DNA of 62,982 bases from Candidatus Sumerlaeota bacterium (GTDB taxonomy: Bacteria > Bacillota > SLNR01): assembly GCA_007132905.1 (NCBI GenBank), contig SLNR01000033.1, positions 1 through 62,982 of the forward strand. Reading direction: 5' to 3'. Positions 1-62,982 of the stretch are shown piece after piece (the first letter of the stretch is position 1; each line of letters opens with the position of its first letter). The notes beneath the pieces were generated by a model. The model was not told where the DNA came from, searched no databases, and saw only the letters and a list, made by a program, of their open reading frames with translations. A program made the position numbers and the translations under genes.

Positions 1-7
1 CATGAAG

Positions 8-36
8 CGACCACCGAGGAAGCCCTCGGTGGTCGT
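8..36. terminator. Perfect inverted repeat, probable terminator of the minus-strand TAXI gene
   Basis: CGACCACCGAGG-aagc(c)-CCTCGGTGGTCG stem just after the stop of the 57..1031 gene; no strong U-tract. Confidence 0.5.
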
Positions 37-56
37 CACCCCCTTATTAGGCAGGG

Positions 57-1031
57 TTACTGCTCATCATAGAACCTTTGTACGCCTGGATGGAGTTCAA
101 TCGGCATTCCGTCCATGGCTGTTTCGAGTTGGAGATCTCCCCCTCTGACGTGAGCGGCTGCAATAGTATCCAAGTTTTCAAAAATGGCTTTGGTAATCTC
201 ATAGAAAAGGTCTTCGTCGACCTCTGAATGAGTGATAAGCATGGCCATAACAGCGACCCCTGTGACAGGCTCGTCCTGATTAGGATAAGTTCCCGCGGGG
301 ATAACAGCTTTAGTGTAAAATGGGTACTCATCCAAGAAAGCATCCAATTTGGCTTCATCGAAAGAGATTAACTGTACATCTTTTACGGTGGAGATGTCCT
401 GCACGACGGCTGTCGGAATGCCAGCTGTTAAAAAGGCAGCATCGATATGACCGTCTTTGATGTTGTCAGCAGCTTCAGAGAAAGTCAAATAGTCGGCTTT
501 ACCGAGATCTTCATAAGTAATGTCGTGGGCCAATAGAATTTGTCGGGCATTAGCTTCAGTGCCGCTGCCGGGAGCACCAACAGCGACATTCTTGCCAACC
601 AGATCATCAATTGTTTCGATTCCGGAATCGGCAGAAGCAACGATTTGAATGATTTCCGGATACCAGGTAGCGACTCCTCTCAAATAGTCATGAGGCACTG
701 CATCCTCGTACATTTCAACTCCGTTGAAAGCATAATAGGTAATGTCGTTTTGAACAAGCGCCAGCTCATTTTCCCTGTCATGTAAAAGTGTGATGTTTGC
801 CAAAGATGCTCCTGTTGATTCAGCTTGGGCTGATATCCCCTCAATATTGTCATTGAGAACTTGGGCAACGGCCGCCCCGAGGGGGTAATAAGTTCCAGCG
901 GGAGAACCTGTGGCGATACTGATATAGATAGTATCGTCATCAGGGGCGGCTTGACCGCAACCTACAGCAGCAACTGCCAACATAATGAATACCATCAAGA
1001 AAGCGAATCTTCTAACATTTTTCACATACAC
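57..1031 (-). CDS. TAXI family TRAP transporter solute-binding protein (lipoprotein)
   Basis: Lipobox-like signal (MLAVAAVGCGQ); IATGSPAGTYYPLGAAVAQ and GAPGSGTEANARQIL motifs typical of TAXI proteins. Confidence 0.9.
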   Translation of the reverse strand: MYVKNVRRFAFLMVFIMLAVAAVGCGQAAPDDDTIYISIATGSPAGTYYPLGAAVAQVLNDNIEGISAQAESTGASLANITLLHDRENELALVQNDITYYAFNGVEMYEDAVPHDYLRGVATWYPEIIQIVASADSGIETIDDLVGKNVAVGAPGSGTEANARQILLAHDITYEDLGKADYLTFSEAADNIKDGHIDAAFLTAGIPTAVVQDISTVKDVQLISFDEAKLDAFLDEYPFYTKAVIPAGTYPNQDEPVTGVAVMAMLITHSEVDEDLFYEITKAIFENLDTIAAAHVRGGDLQLETAMDGMPIELHPGVQRFYDEQ

Positions 1032-1230
1032 GACCTCCTCATTAATTGGTTTTTATCTAGCTATGAAAACAAAGTTGCTTTGCTTCCCTCCCCCCCCCTT
1101 CAATTTACCCAAATAATTATTCCATACGGAATATTGAAACCCTTCTTCATTAATGTGAATATTCAGAAAAAACATAAAATTGACAGTGAAAAAAAACTGG
1201 GGTAATATGAAATAAATAGGAGGATGGCGA

Positions 1231-1629
1231 ATGATTTACGGTCTAGGTGTTGATATCGTCGAAATTCAAAGGATTAGAAGGATTGCCGAGCGTAAAGGCA
1301 GCCGTTTTTTTGGCAGGGTTTTTACAAAACAAGAACTTTCTTATTGTTTTGAGGCCAAGGATCCTTATCCACGCTTGGCCAGTCGTTTTGCGGCGAAAGA
1401 AGCTGTATTAAAAGCAATGGGCGAGGGATTGAGAAAAATGAAATGGAAAGAAATAGAGGTCTCGCGAGATAATAAAGGGAAACCACAAGTAAAACTCTCA
1501 GGAAAGGCAAATATAACTGCACAAGAAAAAGGGATACAGCGCATTCACATTTCTCTTACCCACAGTCGTGATTATGCAGCAGCACAGGCTGTTGCCTGGC
1601 AGGAGGAGAAGGCGAATGAGAATAGGTAG
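1231..1629 (+). CDS. acpS: Holo-[acyl-carrier-protein] synthase
   Basis: MIYGLGVDIVEIQRI..., FAAKEAVLKAMGEG..., HISLTHSRDYAAAQAV. Confidence 0.95.
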   Translation: MIYGLGVDIVEIQRIRRIAERKGSRFFGRVFTKQELSYCFEAKDPYPRLASRFAAKEAVLKAMGEGLRKMKWKEIEVSRDNKGKPQVKLSGKANITAQEKGIQRIHISLTHSRDYAAAQAVAWQEEKANENR

Positions 1630-3202
1630 TCGACAGACAGTTCGTTCAATTGAAGACAAGGCTATGGAGGTTTTGAAAATTCCTTCTTTGCTGATGATGG
1701 ATCAAGCAGGGAAAAGAGTGGCGTGCGAAATTGAAAAGAGGACAGGTCCTTTTAAAGGCGTCATTGTGGTTCTAGCAGGAACCGGCAATAATGGGGGCGA
1801 TGGAATGGCGGCAGCTCGGCACCTCCACGCTAATGGGTATGATGTGTCCGTTTTTCTTGCCGGCGAAGAGAAAAGTCTTTCTGATAATGGCAAACTATAC
1901 TTTCATATCCTTAAAAAGAGCGGAGTTCCGGTCATATCTATAGTCCGGGGGGCCGCTTTTTCGATACTAGAGGATAATCTTAGAAAAACGGATATTGTGG
2001 TAGATGCTTTGGCAGGTATTGGGTTGAGAGGAAGCTTACAGCCCTTATTGAAAAAGATTATTTTTTGTGCTAATGAAACAGATGCTTTGAAAGTTGCTGT
2101 GGACATACCAACGGGAGTCAATGCCAACACGGGAGAAGCTGATAACGCTTTCGAATCAGATGTTACGGTTACTTTTATTTTGCCTAAAGCGGGACTGTAT
2201 CTTTATCCTGGAGCGTCGTTTGCTGGGAATATTGTTTTGGATACATTGAGTCTTCCAAAAGGGCTTATGCCAAAAGAAGAAGTGGATATGTTTTTAATTG
2301 ACTCGAGGGTGGCAGAAGAACTCATTATGCCGCGCAGAGAAAACTCTCATAAAGGACAGCATGGGAAAACTCTCATAATCGCTGGGTCCAAAACAATGCC
2401 GGGGGCCGCTTTGATAGCCGCTTTGGGCGCACTTCGAGCCGGCAGTGGTCTTGTGAAACTCGCCATGCCGAAAACCGCTTGGATGTGTGTATCTTATTTT
2501 CCAGAAGTGATACCTGTCTTTTTAGAAGATGAAGGTAGTGGACTGCTTAACGACTCGGGAGCAGAGGAGATATTCAAAGAGATTTCAGAGTCAGATACGG
2601 TGGCCATTGGCCCTGGTTTAACTCAGCACAGCGAGGTCAAAGATTTGATCAAAAAGCTAATTATATCCATAGATAGACCGATGGTGATCGATGCCGATGG
2701 TTTGAATGCTTTGGCAGGAGAGACTTCAAAACTTAATGAAATCGATTATCCTAAAGTGCTAACCCCCCATCCGGGCGAGATGGCACGTCTTTGTGAGGTT
2801 TCCACTGCCGAGATTCAGTCAGACCGCACCTCATACGCACTTAAAGCAGCTGAGAAGTGGCAGGCGGTAGTGGTTTTAAAGGGGGCCGGGACCGTCGTTG
2901 CTTCACCCGGAGGCAGAGTATTCATTAATACTACCGGCAATCCGGGTATGGCCGCTGGAGGTTTTGGGGATGTGCTGACCGGTATGATCGCCGGACTGAT
3001 CGGACAAGGATATAAAGAAGAAGAAGCGGCTGTTTTAAGTGTCTATGTACACGGAAAAACTGCCGATGAGCTGGCTCGAACCAAGGGGACAATGGGGCTA
3101 ACCCCTAGTGAAACCGCAGAAATGATTCCGCACGTGCTGCATAATCTAGCAAGAGATTTTTTAAAGCAGGAAAAAGGGCTTGACAATGGAAAGGTATATT
3201 AA
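1616..3202 (+). CDS. nnr: Bifunctional NAD(P)H-hydrate epimerase / ADP-dependent NAD(P)HX dehydratase
   Basis: YjeF-N (GTGNNGGDGMAAARHL) plus YjeF-C (TPHPGEMARL, GNPGMAAGGFGDVLTGMIAGL). ATG at 1616 preferred over the ORF-track start at 1568. Confidence 0.93.
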   Translation: MRIGSRQTVRSIEDKAMEVLKIPSLLMMDQAGKRVACEIEKRTGPFKGVIVVLAGTGNNGGDGMAAARHLHANGYDVSVFLAGEEKSLSDNGKLYFHILKKSGVPVISIVRGAAFSILEDNLRKTDIVVDALAGIGLRGSLQPLLKKIIFCANETDALKVAVDIPTGVNANTGEADNAFESDVTVTFILPKAGLYLYPGASFAGNIVLDTLSLPKGLMPKEEVDMFLIDSRVAEELIMPRRENSHKGQHGKTLIIAGSKTMPGAALIAALGALRAGSGLVKLAMPKTAWMCVSYFPEVIPVFLEDEGSGLLNDSGAEEIFKEISESDTVAIGPGLTQHSEVKDLIKKLIISIDRPMVIDADGLNALAGETSKLNEIDYPKVLTPHPGEMARLCEVSTAEIQSDRTSYALKAAEKWQAVVVLKGAGTVVASPGGRVFINTTGNPGMAAGGFGDVLTGMIAGLIGQGYKEEEAAVLSVYVHGKTADELARTKGTMGLTPSETAEMIPHVLHNLARDFLKQEKGLDNGKVY

Positions 3203-3240
3203 ACACGAAGCGATAGGAAACAGAGGAGGCGAAAATAAGG

Positions 3241-4443
3241 ATGAGCGTCATGGCTGATGTCCGGCCTGCTTGGGTAGAGATTGATTTAGATGCAATTACA
3301 AACAATTATAAGGCAGTAAGGAAAACATTGAAGGATGAAACAAAAATCATGGCCGTGGTGAAAGGAGACGCCTATGGATGTGCTTCTGCACTGCCGGCTC
3401 AGATGCTGCTTGAGTTGGGCGCTGATTATTTAGCGGTTGCGATATTGGATGAAGCGTTAGAACTTAGAAAGGCAGGGATTGAAGACCCGATTTTAGTCTT
3501 AGGTTATACACCGGCTTCGCAAGCCAAGCTTGCTGTCAAAAATGATATTACGCTGACGGTTTACCGGAAGGAAAGTGTAGAAGCCGTATCTAAAGCAGCT
3601 CAGGAACTTAAAAAGATCGGAAAAGTTCACATAAAAGTGGATACCGGAATGGGTCGCATAGGTCTGCAGCCTGGTCAAGAAGTTGTTAAATTTATTAAGG
3701 AAGCAAAGAATCTCGATAAGATAGAAACGGAAGGCATCTACACTCATTTCTCGGTAGCGGAAATGGAAGAGCCTGGGGATAAAGAATATACATATGATCA
3801 ACTTTCTATATTTGAAGAGACTCTTTCTATGCTTCAAAAAGAAGAGATGGAAGTTCCTATCAAGCATGCTTGCAATAGTGCAGCGATCATGAATATCCCC
3901 GAATCCCGGTTAGATATGGTGCGGACCGGGTCAGCCATCTTTGGGATTACCGTCACGGACGAGATTAATCGAAAGTTGGACCTAAGGCCGGTGATTTCGC
4001 TAAAAGCAAGCATTGGACATGTCAAAAAAGTTCCGAAAGGACGCGCAATCAGCTATGGCCGAACTTATGTTACGGAAAAAGAAACCACAATAGCCACACT
4101 GCCTTTAGGGTATGCTGATGGTTACAGCCGGCTTTTGTCTAATCAGAGCCAGGTGCTTGTTGGCGGGAAAAAAAATCCCCAAATTGGCCTGGTCTGCATG
4201 GACCAGTGCATGGTGGATGTAAGTGAAGTGGAACCAACTCCTCAGGTCAACGACACTGCAGTGCTTCTCGGCAGGCAGGGAGAGGAAGAAATCACCATGG
4301 GGGATTTAGCTCGCATTATGGGAGCGAAGGCGAATGATCTTGAAGTGGTGACTCACTTCACAAAGAGACTCCCCAGGGTCTATATCTGGCAGGGAGAACC
4401 AATCGCTGTTTATGACATGAACGGATTAAGAAAAAAACAGTAG
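3241..4443 (+). CDS. alr: Alanine racemase
   Basis: AVVKGDAYGCASALPAQ PLP-lysine motif, HIKVDTGMGRIG, PLGYADGYSRLLSN. Confidence 0.95.
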   Translation: MSVMADVRPAWVEIDLDAITNNYKAVRKTLKDETKIMAVVKGDAYGCASALPAQMLLELGADYLAVAILDEALELRKAGIEDPILVLGYTPASQAKLAVKNDITLTVYRKESVEAVSKAAQELKKIGKVHIKVDTGMGRIGLQPGQEVVKFIKEAKNLDKIETEGIYTHFSVAEMEEPGDKEYTYDQLSIFEETLSMLQKEEMEVPIKHACNSAAIMNIPESRLDMVRTGSAIFGITVTDEINRKLDLRPVISLKASIGHVKKVPKGRAISYGRTYVTEKETTIATLPLGYADGYSRLLSNQSQVLVGGKKNPQIGLVCMDQCMVDVSEVEPTPQVNDTAVLLGRQGEEEITMGDLARIMGAKANDLEVVTHFTKRLPRVYIWQGEPIAVYDMNGLRKKQ

Positions 4444-4644
4444 ATGCAATCAAAGACTTCAATATGAAGGAGAATGATGGGAAAAAGCGAATACAATTTG
4501 GTGGTTGAATCAGAACTTTTCGGAGGGATGGTTATTTTTTCATCAATAGCTTGGCTATCGCCTTGCCTGACTTTGTAAGTGCTCATAGCTGAGCTTTTCC
4601 TTTTCGTTTGTTTGAAGTAAATCAAGTGATAGGAGGGTTTGATT

Positions 4645-6324
4645 GTGTTTGATAAGGAAAAAATCAAACAAATCAAGAAAAAGAATGAAGAGTGGGAAGA
4701 AAGCAAGGTTCAAAAGGCGATTAGTCGATTTCCCGAAAGAAAAGAGGATTTTGAGACCATTTCTGAGCTTCCGGTAGAAAGGCTTTATACACCTTGCGAC
4801 GTTGAAAACCTGGACTATCTTGAGGATTTGGGATTCCCGGGGGAGTTTCCTTATACGCGCGGGGTACAGCCTACGATGTATCGGGGAAGATTTTGGACGA
4901 TGAGGCAGTATGCTGGATTTGCTTCAGCGGAAGAATCCAATACTCGATACAAATACCTTCTAAAACAGGGACAGACAGGTCTTAGTGTGGCTTTTGATTT
5001 ACCAACGCAAATCGGTTATGATTCTGACCATGATATGTCAGAAGGGGAAGTTGGAAAAGTTGGTGTGGCGATCGATTCCCTGGCGGATATGGAGATTCTG
5101 TTTGACGAGATTCCTCTTGACAAAGTGAGCACATCCATGACCATTAATGCCCCGGCCGCCGTTTTGTTGGCCATGTATGTTGCCGTGGCCGAAAAGCAAG
5201 GAATTTCACCGGATAAACTCACTGGTACGATTCAAAATGATATTTTGAAAGAATATGCAGCAAGGGGAACTTTCATATTTCCTCCGAAACCATCAATGAG
5301 ATTAATCACGGATACTTTTGAATATTGTTTTAATAGTGTACCCGGATGGAACACCATAAGCATCAGCGGCTACCATATAAGAGAGGCCGGGTCTACGGCG
5401 GTTCAGGAAGTTGCTTTCACACTGGCAAACGGCATAGCGTATGTCGAGGCTGCTATTGAGGCGGGATTGGATGTGGATGATTTTGGACCAAGACTTTCTT
5501 TTTTCTTTAATTCCCATCTTGATCTTTTAGAGGAAGTAGCAAAATTCAGAGCAGCAAGAAGACTTTGGGCCCGCATCATGAAAGAAAGATTTAAGGCAAA
5601 GAACCCTAAATCCTTAATGCTCCGTTTCCACACCCAGACGGCAGGATCAACCCTCACCGCACAGCAGCCCAATAACAATATTGTCAGAGTTGCCCTGCAG
5701 GCGCTGTCAGCTGTATTAGGCGGAACACAATCGCTGCATACAAACTCTAAGGATGAGGCTTTGGCCCTTCCTTCTGAAGAATCCGTACAAATTGCTCTCA
5801 GAACCCAGCAGATTTTGGCCGAAGAAAGCGGGGCGGCCGATACGATTGATCCTTTGGCCGGGTCATATTATGTGGAGAATTTGACGGAAAAAATTGAAAA
5901 AGAAGCACTTGAATATATTGAGAGAATCGATGACTTGGGTGGCTCTCCCTCCGCTATTGAAAAAGGCTTTATTCAAAAAGAGATACAGGAGAGTGCCTAT
6001 CGGTATCAAAGAAGTGTTGAAGAACAAGAAAGAATTGTAGTTGGCGTCAATAAATATAAAACAGACGAAGCACCACCCGAAGACCTGCTCGAAGTGGATC
6101 CCGCCGTTGGAGAGCTGCAGACAGAAAAACTTGCAGAGCTTAGAAAGACCAGAAAAGACGACGATGTTCGCAAAACACTCAAAGACTTAAAAGAAGCAGC
6201 TGAAGGGAAGGAAAATCTCATGCCTTATATACTTGACTGTGTCAAGGCTTATGCAACTCTAGGCGAGATATGTGATGTGCTTCGTGATGTTTTCGGTGAA
6301 TACGAACAGGCAGTCTTGTTTTAG
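4645..6324 (+). CDS. Methylmalonyl-CoA mutase, large (catalytic) subunit without B12 domain
   Basis: [69 protein letters not shown] at 4645 has good SD spacing. Confidence 0.93.
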
Positions 6325-6352
6325 TTCGGAGCGGATAAGGAGGGATGGAACA

Positions 6353-6751
6353 ATGAATAAGGAGAAAAATATTCGGGTATTGGTGGCCAAACCGGGATTA
6401 GATGGTCACGACAGAGGAGCCAAAGTCATTGCCCGTGCGCTAAGAGACGCAGGCATGGAAGTTATTTATACAGGGTTGAGGCAATCCCCTGAACAAATTG
6501 TCCAGGCAGCTGTGCAGGAAGACGCAGATGTCATTGCCGTCAGTATTTTGTCCGGCGCACATATGCATTTGCTCCCGCGAATAGTAGATATGTCAAAAGA
6601 ATCAGGTCTTGAAGATGTGTTGGTCATTGCCGGAGGTGTTATTCCGCAAGGTGATATTAAAAAGCTTGCTGATTCGGGTGTTGCGGGTGTCTTCACTTCC
6701 GGAACCTCAACAAAGGAGATTATTGACTTTATTCAAAATCAAGTGAATTGA
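6353..6751 (+). CDS. Methylmalonyl-CoA mutase, cobalamin-binding subunit
   Basis: [29 protein letters not shown]; DxHxxG B12-binding motif; ATG at 6353. Confidence 0.95.
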
Positions 6752-6766
6752 CTTTAGGGAGAGACG

Positions 6767-7714
6767 GTGAAATCATTGTCACTAGCACAAAAGGCACGTG
6801 AAGGGGATAGGCTCTCAGTTGCCCGTTTAATCACCATGGTCGAAAACAGACAGGAAGAAGCTGAAAAAGAGCTTGCTTTTTTGCATTCCTATACTGGTAA
6901 AGCGAAAGTCATTGGGGTTACGGGCCCCCCCGGAGCGGGCAAAAGTACATTGACCGGAAAATTTGTAAAACAGTGGCGAGCTCTTGGCAAGAAAGTAGCT
7001 GTGGTAGCGGTGGATCCGACCAGTCCTTTTACCGGGGGGTCACTGCTGGGGGATCGTCTTAGGATGTCTGAATTAACTACGGACCCCGGGGTGTTTATTA
7101 GGAGCATGAGTACTAGGGGGAGTTTAGGTGGATTGGCCGCGGCTACAGGTGATGTAATTCGCGTATTGGATGCAGCCGGATATGAAATTATTATTGTAGA
7201 AACAGTCGGTGTGGGGCAGGCAGAAGTGGACATAATGGAAATAGCCGACAGTGTTCTTGTTATCACGGTCCCAGGCCTTGGGGATGATATTCAGATTAGC
7301 AAAGCGGGCATCATGGAAATAGGAGATGTCTTTATCGTAAATAAAGCGGACCGTCATGGAGCCGACCAAATTGTGACAGCTTTGGATATGATGCTGGATT
7401 TAAATCCCACCGAAAATGATTGGCGTCCCCCCATCATTAAAACGGTGGCAACTTCCGGGGAAGGGATTGAGGATTTAGTAAAAAAAGTGCAAGAACATTT
7501 TTCCTATACTGAAAAAGCAGGTCTTCTTGAAGGAAGAAAGATGCAGCGGACAAAAAACGAAATTGTAAACATACTCAAGAAGAGGTTTGAAGAAACAGTT
7601 ATCGACCCAGCGGAGGCTGAAGGTGCTTTGGACTCATACGCCAAAAAAGTTTATGAAAAAGAAATGGATCCATATCAAGCGGTGGATAAAATTATGAAGG
7701 AAAAGGACAGATAA
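6767..7714 (+). CDS. meaB: Methylmalonyl-CoA mutase-associated GTPase MeaB (ArgK family)
   Basis: GVTGPPGAGKSTLTGKF, AVDPTSPFTGGSLLGDRLRM. Confidence 0.94.
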   Translation: MKSLSLAQKAREGDRLSVARLITMVENRQEEAEKELAFLHSYTGKAKVIGVTGPPGAGKSTLTGKFVKQWRALGKKVAVVAVDPTSPFTGGSLLGDRLRMSELTTDPGVFIRSMSTRGSLGGLAAATGDVIRVLDAAGYEIIIVETVGVGQAEVDIMEIADSVLVITVPGLGDDIQISKAGIMEIGDVFIVNKADRHGADQIVTALDMMLDLNPTENDWRPPIIKTVATSGEGIEDLVKKVQEHFSYTEKAGLLEGRKMQRTKNEIVNILKKRFEETVIDPAEAEGALDSYAKKVYEKEMDPYQAVDKIMKEKDR

Positions 7715-7726
7715 GGAGGGATTGCT

Positions 7727-8137
7727 TTGTTTGGTAAAATTAGTCATTTGGGGATTGCCGTAAAAAATATCGAAGATTCGCTAAAGCTTTATACAGATGT
7801 TTTCGGATTGGAGTTAGAGGGAATCGAAGAGGTTCCTGAGCAAAAAGTTAAAGTTGCCTTTCTTCCGATTGGCGAAAGCAGAATTGAACTATTGGAAGCA
7901 ACGGAGCCTGACAGTGCCGTGGCCAAGTTTATTGAAAAAAAAGGCGAAGGTATCCAACACATTGCATTTCAAGTTGAAAACGTGGAAAAAGCTATCACAT
8001 CTGCTAAGGAGATGGGTTTGAAAATGATAGACGAAAAACCCCGTAAAGGGGCTGGGGGAGCAAAGATTGCTTTTATACACCCCAAAAATACTTACGGCGT
8101 GTTGATGGAATTATGCGAGCACGAGGATGACCATTAG
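7727..8137 (+). CDS. mce: Methylmalonyl-CoA epimerase (VOC family)
   Basis: [25 protein letters not shown]...[14 protein letters not shown]...[14 protein letters not shown]; in the MCM operon. Confidence 0.92.
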
Positions 8138-8162
8138 GAAAATCAAGGAGGGATGAGCGAGA

Positions 8163-9716
8163 ATGTCAGAGGAACTAGAAAAGAAGTTAGAAGAATTGCA
8201 GATTGAACGAGATAGGATCCGCGCCGGAGGCGGAGAGAAGAGAATACAAAAACAGCATGATTCAGGGAAGATGACGGCCCGGGAAAGGGTAGATGCTTTT
8301 CTAGACGAAGGAAGCTTCGTGGAAATGGACATGTTTGTAAAGCATAGGGCAGTGGATTTTGGAATGGACAAAGTGGATGCTCCCGGTGAGGGAGTTGTGG
8401 TAGGCCATGGAACAGTCAACGGGCGGCAGATTTGTGTTTCTGCTCAGGATTTCACAGTTATTGGGGGATCCTTAGGAGAGATGCATGCCGCTAAAATATG
8501 CAAAGCCATGGATTTAGCCAGTAAAATTGGTGTTCCTTTTATTTGCTTGAACGATTCGGGAGGAGCACGAATCCAAGAGGGCGTGGATGCCTTAAAAGGA
8601 TATGGAGAGATTTTCTACCGAAACACAGTTTGTTCCGGTGTCATTCCGCAGATTTCTGTTATCATGGGGCCTTGCGCTGGAGGAGCGGTTTACTCGCCGG
8701 CTCTTACAGATTTTGTATTTATGTCTAAAGGTGCGAATATGTTTATTACAGGTCCTGAAGTAATTAAGACCGTAACCGGAGAGAATGTAACTTTTGAAGA
8801 GTTAGGTGGAGCCATGACTCACAATCAAACGAGTGGTGTGGCCCATTTTGTGGCTGAAGATGAGCAGCAATGCTTAGAAGATGTAAAGAAATTGTTATCT
8901 TTTTTGCCGGATAATAATTTGGATGAAGTTCCTTTGGTAGAAACCAAAGACGATCCCAATAGGATGGATGAATTTTTACAGGACCTCATTCCATTGAATC
9001 CGAATAAACCTTATGATGTCAGGGATGTTCTTAAAAGTGTTTTTGATGATGGGGATTTTCTTGAAGTGCAGGAGTTGTATGCTCAAAACATTGTCGTTGG
9101 GTTCGGCAGGTTAAATGGACGCACTGTGGGGGCTGTTGCCAATCAGCCCAAAATTATGGCGGGATGTCTTGATATCAACGCTTCTGACAAAGCAGCTAGA
9201 TTTGTCAGATTTTGCGATGCGTTTAATATCCCGCTGTTAACTTTTTCAGATGTGCCCGGTTATCTTCCGGGAGTAAGTCAAGAACACGGCGGTGTTATCC
9301 GCCATGGAGCAAAGCTCTTATATGCTTATTCTGAAGCAACGGTGCCCAAGATTACGGTGATATTAAGAAAAGCCTATGGAGGTGCTTACATTGCCATGTG
9401 CAGCCGCCATCTGGCCGCGGACATGGTCTTTGCTCTTCCTACGGCGGAGATTGCCGTCATGGGACCATCCGGTGCTGCCAATATTATTTACAGGAAAGAA
9501 ATCAAAGCTGCAGAAAATCCCGACGATCTGAGGGAGCAGAAAATCGAAGAGTTTAGAGAGCGTTCGGCCAATCCTTATGTAGCAGCATCTAGAGGGTATG
9601 TAGATGATATAATACAGCCTAAGGAGATGAGGCCGAAACTGATAAGTTCTTTAGAAACACTATTGAATAAAAGAGAGTCTAGACCTAGCAAAAAACATGG
9701 AAATCTACCTGTTTAA
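8163..9716 (+). CDS. mmdA: Methylmalonyl-CoA decarboxylase alpha / acyl-CoA carboxyltransferase subunit
   Basis: GGARIQEGVDALKGYGEIF, GPCAGGAVYSPALTDFVFM, RKAYGGAYIAMCSRH. Confidence 0.92.
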   Translation: MSEELEKKLEELQIERDRIRAGGGEKRIQKQHDSGKMTARERVDAFLDEGSFVEMDMFVKHRAVDFGMDKVDAPGEGVVVGHGTVNGRQICVSAQDFTVIGGSLGEMHAAKICKAMDLASKIGVPFICLNDSGGARIQEGVDALKGYGEIFYRNTVCSGVIPQISVIMGPCAGGAVYSPALTDFVFMSKGANMFITGPEVIKTVTGENVTFEELGGAMTHNQTSGVAHFVAEDEQQCLEDVKKLLSFLPDNNLDEVPLVETKDDPNRMDEFLQDLIPLNPNKPYDVRDVLKSVFDDGDFLEVQELYAQNIVVGFGRLNGRTVGAVANQPKIMAGCLDINASDKAARFVRFCDAFNIPLLTFSDVPGYLPGVSQEHGGVIRHGAKLLYAYSEATVPKITVILRKAYGGAYIAMCSRHLAADMVFALPTAEIAVMGPSGAANIIYRKEIKAAENPDDLREQKIEEFRERSANPYVAASRGYVDDIIQPKEMRPKLISSLETLLNKRESRPSKKHGNLPV

Positions 9717-9750
9717 GGATGGATAGTGACTAAAGAGAGGTGTGTATTGC

Positions 9751-10119
9751 ATGGATGGACGTTTGTGGCTTGGTATAGAAACGGCGGTTGTAGGAATGGG
9801 GATCGTCTTTTTGGCCCTTTATTCTTTGACCTTGATTTTACAGGTTTTTCGAAAGATTTTCTATCAAGAAGAGATAGAGGAAAGTTTAAGCGAAGAACCG
9901 GCAGCAACTCCTGCTGCTTCCTCGGATTTAGGCAGCCAGGAGGAGATCACAGCGGCTATTACGGCAGCGGTCGCATCCTTTATGGATAAAACAAGCCAGC
10001 AAATCTCTATAGTCGGGATAAGGGCCAAGAGTGAACAAAAATCAGGCTGGACCGGCAGCGGTTGGAAAATGGCCGGCAGAACGGAAATGATGGAAAAAAG
10101 GCAAGAACATTATGAATAA
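9751..10119 (+). CDS. OadG/MmdD-like small membrane subunit of the Na+-pumping decarboxylase
   Basis: Single N-terminal TM helix (GIETAVVGMGIVFLALYSLTLILQVF), Ala/Glu-rich tail, operon position; ATG at 9751. Confidence 0.75.
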   Translation: MDGRLWLGIETAVVGMGIVFLALYSLTLILQVFRKIFYQEEIEESLSEEPAATPAASSDLGSQEEITAAITAAVASFMDKTSQQISIVGIRAKSEQKSGWTGSGWKMAGRTEMMEKRQEHYE

Positions 10120-10161
10120 AAGCATAGTATTGAAAGAGCTGGCGAAAGGAGTTATTGAAAG

Positions 10162-10617
10162 ATGAGGAAATTTAATGTGACGGTGAATGGGACAACATAT
10201 GAGGTAGTGGTCGAAGAAGTAAAAGAAAAACCGGGGAAAGAACATACAGAATCTTCCAAGCCTGCCCCTCCGACGGCAGAGGATCAAAAAGCATCTTCGA
10301 AAGTCAAGGAAGCACCGCCTAAAGAAGAACCTAAAAAGGCGGAACCGGCAAAAGAGAAAGAGAAAAAACCAGAGGAACCTAAGCCGGTAGCCAATGGTGA
10401 GGGAGCGGGGACTGTAATGGCGCCTATGCCGGGTACTGTTTTAAGCATAAAGGTGAAAGAAGGAGATGAAGTCGAGCAGGGACAGGTTTTGTTGGTTTTG
10501 GAAGCGATGAAAATGGAAAACGAAATCACATCTCCCCGAGGCGGAACAGTAAAATCGATTAATGCTGCTGAAAATGATTCAGTAGGATCTGGCGATGTGC
10601 TGGTGGTCATTGAATAG
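10162..10617 (+). CDS. Biotin/lipoyl-attachment carrier protein (decarboxylase gamma subunit)
   Basis: C-terminal VLEAMKMENEI biotinylation motif after a charged Pro/Lys/Glu linker. Confidence 0.92.
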   Translation: MRKFNVTVNGTTYEVVVEEVKEKPGKEHTESSKPAPPTAEDQKASSKVKEAPPKEEPKKAEPAKEKEKKPEEPKPVANGEGAGTVMAPMPGTVLSIKVKEGDEVEQGQVLLVLEAMKMENEITSPRGGTVKSINAAENDSVGSGDVLVVIE

Positions 10618-10678
10618 GCAATCCACAATTCTTCATGAAAACACAAGGAGCGATGAATGTAAAAAGGAGGAGTAGTGG

Positions 10679-11809
10679 ATGATTCAAGGTTTTATATCGT
10701 TTTTCCAAACTTCCGGATTTGCTAATATGACTGTCGGTCAATTCGTCATGATCGTTGTGGCGTTTGTGCTTATCTATTTGGCCATAGTAAAAAAATACGA
10801 GCCTCTTTTATTAGTTCCGATCGGATTCGGTGTTATGCTTGCTAACCTGCCGATGGCGGGGCTGATGGAACCTCCGCAAGGAGGGGATATTGGAGGTTTA
10901 TTGTATTATCTCTATCAGGGAATTGCGCTGGGGATATATCCTCCCCTGATTTTTGTCGGCATAGGGGCGATGACAGATTTTGGACCTCTCATTGCCAATC
11001 CTAGGACAGTTCTTCTAGGAGCGGCAGCACAATTTGGGATTTTTGCTACTTTTGCCGGAGCTTTATTTCTTGGTTTTCTCCCGAATGAAGCGGCGGCGAT
11101 CGGCATTATTGGCGGAGCGGATGGGCCGACAGCTATTTTTGGTGCTTCAAGATTAGCTCCGGAGCTAATCGGTCCCATTGCCATTGCTGCTTATTCATAC
11201 ATGGCATTGGTCCCTATTATACAGCCTCCCATCATGCTGGCTTTAACTACCAAGAAAGAGCGGATGGTGGTCATGGAACAGCTGCGGCCTGTCTCAAAGA
11301 CAGAAAGAATTTTGTTCCCCATTATCGTCGCTTTGCTGGGAGGGCTTCTTGTGCCAGCCTCTTCTGCACTGTTAGGATCACTGATGGTGGGTAATCTGTT
11401 TAGGGAGAGCGGTGTTGTGGAACGGCTTTCCAAAACAGCCCAGAACGAACTAATCAACATCATCACCATCTTTTTAGGTCTGACTGTAGGGGCGACAGCC
11501 AGCGCTGAGATTTTTTTGACTTGGCAGACAATTGGCATAGTTGTTTTGGGTCTAGTCGCGTTTGCAGGAGGCACCATGATGGGCGTCATTCTTGGGAAAA
11601 TTATGTATCGCGCAACCGGTGGGAAGGTCAATCCATTGATCGGATCGGCCGGAGTATCGGCTGTACCCATGGCTGCCAGGGTTTCCCAAACGGTTGGCAG
11701 CAAAGAGAATCCCGGCAACTATTTGTTGATGCACGCTATGGGTCCGAATGTAGCGGGTGTTATAGGTTCAGCGATAGCGGCCGGTGTTATGTTGGCTCTC
11801 TTTAGCTAG
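10679..11809 (+). CDS. Na+-translocating decarboxylase beta subunit
   Basis: Polytopic protein with [20 protein letters not shown] and [16 protein letters not shown] motifs of OadB/MmdB/GcdB. Confidence 0.94.
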
Positions 11810-11819
11810 GAATGAAGAG

Positions 11820-11844
11820 CCTCTCGCCAAGCGCGGGGGGTTTT
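11820..11844 (+). terminator. Probable terminator after the methylmalonyl-CoA operon
   Basis: CCTCtCGC-caa-GCGcGGGG followed by TTTT. Confidence 0.5.
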
Positions 11845-11990
11845 GCTTATCCTCAGATCTTTTACGAATGATTCAGATAGGGTAAGATCCTTATCATCTT
11901 GAAAGCTGGCAAATAGAATAGATCGAAGGTTCTTGTAATCTTTGCAGCTATGCGTAAGCGAAGTTCTGATGATACTAAAACGGACACGGG

Positions 11991-13100
11991 GTGTTGTTGA
12001 TGAAAAGAATGCGCCTGCGGGAGTTAGGTGTGAGGATTGGGGAGTTAGAAACCGGAAGGTGGAATGCTATCACTGATGTCACCGGAGTTAAAGTGGGGCA
12101 TAAGACTTTAGTAAAAGGAGAAGGGAAACTAGTTCCGGGAAAGGGCCCTGTCCGAACCGGGGTGACAGCTGTTTTTCCCCATCCCGATAATATCTTTGAA
12201 AACAAAGTTCCGGCAGCCGTTCATATTGTGAATGGATTCGGAAAATCCATGGGACTGCCTCAGATCGAAGAACTCGGCACGATTGAAACGCCTATTTTGT
12301 TAACCAATACTTTAAACATAGGCATTGCTGCCGATGCTCTTATCGAATATATGCTGTTAGGTAACCCTGACATAGGCATCAAGACAGGTACAGTCAATCC
12401 TATTATAGGAGAATGTAATGACGGTTATCTTAATGACATTCGAGGTCGGCATGTGCGAACAGAAGATGTTTTTCAGGCCTTAGAAACGGCAGATAGCGGA
12501 GAAGTTGAGGAAGGCGCTGTTGGTGCGGGAACAGGTATGTCTGCCTTTGAATACAAAGGCGGCATCGGAACTTCATCTAGGGAGTTTGCTGTTTCGAAAG
12601 AGAAATTTACAGTAGGTGCTTTAGTGCTTTCTAATTTCGGGACCCAAAAAGAACTAAGAATTGATGGTATTCCGGTTGGGAATGAGCTATCCTGCAGGCA
12701 AGAACAGCGGCAAGGTGATGGATCAATCATGGTAGTTATAGCCACGGACGCACCTTTAAATGATCGACAATTACTGAGAATAGCAAAACGGGCAGGAATC
12801 GGTATTGCTCGAACGGGCTCCATTGCCTCTCATGGTAGCGGGGATTTCATTATTGCTTTCTCTACAGTCAACCAGGAAAAAACATCATCGAATGAACCCA
12901 TTCGAGAAACAAAAACCTTGAAAGAAGATGGTGCTGTTCTGGAAATATTTTTTCAGGCAGCTGTTGATGCAACCGAAGAAGCGATTATCAATTCTGTTAT
13001 GAAAGCGGAGTCTGTGGAAGGAAGAGATGGAAATGTGCGAGAGGGAATTCCGCTTGAAGAAGTGAAAGAGATTCTTAAAAAGCATGGAAGAGATGGGTAA
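11991..13100 (+). CDS. P1 (DmpA/S58) family aminopeptidase
   Basis: WNAITDVTGVKVGHKTL, GAGTGMSAFEYKGGIGTSSR, SHGSGDFIIAFST. Confidence 0.88.
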   Translation: MLLMKRMRLRELGVRIGELETGRWNAITDVTGVKVGHKTLVKGEGKLVPGKGPVRTGVTAVFPHPDNIFENKVPAAVHIVNGFGKSMGLPQIEELGTIETPILLTNTLNIGIAADALIEYMLLGNPDIGIKTGTVNPIIGECNDGYLNDIRGRHVRTEDVFQALETADSGEVEEGAVGAGTGMSAFEYKGGIGTSSREFAVSKEKFTVGALVLSNFGTQKELRIDGIPVGNELSCRQEQRQGDGSIMVVIATDAPLNDRQLLRIAKRAGIGIARTGSIASHGSGDFIIAFSTVNQEKTSSNEPIRETKTLKEDGAVLEIFFQAAVDATEEAIINSVMKAESVEGRDGNVREGIPLEEVKEILKKHGRDG

Positions 13101-13129
13101 AAAAAAGCTTATTCAGGAGGTGGAGAAAA

Positions 13130-14152
13130 TTGTCATCAGATGTTCTTGTACATGTAACCCGCGGTGACATGGTGGAATGCGTTCATAGAGGCAGTATTGC
13201 TGTCGTTGATTCTACAGGAAAGCTCCTTTATGGTCTAGGAGAGCCCGGTATGTATTCTTATCTTAGGTCATCAGCCAAACCAATACAAGCTGTACCGGCG
13301 GTTGAGAGCGGAGCGGCAGACCATTTTGATTTAACGGATAAAGAGTTAGCGTTGTTTTGTGCATCCCATAACGGGGAAGAAAAGCACACGAGTGCGGTTA
13401 TGGGAATTCTGAAAAAACTGGGACTTGATGAAAGCGATCTTGATTGTGGTGCCCATATGCCGATGTATCCGCCGGCATCAAAAGCGCTTATTCAATCAAA
13501 AGAAAAAGCAACCAGCAGACACTGCAATTGTTCGGGTAAACATGCAGGCATGCTGGCTTATGCACTGTACAGGGGATACCAGAAGGAAGGGTATGTAAAG
13601 CAGGAACACCCGGTCCAAAAAACAGCCCTCAAGGAAATAGCCTACTTTGCTGATATGCCGGAAGAGGCTGTCGCAACGGGAGTGGATGGTTGCGGAGTGG
13701 TTGTTTTTGGCATGCCGATCTATAATATGGCACTTTCTTATGCTCGTTTGGCGGACACAGAACAATTCACAAAAGAAAAAACACATGCTGTAAACCGAAT
13801 TACCGGGGCAATGATGAATTATCCGGAAATGGTGGCCGGCACCAAAAGACTGTGCTCGGAACTGATGGCCAAGACAAACAATAAGCTTTTTGCAAAATCA
13901 GGCGCAGAAGGGGTCTATACAGTGGGTATTCCTGCCAGAAAAATGGGTATTGCCGTTAAAATCGATGATGGCGCAAACAGAGGGATAGGTCCTGTTGTTA
14001 TTGAAGTGCTAAAGCAGCTGGAGATTCTTGATGCGGAAGAATTAGAAAACTTGCAGGATTTACATTGGGTCTCACAGAAAAATCATCGTAAAGATGTGGT
14101 AGGGGAAGTTAAGCCAGTATTTAAATTAGACACAATGGGAGGTCTTAAATAA
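13130..14152 (+). CDS. Asparaginase (L-asparaginase II-type)
   Basis: YLRSSAKPIQAVP, CASHNGEEKHT, HCNCSGKHAGMLA, GVDGCGVVVFGMP; TTG start. Confidence 0.85.
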   Translation: MSSDVLVHVTRGDMVECVHRGSIAVVDSTGKLLYGLGEPGMYSYLRSSAKPIQAVPAVESGAADHFDLTDKELALFCASHNGEEKHTSAVMGILKKLGLDESDLDCGAHMPMYPPASKALIQSKEKATSRHCNCSGKHAGMLAYALYRGYQKEGYVKQEHPVQKTALKEIAYFADMPEEAVATGVDGCGVVVFGMPIYNMALSYARLADTEQFTKEKTHAVNRITGAMMNYPEMVAGTKRLCSELMAKTNNKLFAKSGAEGVYTVGIPARKMGIAVKIDDGANRGIGPVVIEVLKQLEILDAEELENLQDLHWVSQKNHRKDVVGEVKPVFKLDTMGGLK

Positions 14153-14970
14153 TGAAAATCTTTATGTCGGTTGATATGGAAGGAATAGCAGGAATCTCGC
14201 ATAAAGAACACACGGCAAGAGACGGGAAAGAGCACGAAAGGGCAAGAGAACTGATGACAGACGAAGCGAGTGCGGCTGTGGAAGGGGCCCTCGATGCCGG
14301 GGCAGAAGAAGTAGTGGTGGGAGACTCACATGGTACAATGAGAAATATTATCCCGGAACGGCTCCACAAAGATGCCGTTTTGATAACGGGCTCCCCTAAA
14401 CATCTGAGCATGATGGAAGGCGTTGATGAAAACTGTGCCGGAGTGTTTTTGGTAGGATATCACGCTAGAATGGGTGTCCATGGAGTTTTAAGTCATACCT
14501 ATGACAGCCGGGTGGTATATAACCTTAAGCTCAACGGAGAATTTGTAGGCGAAGCGGGTATCAATGCCATGGTGGCCGGCCATTTTAATGTGCCTATTCT
14601 TATGGTCACCGGCGATAAAGCAGCAGTGGAGGACAACAAGAAGATTTTGGGTGATTTTGAAGGGGTGGCCGTGAAGGAAGCTTTGACAAGGTATGCTGTA
14701 AAAGGAGTACATCCAGAAAAAGCTTGCGAGATGATCAGAGAGGGAGCAAAACGCGCCATTGACAGGAAAAACGAGTTCAAACCGTTTCTTGTGGAAAAAC
14801 CGATTAGGATTGAAGTTGGCTTTATTCAGTCCGGTATGGCGGATATGGCAGAAATTGTGCCCGGGTCAAAAAGGATCGATGACCGGACCATCTCTTATGC
14901 GGGAGAAGATGGCATTGAGGTATTCAAAGCTTTCAGGGCTTTGATTACTCTGGGAGAGACGGTATTGTAA
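14152..14970 (+). CDS. M55 family (DppA-like) D-aminopeptidase
   Basis: MKIFMSVDMEGIAGI, GDSHGTMRNI, LVGYHARMGVHGVLSHTY. Confidence 0.9.
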   Translation: MKIFMSVDMEGIAGISHKEHTARDGKEHERARELMTDEASAAVEGALDAGAEEVVVGDSHGTMRNIIPERLHKDAVLITGSPKHLSMMEGVDENCAGVFLVGYHARMGVHGVLSHTYDSRVVYNLKLNGEFVGEAGINAMVAGHFNVPILMVTGDKAAVEDNKKILGDFEGVAVKEALTRYAVKGVHPEKACEMIREGAKRAIDRKNEFKPFLVEKPIRIEVGFIQSGMADMAEIVPGSKRIDDRTISYAGEDGIEVFKAFRALITLGETVL

Positions 14971-14974
14971 GGCC

Positions 14975-15008
14975 AAAAGGTGTTCTGGTTAAAGCCAGAA
15001 CACCTTTT
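14975..15008 (+). terminator. Rho-independent terminator
   Basis: AAAAGGTGTTCTGG-ttaaag-CCAGAACACCTTTT. Confidence 0.85.
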
Positions 15009-15106
15009 CTATATGCTTTTTGTAGTGGTATTTTTAACAATGTTGTAATATAATGAATATAATAACAGAAAGATACTTTAAGGATAATCTTTAAGGAGGC
15101 TTTTTT

Positions 15107-15901
15107 ATGGCGGACGATAATATGATCGCAGCTCAGATTAATGAGGCCGTGAATAAAGATAAACATTTTGATGATGTTCAGATTAAAGTCAGTTCATCCG
15201 ATGGAATTGTAACTCTCAGCGGGAATGTCTTTGATCGAAAGCAAAAGGCGCTGGCAGAGAAATTCGCACGGAATACACAAGGGGTTGTTTCGGTTGAAAA
15301 CCAACTTAAATTAGTGGAACCGAAATTCGAAACGCTAACCGAATTAAGTATGATCAGCAGTAAAAACGCTCCTTTGGTGAATGATATGAAGAGCATATTA
15401 AAGGAGCACCCTTCCATCAACTCACAGGCGATTAAAATCATTTCGGCAAAACGTTTTGGCGTTTTTTATATTAAGGGATATGTAAGTGATGCACTAAAGA
15501 GAGAAGAAGTTGAAAAAACATTAGAGAAGCTTTCAGGAGTTCGGTATGTTATTAACGATTTGGTCATTGATGAAGATTATTTAGAATTACTTGACGCTAG
15601 GATTGATTCCAAGCTTCTTGACATCAAGAAAAACAAAGGGATTCCTAGTCTTACAGAAAAATTTTTCGTAGACAGTGCTAACAAAAGAATTCTTCCTGAA
15701 GTAAGAGAAGCTTTAAACCGGCACCCCCGTCTGGACGCTTCCGAGATAAAAGTAAAAGCTGAACCGTTTCAAATTGGTATTTTCCATTTAACAGGAACGG
15801 TAAAAACCGAAGAACATAAAAAAATGGCCGAAAAAATGGCCCGCAACGTACGAGGCGTGAAATACATCAATAATGAGCTGGAAGTGAAAACTAAAGAGTG
15901 A
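15107..15901 (+). CDS. Multi-BON-domain protein, no obvious signal peptide
   Basis: Repeated BON-like units: VKVSSSDGIVTLSGNVFDRKQK..., AKRFGVFYIKGYVSD..., FQIGIFHLTGTVKTEEHKK... Confidence 0.75.
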   Translation: MADDNMIAAQINEAVNKDKHFDDVQIKVSSSDGIVTLSGNVFDRKQKALAEKFARNTQGVVSVENQLKLVEPKFETLTELSMISSKNAPLVNDMKSILKEHPSINSQAIKIISAKRFGVFYIKGYVSDALKREEVEKTLEKLSGVRYVINDLVIDEDYLELLDARIDSKLLDIKKNKGIPSLTEKFFVDSANKRILPEVREALNRHPRLDASEIKVKAEPFQIGIFHLTGTVKTEEHKKMAEKMARNVRGVKYINNELEVKTKE

Positions 15902-15915
15902 TAATAGGAGGAAAT

Positions 15916-17091
15916 ATGCCCAGCAAATCAAAAGTAGTGATTTCTCGCTGCTGTGATTATCAAGATGAGTCGCTGAAAGCCACTCTAGATCAATTGCTGC
16001 GGCATCTCGGAGGCATGGAGAGGTTTGTACAACCGGGGGAAAAAGTGTTAATCAAGGTGAATCTTTTAAGCCCTAAATCTCCGGAGAAAGCAGTGACCAC
16101 TCATCCTGCTTTGGTAAAACAATTAATAAAATCGGTGCTATCTTGTGGTGGGAAACCAATAGTGGGAGACAGTTCGGGAGGAATGATGAAAGGAAAGTCC
16201 TCGACTTCGAGGGCTTTAGATATTTCCGGGATTCGGCAAGCGGCAGAAGAAGCAGGCGCAGAAGTGGCAAATTTTGATCAAGAAGAAGTAATTCAGGTTC
16301 CTAATATTGACAATCCCATTGCATCTGAATTTAGAATGTCCAAAGTGGTGCATGACGCGGATACCATTATTTGCATGCCCAAACTTAAAACTCATACAGC
16401 TACCTTGTTTACGGGAGCTATCAAAAACATGTTTGGTACGATTCCCGGTTATCAAAAAGCGGAATATCACCGTATAGCTCCGAAATTAGAGGATTTTTCC
16501 AAAATACTGGTCGACATCTATCAACATGCTAAACCTGATTTAGTTGTGATGGACGGTATTTTGGCCATGGAAGGGCCGGGGCCGGCTCATGGACATCCTT
16601 ATAAAGCAAATCTTTTGCTTGCAAGTGCTGATGGTGTGGCTTTAGATGCCGTTGCTTCAAAGATTATGGGTTTTGATCCATCAGAAATTGCGACTACAAG
16701 AATTGCCCAGGAACATCATTTAGGAGAAGGAAGAATTGACAACATTGACATACGAGGACTTTCAGTAGAAGAGGCGATGTTATCAGACTTTTCACTGCCT
16801 TCTCAGGCAATATTGTCGCGCATTTCGCCTTTTTGGATAAGAAGAGGATTGGGGATGCTAAAAGCCAGACCTCATATCATCAAAGAAAAATGTGTGCGCT
16901 GTGGTTTTTGCCGAGAGAATTGCCCGGTTCAGGTTATTTCCATGGAGGATGGATTCCCTGAGATAGACCAAAAAAGGTGTATAAAGTGCTACTGCTGCCA
17001 AGAGCTGTGCCCAGAGGGAGCTGTAGTTGCTCAGTACGATTCTTTGCTTTTGCGAGCTTATATGCGCTTGATGAGTAAAAAGAGCACATAA
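15916..17091 (+). CDS. DUF362 domain protein with C-terminal 2x[4Fe-4S] ferredoxin domain
   Basis: Two cysteine clusters (CVRCGFCRENCPV, CIKCYCCQELCPE); DUF362-like MPKLKTHTATLFTGAIKNMFG; ATG at 15916. Confidence 0.85.
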   Translation: MPSKSKVVISRCCDYQDESLKATLDQLLRHLGGMERFVQPGEKVLIKVNLLSPKSPEKAVTTHPALVKQLIKSVLSCGGKPIVGDSSGGMMKGKSSTSRALDISGIRQAAEEAGAEVANFDQEEVIQVPNIDNPIASEFRMSKVVHDADTIICMPKLKTHTATLFTGAIKNMFGTIPGYQKAEYHRIAPKLEDFSKILVDIYQHAKPDLVVMDGILAMEGPGPAHGHPYKANLLLASADGVALDAVASKIMGFDPSEIATTRIAQEHHLGEGRIDNIDIRGLSVEEAMLSDFSLPSQAILSRISPFWIRRGLGMLKARPHIIKEKCVRCGFCRENCPVQVISMEDGFPEIDQKRCIKCYCCQELCPEGAVVAQYDSLLLRAYMRLMSKKST

Positions 17092-17106
17092 AGATATTCT
17101 ATATGC

Positions 17107-17135
17107 TTTACGATGCAATAAACCTTTGATATAAT
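17107..17135 (+). promoter_or_regulatory. Predicted sigma-A promoter for the thi operon
   Basis: TTTACG-N17-TATAAT just upstream of the TPP aptamer. Confidence 0.7.
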
Positions 17136-17157
17136 TGGAAAAGAAGTGAATACCAAT

Positions 17158-17275
17158 GTGCCAGGGGAGCTCCAGGCGGAGCTGAGATAAGGAAATTATA
17201 CCTTAACCCTTTGAACCTGATGAAGAAAGCCTGCTGTGAGTGGGCCTGGATCATACCAGCGCAGGGAGTTTGCAC
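17158..17275 (+). promoter_or_regulatory. TPP (THI-box) riboswitch aptamer, with insertion
   Basis: AGGGGAGCTCC..GGAGCTGAGA, ACCCTTTGAACCTGAT and CTGGATCATACCAGCGCAGGGA conserved blocks; upstream of thiamine genes. Confidence 0.93.
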
Positions 17276-17287
17276 TCGTTGAATATT

Positions 17288-17316
17288 CGCAGCTGGATAG
17301 CAGCTGCGTTTTGTTT
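17288..17316 (+). terminator. Intrinsic terminator of the TPP riboswitch expression platform
   Basis: CGCAGCTG-gatag-CAGCTGCG followed by TTTTGTTTT. Confidence 0.8.
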
Positions 17317-17497
17317 TATGATCTTGTGTAGGGCAGCAAAAAGTTTAAAAAAGAAAAAAAGCAGCAATCAATTTGGCTAAGTCTGCAGAGTTTCCTCAAT
17401 ATAGGTATGATGAATAGAGTCCTTCTAAAGTCGGAAACTCCTTGGTTTTGGCATTGGTTATAGATTCCATTAGATTATAGAATAAAGGGGTGGTTTT

Positions 17498-18823
17498 ATG
17501 AAAAAAGTATTGACGATTGCAGGCTCAGATTCAGGAGGCGGAGCGGGCATTCAGGCTGATTTAAAGACTTTTTCCGCCATAGGGACATACGGGATGAGTG
17601 CTATCACCGCCCTGACAGCTCAAAATACTGTTGGAGTTCAAGGTGTAGTGGAGTTAGATCCCAAGTTTGTAGGTCAGCAAATCGATTCTGTCGCCACCGA
17701 CATTGGTGTTGATGCGGTCAAAATCGGTATGTTGTCAAATGAGCTGATCGTAAAAGAGGTGGCCGAGAAAATCAAAGAGCATGGTCTGCAACGAGTGGTA
17801 TTAGATCCTGTGATGGTTGCCAAAGGAGGCGATCATTTGCTTAAAAAAGAGGCAGTAGAGTCTTTAAAAGAGCAACTGATTCCTTTAAGCGAGATAGTAA
17901 CACCTAATCTTAGCGAGGCAGAAGTGTTGACAGGGATGAAGATTAAGAAATTAGCAGAGATGAAAAAAGCTGCTAGGATGATTCATGAGATGGGTGCCAA
18001 CAATGTGGTTGTCAAAGGAGGACATTTAGAAGGTGATGCTGTCGATTTGCTTTACAATGGGACAGAAGACAAAGTCTTTTCTTCCCCGCGAATTAAAACG
18101 AAGAATAATCATGGTACCGGCTGCACATTCGCCGCAGCGTTAGCTTCTTATTTGGCCAAAGGAAATGATGTGCCCCAGGCGGTAGAAAAAGCAAAACAAT
18201 ACATCACAGAAGCAATTAGGTTTTCGCTTGATCTAGGCAAAGGGCATGGACCAACCAATCATTTTGCAAGTCTATACAATAAAAGCTTACGCTATGAGCT
18301 TCTTCAAGAGATAAAAGGAGCTTTGGAGATATTGGATGGGATGAAAATCGGATCCCTTATCCCTCAAACGCAGAGCAATTTGGCATTAGCCCTGCCTTAT
18401 GCTGTCGATTATTCAGATGTAGCGGCTGTGCCAGGCAGACTCATTCGCTGGGAGGACTCTTTTAAGACACTTTCGGGACCTGCTTTTGGGACATCCAAAA
18501 GCATGGCTTCGGTTGTCTTAATGGCGATGGAATTTGACCGCGAAACGAGGGCCGCCATGAATATTCGCTATTCAAAAGAGATTTGGGAGGCCTGCCAGCG
18601 TGCGGGTTTTTCCATGATAGAATTCTCTTGGCCAAAAGCGGGTGAAGATCCGCCTGAAAATACTTTTAAAGAAGCAGTTGCCCGGTATTTTGGAGAACAT
18701 TGTTCTCTGCCTGATATGATTTACAGCCAGGGAGGTTGGGGAAAAGAAGCTCATATAGAATTCTTTGGGAAAAACGCATTTGAGATTACAGAGAAAATCA
18801 AAATGATGATGGACTACCTTTAA
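17498..18823 (+). CDS. thiD: ThiD-ThiN fusion (HMP-P kinase with C-terminal ThiN-type thiamine-phosphate synthase domain)
   Basis: TIAGSDSGGGAGIQADLKTFSAIGTYGMSAITALTAQNT; GTGCTFAAALASYLAKG; C-terminal ~170 aa resembling ThiN (AVPGRLIRWED, ALPYA). Confidence 0.9.
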   Translation: MKKVLTIAGSDSGGGAGIQADLKTFSAIGTYGMSAITALTAQNTVGVQGVVELDPKFVGQQIDSVATDIGVDAVKIGMLSNELIVKEVAEKIKEHGLQRVVLDPVMVAKGGDHLLKKEAVESLKEQLIPLSEIVTPNLSEAEVLTGMKIKKLAEMKKAARMIHEMGANNVVVKGGHLEGDAVDLLYNGTEDKVFSSPRIKTKNNHGTGCTFAAALASYLAKGNDVPQAVEKAKQYITEAIRFSLDLGKGHGPTNHFASLYNKSLRYELLQEIKGALEILDGMKIGSLIPQTQSNLALALPYAVDYSDVAAVPGRLIRWEDSFKTLSGPAFGTSKSMASVVLMAMEFDRETRAAMNIRYSKEIWEACQRAGFSMIEFSWPKAGEDPPENTFKEAVARYFGEHCSLPDMIYSQGGWGKEAHIEFFGKNAFEITEKIKMMMDYL

Positions 18824-18953
18824 GAACGAGACGTTGAAAACAGTGTATTGATGAATTTTGATTGTTTCGTCAATTTACTCAGACTAGCGGGAATGAGATT
18901 ATACCTAAAGAAAGCATGTTTTGACAGTATCGGTGCTGCAAGGAGGTGAAAGC

Positions 18954-19760
18954 ATGGAGGTGACTAGAGAAGCATTCAAATTATTGGAAAAGATAAGAGA
19001 AAAAAGACCGCTTGTCCATGCCATTTCGAATATGGTTACAGCTAATGTAACGGCCAATGCCCTTCTGCAGATCGGTGGACTGCCTGTGATGGCCGACAGC
19101 GAAATGGAAGTAGAAGATGTTGTTAGAAAAGCTGACGCCTTGGTTTTAAATATGGGGATGATCAATGAAGAGAAAAGAAAAGCGATACTTAAAGCAGGAA
19201 AAGCAGCCAATAGAACCAAGATTCCAATTATCCTAGATCCGGTGGGAGTAGGATCCTCCAAGTTTCGAAATGAGACTATTAAGGCTCTGCTGGATGCGGT
19301 TGATGTTACGATTATTCGATGCAATCTGGGCGAAGCATCTTTTCTAGGGGGACTTGGTGGTAAAGTAAAAGGGGTAGAATCTGACACAGACGACATTGAC
19401 CCGCAAGAAGCGGCTACTTTACTGTCCAAAAGATATCGCGCCGTGGCAGCTGTAACCGGCAAACATGATTATATCACAGATGGGTATGAAGGCTGCAGGT
19501 TATCCAACGGACATCCATTTATGAGTAGAATCACAGGCTCTGGGTGTATGTCTTCGGCGGTCGTGGGAGCATTTGCGGCTGTTAGCCGTGACTACTGGTT
19601 GGCAGCAGCAGCGGCCTTGATGTGTTTTGGGACGGCGGGAGAGCTAGCTGGAGAAAAAAGCGTCGGACCTGGAAGTTTTTCGGTATCATTTATGGATAGT
19701 TTATTTGATCTTGACGAATATGCACTCTGTAAAAGAGGAAAAGGAGTGTTAGTTAAATAG
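18954..19760 (+). CDS. thiM: Hydroxyethylthiazole kinase
   Basis: PLVHAISNMVTANVTANALLQIGGLPVMADS; ITGSGCMSSAVVGAF; ATG at 18954. Confidence 0.95.
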   Translation: MEVTREAFKLLEKIREKRPLVHAISNMVTANVTANALLQIGGLPVMADSEMEVEDVVRKADALVLNMGMINEEKRKAILKAGKAANRTKIPIILDPVGVGSSKFRNETIKALLDAVDVTIIRCNLGEASFLGGLGGKVKGVESDTDDIDPQEAATLLSKRYRAVAAVTGKHDYITDGYEGCRLSNGHPFMSRITGSGCMSSAVVGAFAAVSRDYWLAAAAALMCFGTAGELAGEKSVGPGSFSVSFMDSLFDLDEYALCKRGKGVLVK

Positions 19761-19778
19761 TCACCGAGGAGGGAAACT

Positions 19779-20405
19779 ATGTTTGATCTAAGCCTTTATG
19801 TTATCACTGATCCGTATCTTTCCAAAGGACGTTCCCATAGGGAAGTGGTTGAAAAGGCCATAGCGGGCGGGGCAACAATGATCCAGCTTAGAGAAAAAGA
19901 ATCCACATCGCTTGACTTTTATCGACTTGCCAAAGAAGTAGTCTCTGCGACCAAAAAGCAGGGTGTGCCTCTTATTATTAATGACCGAGTTGACATTGCT
20001 TTGGCGGTTGACGCTGAAGGAATTCATGTGGGACAAAAAGATCTTCCAGCCCCTGTTGTGAGAAAGATGATAGGGAAGGACAAAATATTGGGGGTTTCAG
20101 CGGGAAATATCGAAGAAGCAAAAATCGCCGAAAAAGAAGGCGCGGACTATATAGGAGTGGGCGCCGTGTTCAGTACCGCAACCAAATCTGATGCAAGACA
20201 GGCCATAGGATTAGAAAGGCTTCAGACCGTTGCCAAATCCGTAAATATCCCCGCTGTGGCGATCGGTGGGATTAATCATGACAACGTGGAGGCAGTTATC
20301 CAAAGCGGGGTGGATGGAGTCGCCGTGGTTTCCGCCATTGTAGCTGCAGAAAATATCCAAAAAGCTGCAGAAGAAATGAAAATATTCATAGATAGAAGCA
20401 AATAA
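19779..20405 (+). CDS. thiE: Thiamine-phosphate synthase
   Basis: GGATMIQLREKE, LIINDRVDIALAVDAEGIHVGQKDLP, GVGAVFSTATKSDA, AIGGINHDNV. Confidence 0.95.
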   Translation: MFDLSLYVITDPYLSKGRSHREVVEKAIAGGATMIQLREKESTSLDFYRLAKEVVSATKKQGVPLIINDRVDIALAVDAEGIHVGQKDLPAPVVRKMIGKDKILGVSAGNIEEAKIAEKEGADYIGVGAVFSTATKSDARQAIGLERLQTVAKSVNIPAVAIGGINHDNVEAVIQSGVDGVAVVSAIVAAENIQKAAEEMKIFIDRSK

Positions 20406-20410
20406 GCAAG

Positions 20411-20446
20411 AAAGGCTCCTGTGCATACAACAGGAGCTTTGTTTTG
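20411..20446 (+). terminator. Rho-independent terminator after thiE
   Basis: AAAGgCTCCTGT-gcatac(a)-ACAGGAGCTTT then GTTTTG. Confidence 0.8.
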
Positions 20447-20775
20447 TGAAAAATCGATTCGAAGAGATGGTATTTGGATTAGAAAGATATGTATAAATGT
20501 GCACATACAGATATATTAATGCGTATTGAGAATATGCTTTGCAATCGCCCTTCGGTCTATATGTATGCAAGAATGGATGAGCTGACTGGATTCATTTTTT
20601 TGGACTAGCAAAAAAATTGCTTGTTGTAATTTTCGTTAACACAATTTTGATTGAAGAAAAAATGAAGGCTGTATGAGTAGGAGAACGCCGATTCGATTTC
20701 CTAGAGGTATTTTGGTGCAAGTTTACTTATAAATGTTTTTTTGATACAATTAACTATACATTTTCTGCTTAAGAG

Positions 20776-21369
20776 GTGTCGAACGTGGGAAATGAGCTAG
20801 AATCATTAAATAGTATTTCATCTATGGAGAACCTAAAAAAGAAGGCCTTTGACTGCGAGTGGTGTTCTTTGAGAAAAGGCTGTCTCGGAGTTGTTTTCGG
20901 GGAGGGGGATGCTAATACGGATCTCATGTTTGTAGGAGAGGCCCCCGGCAGAAGCGAAGATGAGCAGAGGCGTCCTTTTGTTGGAGCAGCAGGACAATTA
21001 CTAGATAAAATTTTGACGGCTGCTGATATAGACAGGGAAGAGATTTACATCACAAATACAGTGAAATGCCGGCCTCAAGAAAATCGATTTCCCCAACCTG
21101 AAGAGCAAAAAGCCTGCTTTCCCTGGCTTGTAAGGCAAGTTCAGCTGATTGAGCCTAAAATAATTGTTTGCCTGGGATCGCTGGCTACCAAAACGATTTT
21201 AGGCCCCGAGTCGAAAGTAACAAAGATGCGAGGAGAAGTTTTTCGGCGGAAGGGAATTAACATCATTCCGACATTTCATCCGGCCGCGTTATTAAGAGAC
21301 AGCAGAAAAAAATATCCTGTATGGGAAGACATTCAAATGATCAGAGATAAATATAGAGCCTTGACATAA
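20776..21369 (+). CDS. Uracil-DNA glycosylase, family 4 (Fe-S type)
   Basis: LMFVGEAPGRSEDEQRRPFVGAAGQLLDKIL, TNTVKCRPQENRFP, FHPAALLRD. Confidence 0.92.
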   Translation: MSNVGNELESLNSISSMENLKKKAFDCEWCSLRKGCLGVVFGEGDANTDLMFVGEAPGRSEDEQRRPFVGAAGQLLDKILTAADIDREEIYITNTVKCRPQENRFPQPEEQKACFPWLVRQVQLIEPKIIVCLGSLATKTILGPESKVTKMRGEVFRRKGINIIPTFHPAALLRDSRKKYPVWEDIQMIRDKYRALT

Positions 21370-21408
21370 CTTCAGCCAAGCTTACTAATAGAAGAGGAGA
21401 GGGATCAA

Positions 21409-23358
21409 ATGGAACAAAAAAGCATCTATCCTTGGGACATAAGTGAAAAGATACGAAAAAGCCTTGAAGAGGCTGTTTCGGTGGTTTTTGGAGAAAACAT
21501 AACCGGCGACAATATCTCTGTAGCACCGCCACCAAACAAAGAGTTTGGGGATTATTCTTCCCCAATGGCACTAAAGTTGGCCAAGACATTGAAAAAGTCT
21601 CCTGTGGAGATAGCCGGGGGATTAAAGACCTATTTTGAATCGACTCCTGTCGATTACATAAAGGAAGTGACTGTGACAAAACCAGGGTACATCAATTTTC
21701 TGTTGGATTATGATCAATATGCAAAAGATGTTCTGCAAAATATTAACACCAAGGGAAAAAATTTCGGTGAAAATAAAAGCGGGGAAGAGAAAAAATTTGT
21801 TATCGAACATACGAACATCAATCCCAATAAAGCAGCTCATATCGGACATCTGAGAAATGCCTGCCTGGGGGATACCGTGGCAAAATTGGCAGAGCACTGC
21901 GGCTATGAAGTAGAGATACAAAACTATATCGATGATACGGGAACCGCTGTGGCGGATGTTGTCGTAGGCTTTCATTATCTTGGGGAAAAATATGATGGGA
22001 AACAGCGTTTTGATTACTTTTGTTGGGATCTTTATACCAAAGTGAACCTCTTATATGAAGAAGATGAAGAGCTTAGGGAAAAACAAGCTGAAGTGCTCCA
22101 TTTGATCGAAAAAGGGGATAATGAGCTAGCGGATTTGGCAAAAGAGACATCAAAAAAAATTGTGGACTGCCATTTGGACACAATGAAGCGTTTGGATGTA
22201 TTTTATGGGCTTTTAACTTGGGAAAGCGATATAATGAGTATGGGTTTTTGGCGGCATGCTTTTGATAAACTAAAAGAACAGGGTGGTATTATTTATGAGG
22301 AATCTGGTCCCAATGAGGGATGTTGGGTTGTCAAACTAGGTGATCTTGAGGAGTTTGAAAAGCTCGAAAACCCTGACAAAGTGCTGCTTCGCTCAAGTGG
22401 GACAGCTACTTATACGGCCAAAGATATTGCTTATCAGATGTGGAAATTTGGCGTTTTGGGGAAGGATTTTCTCTATAGTCCCTACTGCACGCAGGCCAAC
22501 GCTGAAGTTCTTTGGACATCGGACATGGATGGAAATAAGATGGATTGTTTTGGGAAAGCAGATAAAGTGATGAATGTCATTGATATTCGCCAAAAATATC
22601 TGCAAGACGTCCTGAGGCTGTCGCTTTATAAATTAGGCTATCTTAAGGAAGCCGAGAATTCAATCCATTTTGGATACGAAGTCGTCGCCTTGTCAACTGC
22701 CGCTGCTAAGGAATTAGGAGTGCAAGTAAGTGATGAAAGAGATATTTATGCAATGGCCGGGCGTCGAGGAATCGGTGTTAAAGCAGATGACCTGATTGAC
22801 AGGGCTATAGAAAAAACAACGGAGGAAGTATCCCGAAGGCACGAAGATATGCTCAAGGAGGAGCAAAAAAAATTGGGTACACTTATTGCCATCGGGGCCA
22901 TCCGCTATTATATGCTTCGTTATAATACAAACTCTGTGATTGTATTTGATTTTCAAGAAGCTCTAAGCCTTCAGGGGAATACAGGTCCTTACCTTCAATA
23001 CTCGTATGCAAGGGCATCCAATATTTTGAGAAAAGCCGAGCTGGACCAGGAAAAGATAAAGAGCTTATCAGCAGTGCAGACCCCTCTTGATATGACCCAA
23101 GAAGAAAAAGATATCATTAAAAAATTTGCTGAATTTCCATTAGTGGTGGAGAAAGCTTTTGCAGAAGTGGCCCCATCGGTTCTATGTGACTACACCCATT
23201 CGCTGGCCACTACTTTTATGAGTTTTTATGAAAAAGCACCTGTGCTGGCTGCCGAAAAGGATGAGCGTGATTTCAGGCTGTTCTTAGTGATTTCTTTCAA
23301 AGTAGTGATGGGTGCAGCGCTTCATGTTCTCGGTATTCCTGCCCCGGAAAAAATGTAA
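21409..23358 (+). CDS. argS: Arginyl-tRNA synthetase
   Basis: HTNINPNKAAHIGHLRNACLGD; ArgS N-terminal Add1 domain and C-terminal anticodon-binding DALR region. Confidence 0.88.
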   Translation: MEQKSIYPWDISEKIRKSLEEAVSVVFGENITGDNISVAPPPNKEFGDYSSPMALKLAKTLKKSPVEIAGGLKTYFESTPVDYIKEVTVTKPGYINFLLDYDQYAKDVLQNINTKGKNFGENKSGEEKKFVIEHTNINPNKAAHIGHLRNACLGDTVAKLAEHCGYEVEIQNYIDDTGTAVADVVVGFHYLGEKYDGKQRFDYFCWDLYTKVNLLYEEDEELREKQAEVLHLIEKGDNELADLAKETSKKIVDCHLDTMKRLDVFYGLLTWESDIMSMGFWRHAFDKLKEQGGIIYEESGPNEGCWVVKLGDLEEFEKLENPDKVLLRSSGTATYTAKDIAYQMWKFGVLGKDFLYSPYCTQANAEVLWTSDMDGNKMDCFGKADKVMNVIDIRQKYLQDVLRLSLYKLGYLKEAENSIHFGYEVVALSTAAAKELGVQVSDERDIYAMAGRRGIGVKADDLIDRAIEKTTEEVSRRHEDMLKEEQKKLGTLIAIGAIRYYMLRYNTNSVIVFDFQEALSLQGNTGPYLQYSYARASNILRKAELDQEKIKSLSAVQTPLDMTQEEKDIIKKFAEFPLVVEKAFAEVAPSVLCDYTHSLATTFMSFYEKAPVLAAEKDERDFRLFLVISFKVVMGAALHVLGIPAPEKM

Positions 23359-23360
23359 TC

Positions 23361-23894
23361 ATGGATGAGAAAAATGATATCTGGGAGGTTATAACCCGAT
23401 CAGCAGAAGAGACCGAAGAGTTAGGAAGACTTTTGGCAAGTAAAGCAAAGGGCAGTGAAGTTGTGTGCTTAACGGGTGATCTAGGCTCTGGAAAAACTGT
23501 ATTTGCAAAGGGTTTAGCCAAAGGTCTTGGCATAAAAGATTCTGTGGCTAGCCCTACTTTTACTCTAGTAAACGAGTATGAAGGAGAAATCCCTCTTTAC
23601 CATATGGATCTTTATCGCTTGGAAAGCGCCGAAGGGGTGTTCGATTTAGGTTTTGAAGAGTATATAGAAGGCGGTGGCATCACGGTAATTGAATGGGCGG
23701 AAAGAATAAAGTTCTATCTGCCAGAGGAGTATCTTGAAGTTCGTTTTACAAGAATGGACAAAGAGTCTGTTGAACAGGAATTGGCGAATGGGTCCAGTGA
23801 AGAGGGGATGCGCTGTATTGAACTGTTCTCTCATGGAAGAAGATACCGAGGGCTTTTGGAAGGAATGAAGAAAAATGCGAGTTTTAGGGATTGA
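23361..23894 (+). CDS. tsaE: tRNA t6A biosynthesis ATPase TsaE
   Basis: LTGDLGSGKTVFAKGLAKGLGI, SPTFTLVNEYEG, HMDLYRLE. Confidence 0.94.
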   Translation: MDEKNDIWEVITRSAEETEELGRLLASKAKGSEVVCLTGDLGSGKTVFAKGLAKGLGIKDSVASPTFTLVNEYEGEIPLYHMDLYRLESAEGVFDLGFEEYIEGGGITVIEWAERIKFYLPEEYLEVRFTRMDKESVEQELANGSSEEGMRCIELFSHGRRYRGLLEGMKKNASFRD

Positions 23895-24585
23895 TACAGC
23901 AACCAAAACAGCGAGCGTTTGTCTTTTAGATGATAAGGGGATTGTCGGGGAGCACACGCTTCATGTGGAGCAAGTTCATTCCAAAAAAATAATGCCTATG
24001 ATAGAAAGAATGCTAAAAGATGTGGGAGTGGCTGTAAGCGACATAGACGGTATTGCCGTATCCTCGGGGCCTGGATCGTTCACAGGACTGAGAATTGGTA
24101 TGTCAACGGCCAAAGGACTTGCCTATACATTAAAAATTCCCATTGTGGGGGTGTCGACGCTTGAAAGCCTTGCGTTTAATGCTGTGCCTACCCAAAAGCT
24201 TGTATGTCCAATACTCGATGCCAGAATGAAAGAGGTTTACAGTTCTCTCTATCGATGGGAAAATACGGAATTGATAAAGCTTAAAGAAGAGAAAGCGCTC
24301 TCTTTAGAAAACTTGCTGTCCGGCCTTCAAGATTATCAAGAGCCTTTTTTGTTTGTGGGGGAAGGAGCAGTTCGTTTTTTTGAAGATATTCAGAATTCAT
24401 CATTAAAAAAGACGGAATTGGCACCAATGCATACGAATATCAATCGAGCTTCGTCTACTGCCATTTTAGGAAGAGACAGGATTTCGGCGGGCAAAGCGGA
24501 CCAACTAATGGCTCTTCAGCCTAGCTATTTACGCCGTTCTCAGGCAGAGGTGGCCCGTGAAAAAAAGGGAAACCCAAATGAGTGA
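23875..24585 (+). CDS. tsaB: tRNA t6A biosynthesis protein TsaB
   Basis: MRVLGIDTATKTASVCLLDD, SSGPGSFTGLRIGMSTAKGLA; overlaps tsaE. Confidence 0.94.
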   Translation: MRVLGIDTATKTASVCLLDDKGIVGEHTLHVEQVHSKKIMPMIERMLKDVGVAVSDIDGIAVSSGPGSFTGLRIGMSTAKGLAYTLKIPIVGVSTLESLAFNAVPTQKLVCPILDARMKEVYSSLYRWENTELIKLKEEKALSLENLLSGLQDYQEPFLFVGEGAVRFFEDIQNSSLKKTELAPMHTNINRASSTAILGRDRISAGKADQLMALQPSYLRRSQAEVAREKKGNPNE

Positions 24586-25045
24586 GAAAGAGGCTGTCAT
24601 TCGACCTATGACAGAAGAGGATGTCGATGATGTTTTGGTTGTGGAAAGACTTTCCTTTCAAACTCCCTGGTCAAGAAAAGCTTTTCTCTCTGAATTACAA
24701 AACAACATGGTGGCCTTTTATTGTGCAGTGGAAAAAGACAAAAAGGTAGTAGGATACGGCGGAGTGTGGGTCATTCTTGATGAAGCTCATATCACTAATA
24801 TTGCGGTTCACCCTGATTATCGCGGCCGGGGATATGGAGAAAAAATTCTGCTGTTTCTGATTGAAAAAGCAGCTTCTTTTGACTGTGAAGCCATAACGCT
24901 GGAAGTGCGAGTAAGTAATGAGAGAGCACAGAAGCTTTACAGAAAACACGGATTTTCGACTAAAGGGTTTAGAAAAGGGTACTATACGGATACGAATGAA
25001 GATGCTTTGGTTATGTGCAGGCAGTTTAGTAGGTCAGAAGGATAA
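24578..25045 (+). CDS. rimI: Ribosomal protein S18-alanine N-acetyltransferase
   Basis: ITNIAVHPDYRGRGYGEKIL; EVRVSNERAQKLYRKHGF; overlaps tsaB. Confidence 0.9.
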   Translation: MSEKEAVIRPMTEEDVDDVLVVERLSFQTPWSRKAFLSELQNNMVAFYCAVEKDKKVVGYGGVWVILDEAHITNIAVHPDYRGRGYGEKILLFLIEKAASFDCEAITLEVRVSNERAQKLYRKHGFSTKGFRKGYYTDTNEDALVMCRQFSRSEG

Positions 25046-25103
25046 AGTTTTTCCTTAGCGAATTTTATAATAGAAAGGTACCAACGGGGAAAGAGGTGAT
25101 CTG

Positions 25104-25430
25104 ATGAAACTCATGTTGGCTGTCGTAAGCAATCACGATGTAAGCGATTTGCTTTTAGCTTTCTCAAAAAACAGGATCAGGGCTACCAAGCTGGCTAGCT
25201 CAGGAGGGTTTCTTCGGGAAGGAAATACTACTCTCATTGTTGGTGTTGAAGATGAGCAGGCCGATTTTGTTTTAGGTTTGATTGAGGAGAGCTGCAGCTC
25301 ACGAGTGGTAACCCGGACAGATATTGTTGGAGTCCACGAATCGCCTCTTTATAATATGGCTCCTCTCGATGTGGAAGTGAGCGGTGCTACTGTGTTTGTG
25401 CTCCCTATGGAAAAAGTCGTCAGATTTTAA
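25104..25430 (+). CDS. Cyclic-di-AMP receptor-like PII-type protein (DarA/PstA family)
   Basis: KLMLAVVSNHDVSDLLLAFSKNRIRATKLASSGGFLREGNTTLIVGVEDEQ. Confidence 0.88.
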   Translation: MKLMLAVVSNHDVSDLLLAFSKNRIRATKLASSGGFLREGNTTLIVGVEDEQADFVLGLIEESCSSRVVTRTDIVGVHESPLYNMAPLDVEVSGATVFVLPMEKVVRF

Positions 25431-25465
25431 GTGGTGGGCAACGCCCGTCTTTTATGAATTGGTCC

Positions 25466-25491
25466 CGGGTTTATACCGGGGCTTTTCTGTT
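25466..25491 (+). terminator. Probable terminator after the DarA-like gene
   Basis: CCCGGgtttataCCGGG followed by GCTTTTCTG. Confidence 0.55.
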
Positions 25492-25527
25492 CATAGTACC
25501 ATCGAATAATGTTTAGGAGGGATAAGG

Positions 25528-26364
25528 ATGAAAGATGCTATGGACGCTAATAGGCCTAAATCTAAAGAAGGGATCCAATATCACATTCAAGCGAAAAAAG
25601 GGGATCTTCCCCGTTATGTTTTGATGCCGGGCGATCCTGACCGGGTAGTTAAAATCGGGGAAACATGGGATTCATATGAAAAGTTAGCAAGGCATCGAGA
25701 ATACCAAAGCATCAGGGGGAAATACTCAAGCGAGCCGATCGGCGCTTTGTCCACTGGAATAGGAGCTCCTTCAGCCGCCATTGCCGTGGAAGAGCTGGCC
25801 GAAATCGGTGTGGACACCATGATTCGAGTAGGCAGCACGGGAACTATTGCTCCCGGCGTTGAATGTGGAGATTTGATCATCAATACGGGTGCGGTTCGAT
25901 TTGACGGAACGACCTCTTATTATGTCACCGAAGAATATCCGGCTGTGGCACATCATGAGATGGTTACTGCTTTGATTGAAGCGTGCGAGCATCTTGGTTA
26001 CCGTTATCATGTCGGGATAGCAGCTTCAACTTCTTCTTTTTACACGGGGCAGGGACGGCCCGGATTTGGAGGTTATACACAATCTTGGGTCAAAGATCTC
26101 ATCCCTGACCTACAGAAAGCGAAAGTACTAAACATTGAGATGGAGACGGCTTCCATTTTTACTTTAGCGTCTCTTTTTGAAATGAGGGCAGGAAGCGTTT
26201 GCACGGTTTTTGCCAACCGGATCACCGATACTTTTCAGGTGACAGGCGAAAACAGAGCCATCCATGCTGCGAATGAAGCTGTGCGAATTTTGTCCTCTTG
26301 GGACAGAATCAAAGAAGAAAACGGGAAACGTTACATGTATCCTTCTTTGCATAAAGAGGAGTAG
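25528..26364 (+). CDS. Nucleoside (uridine-type) phosphorylase
   Basis: YVLMPGDPDRVVKIGETWDS, RVGSTGTIAPGVECGDLIINTGAVR, NIEMETASIFTLASL. Confidence 0.9.
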   Translation: MKDAMDANRPKSKEGIQYHIQAKKGDLPRYVLMPGDPDRVVKIGETWDSYEKLARHREYQSIRGKYSSEPIGALSTGIGAPSAAIAVEELAEIGVDTMIRVGSTGTIAPGVECGDLIINTGAVRFDGTTSYYVTEEYPAVAHHEMVTALIEACEHLGYRYHVGIAASTSSFYTGQGRPGFGGYTQSWVKDLIPDLQKAKVLNIEMETASIFTLASLFEMRAGSVCTVFANRITDTFQVTGENRAIHAANEAVRILSSWDRIKEENGKRYMYPSLHKEE

Positions 26365-26380
26365 AAAGGATAGATATTTT

Positions 26381-27397
26381 ATGTCTGAATATATTCTAGG
26401 TATCGAAACGAGTTGCGACGAAACTTCTGCCGCTGTCGTCAAAGGCGGGGTAGAGGCACTTTCAAATATAGTTTCCTCCCAGATCGACATTCATCAAAAG
26501 TACGGGGGAGTTGTACCGGAGATCGCATCAAGAAGACATATTGAGGCAATTATCCCGGTCATAGAAGAATCCCTTGACAAGGCGGACATTTCACTGGATA
26601 AAATTGACGGAATTGCTGTTACGCGCGGGCCTGGTCTGGTAGGGGCTTTATTGGTTGGCGTTGCTACGGCCAAGTCAATTTCGTTTGTAAAAGGAGTGCC
26701 CCTTATGGGAATAAATCATATTGAAAGTCATATATATGCCAATTTTCTCTCTAATCGAAATATTCCTTTTCCCTTGGTTTGTCTAATTGTCTCCGGTGGG
26801 CATACTGATTTGGTGTATATGCCTGAGCATGGTATCTATGAATTGTTGGGGAAGACAAGAGATGATGCGGCGGGTGAGGCTTTTGATAAAGCTGCTAGGG
26901 TTTTAGGTTGGGGGTACCCCGGAGGACCGGTTATAGACCGAATGGCACAAAAAGGAGATGGGAGCAAAATCAGATTTCCGAGGGCATTTCTTGAATCGGG
27001 TTCCTACGATTTTAGTTTTAGCGGACTTAAAACGGCGGTTTTAAAGAAAGCGGAGCAACTAGATCAGGATACAAACAGCGCGATTACTTATGAGGATATG
27101 GCGGCTAGTTTTCAAGATGCCGTGGCTGAAGTATTGGTGAGAAAAACGATAGCAGCTGCAGAAAGCAAAAATGTCAAGAGCATTATTGCTGCCGGGGGAG
27201 TAGCAGCGAATTCTCAGCTTAGAGCTTCTTTAGAAGAAGAGGCTTGTAAAAAAGGATATTATTTTCACGTTCCCCCTCTTTCTCTTTGCACCGATAATGC
27301 TGCCATGGTTGCCTGTTTAGGACATTATAAGCATAAGGCCGGGATTTTTTCCGGGTTGGATTTGAATGCTCTGCCAAATTACCCGTTGGGAAAATGA
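26381..27397 (+). CDS. tsaD: tRNA t6A transferase TsaD
   Basis: ILGIETSCDETSAAVV, HIESHIYANFL, GGVAANSQLRASLEEE; ATG at 26381. Confidence 0.95.
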   Translation: MSEYILGIETSCDETSAAVVKGGVEALSNIVSSQIDIHQKYGGVVPEIASRRHIEAIIPVIEESLDKADISLDKIDGIAVTRGPGLVGALLVGVATAKSISFVKGVPLMGINHIESHIYANFLSNRNIPFPLVCLIVSGGHTDLVYMPEHGIYELLGKTRDDAAGEAFDKAARVLGWGYPGGPVIDRMAQKGDGSKIRFPRAFLESGSYDFSFSGLKTAVLKKAEQLDQDTNSAITYEDMAASFQDAVAEVLVRKTIAAAESKNVKSIIAAGGVAANSQLRASLEEEACKKGYYFHVPPLSLCTDNAAMVACLGHYKHKAGIFSGLDLNALPNYPLGK

Positions 27398-27408
27398 TGT
27401 TTTAATCA

Positions 27409-27503
27409 TGTGGAGAAAGTAGTCGGTACAGTGTGGATATTTTTGAAAAAGCCTTTTCTATGCGCATTCAGACTGTGGATAACCGTGTTGATAATGTGGA
27501 TTA
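27409..27503 (+). promoter_or_regulatory. Cluster of DnaA-box-like 9-mers, all same orientation
   Basis: TGTGGATAA perfect at 27474-27482; TGTGGATAT 27432-27440, TGTTGATAA 27486-27494 and TGTGGATTA 27495-27503 (each 1 mismatch); TGTGGAGAA 27409-27417 (weaker). Confidence 0.6.
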
Positions 27504-27552
27504 ATTTACATAAAACCGATATGAATAATATCATTGAAAGTGAGCGGTTGTT

Positions 27553-28896
27553 TTGAGTCAATCAAAAAGAGCTTTGATATTAAAGTCAGCTCAAGACCAT
27601 GGAGTGCTTGCTTTGACTTCTTACTGCAATGCAAACTGCCTATTCTGCAGTAATAAGCAAAATCCGCCAGGGATACAGACAGTTAGCATCTGTCCCCAAA
27701 AACTTGATGAGATTGATGAAACTCTAGAATACCTTGCTCCGCGAGGGAAAATTATCATTGGCGAATCTGCCACTCGCATTTGCGAAGGAGAGCCTTTTTC
27801 GCATCCTGAGATTATGGAAATACTCAAAAAAACAAGGATGCATTTTCCTGAAACACCGATCCAAGTGACAACTAATGGGTCTTTTTTGGATGTGAAAACA
27901 GTTAAAGCCTTAAAAGAGCTAGAGCCTCTGGAAGTTTATCTTTCCTTAAACAGCAGCAATGCAGAAAAAAGAAGGAATGTAATGGATGACGACCGAGCTG
28001 AAGTGGCGGTTCAATCTCCTTTTGTTTTGCAAAATTTTAAAGTGCCCTACCATGGAAGTTTAGTGGCTGTACCCGAGATTTGCGGTTTTGAAGATATCAA
28101 TCAGACAATCCGTTTGTTAGAAAAGTGCGGTGCTCAAACAGTCCGTATCTTTCTCCCGGGATATACCCGATGGAGCGGCAAATCAAAACCTGTCAACAAA
28201 GTTAACCATAGCGAACTTATAAGTTCTTTAAACTCGGCAAATCCGGCTTTTGAGATACCTGTTTCAGTGGAACCGCCTTATGTAAGTGATTTGCTTCCTG
28301 TAACGACGGGAGTAATTAAAGGATCTCCTGCTGATATAGCGGGCATGAAAAAAGGTGATCTTCTCCATAGGGTGTCGGGAGTAAAACCTTGGTCGCGAAG
28401 TGATGCTTTTTCATTATGTACTCAAAAAGAAGATCCCAAAGTGGAAATCGTTAGGGATAATGAAAAAAAGAGGCTCTTTTTGCAGAAGAAAAAACATCAA
28501 AATCCTGGGTTTGTTATGGATAATGACATTGAAAAAGAAAGGGTGCATAAGGCTGTAGAAAGAGCAAAATCCTGCAAGGCGAAAAAAGTACTTATCTTTA
28601 CCTCTACCTTGGCCAAAGCTTTTATCAAAAAAGCGGTGGAAGATATAGGTGGTAGTGATATTGAATTTGACTTAAAAGGAATAAAAAGCGAATATTGGGG
28701 AGGCAACATCGAGGCTGCAGGTTTACTGATGGTTTGCGATTTTGAGAAGGCCGCCGAGGAGTTTTTTCGCGGAGGGGGGCGGACTGAATTGGTTATGATC
28801 CCAGGCGAACCCTTCGATTATGCAGGATTTGATATGTTGGGACGAAACTATAAAGAGATTGAGGAAAAAATCCAGTCAAAAGTGGTGGTAGTCTAA
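27553..28896 (+). CDS. Radical SAM protein with internal PDZ-like domain and DUF512-like C-terminus
   Basis: CNANCLFC cluster; GVIKGSPADIAGMKKGDLLHRVSG PDZ-like segment; C-terminal NYKEIEEKI; TTG start. Confidence 0.75.
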   Translation: MSQSKRALILKSAQDHGVLALTSYCNANCLFCSNKQNPPGIQTVSICPQKLDEIDETLEYLAPRGKIIIGESATRICEGEPFSHPEIMEILKKTRMHFPETPIQVTTNGSFLDVKTVKALKELEPLEVYLSLNSSNAEKRRNVMDDDRAEVAVQSPFVLQNFKVPYHGSLVAVPEICGFEDINQTIRLLEKCGAQTVRIFLPGYTRWSGKSKPVNKVNHSELISSLNSANPAFEIPVSVEPPYVSDLLPVTTGVIKGSPADIAGMKKGDLLHRVSGVKPWSRSDAFSLCTQKEDPKVEIVRDNEKKRLFLQKKKHQNPGFVMDNDIEKERVHKAVERAKSCKAKKVLIFTSTLAKAFIKKAVEDIGGSDIEFDLKGIKSEYWGGNIEAAGLLMVCDFEKAAEEFFRGGGRTELVMIPGEPFDYAGFDMLGRNYKEIEEKIQSKVVVV

Positions 28897-28924
28897 GAAA
28901 AAGTTAGGAAAGGAGAGGGATATT

Positions 28925-29773
28925 ATGTATGAGGTCCTGGACAAGATCGAACTGGCCGATAAAATGGTCGGTTTAGAAATTTCTGCTGAGATTGTGGCCG
29001 CAAAAGCCGAAGCCGGTCAATTTGTGATTATTAGGACAAATAAAGAAGGAGAAAGAATTCCTTTGACGATAGCCGATTTTGATCGGGAGGAAGGGAGCAT
29101 AAAAATAGTTTTCCAGGTAGTGGGCAAAACAACGGAAGAACTGGCAGACATGAACCCCGGAGATCATCTGGAAACATTTACCGGTCCTTTGGGCAAACCG
29201 ACAGAGGTGAAAAATTTCGGGACAGTTTTGATTGTAGGAGGAGGCGCCGGTATTGCTCCGACTTTTCCGGTGGCAAGGGCCATGAAGGAAGCGGGAAATG
29301 AAGTTATTAGCATCATTGGGGCTAGAACCGAAGATCTATTATTTTATGAAAAAGAAATTGGGTCGGTTAGCAATCAATTATACATAGCTACGGATGATGG
29401 AAGCAAAGGGAAAAAAGGCAGAGTGACCGATGTTCTAACAGATCTAATAGAAGAAAAGAAAACCATTCACCGGGTTTTCGCGGTTGGCCCGGTTCCGATG
29501 ATGCGAGCAGTTGTAGATATTACGAAAAAGGCTGGAATTTTGACTATTGTGAGTCTAAACCCCATTATGGTAGATGGAACAGGAATGTGCGGTGCCTGCC
29601 GGGTGACAGTAGGAGATGAAACCAAATTTGCTTGTGTGGATGGCCCGGACTTTAAAGGTCATGAAGTAGATTTCGATGAATTAACAGCTAGGCAAAATAT
29701 GTACAAGAAGATGGAATCTAGATCGCTTGAAGCATATAATAAGAAACACAGAGGTGACTGCCAATGCCGGTAA
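28925..29773 (+). CDS. Ferredoxin-NADP+ reductase / sulfide dehydrogenase subunit (NfnA/SudB-like)
   Basis: FAD/NAD domain (GGGAGIAPTFPVARAM) and C-terminal [2Fe-2S] cysteines (GTGMCGACRVTVGDETKFACVDGPDF). Confidence 0.9.
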   Translation: MYEVLDKIELADKMVGLEISAEIVAAKAEAGQFVIIRTNKEGERIPLTIADFDREEGSIKIVFQVVGKTTEELADMNPGDHLETFTGPLGKPTEVKNFGTVLIVGGGAGIAPTFPVARAMKEAGNEVISIIGARTEDLLFYEKEIGSVSNQLYIATDDGSKGKKGRVTDVLTDLIEEKKTIHRVFAVGPVPMMRAVVDITKKAGILTIVSLNPIMVDGTGMCGACRVTVGDETKFACVDGPDFKGHEVDFDELTARQNMYKKMESRSLEAYNKKHRGDCQCR

Positions 29774-31164
29774 AGAAAAGGACACCGATGTCTGAGAGAG
29801 ATCCCAAGAGCAGAAAAGAAAGTTTTTCTGAAGTTGGCTTAGGCTATACAAAAGAAGAAGCTCAAAAAGAAGCGGCTCGTTGTCTGCAGTGCAAAAATCC
29901 CACCTGTGTGGATGGCTGTCCCGTGGCAGTAGATATTCCCAATTTCATTTATTCGATCAAAGAAGGTGACTTCCAAGAGGCCATCAAGCACATAAAAAAG
30001 ACCAACAATCTGCCGGCGGTCTGCGGTCGTGTTTGCCCTCAGGAGAACCAGTGTGAGAAGGAATGTGTGCTGGCAAAAACCGGCGAACCCATTGCCATTG
30101 GGCGCTTAGAGAGGTTTGCCGCACAGCAAGAAATACAAAAGGACACAGATACAAAAAAGAGAAAGCTGCAAGGTCCGAAAGTTGCTGTGATCGGATCCGG
30201 CCCTGCCGGTTTGACTGCTGCGGGGGATCTTGCTAAATACGGGTATCGGGTTACTATCTTTGAAGCGCTCCACGAACCGGGTGGGGTGTTAAGCTATGGA
30301 ATCCCTGAATTTCGCCTGCCAAAAGACATTGTAAAGCAGGAGGTTGATTACATTTGCTCGCTGGGAGTGGAACTGGTAACAGACATGGTGATAGGAAAAT
30401 CTCTTACCATTGAAGATCTGTTCGAGCAAGGTTTTGAAGCGTTGTTTATTGGTACCGGAGCGGGACTGCCGAATTTTCTTGGCATACCGGGAGAGAACTT
30501 AAACGGGGTCTATTCTGCGAATGAATTTTTAACAAGGGTGAATTTGATGAAAGGGTACGAGTTTCCGGCTTCAGATACACCCGTTCTTTTGGGTTCCCAA
30601 GTGGCCGTAGTTGGCGGTGGGAATGTAGCAATGGATTCTGCGCGCTGTGCCCTGCGTATGGGGGCTGAGTCGGTGAACATTGTCTATCGTCGTTCAGAAG
30701 AAGAACTCCCTGCTAGGAGGGAAGAAGTGGAGCATGCAAAAGAAGAAGGGATTGATTTTCTTTTTCTAACGAATCCTGTATCTCTGCATGGCGATGATGA
30801 CAATTGGATCGAGACGATGCGCTGTATTAAGATGGAATTGGGAGAACCGGATGACTCAGGCCGCAGGCGTCCTATTCCCATCCCGGATTCTGAGTTTAAT
30901 ATAAGTGTTGATTTAGCTGTCATAGCGATCGGGCAGAGTCCCAATCCTTTGATTTTTGAATACACGCCGGGCCTTAAAAAAACGAAAAGAGGCGGGCTAG
31001 CCGCTGATGAAAAGGGAAAGACATCACTGCCCTATGTCTATGCCGGTGGTGATATTGTTACAGGAGCCGCTACTGTGATTTTAGCAATGGGTGCCGGGAA
31101 AGAAGCAGCTAAAGCGATTCATCATATGTTTCAGGAGAAAAAGAGCAATGACAAGGGGGAGTAA
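29764..31164 (+). CDS. NfnB/SudA-like, GltD-type NADPH-dependent oxidoreductase subunit
   Basis: CLQCKNPTCVDGCPV, CGRVCPQENQCEKECV, GSGPAGLTAAGDLAKYGY, GGGNVAMDSARCALRMGA; overlaps the preceding gene. Confidence 0.92.
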   Translation: MPVKKRTPMSERDPKSRKESFSEVGLGYTKEEAQKEAARCLQCKNPTCVDGCPVAVDIPNFIYSIKEGDFQEAIKHIKKTNNLPAVCGRVCPQENQCEKECVLAKTGEPIAIGRLERFAAQQEIQKDTDTKKRKLQGPKVAVIGSGPAGLTAAGDLAKYGYRVTIFEALHEPGGVLSYGIPEFRLPKDIVKQEVDYICSLGVELVTDMVIGKSLTIEDLFEQGFEALFIGTGAGLPNFLGIPGENLNGVYSANEFLTRVNLMKGYEFPASDTPVLLGSQVAVVGGGNVAMDSARCALRMGAESVNIVYRRSEEELPARREEVEHAKEEGIDFLFLTNPVSLHGDDDNWIETMRCIKMELGEPDDSGRRRPIPIPDSEFNISVDLAVIAIGQSPNPLIFEYTPGLKKTKRGGLAADEKGKTSLPYVYAGGDIVTGAATVILAMGAGKEAAKAIHHMFQEKKSNDKGE

Positions 31165-31166
31165 GG

Positions 31167-32129
31167 ATGCCGCTGTGCAAAAATGATGGCTTGGAAATGT
31201 ACAAAAGAATGCTCCGCATAAGGCTTTTTGAAGAAAAAGCTGTACAGCTATTTCAGGAAGGAAGCATGCCCGGACGTGTTTTCCCGTGCACGGGTGAAGA
31301 AGCTGTTTCAGCAGGTGTAAGCATGCATCTCGATGATCATGATTATATTACCAGTACCCATCGGCCCAATGGGCATCTAATTGCAAAAGGGATATCATTG
31401 AAAGAAATGATGGCGGAGCTTTTTGGAAAGAATGAAGGAAGCTGTGCAGGCAAAGGAGGCCCAATGCATATTGCCGATATTGAAAAAGGCATCCTTGGTG
31501 CCAATGGCATTGTTGGTGGGGGATTTCCTATTGCGGTCGGGGCAGCTTTTGCCCATCACTATAAAAAGCAAAGGGGAGTTGCCGTTTGTTATTTCGGTGA
31601 TGGCGCAACCAATCAAGGGACCTTCCATGAAGCGTTAAATCTTGCGTCCATATGGTCGCTCCCGGTCATTTTTGTCTGCGAAAATAACAGTTACGGCATG
31701 TCTATGAAGCAAGAAGACCACCAGAGAATTGCAGACATTGTCGAGAGAGCTCCTGCCTATCGCATTCCCGCAGAGATTGTTGACGGCAATGATGCGGCAG
31801 CTGTTTTTGAGCAGGCAGGCAAAGCAGTCAAAAAAGCACGTGAAGGAGAAGGTCCTTGTTTTTTAGAGTGCAAAACTTATCGAAAAACAGGACATTCAGC
31901 TGAGGATCAGCAGGCCTACCGTCCTGAAAACGAACTGTCCCAATGGCAGAGCAAAGATCCGATTCAGCGCTTATCACGATTACTGCAGGAAGAAGAAGAG
32001 GTTCAATCAAATGAGTTGTTGATGGTGGAGCAGGAAATAAAAAGAGAGATAGAGGAAGCAGTTGAATTTGCTTATGAAAGTGCTTCTCCTCAGCCTGGCG
32101 ATGCTTTGCTCCATGCGTTTTGCAGATAG
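31167..32129 (+). CDS. TPP-dependent 2-oxoacid/acetoin dehydrogenase E1 alpha
   Basis: GKGGPMHIADIEKGILGANGIVGGGFPIAVGAA, GDGATNQGTFHEALNLASIWSLPVIFVCENNSYGMS. Confidence 0.92.
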   Translation: MPLCKNDGLEMYKRMLRIRLFEEKAVQLFQEGSMPGRVFPCTGEEAVSAGVSMHLDDHDYITSTHRPNGHLIAKGISLKEMMAELFGKNEGSCAGKGGPMHIADIEKGILGANGIVGGGFPIAVGAAFAHHYKKQRGVAVCYFGDGATNQGTFHEALNLASIWSLPVIFVCENNSYGMSMKQEDHQRIADIVERAPAYRIPAEIVDGNDAAAVFEQAGKAVKKAREGEGPCFLECKTYRKTGHSAEDQQAYRPENELSQWQSKDPIQRLSRLLQEEEEVQSNELLMVEQEIKREIEEAVEFAYESASPQPGDALLHAFCR

Positions 32130-32150
32130 AGGGATAAAGGAGGCGAAAAA

Positions 32151-33119
32151 ATGGGCAGTAAAACATTTGCGGAAGCTTTAAATGACGGGCTTCGCGAAGA
32201 GATGCAAAAACATGAAGAAGTTTTTGTGGCCGGAGAAGAAGTGGGCCTATCTGGTGGTATCTATGGAGTGACCAAGGGTCTGCAGGAAGAATTCGGAGTG
32301 GGCAGAGTCAAAGATATGCCCATATCAGAATCGGCTATTGTCGGGCTGGCAGTGGGGGCAGCAGCTGCAGGGCTACGACCCGTAATCGAAATCATGTACC
32401 AGGATTTCATGGCAGTTTGTATGGACCAGATTGTTAATCAAGCGGCAAAAATGACATACATGTCCGGAGGAAAGATATGTCTTCCCCTGGTTATCCGTAC
32501 TCAATGCGGAATTGGAAAGCATCAAGCAGCTCAACATTCTCAAAGCCTGGAAGCTTGGTTTGCGCACATACCTGGGTTAAAAGTAGTTATGCCTTCAAAT
32601 CCCAGCGATGCAAAGAATCTTTTGAGAGCAGCCATTCATGATAATAATCCGGTGATCTTTATTGAACATAAAATGCTCTACCCGCAAAAAGGCTTAGTCA
32701 CAGAAGAGACCGTCGAAATTGGCAAAGCGGCCGTCGTCAAAGAAGGTAGCGATGTTACTATTGTAAGTTATTCATGGATGATAGAAAAAGCAATGAAAGC
32801 TGCAGAAAAGCTAGAAGAAAAAAATATCCAGTGCGAAATTATCGATCTAAGGACAATCAAGCCTTATGATGAAGAGGCTGTATTGTCTTCTGTGGAGAAA
32901 ACGGGCCGACTTTTGATTGTTCATGAAGCGGTGAAAACAGGGGGTTTTGGGTCAAATGTTGCGGCCGATGTGGCAGAGAAGGCTTTTTATTCATTAAGGA
33001 AGCCCATAAGGAGAATCACAGCTTTGGATACTCCTGTACCTTTTAGTCCGGTGATGGAGGAATTTTACACTCCAAATGTCGAAAGTATCATTAGCGTTGT
33101 TAAGGAATTGACAGTTTAA
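32151..33119 (+). CDS. 2-oxoacid/acetoin dehydrogenase E1 beta
   Basis: EEVGLSGGIYGVTKGLQEEFG, QHSQSLEAWFAHIPGLKVVMPSNPSDAKNLL, ALDTPVPFSPVMEEFY. Confidence 0.92.
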   Translation: MGSKTFAEALNDGLREEMQKHEEVFVAGEEVGLSGGIYGVTKGLQEEFGVGRVKDMPISESAIVGLAVGAAAAGLRPVIEIMYQDFMAVCMDQIVNQAAKMTYMSGGKICLPLVIRTQCGIGKHQAAQHSQSLEAWFAHIPGLKVVMPSNPSDAKNLLRAAIHDNNPVIFIEHKMLYPQKGLVTEETVEIGKAAVVKEGSDVTIVSYSWMIEKAMKAAEKLEEKNIQCEIIDLRTIKPYDEEAVLSSVEKTGRLLIVHEAVKTGGFGSNVAADVAEKAFYSLRKPIRRITALDTPVPFSPVMEEFYTPNVESIISVVKELTV

Positions 33120-33133
33120 GGGGGGGGTTTCCA

Positions 33134-33904
33134 TTGAAGAATCGGTTGAGAGAAATGATGGAGAAGGGCAGTTGTGTTTTCGGCACATTTTTGGGGACAC
33201 CAGATCCGTCTGTTGCGGAACTTTTGGGGCATGCAGGATTTGACTATTTGATACTTGATATGGAACATGGACCCTTGGATACTGTGACCGCAGAAAATCT
33301 GATGAGAGCAGCAGACGCATCGGATACAGTGCCTGTGGTCAGAGTAACACAGAACAATCCTTCTCTTATTCTTCGTGCTCTTGACAGCGGAGCATTGGGA
33401 GTGGTGGTTCCTCAGGTAAATAATTATGAAAGTGCAGTAAACGTCGGGGAAGCTTCGAAGTATGGTCCTGATGGTTTCAGAGGTATGGCTTTAGGGACAA
33501 GGGCAACAAAATATGGCATCATGGGAAAAGATGAATACCTTGCATTTGCCAAAGAGGAACCCCTTGTTATCGTTCAATGCGAGACACAAGAAAGTGTCGA
33601 CAATCTAGAAGAAATCGTGACCGCTCCCTTTATTGACATGATTTTCATCGGACCCACGGATCTTTCCCAGTCAATGGGATACCCGGCGGATATTGATCAT
33701 CCAAAGGTACAAAAGACCATTCATGAGATCGTGCAAATCACTAAAGAAGCAGGCCTTTATGTAGGAATATTTGTTAGGACTATCGAAGAGGCAAAGCACT
33801 GGGCTGATAAAGGCGTTCAGTTTATTGCCTTAGGCGGTGACAAAGGATTTTTATTCCGCGCCTGCAAGGAGGCAGTAACGGAATTAGCAAAGATTAATCA
33901 ATAG
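33134..33904 (+). CDS. HpcH/HpaI-family aldolase
   Basis: DYLILDMEHGPLD, GALGVVVPQVN, QCETQESVDNLEEI, FIGPTDLSQSMGYP. Confidence 0.92.
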   Translation: MKNRLREMMEKGSCVFGTFLGTPDPSVAELLGHAGFDYLILDMEHGPLDTVTAENLMRAADASDTVPVVRVTQNNPSLILRALDSGALGVVVPQVNNYESAVNVGEASKYGPDGFRGMALGTRATKYGIMGKDEYLAFAKEEPLVIVQCETQESVDNLEEIVTAPFIDMIFIGPTDLSQSMGYPADIDHPKVQKTIHEIVQITKEAGLYVGIFVRTIEEAKHWADKGVQFIALGGDKGFLFRACKEAVTELAKINQ

Positions 33905-33923
33905 ACTGTTTTACATTCGAATA

Positions 33924-33963
33924 CCTCGAAAACCCCGGTCTATAGATCGGGGTTTTTTCGAGG
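33924..33963 (+). terminator. Rho-independent terminator
   Basis: CCTCGAAaACCCCG-gtctatagat-CGGGGTTTTTTCGAGG. Confidence 0.85.
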
Positions 33964-34076
33964 GCAATCAACGATTGAATGAGATTTTAGGAAAGTCTTT
34001 TGTATAGATTGAATACACAGGTGAATTTATGGTATTCTAAGATTAGTAATATGTCGATGATGTAGGGGGGGGGAAC

Positions 34077-35105
34077 ATGAAAAAAATCGGAATCCCCAGG
34101 ACCTTGGCGTACTTCTCTTATTTTCCGGTTTGGGAAGCTTTTTTCAAAGAGATAGGAGTTCAGGTAGTTGTTTCGGATTCAACGAACAAAGAAATTGTCA
34201 ATGAAGGCATCAAGCAGACCGTAACCGATGCTTGTATTCCAATTAAAATTTTTCATGGTCATGTAATGAATCTTAAAGGCCGTGTAGATTATCTATTCAT
34301 TCCTCGTATGGTTAGTTTGAATAATGCAACTACGTACTGCCCAAAATTTCTTGGACTCCCCGAGATGGTGAAAAGTTCTATTGATGGACTTCCTCCAATC
34401 ATCGATACGCGTGTCGATCTGAAAAAGGGAAGATACGAATTGTGGAAGATTAGCTATCGGGTCGGGCGCCTATTTACTCGCAACGGATGGCAAATTTTGA
34501 AAGCTTACCGAAAAGCGACTAAGGCTTTTCATCGGTTTAGGCGTTTGATTGAAGCTGGCACTTTTCCTGAAGAAGCAATCAAAATTGTCAGTGAGAAAAA
34601 AGGATTCCCGCTGATTCACGAAAAACAAGAAAAAAGCGGCATGAGAATTGCCTTGCTAGGATATCCTTACGAAATATATGATGGCTTTTTGAATCTTAAT
34701 TTAATTGAGAAGCTTCAAAACATGGGTGTATCCATTGTAACGGCTGACATGATTCCAGACCAAGTGCTCGGAAGACAATCGAGAAAAATCCCTAAAGAAA
34801 TGTTTTGGACTTTTAGCGATCAAGCGTTAAAAGCCGCTTTATATTTCATCGAACAGGGTAGTGTGGATGGGTTGATTCATGTAACAGCCTTTGGCTGCGG
34901 ACCTGATTCCATGGTTGACCGATATATCGAACTTGAGATTAAAAAGAAAAAAGAGATTCCCTATATGTCGATTATGATCGACGAGCACTCAGCTGAAGCG
35001 GGCATGATTACTCGGATTGAAGCCTTTGTGGATATGATAAAGAGAAGGAGGGAAGGCAATGAAGATAGCATACCCTTATCTAGGGCCGACTCCACTTCCG
35101 TTTAA
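34077..35105 (+). CDS. DUF2229 / acyl-CoA dehydratase activase-related protein (1)
   Basis: KIGIPRTLAYFSYFPVWEAFFKEIGVQVVVSDSTN; TAFGCGPDSMVDRYIE; MIDEHSAEAGMITRIEAFVDM. Confidence 0.85.
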   Translation: MKKIGIPRTLAYFSYFPVWEAFFKEIGVQVVVSDSTNKEIVNEGIKQTVTDACIPIKIFHGHVMNLKGRVDYLFIPRMVSLNNATTYCPKFLGLPEMVKSSIDGLPPIIDTRVDLKKGRYELWKISYRVGRLFTRNGWQILKAYRKATKAFHRFRRLIEAGTFPEEAIKIVSEKKGFPLIHEKQEKSGMRIALLGYPYEIYDGFLNLNLIEKLQNMGVSIVTADMIPDQVLGRQSRKIPKEMFWTFSDQALKAALYFIEQGSVDGLIHVTAFGCGPDSMVDRYIELEIKKKKEIPYMSIMIDEHSAEAGMITRIEAFVDMIKRRREGNEDSIPLSRADSTSV

Positions 35106-36156
35106 AAGTATGCTCGAGACCTTTGGAAATGAAGTAGTTGTTCCACCTAGACCTAGTAAACGGACTTTGGATATTGGAGTGAAGCATGCACCAGAGTTTG
35201 CTTGTCTTCCCTTTAAAATTGTTTTGGGTACTTTTATTGAATGTTTAGAAATGGGTGCTGATACACTTATCACTTCCGGAGGAGTTGGGCCCTGCCGGGC
35301 TGGGCAGTATGCTCCACTGCAAGAAAAAATCCTGAAAGATATAGGTTATGATTTTGATATGCTGATATTTGAACCACCAAGCAAGGATTTAAAAGGGATC
35401 ATCAAGAACGTCAGATATTTGAGTAAAGGAACACCCGGGTTGGTTATTTTTCGTCAGATTCAGTTGCTTTGGCAGAAAATAAAGCTTTTGGATGACCTTG
35501 AAAGAAAATCACACCAGATTAGAGCAAGAGAAGTAGAAAAGGGGAAGACATCGGATGTCTACAAGGACCAAATTAACAAGGTCTTTGAAGCAAATTCCGT
35601 CAGAGAAGTGAATTTGTTAAAAAAAGAAACAATGGAAGAGATGGACTCGATTCCCTTAGATCTAGACAGAACAGTAGTGAAGGTCGGAATTGTCGGCGAA
35701 ATTTATGTTGTTTTAGAACCGGCTTCAAATTTAGAAATCGAAGAAAGCCTCGGTGAGATGGGAGCGGTAATTGACCGCTCTATGTTCATAACCGGATGGA
35801 CAAAATCGAATGCCATCCTTGATGCTGTTCATATGGCAGGAGAAGCCGATATTAAAAAGGCGGCCGAACCATATTTGCCCGAGATGATAGGGGGGCATGG
35901 GCAGGACTCGGTCGGTCACACCATTCTTTATGCGGAACAGGATTTTGACGGGGTCATTCAGCTAGCTCCATTTACTTGTATTCCTGAGATTGTGGCAAAA
36001 AGTATTCTTACCAAAATAAGTGCGGAATATGATATCCCTGTTCTCACCTTCTTTTTGGACGAGCAAACAGGAAAAGCAGGTATGCAGACCAGGCTAGAAG
36101 CATTTGTCGATTTACTAATCCGTAAAAGGGAAAAAAAGGAGGCAGCCGCTGGATGA
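35059..36156 (+). CDS. DUF2229 / acyl-CoA dehydratase activase-related protein (2)
   Basis: MKIAYPYLGPTPLPFKSMLETFGNEVVVPPRPSKRT; LDEQTGKAGMQTRLEAFVDLLIR; overlaps the preceding gene. Confidence 0.82.
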   Translation: MKIAYPYLGPTPLPFKSMLETFGNEVVVPPRPSKRTLDIGVKHAPEFACLPFKIVLGTFIECLEMGADTLITSGGVGPCRAGQYAPLQEKILKDIGYDFDMLIFEPPSKDLKGIIKNVRYLSKGTPGLVIFRQIQLLWQKIKLLDDLERKSHQIRAREVEKGKTSDVYKDQINKVFEANSVREVNLLKKETMEEMDSIPLDLDRTVVKVGIVGEIYVVLEPASNLEIEESLGEMGAVIDRSMFITGWTKSNAILDAVHMAGEADIKKAAEPYLPEMIGGHGQDSVGHTILYAEQDFDGVIQLAPFTCIPEIVAKSILTKISAEYDIPVLTFFLDEQTGKAGMQTRLEAFVDLLIRKREKKEAAAG

Positions 36157-37106
36157 ACAGTTTCCTCGGCGTTGATGTTGGTTCGGTTAGTACAAATTTT
36201 GCTGTGATTGATGAAAATGGAAAGATATTAGAGAACACTTATATGAGAACAAGGGGGCAGCCCATCAAAGTTGTTCAAGAAGGAATCAAAGAGCTAGGTG
36301 AAAAATTGGATCCTGCCATTACCATCAGCGGAGTTGGCGCAACGGGAAGTGCTAGGTATCTTTCCGCTGCTGTTGTGGGCGCCGACTGCGTAAAAAACGA
36401 AATCACCGCACACGCAGTTGCAGCACTGCACGTGGTTCCAGATGTACATACCGTTTTAGAGATTGGCGGACAAGATTCCAAAATTATTGTGCTGCAAAAC
36501 GGAATTGTATCTGATTTTGCCATGAATACTGTTTGTGCCGCGGGAACGGGTTCATTTTTGGATCACCAATCAGAACGGCTGGGCATACCTATTGAAGAAT
36601 TTGGTGAAATTGCCTTAAAATCAGAAAACCCTGTCCGCATTGCCGGAAGGTGCTCGGTGTTTGCAGAATCCGATATGATTCATAAGCAGCAGTTAGGCTA
36701 TAAGATCGAAGATATTCTCAGAGGGTTATGTGATGCGTTGGTTCGAAACTACCTGAACAATGTTGCGAAAGGAAAGGCTATTGCGAGCCCGGTTGTTTTT
36801 CAAGGCGGCGTGGCTGCGAATCGAGGTATCCGAGAGGCTTTTCGGGACGAATTGGAATTAGACGTGGTAGTTCCGGAATATTATTCGGTGATGGGGGCTA
36901 TCGGAGCAGCTTTGTTAGCAAAAGAAGAAGTTGCCAAGACCGGTGACACGAATTTTAGGGGCTTTGATTTAGTGGGAATTGATTACCAGGCAAGTAGTTT
37001 TGAATGCAAACGCTGCCCGAATCATTGCGAAGTAGTGGAGATCCATATGGAAGGGGAGGTCATTGGCAGATGGGGGGCGCGATGTTCTCGTTGGGATGTA
37101 GTTTAG
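36153..37106 (+). CDS. BadF/BadG/HgdC-type acyl-CoA dehydratase activase (ASKHA ATPase)
   Basis: FLGVDVGSVSTNFAVID, EIGGQDSKIIVL, NTVCAAGTGSFLDHQ, FQGGVAANRGI. Confidence 0.92.
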   Translation: MNSFLGVDVGSVSTNFAVIDENGKILENTYMRTRGQPIKVVQEGIKELGEKLDPAITISGVGATGSARYLSAAVVGADCVKNEITAHAVAALHVVPDVHTVLEIGGQDSKIIVLQNGIVSDFAMNTVCAAGTGSFLDHQSERLGIPIEEFGEIALKSENPVRIAGRCSVFAESDMIHKQQLGYKIEDILRGLCDALVRNYLNNVAKGKAIASPVVFQGGVAANRGIREAFRDELELDVVVPEYYSVMGAIGAALLAKEEVAKTGDTNFRGFDLVGIDYQASSFECKRCPNHCEVVEIHMEGEVIGRWGARCSRWDVV

Positions 37107-37352
37107 AGAAGCTTTACTTTTGTTTTGGCGATAATCTTAATCGGCAAAACAAGATTTTGTTTGGTGGAGTTCAATACAGTCGCAATGGGACTTAAGTTTA
37201 GGTCATAGATCGTCGGCCAAAAAGGTATAAAGTGAATTGTCTTAATATTAGTATTTTTATCTCCAAGCAGGATATCTTTTGTAAACATAGAAGTATAGCA
37301 AGTGATTTAAAGAATAGTTCACTGCGCCATTCTTATAATAAATCTAGTAAAA

Positions 37353-37408
37353 GTCTACCAAAGGATTTTAAGCACAGCGTGCTGCTGGAAAATCTTTAGG
37401 AACTAGAC
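37353..37408. other. Long imperfect inverted repeat in an intergenic region
   Basis: GTCTA / AAAGGATTTT / AGCAC...GTGCT / AAAATCTTT / TAGAC nested pairings. Confidence 0.5.
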
Positions 37409-37476
37409 AACAAGGTTAGTTTTTTTCACGTTAGCGCAGAAAGTCATTTTTTCAATATTCAGTCTCTTAAAAAAAA

Positions 37477-37537
37477 CTTTCTGGGCCGGAGGCTATAGAG
37501 TAGAAATTTTCTACCGGGCTCATATTCAAAGAAAGGA
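37477..37537 (+). promoter_or_regulatory. Candidate structured 5' leader overlapping the SD of the 37546 gene
   Basis: CTTTCT..AGAAAG outer pairing (3' strand overlaps SD AAAGGA), inner CCGG/CCGG and TAGAA/TTCTA. Confidence 0.35.
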
Positions 37538-37545
37538 TGATGTAG

Positions 37546-38304
37546 ATGTTTTCTGATCGACGTGTGGAGATTTTCATCGGAGCATTTGGAAGCGGAAAAA
37601 CAGAGATCGCCATTAACTATGCTTTGGCTTTGAGACAAGCGAATCAAGAAGTCATTTTTTCGGATTTAGATGTAGTAACCCCTTATTTCCGATCGCGGGA
37701 GGCAAGGGCTGAGCTTGAAGAACAGGGCATTGAAGTGGTTGCCCCGCCTTCTGGGTCTGATAGCCCGGCTGTTCCAGCCGGTGTGCTAAGGGCAATTCAA
37801 GATTCCGGCACAAAGAAAGTGGTATTGGATGTAGGAGGAGACAAGTTGGGGGCCATTGCTTTGGGTCAATACCAACCGATTCTCGCAGAAGACACGTACG
37901 CATTTAACTTTGTAATCAACACCAAGCGTCCTTTTACTAGTACAGAAGAAGGAATCAAGAATACTGTAAGCGAAATAGAAAGAGCGTCCCGTATGAAAGC
38001 TACTGCGTTTATCAACAACACGAATCTTGGACCTGAAACGACTCTAGATGATGTCAGAGAAGGGGAAGAGATCATCCGCAAAGTGAGCAGCTCCCTTGAC
38101 TTGCCGATTCGATTTACAGCAGTTACAGATTCAATCGCAGATGAAATAAAACCTGGGGATTTCGATATGCCGGTGTTTCTCTTAGACCTTTTTATGGTTC
38201 CCTCTTGGTTAGACGGCGGATACGATGGGGTTACAAGAACGGGCAACAAGGGAGGAAAATACAAAGCAGCTCTTAAAAAAGACTATTGGTTGAATAATGA
38301 ATAA
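37546..38304 (+). CDS. P-loop ATP-binding protein of unknown function, upstream of the VOR genes
   Basis: GAFGSGKTEIAINYALAL Walker A; VVLDVGGDKLGA Walker B-like; FINNTNLG. Confidence 0.7.
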   Translation: MFSDRRVEIFIGAFGSGKTEIAINYALALRQANQEVIFSDLDVVTPYFRSREARAELEEQGIEVVAPPSGSDSPAVPAGVLRAIQDSGTKKVVLDVGGDKLGAIALGQYQPILAEDTYAFNFVINTKRPFTSTEEGIKNTVSEIERASRMKATAFINNTNLGPETTLDDVREGEEIIRKVSSSLDLPIRFTAVTDSIADEIKPGDFDMPVFLLDLFMVPSWLDGGYDGVTRTGNKGGKYKAALKKDYWLNNE

Positions 38305-38356
38305 TAGATAAACATTCTCTACTGAGTTTTAAAATTGAAAAGAAAGGAGGATCAAC

Positions 38357-38560
38357 ATGCCGAGACCTGAAATCAATGAGGAAAGGTGCAAGGGGTGTGA
38401 ACTCTGCACCACTGTTTGCCCGGTGGATATCTTGGCCCTGGCTGAGAAGATCAATGCCGCTGGATATCACCCAGCAGAATGCATTGATGAGGAAAAGTGC
38501 ATTGCATGTGGTTTTTGCGCTCAGATGTGCCCCGATAGTTGTATTGAAGTGTATAAGTAA
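38357..38560 (+). CDS. 2x[4Fe-4S] ferredoxin subunit of 2-oxoacid:ferredoxin oxidoreductase
   Basis: CKGCELCTTVCPVDIL and CIACGFCAQMCPDSCIE. Confidence 0.92.
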   Translation: MPRPEINEERCKGCELCTTVCPVDILALAEKINAAGYHPAECIDEEKCIACGFCAQMCPDSCIEVYK

Positions 38561-38591
38561 TTAATTTACAAAGAAGGGAGAGATTAAAGAG

Positions 38592-39659
38592 ATGGCAGGA
38601 AAAAAAGTCCTTATGAAGGGCAACGAAGCTTGTGCTGAATCAGCTGTTTTGGCTGGCTGTCGTTACTTCTTCGGATATCCGATTACCCCGCAAAACGAGC
38701 TTCCAGAATATTTGTCGAGGCGTATGCCGGAAGTGGGCGGTACTTTCGTCCAGTCAGAAAGCGAATTAGCCGCAATCAACATGGTGTATGGAGCGGCGGC
38801 ATCAGGCAAGAGGGTTATGACTTCTTCCTCTAGTTGCGGAATCAGCTTGAAGTCAGAAGGAATCTCCTATATTGCGGCAGCTGAAGTTCCATGTGTAATA
38901 GTTGACATGTCAAGAAGAGGTCCCGGTATTGGTGGGCTGCAGCCTACACAATCTAGTTACCGCCAAGCAACAAAAGGTGGCGGACACGGAGGGTACCGCT
39001 GCATCGTTCTAGCTCCTTCGTCTGTACAAGAAGCAGCTGATTTGATGCACGACGCTTTTGATTTAGCAGACAAATGGAGGAACCCTGTTTATATCTATGC
39101 AGACGGATTGATTGGCCAGGTTATGGAGCCGCTAGTACTCAAAGATGCGGTGGTTTACGAAGATCTAAAACAGCACCCTTGGGCGACTACAGGCGCTGAA
39201 GGCCGGCCAAGGAACATGGTCAACTCAGGCGTATCGGAAGAGAAGTTTGAATATCTGAACAAGGAAAAATACGCCAACATTGAAGCAGAAGAACAAAGAT
39301 GGGTAGATGAGAATTTAGAAGACGCCGAATATGTTGTTACCGGATTTGGGACCGTCGGTCGTATCACTGCGACCGCAGTGAAGAGGGTTCGGGAGAAAAC
39401 CGGTAAGAAAATTGGTTTTATCCGGCCCATTACAGCCTGGCCTTTCCCGCAAAAGGGATATGACAAGGTTGATGATTCCGTCAAAGGGGTTCTAGTCATC
39501 GAGGCAAATGCCGGGCAGATGGCGGATGACGTGAAAATGGCGATCAACGGTCGCGTCCCGGTTTATTTCGAAGGAACTTACGGCAGCACTATGCCGACCG
39601 TTGATGATGTAGTGGCTATGATTGAAAAACTAGGTACTGGCAAGGAGGTGCTCTACTAA
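38592..39659 (+). CDS. 2-oxoacid (3-methyl-2-oxobutanoate-like):ferredoxin oxidoreductase alpha subunit (VorB-type)
   Basis: FGYPITPQNELPEYLSRRMPEVGGTFVQSESELAAINMVYGAAASGKRVMTSSSS; RRGPGIGGLQPTQSSYRQATKGGGHGGYR. Confidence 0.9.
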   Translation: MAGKKVLMKGNEACAESAVLAGCRYFFGYPITPQNELPEYLSRRMPEVGGTFVQSESELAAINMVYGAAASGKRVMTSSSSCGISLKSEGISYIAAAEVPCVIVDMSRRGPGIGGLQPTQSSYRQATKGGGHGGYRCIVLAPSSVQEAADLMHDAFDLADKWRNPVYIYADGLIGQVMEPLVLKDAVVYEDLKQHPWATTGAEGRPRNMVNSGVSEEKFEYLNKEKYANIEAEEQRWVDENLEDAEYVVTGFGTVGRITATAVKRVREKTGKKIGFIRPITAWPFPQKGYDKVDDSVKGVLVIEANAGQMADDVKMAINGRVPVYFEGTYGSTMPTVDDVVAMIEKLGTGKEVLY

Positions 39660-40399
39660 TGGAAAAAGTATATGAAAGATCCAGCACTTTGATGAACATT
39701 CCCATGCACTATTGTCCTGGATGCACTCATGGGAATGCGCATAAACTGATCGCTGAAGTTATTGACGAGATGGACTTGAAAGGGAAGACAATAGGCGTTT
39801 CGGGTATTGGTTGCTCTTTTTTGAGCTATTTTGACATCGATGTTGTCGGAGCTCCCCATGGTCGTCCTCCTGCTACAGCTACGGGTGTTAAGGCGGCCAA
39901 TCCGGATAGTTTTGTATTCACATACCAAGGAGATGGCGACTGCTCCGCGATTGGGATAGCAGAAGCCCTGCACGCAGCCGGAAGGGGAGAAAAATTCACT
40001 ACTTTCATGGTAGCAAATGGTGTTTTTGCCATGACCGGCGGTCAAAAATCCCCTTATACGCTCGTTGGCGACAGAACAACGACCACTCAGGACGGACGTG
40101 ACATTGAGCGCGATGGTCACCCAATGAAAATGGCAGAATTAGTAGCACAAGTTCCCGGCGCTTATTATGTTGCCCGCGGATCTTTGTCAAGCCCGAAAAA
40201 CATTGCTAAGTCAAAAGAATATATCAGGAAAGCAATGAAGTACCAAATGGACGGCAAAGGATATACTTTTGTGGAACTACTCTCCACTTGCCCGACCAAC
40301 TGGGGTATCAGTCCGGTTGAATCGCTTAAAAAAGTGGATGAGGAAATCGAAGCCTACTATCCGCTTGGTGAAATTTTAACTCCAGAGGGGGTGGCCTAA
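39659..40399 (+). CDS. 2-oxoacid:ferredoxin oxidoreductase TPP-binding beta subunit
   Basis: HYCPGCTHGNAHKLIAE, YQGDGDCSAIGIAEALHAAGRGE, NNGVFAMTGGQ-like motif (ANGVFAMTGGQKSP). Confidence 0.92.
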   Translation: MEKVYERSSTLMNIPMHYCPGCTHGNAHKLIAEVIDEMDLKGKTIGVSGIGCSFLSYFDIDVVGAPHGRPPATATGVKAANPDSFVFTYQGDGDCSAIGIAEALHAAGRGEKFTTFMVANGVFAMTGGQKSPYTLVGDRTTTTQDGRDIERDGHPMKMAELVAQVPGAYYVARGSLSSPKNIAKSKEYIRKAMKYQMDGKGYTFVELLSTCPTNWGISPVESLKKVDEEIEAYYPLGEILTPEGVA

Positions 40400-40400
40400 G

Positions 40401-40940
40401 ATGATGGAATTCCAATTGGCAGGATTTGGCGGCCAGGGAATCATGGTTATGGGACAGGTAATGTGCTATGCCGGACTAGAAAGCGAAGGCAAACACGTGT
40501 CCTGGTTCCCTTCTTACGGGGCAGAAATGCGCGGAGGAACGGCCAACTGCGCAGTCGTTATATCCGATGAGGAGATTGGTTCTCCCGTTATCGGCAAGCC
40601 GGATGTGATTGTTGTAATGAACAACCCGTCCCTGTTGAAGTTTGAAAAGGATGTTAAGCCAGGTGGGCATTTATTTGTCAACAGTACGTTGGTGGATAGG
40701 AAACCGACTCGTGATGACATCAATATTATTAACATTCCAGCGAACGAAATTGCCGGTGAACTAGGAAGTGGAAGAGTTGCGAATATGGTCATATTAGGCG
40801 CGCTAGTGGAAAAAACAGGCATAGTTAAGATGGATTCAGTAAAGAAAGCTCTTGAGGCGCATCTGCCGAAGAGACACCATCGTTTACTGCCAATGAACTA
40901 CGATGCGCTTGAAAAAGGTGCTGAGCTGGTTCGAGGATAA
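40401..40940 (+). CDS. 2-oxoacid:ferredoxin oxidoreductase gamma subunit
   Basis: MEFQLAGFGGQGIMVMGQVMCYAGLESEGKHVSWFPSYGAEMRGGTANCAVV. Confidence 0.93.
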   Translation: MMEFQLAGFGGQGIMVMGQVMCYAGLESEGKHVSWFPSYGAEMRGGTANCAVVISDEEIGSPVIGKPDVIVVMNNPSLLKFEKDVKPGGHLFVNSTLVDRKPTRDDINIINIPANEIAGELGSGRVANMVILGALVEKTGIVKMDSVKKALEAHLPKRHHRLLPMNYDALEKGAELVRG

Positions 40941-40969
40941 TTAAATTCTCGACAGTGCAGATGAAAGTC

Positions 40970-41008
40970 AAAATCCATCTAGAGAGAGTCTCTCTCTAGA
41001 TGGATTTT
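40970..41008. terminator. Near-perfect 39-nt palindromic terminator
   Basis: 19-bp arms AAAATCCATCTAGAGAGAG / CTCTCTCTAGATGGATTTT around a single central T. Confidence 0.8.
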
Positions 41009-41030
41009 ATATCTTTGGGAGGTTATAAAG

Positions 41031-41543
41031 ATGATCGTATCGGTTGAAGGGAAAAAACCGCAAATTCATGAAGATACATTTATTGCTGAAACAGCAGTGA
41101 TTGCGGGAAACGTTCAAATTGGTGAGGGTGCCAGTGTCTGGTACGGTGCAGTTTTGCGCGGCGATTATGATAACATTACAATCGGAAATAGAAGCAATAT
41201 TCAAGACCAGAGTGTTCTTCATGTAGTTAAGGGAAAACCAGTAATGATCGGAGATGATGTGACGATAGGACATAGTGCCATCCTTCATGGATGCAGAGTT
41301 GGCAGCGGTACTATTGTCGGCATGGGAGCTATCATTTTAGATGGAGCAGTCATAGGAAAAGGCGCTCTCATTGGGGCGGGCTCATTAATTCCTGAGGGAA
41401 AAGAGATTCCTGCGGGGTCATTAGCGCTAGGGTCCCCCGCCAAAGTGATCAAGGAGTTTTCTCGTGAGGAAGCAAGAAAATTTAAAGGCAATGCTTTAAG
41501 TTACGAACAGCTTTGGCGAGAAAAGTACAAGGATAGCAAATAA
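41031..41543 (+). CDS. Gamma-carbonic anhydrase-like left-handed beta-helix protein
   Basis: Hexapeptide repeats: GNVQIGEGASVWYGAVLRGDYDNITIGNRSNIQDQSVLHV...IGHSAILHGC. Confidence 0.88.
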   Translation: MIVSVEGKKPQIHEDTFIAETAVIAGNVQIGEGASVWYGAVLRGDYDNITIGNRSNIQDQSVLHVVKGKPVMIGDDVTIGHSAILHGCRVGSGTIVGMGAIILDGAVIGKGALIGAGSLIPEGKEIPAGSLALGSPAKVIKEFSREEARKFKGNALSYEQLWREKYKDSK

Positions 41544-42101
41544 GCCGAAAAAAAGCATCTCGTAATATAATAAACGATGCTAAAGGCATGTTAAAATACA
41601 GTTCCTTCTAGCTGCCGAGAGTTTCTTTAATGCTAGCAGCCCTATCTACAGCAATTATCTGTATCCTGTAATTTCTGTGGGTATTTCGATAAAGCTTCTC
41701 ATTAGATGACGCGGAAAAGGCTTTGCTGACTAATGAGTATATTGCTAAACGAAAATGAATTTTCTAAGAGGTGTGATGGTGAGCTGGCTTTATGCGTTAG
41801 GGTTTATTGGTATGGGATCAAAACGGACTAATATTTTTGATATTGTTTTAATGTTAACAACCGTTGTGTGAGTGTTAAATCAAGTTTCATTTTTGATAAG
41901 ATAGTTTATTTAATACTCTAGAGCGAGGAAAACGAAAGTGGTTGCTAATTGAATAGTTAGGGAGGAAATTGCGGGGATACAAAAGAATAGTGTAAGCAGG
42001 GTAAAAGAAGATCGAGAAAAGAGACAAAGATGAATGCAGCAGTCAAGGTTTTTGAAACAGAATGAATTTTCTTGAAGTGTTTTAGGTCTCAAAGCCTATT
42101 C

Positions 42102-42131
42102 TTGACAGTGATTGCGCCGTTATGCTACTAT
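42102..42131 (+). promoter_or_regulatory. Predicted sigma-A promoter for butyrate kinase
   Basis: TTGACA-N18-TACTAT. Confidence 0.6.
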
Positions 42132-42190
42132 GTCCGTGGTACTGTATTGACGGTTTATTAAATACAATAATACGAGAAGGAGGTTTTTTT

Positions 42191-43273
42191 GTGGGGGACA
42201 AATATCGGATACTTTCAGTAAACCCGGGTTCAACTACGACCAAAGTCGCGTTATATGAAGACGAAGAGCTTATCATGCAGGAAACGATTAACCATTCCAA
42301 CGAAGATCTAGCCCCTTATGAAACGCTGGCCGACCAATTCAGTTTTCGTAAGGACACCATCTTAAAGTTGCTTGAAGAAAAAGGCATTGAGCTTGAAAGT
42401 CTTAAAGCGGTATCTTGTCGCGGAGGCGATCTTGGTCCACTTGACAGCGGTACTTATAAGATCAATTCTGAAATGGTGGAGGTTTCCAAAGCAGCCGGCT
42501 GGCATGCCAGTAATCTAGGTCCTGTAATAGGAGAAGATCTTTCTAAAACGCTTGATATTCCTGCCTTTATCGTTGATCCTTGCTGTGTTGATGAGATGGA
42601 GGATGTGGCTAGGATTTCAGGGTGGCCCGAACTTCCCAGGCGTAGTATTTTTCATCCCTTAAATCAGAAGGCCATTTCGAGAAAAGTAGCCGCCGATATG
42701 GGCACAAATTATGAGGATGTAAATTTTGTGGTGGCTCACATGGGTGGCGGAATTTCCATAGGGGCTCATAAGAAGGGCAAGATTATTGATGTAAATATTG
42801 GCGAGACAGGTTTATTTACTCCTGAGAGAGGCTATCCGCCAGCTTATTCACTGGTTACTTTATGTTTCTCCGGTAACTATACTCAAGAAGAGATCATGAA
42901 AAAGATGATGGGGCAGGGCGGACTGTATGCTTATCTCGGGACGAAAGACGCACGAGAAGTGGAAAAAATGATTGAAGAAGGCAATGAAGAAGCAGAATCA
43001 GTATATAAAGCGATGGCTTATCAAGTGTCAAAAAATATCGGAGCGGTTGCGGCGGCCCTGCAGGGTAAAATCGATGCCGTTGTGTTAACCGGAGGACTGG
43101 CGTATTCTGAAATGTTTACCGGTTGGATTAAAGAATATGTGGAGTACCTTGCTCCGGTGAAAATTCACCCGGGCGAAAAAGAGTTGGAAGCTTTAGCGCT
43201 GGGAGCTTTACGAGTTGTGCGCGGAGAGGAAGAACCGCTGGAATATTCAAAACCAAGCGAGAAAAAAATATAA
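42191..43273 (+). CDS. buk: Butyrate (branched-chain fatty acid) kinase
   Basis: ILSVNPGSTTTKVALYEDEELI, AHMGGGISIGAHKKGKIIDVN, VLTGGLAYSEMFTGWI. GTG at 42191 preceded by GAAGGAGG. Confidence 0.93.
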   Translation: MGDKYRILSVNPGSTTTKVALYEDEELIMQETINHSNEDLAPYETLADQFSFRKDTILKLLEEKGIELESLKAVSCRGGDLGPLDSGTYKINSEMVEVSKAAGWHASNLGPVIGEDLSKTLDIPAFIVDPCCVDEMEDVARISGWPELPRRSIFHPLNQKAISRKVAADMGTNYEDVNFVVAHMGGGISIGAHKKGKIIDVNIGETGLFTPERGYPPAYSLVTLCFSGNYTQEEIMKKMMGQGGLYAYLGTKDAREVEKMIEEGNEEAESVYKAMAYQVSKNIGAVAAALQGKIDAVVLTGGLAYSEMFTGWIKEYVEYLAPVKIHPGEKELEALALGALRVVRGEEEPLEYSKPSEKKI

Positions 43274-43286
43274 AGGAGGAAAAGAA

Positions 43287-43871
43287 ATGGTAGTGAAGGA
43301 AGCCGTTGTTGGTGTATCTGCAAGACATGCGCATTTGTCACAGGAAGATTTGGAAAAGCTGTTTGGAGAAGGGTACGAGCTTGAACCCCTGAGAGATTTA
43401 TCTTATAAAGGGGTATTTGCAGCTAAGGAAACGGTGTCAATTAAGACAGAAAAAGGTGTAATGGAGAATATTCGCGTTTTGGGTCCTGTCCGAAAGCAAA
43501 CGCAAATTGAACTTGCTAGAACCGACTGCTTTAAGTTAGGGATCAAGCCGCCGGTCAGAGAGTCAGGAAAACTGGCTGATTCTGCGCCGGTTACATTGAT
43601 CGGTCCAAAGGGCGAGATTGAACTTCCTGAAGGAGCCATCATTGCTGCAAGGCATATCCATATTGGTCTGGATACCTTGGAAGAGTGGGGCAAAGAAAGT
43701 GGAGATACCGTAAAAGTTCGTGTTGGAGGGGAAAGAGGCGTTGTTTTTGACAATGTTGTTTTAAGAGGCGCCGGACAAGGTATTCATACTGAGCTGCATC
43801 TTGATACAGATGAAGCAAATGCAGCCCTTTTAAATACCGGCGATAAAGTTGAGGTAATCTTAGAAGGCTAG
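43287..43871 (+). CDS. pduL: Phosphate propanoyltransferase / phosphotransacylase, PduL type
   Basis: VVGVSARHAHLSQEDLEKLFG, LGPVRKQTQIELARTDCFKLGIKPPVRESG, AARHIHIGLDTLEEWG; ATG at 43287. Confidence 0.92.
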   Translation: MVVKEAVVGVSARHAHLSQEDLEKLFGEGYELEPLRDLSYKGVFAAKETVSIKTEKGVMENIRVLGPVRKQTQIELARTDCFKLGIKPPVRESGKLADSAPVTLIGPKGEIELPEGAIIAARHIHIGLDTLEEWGKESGDTVKVRVGGERGVVFDNVVLRGAGQGIHTELHLDTDEANAALLNTGDKVEVILEG

Positions 43872-43910
43872 GAAATAAAATCGGGAAAAGGTTTTACGGA
43901 TGCACAATCG

Positions 43911-43953
43911 GAGTCTGACTCGAGAGCAGCATGAGTCAGGCTCTTTACTTTTT
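43911..43953 (+). terminator. Rho-independent terminator
   Basis: GAGTCTGACTC-gagagcagcat-GAGTCAGGCTC then TTTACTTTTT. Confidence 0.8.
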
Positions 43954-44048
43954 AAGATCTCATGTGGCTTTGGGATCGGTATTTATTTTTAAAAAGCAAT
44001 GAAAAAGGGTGTTTTTTAACAGGAGTACGTTTTTTCTATGATTACCCC

Positions 44049-44077
44049 TTGATTTTTCTTCTTGGTTCTAATATTAT
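44049..44077 (+). promoter_or_regulatory. Predicted sigma-A promoter of groESL
   Basis: TTGATT-N17-TATTAT immediately upstream of CIRCE. Confidence 0.6.
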
Positions 44078-44087
44078 AGTAGGTAGA

Positions 44088-46113
<2,026 letters not shown>

Positions 46114-46130
46114 GGAAATAGAGAATTTTT

Positions 46131-46165
46131 GAGTAGAGGCGCTTTACCGCCTCTACTCTCTCTTT
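46131..46165 (+). terminator. Rho-independent terminator after groEL
   Basis: GAGTAGAGGCG-ctttac-CGCCTCTACTC then TCTCTTT. Confidence 0.8.
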
Positions 46166-46167
46166 AT

Positions 46168-46196
46168 TTGACAAGAAAAATCTCCGTTGGTAAAAT
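46168..46196 (+). promoter_or_regulatory. Predicted sigma-A promoter of guaA
   Basis: TTGACA-N17-TAAAAT. Confidence 0.65.
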
Positions 46197-46226
46197 TAGT
46201 TGTCATCACAAGGGAGGTGTCGGTCA

Positions 46227-47765
46227 ATGTCTCAAAAAAGAGATACAGTGATCATTCTTGATTTCGGCGGACAATACAGCCAGCTGATTGCGCGTCGGAT
46301 CAGAGAATGCAATGTGTATTGTGAAATTCTTCCCCATTTTGCAAAAGCAGAAGATATTCTCAAGAAGAACCCAAAAGGCATTGTACTGTCCGGAGGACCG
46401 GCTAGTGTCTACAGTGAGGGTGCGCCCCGCTTTGATGAAAGGTTATTGAATAGCAAAGTACCAATATTGGGGATTTGTTATGGTATGCAGCTGATAGCCT
46501 CAATGCAAAAAGGCGAGGTTGCTAAACCTGCCAAAAAGGAATATGGACGGATTCAGCTTGAAGTTACGGATTCGGATGCTCTCTTTAAAAATATTCCCAA
46601 AGAGTTTTTCTGCTGGATGAGCCACGGGGATGCAGTTACCAGGCTCCCTGAAGGTTTTTCGGCGACGGCCAGGACAGAAAATACTCCTATTGCAGCCATG
46701 TCTGATGAAGATCAGCTTCTTTACGGGGTTCAGTTCCATCCCGAGGTTGTTCATACCCAACATGGAACAAAAATTCTGGAGAATTTCTTATACCATATTT
46801 GCGGCTGTCAAGGAGATTGGACCGTGGAAACTTTTGTTGACAAGCAAATCGAAATGATTCGCAAGGCAGTAGGCAGCAAAAAGGTATTGTGTGCCTTAAG
46901 CGGTGGGGTTGATTCTGCGGTAGCGGCTTCTTTGGTTCACCAAGCGGTGGGTGACCAGCTGACATGTGTGTTCGTAAATCATGGTCTATTAAGGAAAGGC
47001 GAACCTGAAGCGGTAGTGAATACCTTCAGAGATACGCACCATATGAATCTTGTTTATGTGGATGCAGTAGATAGGTTCTTGGGCAAGCTGCAGGGAGAAA
47101 CTGATCCTGAGAATAAAAGGAAGATTATTGGTAATGAATTTATTAGGGTCTTCGAGGAAGAAGCAGAGAAACTAGGAAAAATCGATTATTTAGTTCAAGG
47201 TACGATCTATCCTGATATTGTGGAGAGCGGGACAGAAACGGCTGCGACGATTAAGTCTCATCATAATGTCGGTGGGCTGCCAAAAGACCTCGAATTTTCC
47301 TTAGTGGAGCCTCTAAAAGAACTATTTAAGGATGAAGTAAGAAAAGTCGGCAGGGAACTTGGCCTTCCCGACGCCATTGTGGGCCGGCAGCCATTTCCCG
47401 GGCCCGGATTGGGGATTCGAATCATTGGCGAAATAAATAAGGAAAGATTAGACATTTTGCGAGAAGCAGATGCCATTGTCGTAGAAGAAATTCGAAAAGC
47501 GGGGATATACAACGATATTTGGCAGGCTTTTGCCGTCCTGCCTGTATTAAGAAGTGTCGGAGTTATGGGAGATGAAAGAACCTATGCTTATCCAATTATC
47601 CTGCGGGCCGTAACAAGTACAGATGGAATGACGGCAGATTGGTTTCGCTTTCCTCATGAACTGCTGGAAAGAATCAGCAGTAGAGTGGTTAATGAAGTCA
47701 AAGGCGTAAACAGACTTTTGTACGATGTCACTTCGAAGCCTCCCGCCACGATAGAATGGGAGTGA
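46227..47765 (+). CDS. guaA: GMP synthase (glutamine-hydrolysing)
   Basis: [52 protein letters not shown] at 46227. Confidence 0.97.
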
Positions 47766-47780
47766 TCTGAGCATTCCCTT

Positions 47781-47809
47781 CTCCCCGCCAAAGCGGGGGG
47801 ATTTTTTTT
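47781..47809 (+). terminator. Rho-independent terminator after guaA
   Basis: CTCCCCGC-caaa-GCGGGGGG then ATTTTTTTT. Confidence 0.85.
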
Positions 47810-47903
47810 GATAACAAAGTATTGCCAGTGAGGCTGTATCACGAAGAAGGGAAAAGATAAAGAGGCTAGAAAAAAACAAGGACAGAAGAATTGGAGAATA
47901 GGA

Positions 47904-48521
47904 GTGAAGAAAGTGACTCGAATCATCTTGGTAAGACATGGTGAAACGGACTGGAATAAGCAAGAAAGAATGCAGGGACAGACGGATGTGCCACTAAGTT
48001 CACAGGGGCGACTACAGGCAGATAAAGTAGCGAAACGTCTAAAAGAGGAGCCAATATCAGCTGTATATTCCAGTGATTTATCAAGAGCTTATCATACCGC
48101 GAAAACAATTGCCGATGAGCATCGGCTTTCAGTAACAAAAGATGCGGATTTAAGAGAAGTCGATTTTGGCCTTTGGGAAGGCCTGCATAGAAAGAATGTT
48201 TTGGAAAATTATAAAGAAATGTACCATGCTTGGCTTCACCGCCCTTTTGAAGTTCGTCCTCCTGAAGGAGAAAACTTCAAAGAGGTGCAGGAGCGAGCCC
48301 ACAAAGCCCTTCTTACCATAGCAAAAAGACACGAAAACGAGACGATTGTCATGGTGGCTCATGGGGGTATGATCAAATCCATCATATGCAAATACCTCGA
48401 CGGCGGTTTTTGGGACTATGCGCAGGGAAATACGGCTGTGAACATCGTGGAATACGAAGAGGATCAGCTGGATTTTATCTCACTAAACGATCTTGCACAT
48501 CTAGAAGAGGTTAATGATTGA
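47904..48521 (+). CDS. Histidine phosphatase family protein (phosphoglycerate mutase/CobC-like)
   Basis: IILVRHGETDWNKQERMQGQTDVPLS; DLREVDFGLWEGLH; MVAHGGMIKSII. Confidence 0.9.
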   Translation: MKKVTRIILVRHGETDWNKQERMQGQTDVPLSSQGRLQADKVAKRLKEEPISAVYSSDLSRAYHTAKTIADEHRLSVTKDADLREVDFGLWEGLHRKNVLENYKEMYHAWLHRPFEVRPPEGENFKEVQERAHKALLTIAKRHENETIVMVAHGGMIKSIICKYLDGGFWDYAQGNTAVNIVEYEEDQLDFISLNDLAHLEEVND

Positions 48522-48582
48522 TGGGCAGCAGAACGATGTGTTATCTTTATTTATGTAAAACTTATCGTTGTTAGGAGGACCT

Positions 48583-50748
48583 ATGAATATTTTAGATACT
48601 CTAAATGATAAACAAAAAGAATCTGTTATTTCTACCCAAGGACCGCTGCTTATCCTTGCCGGTGCCGGAAGCGGTAAAACAAAAGTGCTGACTCATCGTA
48701 TTGCCTATTTGGTAAAAGAGCAAGGAGTGGATCCGGAGCGGATATTGGCACTTACTTTTACTAATAAAGCCGCCGGAGAGATGAAAGAAAGAGTGGCTGA
48801 TTTGCTTTCGATCAGCCCTTATCATATGTGGGTAAGCACTTTTCATTCTGCCTGTGTTAGAATTCTTCGGAGCGAAGGAGAGCGATTAGCTATACCAAAA
48901 AATTTTGTTATTCTAGATGGATCAGAGCAGCGTGCTTTGATGCGCCAATGTATTAAAGATGTCAATTTTAACGAGCAAGATTTTACTCCCCAGGCGGTTT
49001 TGGCACAGATAAGTTCCTATAAGAACCGTCTGCAGACGTCAGACGATTATGTAAGTCAAGCAAAAGGCTTTAGAGAAGAAAGAATAGGGCGACTTTTTGT
49101 GCGATACGAAAAAGCACTGAAAGAGAATCAAGCGCTTGATTTTGATGATCTGATACTCTATACAGTCAAACTTTTGCGTTCCCATAGCGAGGTATTGGAT
49201 TGGTATCAAAACAAATTTCAATACATACTCGTGGACGAATACCAAGATACAAATTACGCCCAATATGTGTTGACTCGTCTATTGGCAGAAAAGCACAATA
49301 ACCTATGTGTTGTCGGGGATGACAATCAATCGATTTACCGTTGGCGGGGAGCAGATATTAGTAATATACTAGACTTTGAACGGGACTATCCCGATGCAAA
49401 AGTGATTAAACTTGAGCAAAACTATCGATCAACACAGACCATACTCAAAGCAGCGAATCAGTTGGTAAGATATAATCCTAACCAAAAAGAAAAGAATCTG
49501 TGGACGGACAATGCTGACGGGGATGAGATTGTCTTAAAGAAGCTGGCGGACGAACACTTAGAAGCTTCTTATGTGGCCGGAAAAATCCAGTCTTTAAGGC
49601 AGGATGAAAAAAAAGAATATGCAAGTTTTGTGGTGCTGTATAGAACCAATGCTCAATCACGGGTTATCGAAGAGGTCTTCATGCAGAAGAAGATTCCTTA
49701 TAAGATGGTGGGGGGACAAAAGTTCTATGAGAGAAAAGAAATACGTGATTTGATCGCTTATTTACGAGTGATCATGAATCCGAAAGATACCATTAGTTTA
49801 GAGAGAATCATTAATGTCCCCCGAAGAGGCATCGGAGCGGTTACTATGGATAAGATCCAAAGTTATGCGATAGAACATACATTGGATCTATATTCGGCTT
49901 TGGCCCAGATTGATGAAATTTCGGGTGTTGCTGTGAATGCAAAGAATAAGATCACCGATTTTATATCCTTAATAGAAACATGGAGAGAAAAAGCAAGCCA
50001 AGGTGCAAACATGGCAGAGTTGGTAGAGGGTATTGCAGTCGAAACAGGCTATATGGAGCAATTAGAACAAGACGGCAGCGCAGAGGCAGTATCTAGACTG
50101 GAAAATATAAAAGAGTTTTTTGCTGTCGCTGATGACTTCGATCAAGGGGAATCAAATGGGGGCCTTGATGATTTTCTTGCGGGAATCGCTTTAATCAGCG
50201 ATATAGACACCATCGAAGATGATAATGCAGTGACTTTGATGACGCTCCACAGCGCCAAAGGGTTGGAATTTCCCATTGTGTTTATCACAGGGATGGAAGA
50301 AGGAATCTTCCCTCACAGCCGGTCATTGGAAGAGGAAGAGTCATTAGAAGAAGAGCGGCGTTTATGTTATGTTGGTCTTACTCGTGCCCAGGAAAGATTA
50401 TTTCTCACTCATACATCAAGGAGAAACCTTTATGGTCAAACTTTATCTTATCCCCCTTCTAGGTTTGTCAAAGAGATTCCGTCTGAGCTGCTAGAAGAAG
50501 AGAGGGGAGTAAGTCTGTCAGGGAAAAACAAAACAGTAGGCAGGATGGATCACAAAGCAGGCAAAGCCAGGCGGGAACAGAGTGTCTCTTATGGGATCGG
50601 AGAAAAGGTGGAACATGCCAAATGGGGCAGCGGAGTGATTATTGGACTAAAAGAGTCCAAAGATGATGTGGAATTGACGATTTCTTTTCAGTCTGTGGGC
50701 ATAAAAAAAGTACTTGCCAAGATCGCGCCAATCAGCAAATTGAGCTAA
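48583..50748 (+). CDS. pcrA: ATP-dependent DNA helicase PcrA/UvrD
   Basis: LLILAGAGSGKTKVLTHRIAYL, ALTFTNKAAGEMKERV, VDEYQDTNYAQY; order pcrA-ligA. Confidence 0.95.
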   Translation: MNILDTLNDKQKESVISTQGPLLILAGAGSGKTKVLTHRIAYLVKEQGVDPERILALTFTNKAAGEMKERVADLLSISPYHMWVSTFHSACVRILRSEGERLAIPKNFVILDGSEQRALMRQCIKDVNFNEQDFTPQAVLAQISSYKNRLQTSDDYVSQAKGFREERIGRLFVRYEKALKENQALDFDDLILYTVKLLRSHSEVLDWYQNKFQYILVDEYQDTNYAQYVLTRLLAEKHNNLCVVGDDNQSIYRWRGADISNILDFERDYPDAKVIKLEQNYRSTQTILKAANQLVRYNPNQKEKNLWTDNADGDEIVLKKLADEHLEASYVAGKIQSLRQDEKKEYASFVVLYRTNAQSRVIEEVFMQKKIPYKMVGGQKFYERKEIRDLIAYLRVIMNPKDTISLERIINVPRRGIGAVTMDKIQSYAIEHTLDLYSALAQIDEISGVAVNAKNKITDFISLIETWREKASQGANMAELVEGIAVETGYMEQLEQDGSAEAVSRLENIKEFFAVADDFDQGESNGGLDDFLAGIALISDIDTIEDDNAVTLMTLHSAKGLEFPIVFITGMEEGIFPHSRSLEEEESLEEERRLCYVGLTRAQERLFLTHTSRRNLYGQTLSYPPSRFVKEIPSELLEEERGVSLSGKNKTVGRMDHKAGKARREQSVSYGIGEKVEHAKWGSGVIIGLKESKDDVELTISFQSVGIKKVLAKIAPISKLS

Positions 50749-50768
50749 CAGGAAAGGAGATTTCCGGG

Positions 50769-52793
50769 GTGGTAAACGACGAGTATTTGGAAGAACAACA
50801 AGAGCTGACAAAAAAGCTTGACCGATATGCTTATCATTATTACGTATTAGACGATCCCCTTATAAGCGATAAAGAATATGATCGTCTTTTTGACCGATTG
50901 GTAGAAATGGAGAAAAAAAGCGGTGTTGTTCTACCAGATTCCCCGACGCAAAGAATCGGAGGAGAACCCTTGGATTCTTTTGAGACTCATCGGCATTTAT
51001 CTCGGCTGTGGAGTTTAGATAAGGTTCGTTCTATTGATGAACTGAAGTCCTGGGAAAAAAGATTAAAGCGTATCATGGATAATCAAAAAAAGCAAGGCCG
51101 TGATCTTTCTTCGGCTTTTTCCTATACCGTCGAATATAAGTATGACGGTTTAACCATCAACCTTACCTATGAAAGTGGAAATTTAGTGCAGGCTGCCACA
51201 AGAGGCAACGGTGAAATAGGAGAAGGGATACTTGAGCAGGTGAAAACAATACGCTCTGTACCTCTGACCATCCCTCATAAAGGAAAGATCGAAATTCAAG
51301 GGGAAGGGTTGATGAGGTTTTCGGTTTTAGAGGAATACAACAAAACAGCTGAGGAGCCTTTAAAAAATCCTCGTAATGCCGCGGCCGGAGCGCTTAGGAA
51401 TTTGGATCCGAAAGTAACCGCAAAAAGAAAGCTCGATGCTTTCTTTTACAGTGTCGGCTACAATGAAGATGTTGACTTTAGCACACAAGAAGAGATGATG
51501 GAGTTTTTACGAGACAATCATTTTCCAGTCAGCCATTTTTTCAAAAGAGTGGATTCGATAGACCACATTGGAAACATCATCCAAGAGGCAAAAGACAATT
51601 TAAAGAATGAAGATTTTTTGATCGATGGGCTGGTCATTAAAGTAAACGAGATGGATGCGAGAGATTTGTTGGGTTTTACCGATCGATTCCCAAGATGGGC
51701 CATGGCCTATAAATTTGAATCATTGGAAATGACAACAATCCTTAGGGATATAAAATGGAGTGTAGGCAGAACAGGTAGGCTTACTCCCATAGCTTATTTA
51801 GAGCCTGTGGATATCAAAGGCGCCACCATTAAGCGGGCCACATTAAATAACTGGGGTGATATCTTAAAAAAGAAGATACGGTTAGGATGTAGAGTTTGGC
51901 TTCGCAGGTCAAACGATGTGATTCCGGAAATCTTGGGTGTCATTGAAGAAACTTGCAAGGATAAGGAAAAGCCGGAAAAGCCTCATTATTGTCCGGCCTG
52001 TGGTACCCGTGTGGTAGAAGAGGGGGCCAATCTTTTTTGCAAAAACTCCCTGTCTTGTCAGCCCCAGTTGGTTTTTCGGCTGGCTCACTTTGCAAGCAGA
52101 GATGCTTTAGATATCGAATATTTGAGTGTGAAGACCGCAGAACAGCTGGTTATAAACGGTTTGATCGAAGACATTGCTGATCTCTATGCGTTAAGAGAAG
52201 AAGATTTGCGTCAGCTAGAAGGTTTTGGCTTAAAGAAAACCGAAAATCTATTGAAAGCTATCGAGGATAGCAAAAAACCGGAACTAGATGCTTTTATTTA
52301 TGCTTTGGGGATACCCCATGTCGGTCGCAGAACTGCCCGTGAAATTGCCCGGTATTTTAAAACTTTAGAGAGGATCATGGACGCGGATGAAGAACAGCTT
52401 GTAAGCATTTCGGATATTGGCTGCATCACAGCCAGAAGTATTGTCGACTTTTTCTCCGACAGCTTGATTTTAAAAAGCATAGAAAAGATGAAGGAATACG
52501 GGATGGTTTTTGAAAAAAGCGAAAATGAGTTAAGCCAGGAAGGTCCCTTTGCAAGCAAAGCAGTGGTTGTGACAGGTTCACTGCAGAACATAACACGAAA
52601 AGAAGCGGCGGATATCATTGCTAAGTTAGGCGGAAGACCTGTAGAAAGTGTAAGCAGCAAAACAGACATCGTTGTGGTAGGGAGTAATCCAGGTTCAAAA
52701 CTAGCAAAAGCCCAAGAACTAGATATTAACATTATGCAAGAAGATGACTTCTATGAAATTGTAAAGAAATATGGAGTAGACCTCGATTCTTAA
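50769..52793 (+). CDS. ligA: NAD-dependent DNA ligase
   Basis: YHYYVLDDPLISDKEYDRLFD, EYKYDGLTINLTYESG, Zn finger CPACGTRVV...CKNSLSC, C-terminal BRCT. Confidence 0.95.
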   Translation: MVNDEYLEEQQELTKKLDRYAYHYYVLDDPLISDKEYDRLFDRLVEMEKKSGVVLPDSPTQRIGGEPLDSFETHRHLSRLWSLDKVRSIDELKSWEKRLKRIMDNQKKQGRDLSSAFSYTVEYKYDGLTINLTYESGNLVQAATRGNGEIGEGILEQVKTIRSVPLTIPHKGKIEIQGEGLMRFSVLEEYNKTAEEPLKNPRNAAAGALRNLDPKVTAKRKLDAFFYSVGYNEDVDFSTQEEMMEFLRDNHFPVSHFFKRVDSIDHIGNIIQEAKDNLKNEDFLIDGLVIKVNEMDARDLLGFTDRFPRWAMAYKFESLEMTTILRDIKWSVGRTGRLTPIAYLEPVDIKGATIKRATLNNWGDILKKKIRLGCRVWLRRSNDVIPEILGVIEETCKDKEKPEKPHYCPACGTRVVEEGANLFCKNSLSCQPQLVFRLAHFASRDALDIEYLSVKTAEQLVINGLIEDIADLYALREEDLRQLEGFGLKKTENLLKAIEDSKKPELDAFIYALGIPHVGRRTAREIARYFKTLERIMDADEEQLVSISDIGCITARSIVDFFSDSLILKSIEKMKEYGMVFEKSENELSQEGPFASKAVVVTGSLQNITRKEAADIIAKLGGRPVESVSSKTDIVVVGSNPGSKLAKAQELDINIMQEDDFYEIVKKYGVDLDS

Positions 52794-52977
52794 GACAAAA
52801 TAACGCAGATGGACAGAAAAATTCAAAAAATCGGCAGAAACTCAAAATTTATGTGTACGAAACAGGTTTGCTTTGTTATAATAGTAGTCAAATCTTCTTG
52901 TTCTGATTGCCGTAGAAAAGAATGAATAGATAAAGGGCGGTTTGGGCGGGAAGAAACAAAAACTGAGGAGGATGGAC

Positions 52978-54498
52978 ATGATTAGAAAAGGGACCGTAGC
53001 GATTCTGTTGGTAAGTTTGGCGGCTGCCGTGTTTTTTGCCGGCTGTGGCGGAGCACCTGTCGATGAGGCGAGAGAAGAAATTGTCATCGCCCAGGGCGTA
53101 GACGCCACAACCATGGATCCGCATATGCATGCGGAGACAACGACGACCAATGCGATCACAAACATGTATGATCGATTATTGGTGAGGGACCATGACATGG
53201 ATCTACAGCCGCAATTGGCTTTATCCGTGGAACCATTAGATGATCTGACATGGGAAGTGAAGCTTAGGGAGGGCATTGAGTTTCACAATGGGGAGCCTTT
53301 CAATGCTGAAACGGTAAAGTTCAACATTGAGCGGATTATTGATCCTGAGAACCAATCCCCACAGATAGCTGATTTGAATGCAGTGGAAAAGGTGGAAGTC
53401 ATTGATGAGTATACAGCTCACATCATCACCTATGAACCGTATCCTGTCATGGCTGGGCGTCTAAATCTGCCCATGGTGCCAAAAGATTATATCCTGGAAA
53501 ACGGGCAAGAATATTTTGCCCAAAATCCAATTGGGACAGGACCCTATGTATTTGTAAGTTGGACAAGAGACGAGTCCATCGTGTTTGAAGCGAACGAAGA
53601 TTATTGGCAGGGGGCTCCGGCCATCAAAAAAATCACCATTAAGCCCGTACCGGAGAGTTCTACCAGAATTGCTGAGCTTCAAACAGGAGCGGTTGATCTT
53701 ATTGTGAATGTACCGCCGCACCAGGCAGATGTCATTGATGCCGATCCTGTCACAAAAATAGAAACTGTTCCCAGCGGGCGGTTTATCTTTATATCTTTAA
53801 ACACACAGCGCGAAGGTATAATGCAGGACAAAAAGGTGCGCCAGGCTTTGAATCACGCCGTGGACATTGATACGATTATTGATACCGTGTTAGAGGGATA
53901 CGGCTATAAGTCGACCCAGCCCCTTACACCGTTGGACTTTGGCTATGATGATTCCATTGAAGGATATGAGTACAATCCGGAAAAAGCCAGAGATCTCCTA
54001 GCAGAAGCAGGCTATCCTGATGGAATTAGCATTGAACTTGGATCTCCGAGTGGTCGTTATGTAATGGACCGCGAGGTGGCTGAGGCGGTCGCAGGACAGC
54101 TTGCCGAAGTGGGAGTCGAGGCAGAGCTTAACGTCCAAGAATGGGGCGTCTATGTAGGAAAGGTCTTGGAAAAAGAAGCAGAAGAGGCTTATTTGATCGG
54201 TTGGGGCACAGCCCTCTTTGATTCCGATGCAACACTGTATCCCTGGTTTCGAACAGGCATGAGGTTTGCCACATACAGTGATTCCCAGGTAGATGAATAT
54301 CTTGACGAAGCCAGAACTGTCCTAGACGAAGAAGAAAGGGAAGATCTGTACCATCAAGCTTTAGAGATTATCATGGAAGATGCGCCCTTTATTCTTTTGT
54401 ATCAGCAGGAAGATCTTTACGGTCTGAGTGCTGATCTTCAGTGGGAGCCTCGCCCGGATGAACTGATTTTTGTATACGATATGGAATTTGGTGCTTAA
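52978..54498 (+). CDS. Peptide ABC transporter substrate-binding lipoprotein
   Basis: Lipobox AVFFAGCGG; EIVIAQGVDATTMDPHMHAETTTTN; VEFHNGEPF-like (IEFHNGEPFNAETVKFNIERI); ATG at 52978. Confidence 0.92.
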   Translation: MIRKGTVAILLVSLAAAVFFAGCGGAPVDEAREEIVIAQGVDATTMDPHMHAETTTTNAITNMYDRLLVRDHDMDLQPQLALSVEPLDDLTWEVKLREGIEFHNGEPFNAETVKFNIERIIDPENQSPQIADLNAVEKVEVIDEYTAHIITYEPYPVMAGRLNLPMVPKDYILENGQEYFAQNPIGTGPYVFVSWTRDESIVFEANEDYWQGAPAIKKITIKPVPESSTRIAELQTGAVDLIVNVPPHQADVIDADPVTKIETVPSGRFIFISLNTQREGIMQDKKVRQALNHAVDIDTIIDTVLEGYGYKSTQPLTPLDFGYDDSIEGYEYNPEKARDLLAEAGYPDGISIELGSPSGRYVMDREVAEAVAGQLAEVGVEAELNVQEWGVYVGKVLEKEAEEAYLIGWGTALFDSDATLYPWFRTGMRFATYSDSQVDEYLDEARTVLDEEEREDLYHQALEIIMEDAPFILLYQQEDLYGLSADLQWEPRPDELIFVYDMEFGA

Positions 54499-54549
54499 AT
54501 AGAAGACAAAGGATTCTAATCGATACAAGAATACATAGTTAACAATATT

Positions 54550-54582
54550 AGCGGGGCGGGCTTTTTATCAGTCTGCCCCGCT
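54550..54582 (+). other. GC-rich stem-loop between the SBP and ATPase genes (attenuator or mRNA-stabilising)
   Basis: AGCGGGGC...GCCCCGCT with no trailing U-tract. Confidence 0.5.
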
Positions 54583-54619
54583 GAATACATCGAATGATCT
54601 TTTAAGAGAGGGATGTTTT

Positions 54620-55615
54620 ATGGAGGAGCGTCTTATTGAAGTACAGGGATTAAAAACGCATTTTTTCACCGAAGATGGTGTTGTCCCCGCATTGGATGGG
54701 GTAAGTTTTCACATTAACAAAGGTGAAACTATTGGTGTTGTTGGAGAGTCCGGTTGCGGTAAAAGTGTTACCGCTTTATCCATTATGAAATTAATCCCTC
54801 CGACCATAGGACGCATTGTACAAGGCGATATCCTTTTTAGTGGAGAGAGTTTATTGGAAAAAAGCGAAACACAGATGCGAAAAATCAGAGGAAACGACAT
54901 TTCGATGATTTTCCAAGAGCCAATGACATCTTTAAATCCCGTCTATACAGTGGGGGATCAGATTGCGGAAGCAGTTCAGCTGCATCAGCAATTTGATCGA
55001 AAAAAAGCGATGAAAAAGGCCGTCGAGATGCTGAGTTTAGTAGGGATTCCTCTGCCGGAGAAAAGGGTTAATGAGTATCCTCACCAACTTAGCGGCGGTA
55101 TGAGGCAGCGAGTGATGATAGCGATGGCCTTGTCCTGTAGTCCCAAGCTTCTGATTGCTGATGAACCGACAACGGCCCTTGATGTTACTATCCAAGCTCA
55201 GATACTGCAGCTGATGAAAGATCTAAAGAAAGATCTAAGCACTTCGATTATGCTGATTACCCATGACTTAGGTGTTGTTGCGGAGATGGCAGAGAGGGTA
55301 GCAGTGATGTATGCCGGGCGGATTGTAGAAGAGGGTGATGTCCGATCTATATTTAGAAAACCTCTGCACCCATATACCGAAGGGCTTTTAAAATCCATAC
55401 CGAATATTGACAAACAGAAACAGAGGCTGCATGTAATAGAAGGAATGGTCCCCAATCCAAAAAATGCCCCCTCGGGGTGTAGTTTCCATCCACGTTGTCC
55501 TTATGCAAAAGAAATTTGCCATCAAGAAGAGCCAAGGGTACAGATCATTGATACCAATAGAACAATAAGCTGCTGGCTTCATGATGAGGATAACAGGAAG
55601 GAGGCTGTCAGATGA
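54620..55615 (+). CDS. Peptide ABC transporter ATP-binding protein (OppD/DppD)
   Basis: [50 protein letters not shown]. Confidence 0.94.
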
Positions 55616-56577
55616 AGGCACCTGTATTGCAAGTTCAAAATCTAACGAAACATTTCCCTATTACAGGCGGATTATTCTCGAGGGTAACCGACCAAGTTAG
55701 AGCAGTGGACAATGTCAGCTTTGATTTGTATCAAGGCGAGACACTCGGCCTTGTCGGCGAAAGCGGCTGCGGTAAATCAACAACGGGACGTGTAATACTG
55801 CGTCTGCTGGAGGCGACCAGCGGAGAAGTTATATTTGAAGAGAAGAATATTTTTGATCTCAAAAGAGAAGAAATGCGCATGCTCAGACAAAAATTACAAA
55901 TTATTTTCCAAGATCCTTATGCTTCTCTAAACCCGAGGATGACCGTCGGGCAGACAATAGGAGAAGCTATGGAGATCCATTCAATTGCTACGGGGGTTTC
56001 TAAAAAAAATAGAACAAAAGAGCTTTTGGAAGTAGTAGGTCTGAATCCGGATTATTATGACCGCTACGCTCATGAATTTAGCGGGGGCCAGCGGCAGAGA
56101 ATAGGAATTGCCAGAGCTTTGGCGGTCAATCCCAGTGTCATCGTTTGCGATGAACCTGTTTCGGCTCTTGATGTCTCCATACAGTCGCAGGTGATTAACC
56201 TTTTGGAAGATTTACAAAAAGAATACGGCCTTACTTACCTGTTTATTGCTCATGACCTAAGTGTGGTCAAACACATAAGCGATAGGATTGCCGTGATGTA
56301 TTTGGGGAAAATTGTTGAGATCGGAGCAGGAAGCGATTTGTATAGCAATCCTCTGCACCCTTACACCAAGGCGCTATTGTCAGCTGTTCCCATTCCCGAT
56401 CCGGATGCGATGATAGATAGAATAGTGTTAGAAGGGGATGTCCCAAGCCCCATTAATCCTCCGGAAGGCTGTCGCTTTCATACAAGGTGTCCTTTTGCAG
56501 AAGAAATATGCTCACAAGAGGAGCCTGTTTTTAAAGAGCATAGAGAAGGGCATCAGGCTGCCTGCCACATCCTTTAG
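55612..56577 (+). CDS. Peptide ABC transporter ATP-binding protein (OppF/DppF)
   Basis: [51 protein letters not shown]. Confidence 0.94.
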
Positions 56578-56682
56578 AAGATTAATAATTAGCAAAATAT
56601 CGAAACTAGCGCTGCGTGAGTTTAGAACTTGAAGGTGTTGTAAGGCGAGTATAAGTTTTAGAAAATGATTTGGTTTATATTT

Positions 56683-56730
56683 TTCCTTAAAAAAGCCATG
56701 GAGGTTATCTCCGTGGCTTTTTTTAAGGAA
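56683..56730. terminator. Long bidirectional-type terminator after the ATPase gene
   Basis: TTCCTTAAAAAAGCCATGGAG-gttat-CTCCGTGGCTTTTTTTAAGGAA. Confidence 0.85.
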
Positions 56731-56888
56731 GTTATCAATTTAGACAATAAATCAAAATTTCTTTTAAGACTCTCAGAGGCAAGAAAAATACCGTTGCAAG
56801 CTAGAAAAAAGAGATTTCAGAAAGCATTTCAACATGGGATTATAAGCGAAAAGATCTACAAATCAATAGTCATAAAAGAGCGATTTAA

Positions 56889-56917
56889 TTGCATACCGTG
56901 ATCCGTAATGCTATAAT
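56889..56917 (+). promoter_or_regulatory. Predicted sigma-A promoter of gatCAB
   Basis: TTGCAT-N17-TATAAT. Confidence 0.65.
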
Positions 56918-56973
56918 TACAAGATAGAGTTTTCTAAAAACGGTTCATCGTAATAGAGAAAAGGGGTGAGGTC

Positions 56974-57258
56974 GTGAAAATAAGCAGAGAAGAGGTCGAG
57001 CATGTAGCTTTGTTGGCCCGCTTGGCAATTAGCTCAGAAGAAAAGGATATGTTTACCGAGCAGCTAAATGTGATCCTTGAATATGTAGATCAGTTGAATG
57101 AATTAGATACAACTGATGTAAAGCCTACTTCCCATGTGATCCCAGTGAAAAATGTTATGCGTGAAGATCAAGTTGAAACACACTTAACTCAAGAAGAGGC
57201 TTTGAAGAATGCTCCTGAAAAAGAAGAAGGCTATATAAAGGTTCCACGAATTGTTTAG
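56974..57258 (+). CDS. gatC: Asp/Glu-tRNA amidotransferase subunit C
   Basis: ISREEVEHVALLARLAISSEEKDMFTEQLNVILEYVDQLNELDT. Confidence 0.95.
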   Translation: MKISREEVEHVALLARLAISSEEKDMFTEQLNVILEYVDQLNELDTTDVKPTSHVIPVKNVMREDQVETHLTQEEALKNAPEKEEGYIKVPRIV

Positions 57259-57279
57259 GAAATAGACGCGTGAACGGGA

Positions 57280-58770
57280 GTGGTTTATTTGAAAATTCAT
57301 GAAATGACAGCTCATGAACTTCACAATATGTTGAAAACCAAAGAGATTAGTGCAAAAGAAATCACAACAGAGATATTTAGTCATGTCCATCAAGTGGAAG
57401 ATAGAATGAAATCCTATATTACATTAACTGAGGAGAAAGCCTATGCAGCGGCTGACATCGTTGATAAGAAAATAGCCGGCAATGAAGAGATTTCTCCTTT
57501 AGCGGGCATACCAGCGGCGATTAAAGATGTTTTAAGTACAAAAGGAATCGATACCACCTGTGCTTCCAAGATGCTTGATGGATATGTACCTCCTTATGAT
57601 GCAGCGGTTATAGAGAAGCTTTATAAAAACGATATGGTAATGGTCGGAAAAACAAACTGTGATGAATTTGCGATGGGCTCATCTACAGAAAACTCAAGTT
57701 ATTTTCCCACTAGAAATCCTTGGAATACCGATATGGTTCCGGGAGGGTCTAGTGGGGGTTCGGCTGCTTCGGTAGCGGCGGGACAGGCAGTTTATTCACT
57801 TGGCACGGATACGGGAGGTTCTGTTCGGCAGCCGGCTTCTTTTTGCGGGGTGGTCGGACTAAAACCGACTTACGGCCGAGTATCGAGAAACGGCTTGGTG
57901 GCCCTTGCTTCCTCTCTGGATCAAATTGGTCCTTTTACTAAAGATATAAGGGATTGTGCAATTGTGATGAATGCGATTGCGGGTTATGACAAGAAGGATT
58001 CAACATCCATTTCCAGACCGGTCCCTGATTATACAGAAGCCTTAAAAAAAGATATTAAGGGGCTGAAGATTGGTGTTCCGAAAGAATATTTTGCCGAAGG
58101 GATCCAATCTGAAGTGCGTGACGCCATAGAAACGTCTTTGCAGAAATTGGAAGAACTAGGTGCGATAGTTGAAGAGACATCATTGCCCCATTCAAAGTAT
58201 GCGCTAGCCGTGTACTATCTCATTCAGCCTTCGGAGTGTTCATCGAATTTAGCCAAATTTGACGGGGTTCGTTATGGTTATCGAGACAAGTCAGCTGAAA
58301 ATCTAATCGATATGTATATGAAAACCCGAAGCGAAGGGTTTGGAAAAGAAGTGAAAAGGCGTATTATGCTTGGAACTTATGCATTAAGTTCCGGCTACTA
58401 TGATGCTTATTACTTAAAGGCTTTAAAAGTCCGTACTTTGATTTTGCAGGACTTTGAAAAGGCATTTGGCGAATATGATGTTCTGGTGGCGCCGACCAGC
58501 CCGACAGTGGCGTTTCCGTTTGGCGAGAAAACAGAAAATCCACTACAGATGTATCTATCGGATATCTGTACCATTCCTATCAATTTAGCAGGCATACCTG
58601 GTCTATCAATACCTTGCGGATTTAGTGATGGTCTGCCTATAGGTCTTCAGATCTTGGGAGAACCTTTTAGCGAAGAGAAGCTACTGCAGGTAGGTTATGC
58701 TTTTGAAAAGAATAGCGAGTTTCATTTAGCCAGGCCCTCTTTTGTGGAAGGTGGTGTTGAGGGTGAATGA
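57280..58770 (+). CDS. gatA: Asp/Glu-tRNA amidotransferase subunit A
   Basis: [73 protein letters not shown]. Confidence 0.97.
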
Positions 58771-60211
58771 ACAGTACGAATCGGTGATTGGTTTGGAAGT
58801 CCATGTAGAAATGAAGACCAATAGCAAAATGTTCTGCGCCTGCAGTGCCGAATTTGGTGCCGAACCCAATACGAATGTTTGTCCTGTTTGCCTGGGACTT
58901 CCCGGGGCTTTGCCTGTTCTTAACAAGAAGGCGGTGGATTTTGCTATACAGACAGCTATCGCATTACAATGTCGTGTTGCTCCCAGCAGTCAATTTGCCA
59001 GGAAAAACTATTTTTATCCTGATTTAGCGAAAGGCTATCAAATATCTCAATATGATTTGCCTCTAGCGAAGAACGGGTTGTTATCGATTGCTACCGATGA
59101 AGAAGATCATGATATACGAATCAACAGGGTCCATTTAGAAGAAGATGCCGGTAAATTGATTCATATCGGGACGATATCAACATCGCCTTATTCAATGGTG
59201 GATTATAATCGATCAGGCGTTCCTCTTATGGAAATTGTCTCCGAACCGGACATCAGAACAGCCGAACAGGCTAGAGCTTACCTTGAAAAACTAAAGGCTG
59301 TTCTGCAATTTATCGGAGTCTCAGACTGCAAGATGGAGGAAGGATCGCTTCGCTGTGATGCGAATATTTCCATACGGAAAATAGGATCGAGTGAGTTTGG
59401 AACAAAAGCCGAGATTAAGAATCTAAATTCGTTTCGATCTGTGGCCAAGAGTATTGAATACGAAGCCGATAGACAATACGAACTACTGGAAAAGGGGACG
59501 GCCCTTGAACAGGAAACCAGGACATGGGATGAAACAAAAGAAGTCACAATGACACTGCGAAGTAAAGAAGAAGCCCATGATTATCGTTATTTCCCGGATC
59601 CGGATCTTGTAGCGATTGAAGTAGATGAAAGCTGGATTAAAGGTTTGGAAAGCAAGCTTCCGGAACTGCCGGCTGCCAGGCAGAAAAGATTCATGGAGAA
59701 ATATGGCTTGGGCCGGTATGATGCTAAAATGCTAACAGCACACCCTCAAACAGGAGTCTTTTTCGACGAAGTGATGAAGCAGTACTCAAATGGCAAAGCC
59801 GTCAGCAATTGGATTGTGGGTGATCTTATGCGCTGTTTGAATGAAGCTGGATTGGGATGGGAAGAAAATCCTTTAAAGCCTGAACAGTTGGCAGGCATGC
59901 TGAAAATGCTTGATGAAGGCGTGATAAGCGGGAAAATAGCTAAAACAGTTTTTCTGGACATGTTTGAATCAGGGAAAAACGCCGAAGATATCATTGAAGC
60001 CAAAGGGCTTAAACAAATCTCTGATAAATCGGTGCTTGAGGAAATCGTGGAGACAGTAGTTGAAGAGAATCCAAAAACAGTGGCAGATGTGAAAAGTGGG
60101 AAGACAAAAGCAGCACAATATCTGGTGGGTCAAGTTATGAAAGTGACCAAAGGGAAAGCCAATCCAGGGTTAGTGAAGGAACTTATAGAAAAAGAACTTG
60201 AAAATAAGTAA
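58763..60211 (+). CDS. gatB: Asp/Glu-tRNA amidotransferase subunit B
   Basis: [61 protein letters not shown] at 58763. Confidence 0.97.
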
Positions 60212-60257
60212 AAAAAATTTCAAAAAAAGAAGGATATAGAAAAAAGATGTAGAATAG

Positions 60258-60286
60258 TTGACGCTTATATAATGATTTTGTATAAT
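60258..60286 (+). promoter_or_regulatory. Strong predicted sigma-A promoter
   Basis: TTGACG-N17-TATAAT; predicted start ~60293 coincides with the first aptamer stem. Confidence 0.8.
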
Positions 60287-60292
60287 ATAAAA

Positions 60293-60404
60293 AGGAAGTG
60301 TGCCTAGGGTTCCGTAGCTTAGCTGGTCAGGTCCGAGCGGCACAAGGTACTGCTAAAGTGTAGTACCACACCGTGGGTAGAAAAGACCCAAGCGGAAAGT
60401 TCCT
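60293..60404 (+). promoter_or_regulatory. ykkC subtype-2 riboswitch aptamer, favouring the ppGpp class
   Basis: P1 AGGAA/TTCCT; conserved CCTAGGGTTCCG, GGTCCGAGCGG, GGTACT..AGTACC hairpin, ACACCG, GGGTAGAAAAGACCC, AGCGGAAAG. Confidence 0.85.
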
Positions 60405-60440
60405 CTCTTTCATGAGTCGGATATCTGCTTGGGTTTTTTG
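60386..60440 (+). terminator. Terminator of the ykkC-type riboswitch
   Basis: ACCCAAGCGGA ... TCTGCTTGGGT followed by TTTTT; 5' strand overlaps the aptamer 3' segment. Confidence 0.85.
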
Positions 60441-60456
60441 TAAAAAAATAACAAAA

Positions 60457-60735
60457 AGCAATGATGGGAATTAGTACAGGATGTTTTGCTGCCACAGAGA
60501 GCCGTGCTGCTGAGAGACGGTCGGCAATTATTTTGGAATCTCCTCCCAAAGCTGCGTACTGAAGGCATTCATTTGCTATTAGGTTTCGCCGGTTAACACA
60601 GGCTACCGTTATCCAGCCGGGGTATCGCTTCTGTTATAGGAAGCCGTACTTGAATGAAACTGCGTTGCAGTCAAGGGTGGTACAGCGGGATAGACTCCCG
60701 TCCCTGGAGAAATTCAAGGATGGGGGTTTTTACTT
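60457..60735 (+). promoter_or_regulatory. T-box leader (tRNA-responsive) with terminator/antiterminator
   Basis: Stem I base AGCAA/TTGCT; AGTA loop-E motif 60473-60476; AGAGAGCCGTGCTGCTGAGAGACGG distal loop; putative specifier GAA-GGC-A at 60561-60567; T-box AAGGGTGGTACAGCGGG 60673-60689; antiterminator GCGGGA/TCCCGT; terminator CTCCCGTCC/GGATGGGGG then TTTTT. Confidence 0.9.
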
Positions 60736-60906
60736 ACTTAAGATAGCAATTTGAGGGGGTGGTTTAATTACCTTATTGGCCTTGGGAACAAAGATAAGCC
60801 GGCAGGAAAGATAATGACCGGCGCAAGAATGACATGGGGATTGACTCAGGAAAAGGGAGTGCAGAGATGTTGAAGGACATAATGATAAGAAAGGCAGGTG
60901 GTTACC

Positions 60907-61824
60907 TTGACGAAGTATATTGTACGTAGACTTCAGCAGTCCGTGCTGGTCATTTTTGGAGTTTCGTTGGTGGTTTTCTTTATCATGCATATGACGGGTG
61001 ACCCTGCCACTCTTATGCTACCTTTGGATGCCACAGCCGAGGAAGTTTATCAGTTTAAGGAATCTTTGGGGTTAAATGATCCTCTTCCTACCCAGTATTT
61101 TCGTTTTCTCGGCGGAGCCGTGCAGGGTGATTTCGGGAACTCACTTCGACATAATTCTCCGGCTCTGCCGTTGGTGATGGAACGCCTTCCGGCAACATTT
61201 CAGCTGACATTTTTGGCTATGGCTATTGCTGTTTTCATCGCGATACCCATTGGGGTTATTTCAGCCACCAGGCGGTATTCCATTTTTGACTATGTGGGAA
61301 CCGTAGGTGGTCTTCTGGGCCAATCGATGCCGGTCTTTTGGCTGGGTATAATGTTAATTTTGCTTTTCGGTGTTCAACTTCAGGTATTGCCGACTTCCGG
61401 TAGAGGAACTTTTGCACATTTAATACTGCCGGCCATCACTCTGGGAACTTATTCCACAGCCACCATCATGAGGCTTTTACGATCAGGGATGGTAGAAGTA
61501 TTAAAGCAGGATTATATAAAAACAGCCCAATCGAAGGGTCTTTCGGAGAAAGTTGTCATTTATAAGCATGCACTCAAGAATGCTCTTATTCCTGTAGCGA
61601 CAGTTATTGGACTCCAGTTCGGGGCTTTGCTCGGCGGAGCCGTGATCACAGAGACAATTTTTGCTTGGCCCGGTGTCGGGCGGCTTGCGATCCAAGCCAT
61701 TAACAATCGGGATCTTCCCTTAGTCCAGTCTATTGTCTTTATTATGGCTTCATCGATTGTTTTAATCAATTTGCTGACGGACGTGGCTTATACCTATCTA
61801 GATCCAAGAATACGATATGATTAG
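60907..61824 (+). CDS. Peptide ABC transporter permease (DppB/OppB type)
   Basis: TKYIVRRLQQSVLVIFGVSLVVFFIMHMTGDP, EAA-loop TAQSKGLSEKVVIYKHALKNALIPVATVIGLQFGALLGGAVITETIF; TTG at 60907 likely (ORF track begins at GTG 60898). Confidence 0.93.
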   Translation: MTKYIVRRLQQSVLVIFGVSLVVFFIMHMTGDPATLMLPLDATAEEVYQFKESLGLNDPLPTQYFRFLGGAVQGDFGNSLRHNSPALPLVMERLPATFQLTFLAMAIAVFIAIPIGVISATRRYSIFDYVGTVGGLLGQSMPVFWLGIMLILLFGVQLQVLPTSGRGTFAHLILPAITLGTYSTATIMRLLRSGMVEVLKQDYIKTAQSKGLSEKVVIYKHALKNALIPVATVIGLQFGALLGGAVITETIFAWPGVGRLAIQAINNRDLPLVQSIVFIMASSIVLINLLTDVAYTYLDPRIRYD

Positions 61825-61837
61825 GAGGTGGTGAAAA

Positions 61838-62776
61838 ATGGATGATTACATTGGAACCGTATTGAAAAGACAGAAGGAAGAGGAAGTGGTAGAAGAGGAA
61901 AAGACTCCTTCTGAAACGTCGATAAAGGTTCGCAGAGCGCTGAAAGGATTGGTTAAAAATAAGGCTGCACTCGTTGGGGCGTGTATTTTGGTGGCAGTAG
62001 TGGCAGTTGCTTTAATGGCATCTGTTATTTCACCCTATGATCCTAATTCTCAAAATTTAGCTCTGAGGCTTACTCCGCCGGCTTGGGCTGAAGGGGGAAG
62101 CATCTCCCATGTTTTAGGGACGGATCATCTAGGTAGAGATATATTAAGCAGGCTATTTTTTGGAGCAAGGATTTCCTTAATGGTAGGGGCGGTGGCGGTC
62201 GTTATTTCAGGTTTCCTGGGAACTACATTAGGTCTGTTATCAGGTTTCTATGGGAATAAGGTAGATACGTTTATCATGCGGCTGGCCGATATACAGCTAG
62301 CTTTCCCCTTTATATTGCTTGCTTTGGCTGTTATGGCCGTCCTTGGTAGCGGACTTCGTAATGTTATCATTGTATTAGGCGTAACCGGTTGGGTAATGTA
62401 CGGTCGAGTTGTTCGAAGCGAAGTAATTTCGATTAGAGAAAAAGAATATGTGGAAGCTTCAAGAGCCATCGGGAATAAAGATATCCAGATTATGATGAAG
62501 CATATTCTTCCCAATATTATCAGTACCATCGTGATCATTGGTACTTTGGAAGTAGCCAGGGTTATTATTGCAGAATCAGCCCTGACCTTTTTGGGTTTGG
62601 GTGTGGAACCCTCCATACCAACCTGGGGGAGCATGCTTTCTGATGGCAGAGAGTATATTTCTAATGCCTGGTGGGTAGCTACCTTTCCTGGTTTGGCGAT
62701 CATGTTTACGGTTTTGGGTATCAATCTTGTTGGTGACTGGCTCAGAGACACCCTCGATCCACGTCTAAAAACTTAA
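61838..62776 (+). CDS. Peptide ABC transporter permease (DppC/OppC type)
   Basis: LGTDHLGRDILSRLFFGARISLMVG, VEASRAIGNKDIQIMMKHILPNIISTIVIIGTLEVARVIIAESALTFLGLGVEPSIPTWG. Confidence 0.94.
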   Translation: MDDYIGTVLKRQKEEEVVEEEKTPSETSIKVRRALKGLVKNKAALVGACILVAVVAVALMASVISPYDPNSQNLALRLTPPAWAEGGSISHVLGTDHLGRDILSRLFFGARISLMVGAVAVVISGFLGTTLGLLSGFYGNKVDTFIMRLADIQLAFPFILLALAVMAVLGSGLRNVIIVLGVTGWVMYGRVVRSEVISIREKEYVEASRAIGNKDIQIMMKHILPNIISTIVIIGTLEVARVIIAESALTFLGLGVEPSIPTWGSMLSDGREYISNAWWVATFPGLAIMFTVLGINLVGDWLRDTLDPRLKT

Positions 62777-62861
62777 ATGACAGACGGCTTTATTCATAGT
62801 TTTACGATAAACGGAAGCCCAAAAATATATAGAAGCATATTTTATCGTCATAAAGTATCTC

Positions 62862-62889
62862 AACACCCGAAAGGGTGTTTTCTTTTTAT
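62862..62889 (+). terminator. Rho-independent terminator closing the permease transcription unit
   Basis: AACACCC-gaaa-GGGTGTT then TTCTTTTT. Confidence 0.85.
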
Positions 62890-62982
62890 CGAGAAGAATA
62901 AATGTAGAATACGAGCAAGTTTTATAGGAGATGATGATGGAGATGAAAGACAAAAATAACAAGAAAAACCCGCCGATAAAAA

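Follow-up and report, generated by a model that had tools for sequence, protein, structure and literature searches.

The closest described relative of the leader analyzed here is the ppGpp/T box(Leu) tandem, a published AND gate (PMC9481103 Table 2; PMC5912903 Fig. 6C), with 15 examples in the order found here and 16 in the reverse order (PMC9481103). The ppGpp riboswitch is ykkC subtype 2a, and has its scaffold and its P0 helix in common with subtypes 2b (the PRPP riboswitch) and 2c. P0 is missing from guanidine-I aptamers and present in PRPP and ppGpp aptamers; position 49 is A in guanidine-I aptamers and a pyrimidine in the other two; and position 96 is G in PRPP aptamers and lost or non-G in ppGpp aptamers, where one base change converts PRPP to ppGpp specificity (PMC6031431).

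Here we analyze a leader in a 62,982-nt contig of Candidatus Sumerlaeota bacterium (SLNR01000033.1), referred to in its entirety as the window. As judged by the evidence below, the leader of the dppBC genes is probably a tandem transcription-attenuation gate composed of a ppGpp-type aptamer and a Leu T-box. It resembles the published gate in its elements, their order, the separate expression platform of each and the Leu T-box, but its target is an Opp/Dpp-family permease, whereas the published tandem, by its description, controls branched-chain amino-acid biosynthesis genes. A sequence-only reading of the window had noted that tandems with T-boxes were reported, and the two papers cited above bear this out.

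Architecture of the dppBC leader

A cmscan of positions 60150-60950 gave a ykkC match on the + strand (RF00442, 60293-60396, 53.0 bits, E 1.7e-8) and a T-box match spanning model positions 1-219 (RF00230, E 1.7e-18; Table 1). In genome-wide searches the former was the sole convincing ykkC match (E 1.1e-8), and the latter was one of 22 T-boxes. Two further matches from the same cmscan, epsC and DAOA-AS1_2, lie far under their cut-offs and were taken as chance. Zero matches were returned when the whole window was scanned at the Rfam gathering cut-offs; these are 63 for RF00442 and 93 for RF00230, and default annotation misses the aptamer and the T-box because both score below them. For the T-box, the lowered score is explained by a bulge that reads UGGUACA in place of UGGUACC and by a degraded Stem II S-turn. 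Stem I with its specifier loop, the T-box bulge, the antiterminator and the terminator are all present. The covariance models thus match both elements named in the sequence-only reading, the coordinates it gave for the aptamer and its terminator agree with ours within a few bases, and the T-box that it placed at 60457-60735 is real, with a start about 5 nt earlier.

Table 1. Coordinates of the leader, its parts and the neighboring genes.
Feature	Position	Strand	Remarks
dppA	52942-54498		followed by dppD, dppF
gatCAB	56974-60211		between dppADF and the leader
Sigma-70-type promoter, TTGACG-17-TATAAT	60258..60286	+	11/12 matches
ykkC subtype 2 aptamer, ppGpp type	60293..60403	+	RF00442, models R1/R2, residue roles from PMC6031431
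Aptamer P0 helix, GGAA/UUCC	60294-60297 / 60400-60403	+	read from sequence
Aptamer P3	60375-60378 / 60386-60389	+	
Terminator 1	60386..60440	+	overlaps 3' strands of P3 and P0; U run 60434-60439
T-box leader to antiterminator	60452..60708	+	RF00230, 83.5 bits
Helix flanking specifier, UGGGA/UCCCA	60465-60469 / 60544-60548	+	
Specifier codon CUC (Leu)	60540..60542	+	register rule from flanking helix
T-box bulge UGGUACA	60678..60684	+	UGGU complements ACCA of tRNA-Leu(GAG)
Terminator 2	60693..60731	+	overlaps 3' strand of antiterminator
dppB-like permease gene	60898..61824	+	likely alternative start TTG at 60907
dppC-like permease gene	61838..62776	+	

The promoter proposed earlier is present exactly as described and would start the RNA at about 60293, at the P0 strand of the aptamer. 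Since chance should give about 1.4 equally good matches in a region of this size, the match alone is not rare, and the promoter is credible because of its position. A promoter scan of the region revealed no further promoter-like sites, neither between the aptamer and the T-box nor upstream of dppB. The two elements occupy a single leader, with no ORF between them and separate terminators.

That each element has a terminator of its own, as had been claimed, was recovered by folding. Terminator 1 folds with -24.6 kcal/mol (z about -5.7 relative to mononucleotide shuffles). Its 5' arm, ACCCAAGCGGA, is the 3' strand of P3 plus the conserved GCGG, and the P0 3' strand is also included; with P0 the aptamer reaches 60294-60403, and positions 60386-60403 are common to the terminator and P3/P0, so that the two folds are mutually exclusive. 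An ON switch has this arrangement, in line with reports on the class. Terminator 2 (-21.1 kcal/mol, z about -5.1) and the competing T-box antiterminator (-12.7 kcal/mol) are likewise mutually exclusive. The spacer that separates terminator 2 from dppB (60735-60897, some 160 nt) contains very short frames only, and no RNA family match was found in it.

Ligand class and T-box specificity

The ykkC core (P1-P3, CUAGGGUUCCG, GGUCCGAG and ACACCG) is present, as judged by the RF00442 match and the R1 score given below. Position 49 is C (GGUCCGAG-C) and P0 is present by sequence, both of which separate the aptamer from guanidine-I. The sequence reads GACCC-AA-GCGG around the equivalent of position 96, which is A60391 and not the G of PRPP aptamers, and the equivalent of C75, which pairs with the guanine of ppGpp, is retained.

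We compared these residues with 88 ykkC matches from 63 of 101 genomes, read in register and listed with their downstream frames, which were named by inspection. All 14 aligned leaders of purine-type genes (purB, purC, purE, purK, NCS2 permeases and similar) carry G96, and those of ilvE, an LIV-type binding protein, dppB and others carry A96 in 11 of 14 cases by our own reading, with two G and one unclear. Position 96 alone is not absolute, given the G in 2 of the 14 leaders grouped as ppGpp-type. Covariance models of the ppGpp type (R1) and the PRPP type (R2), trained with the window left out, gave the window aptamer 96.5 and 64.7 bits, respectively, a difference of 31.8 bits for the ppGpp type. 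Held-out loci scored as expected, for example L126 (R1 79.7, R2 105.4 bits) and L187 (R1 76.1, R2 65.9 bits). Guanidine-I and PRPP identities were dropped on positions 49 and 96 plus the model scores.

The common scaffold and P0 of subtypes 2a-2c, and the single base that suffices to switch PRPP to ppGpp (PMC6031431), leave some room for PRPP or another nucleotide (e.g. an NDP) as ligand, in which case the gate would report nucleotide precursors and leucine. We regard this as improbable given A at position 96, the R1 and R2 scores, the retained C75 equivalent and downstream genes that are not purine genes. The evidence supports a ppGpp-like rather than a PRPP-like aptamer, and the earlier assignment to ykkC subtype 2 with ppGpp as the likely ligand is upheld by A96 and the margin of R1 over R2. 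The differences from the PRPP riboswitch are A96 in place of G96 and an amino-acid/peptide context in place of purine-gene targets; from the subtype 2a ppGpp riboswitch, with which the window aptamer shares P0, P1-P3, a non-G position 96 and a terminator overlapping P3/P0, it differs in nothing essential, its target being peptide import.

The specifier was read as the codon that precedes the 3' strand of the lower helix in Stem I, with a single nucleotide between the two. Among 20 T-boxes extracted from the same genome (specifiers thrS ACC, leuS CUC, ileS AUC, proC CCC, serS UCC, cysS UGC, trpS UGG and hisS CAC), 13 were of known identity; with the scripted rule, the codon expected for them came out on top in 10 and at least second in 12. 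Applied to the window, it yields CUC from the UGGGA/UCCCA helix, with the second candidate far behind. The genome contains a tRNA-Leu(GAG) with A73 and the encoded end ...CCGCACCA, whose ACCA complements the bulge UGGU. A serine codon, UCU, immediately follows GAA, as do the codons of leuS, trpS and proC; nevertheless a serine specifier is most improbable, since (i) the five-pair helix plus one nucleotide puts the codon at CUC, (ii) the ilvB T-box (L019), with a GGGA/UCCC helix, has the identical register (AUC-G-UCCC), and (iii) the T-boxes of related dpp operons are branched-chain. Taken together, the sequence supports a T-box specific for Leu (CUC).

Related leaders and dpp operons

With R1, 399 genomes of the phylum were searched and the best loci compared. 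Among these, a T-box-then-ppGpp leader lies upstream of ilvE in 8 genomes. Seven such leaders (L246, L261, L243, L255, L262, L266 and L269) have AUC (Ile) specifiers, unlike PMC9481103, which gives this order as T box(Leu). The ppGpp-then-T-box order with CUC occurs upstream of ilvB (L268, from the R1 search) and of an ilvN-like gene (L187, from the earlier ykkC set); the CUC of L268 was read by eye, because the helices that the script ranked highest there were long and spurious. Together with the leader in the window, which has a different target, the sample thus contains three leaders of the ppGpp-then-T-box(Leu) kind.

The genes that follow had been called peptide permeases. Membership of the Opp/Dpp family stands, but the name holds at family level only, and the best NCBIfam matches are nickel/peptide permeases, all under the curated cut-offs. 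Between 52942 and 62776, gatCAB splits the dpp genes into dppADF and dppBC, and the double leader precedes dppBC only; the genome-wide T-box search found no T-box upstream of dppADF.

Related dppB genes, 57-61% identical, are found in Bacillota and Clostridia MAGs. In three of these operons (L033, L034 and L039; DppB 57-60% identical) the same transporter family as in the window lies under branched-chain T-boxes; unlike the window, an Ile T-box adjoins dppA at the head of a whole dppADFBC operon, and there is no ppGpp aptamer. The Ile codons of L034 and L039 were read by eye. L033 and L034 have an additional Leu T-box further upstream, and on inspection each T-box seems to have its own promoter. 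Three other operons open with dppA-dppB behind a lone ykkC subtype 2 RNA (L035:2473-2599, L041:3226-3349 and L049:3210-3342), which may lack the nucleotide at position 96 and which the scores of the ppGpp- and PRPP-type models do not separate. Finally, a ppGpp-type RNA lies directly upstream of a more distant dppB in L137 (R1 99.1, R2 82.7 bits) and L160 (R1 105.7, R2 76.1 bits), both of which were in the R1 training set. Opp/Dpp-type permeases are thus repeatedly wired to branched-chain or starvation sensors, and among the dpp operons examined both sensor types occur only in the window.

Proposed gate logic and peptide uptake

That the leader binds its ligands, switches ON and follows AND logic is inferred, as is its physiological role. 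RNA polymerase would start at about 60293 and transcribe the ppGpp-type aptamer followed by the Leu T-box. Bound ppGpp is expected to stabilise P3/P0 and so block terminator 1, acting as an ON switch, and uncharged tRNA-Leu(GAG), by pairing with CUC and UGGU, would stabilise the antiterminator and block terminator 2. Both ligands would then be needed for the permease genes to be transcribed in full, such that peptide uptake is raised only under general starvation plus leucine shortage.

Leaky terminators or an undetected internal promoter would blur this logic. The outputs of tandem-switch populations are not perfect Boolean functions (PMC5912903), and related dpp operons work with T-boxes alone or a ykkC RNA alone, so one element may be leaky or decayed, which would make the output graded or leave it chiefly to the T-box. 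We consider a blurred gate of this kind rather unlikely, as the conserved cores are kept in both aptamer and T-box and both terminators are strong.

Separately, the genome encodes three orphan substrate-binding proteins, 52-58% identical to the window DppA, each behind a T-box (L021, C8:14563-14802; L030, C111:2256-2508; L031, C143:19747-19995). No permease genes were found beside them on the available contigs of this fragmented assembly (173 contigs), and the only other full dppB homologues in the genome are two that are 40-47% identical. It is conceivable, but unlikely, that the leader acts as the master gate of a DppBC translocator shared by at least three T-box-controlled binding proteins, which choose the peptides that enter. 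The specifiers of the three T-boxes are ambiguous under the register rule (UGG/AUG, UUC/AUU and UAC/ACC, respectively); read directly after GAA they would be Trp, Phe and Tyr. The C111 and C143 leaders each contain two antiterminator cores, 78 nt apart.

For annotation, this locus illustrates that the Rfam gathering cut-offs can overlook both halves of such a tandem leader. For the biology, the related dpp operons present one transporter family wired to differing starvation sensors, and a shared translocator, if it exists, would imply a two-tier RNA network governing peptide uptake. Based on the proposed gate, we suggest that the ppGpp/T-box AND gate probably extends from amino-acid biosynthesis to peptide import.
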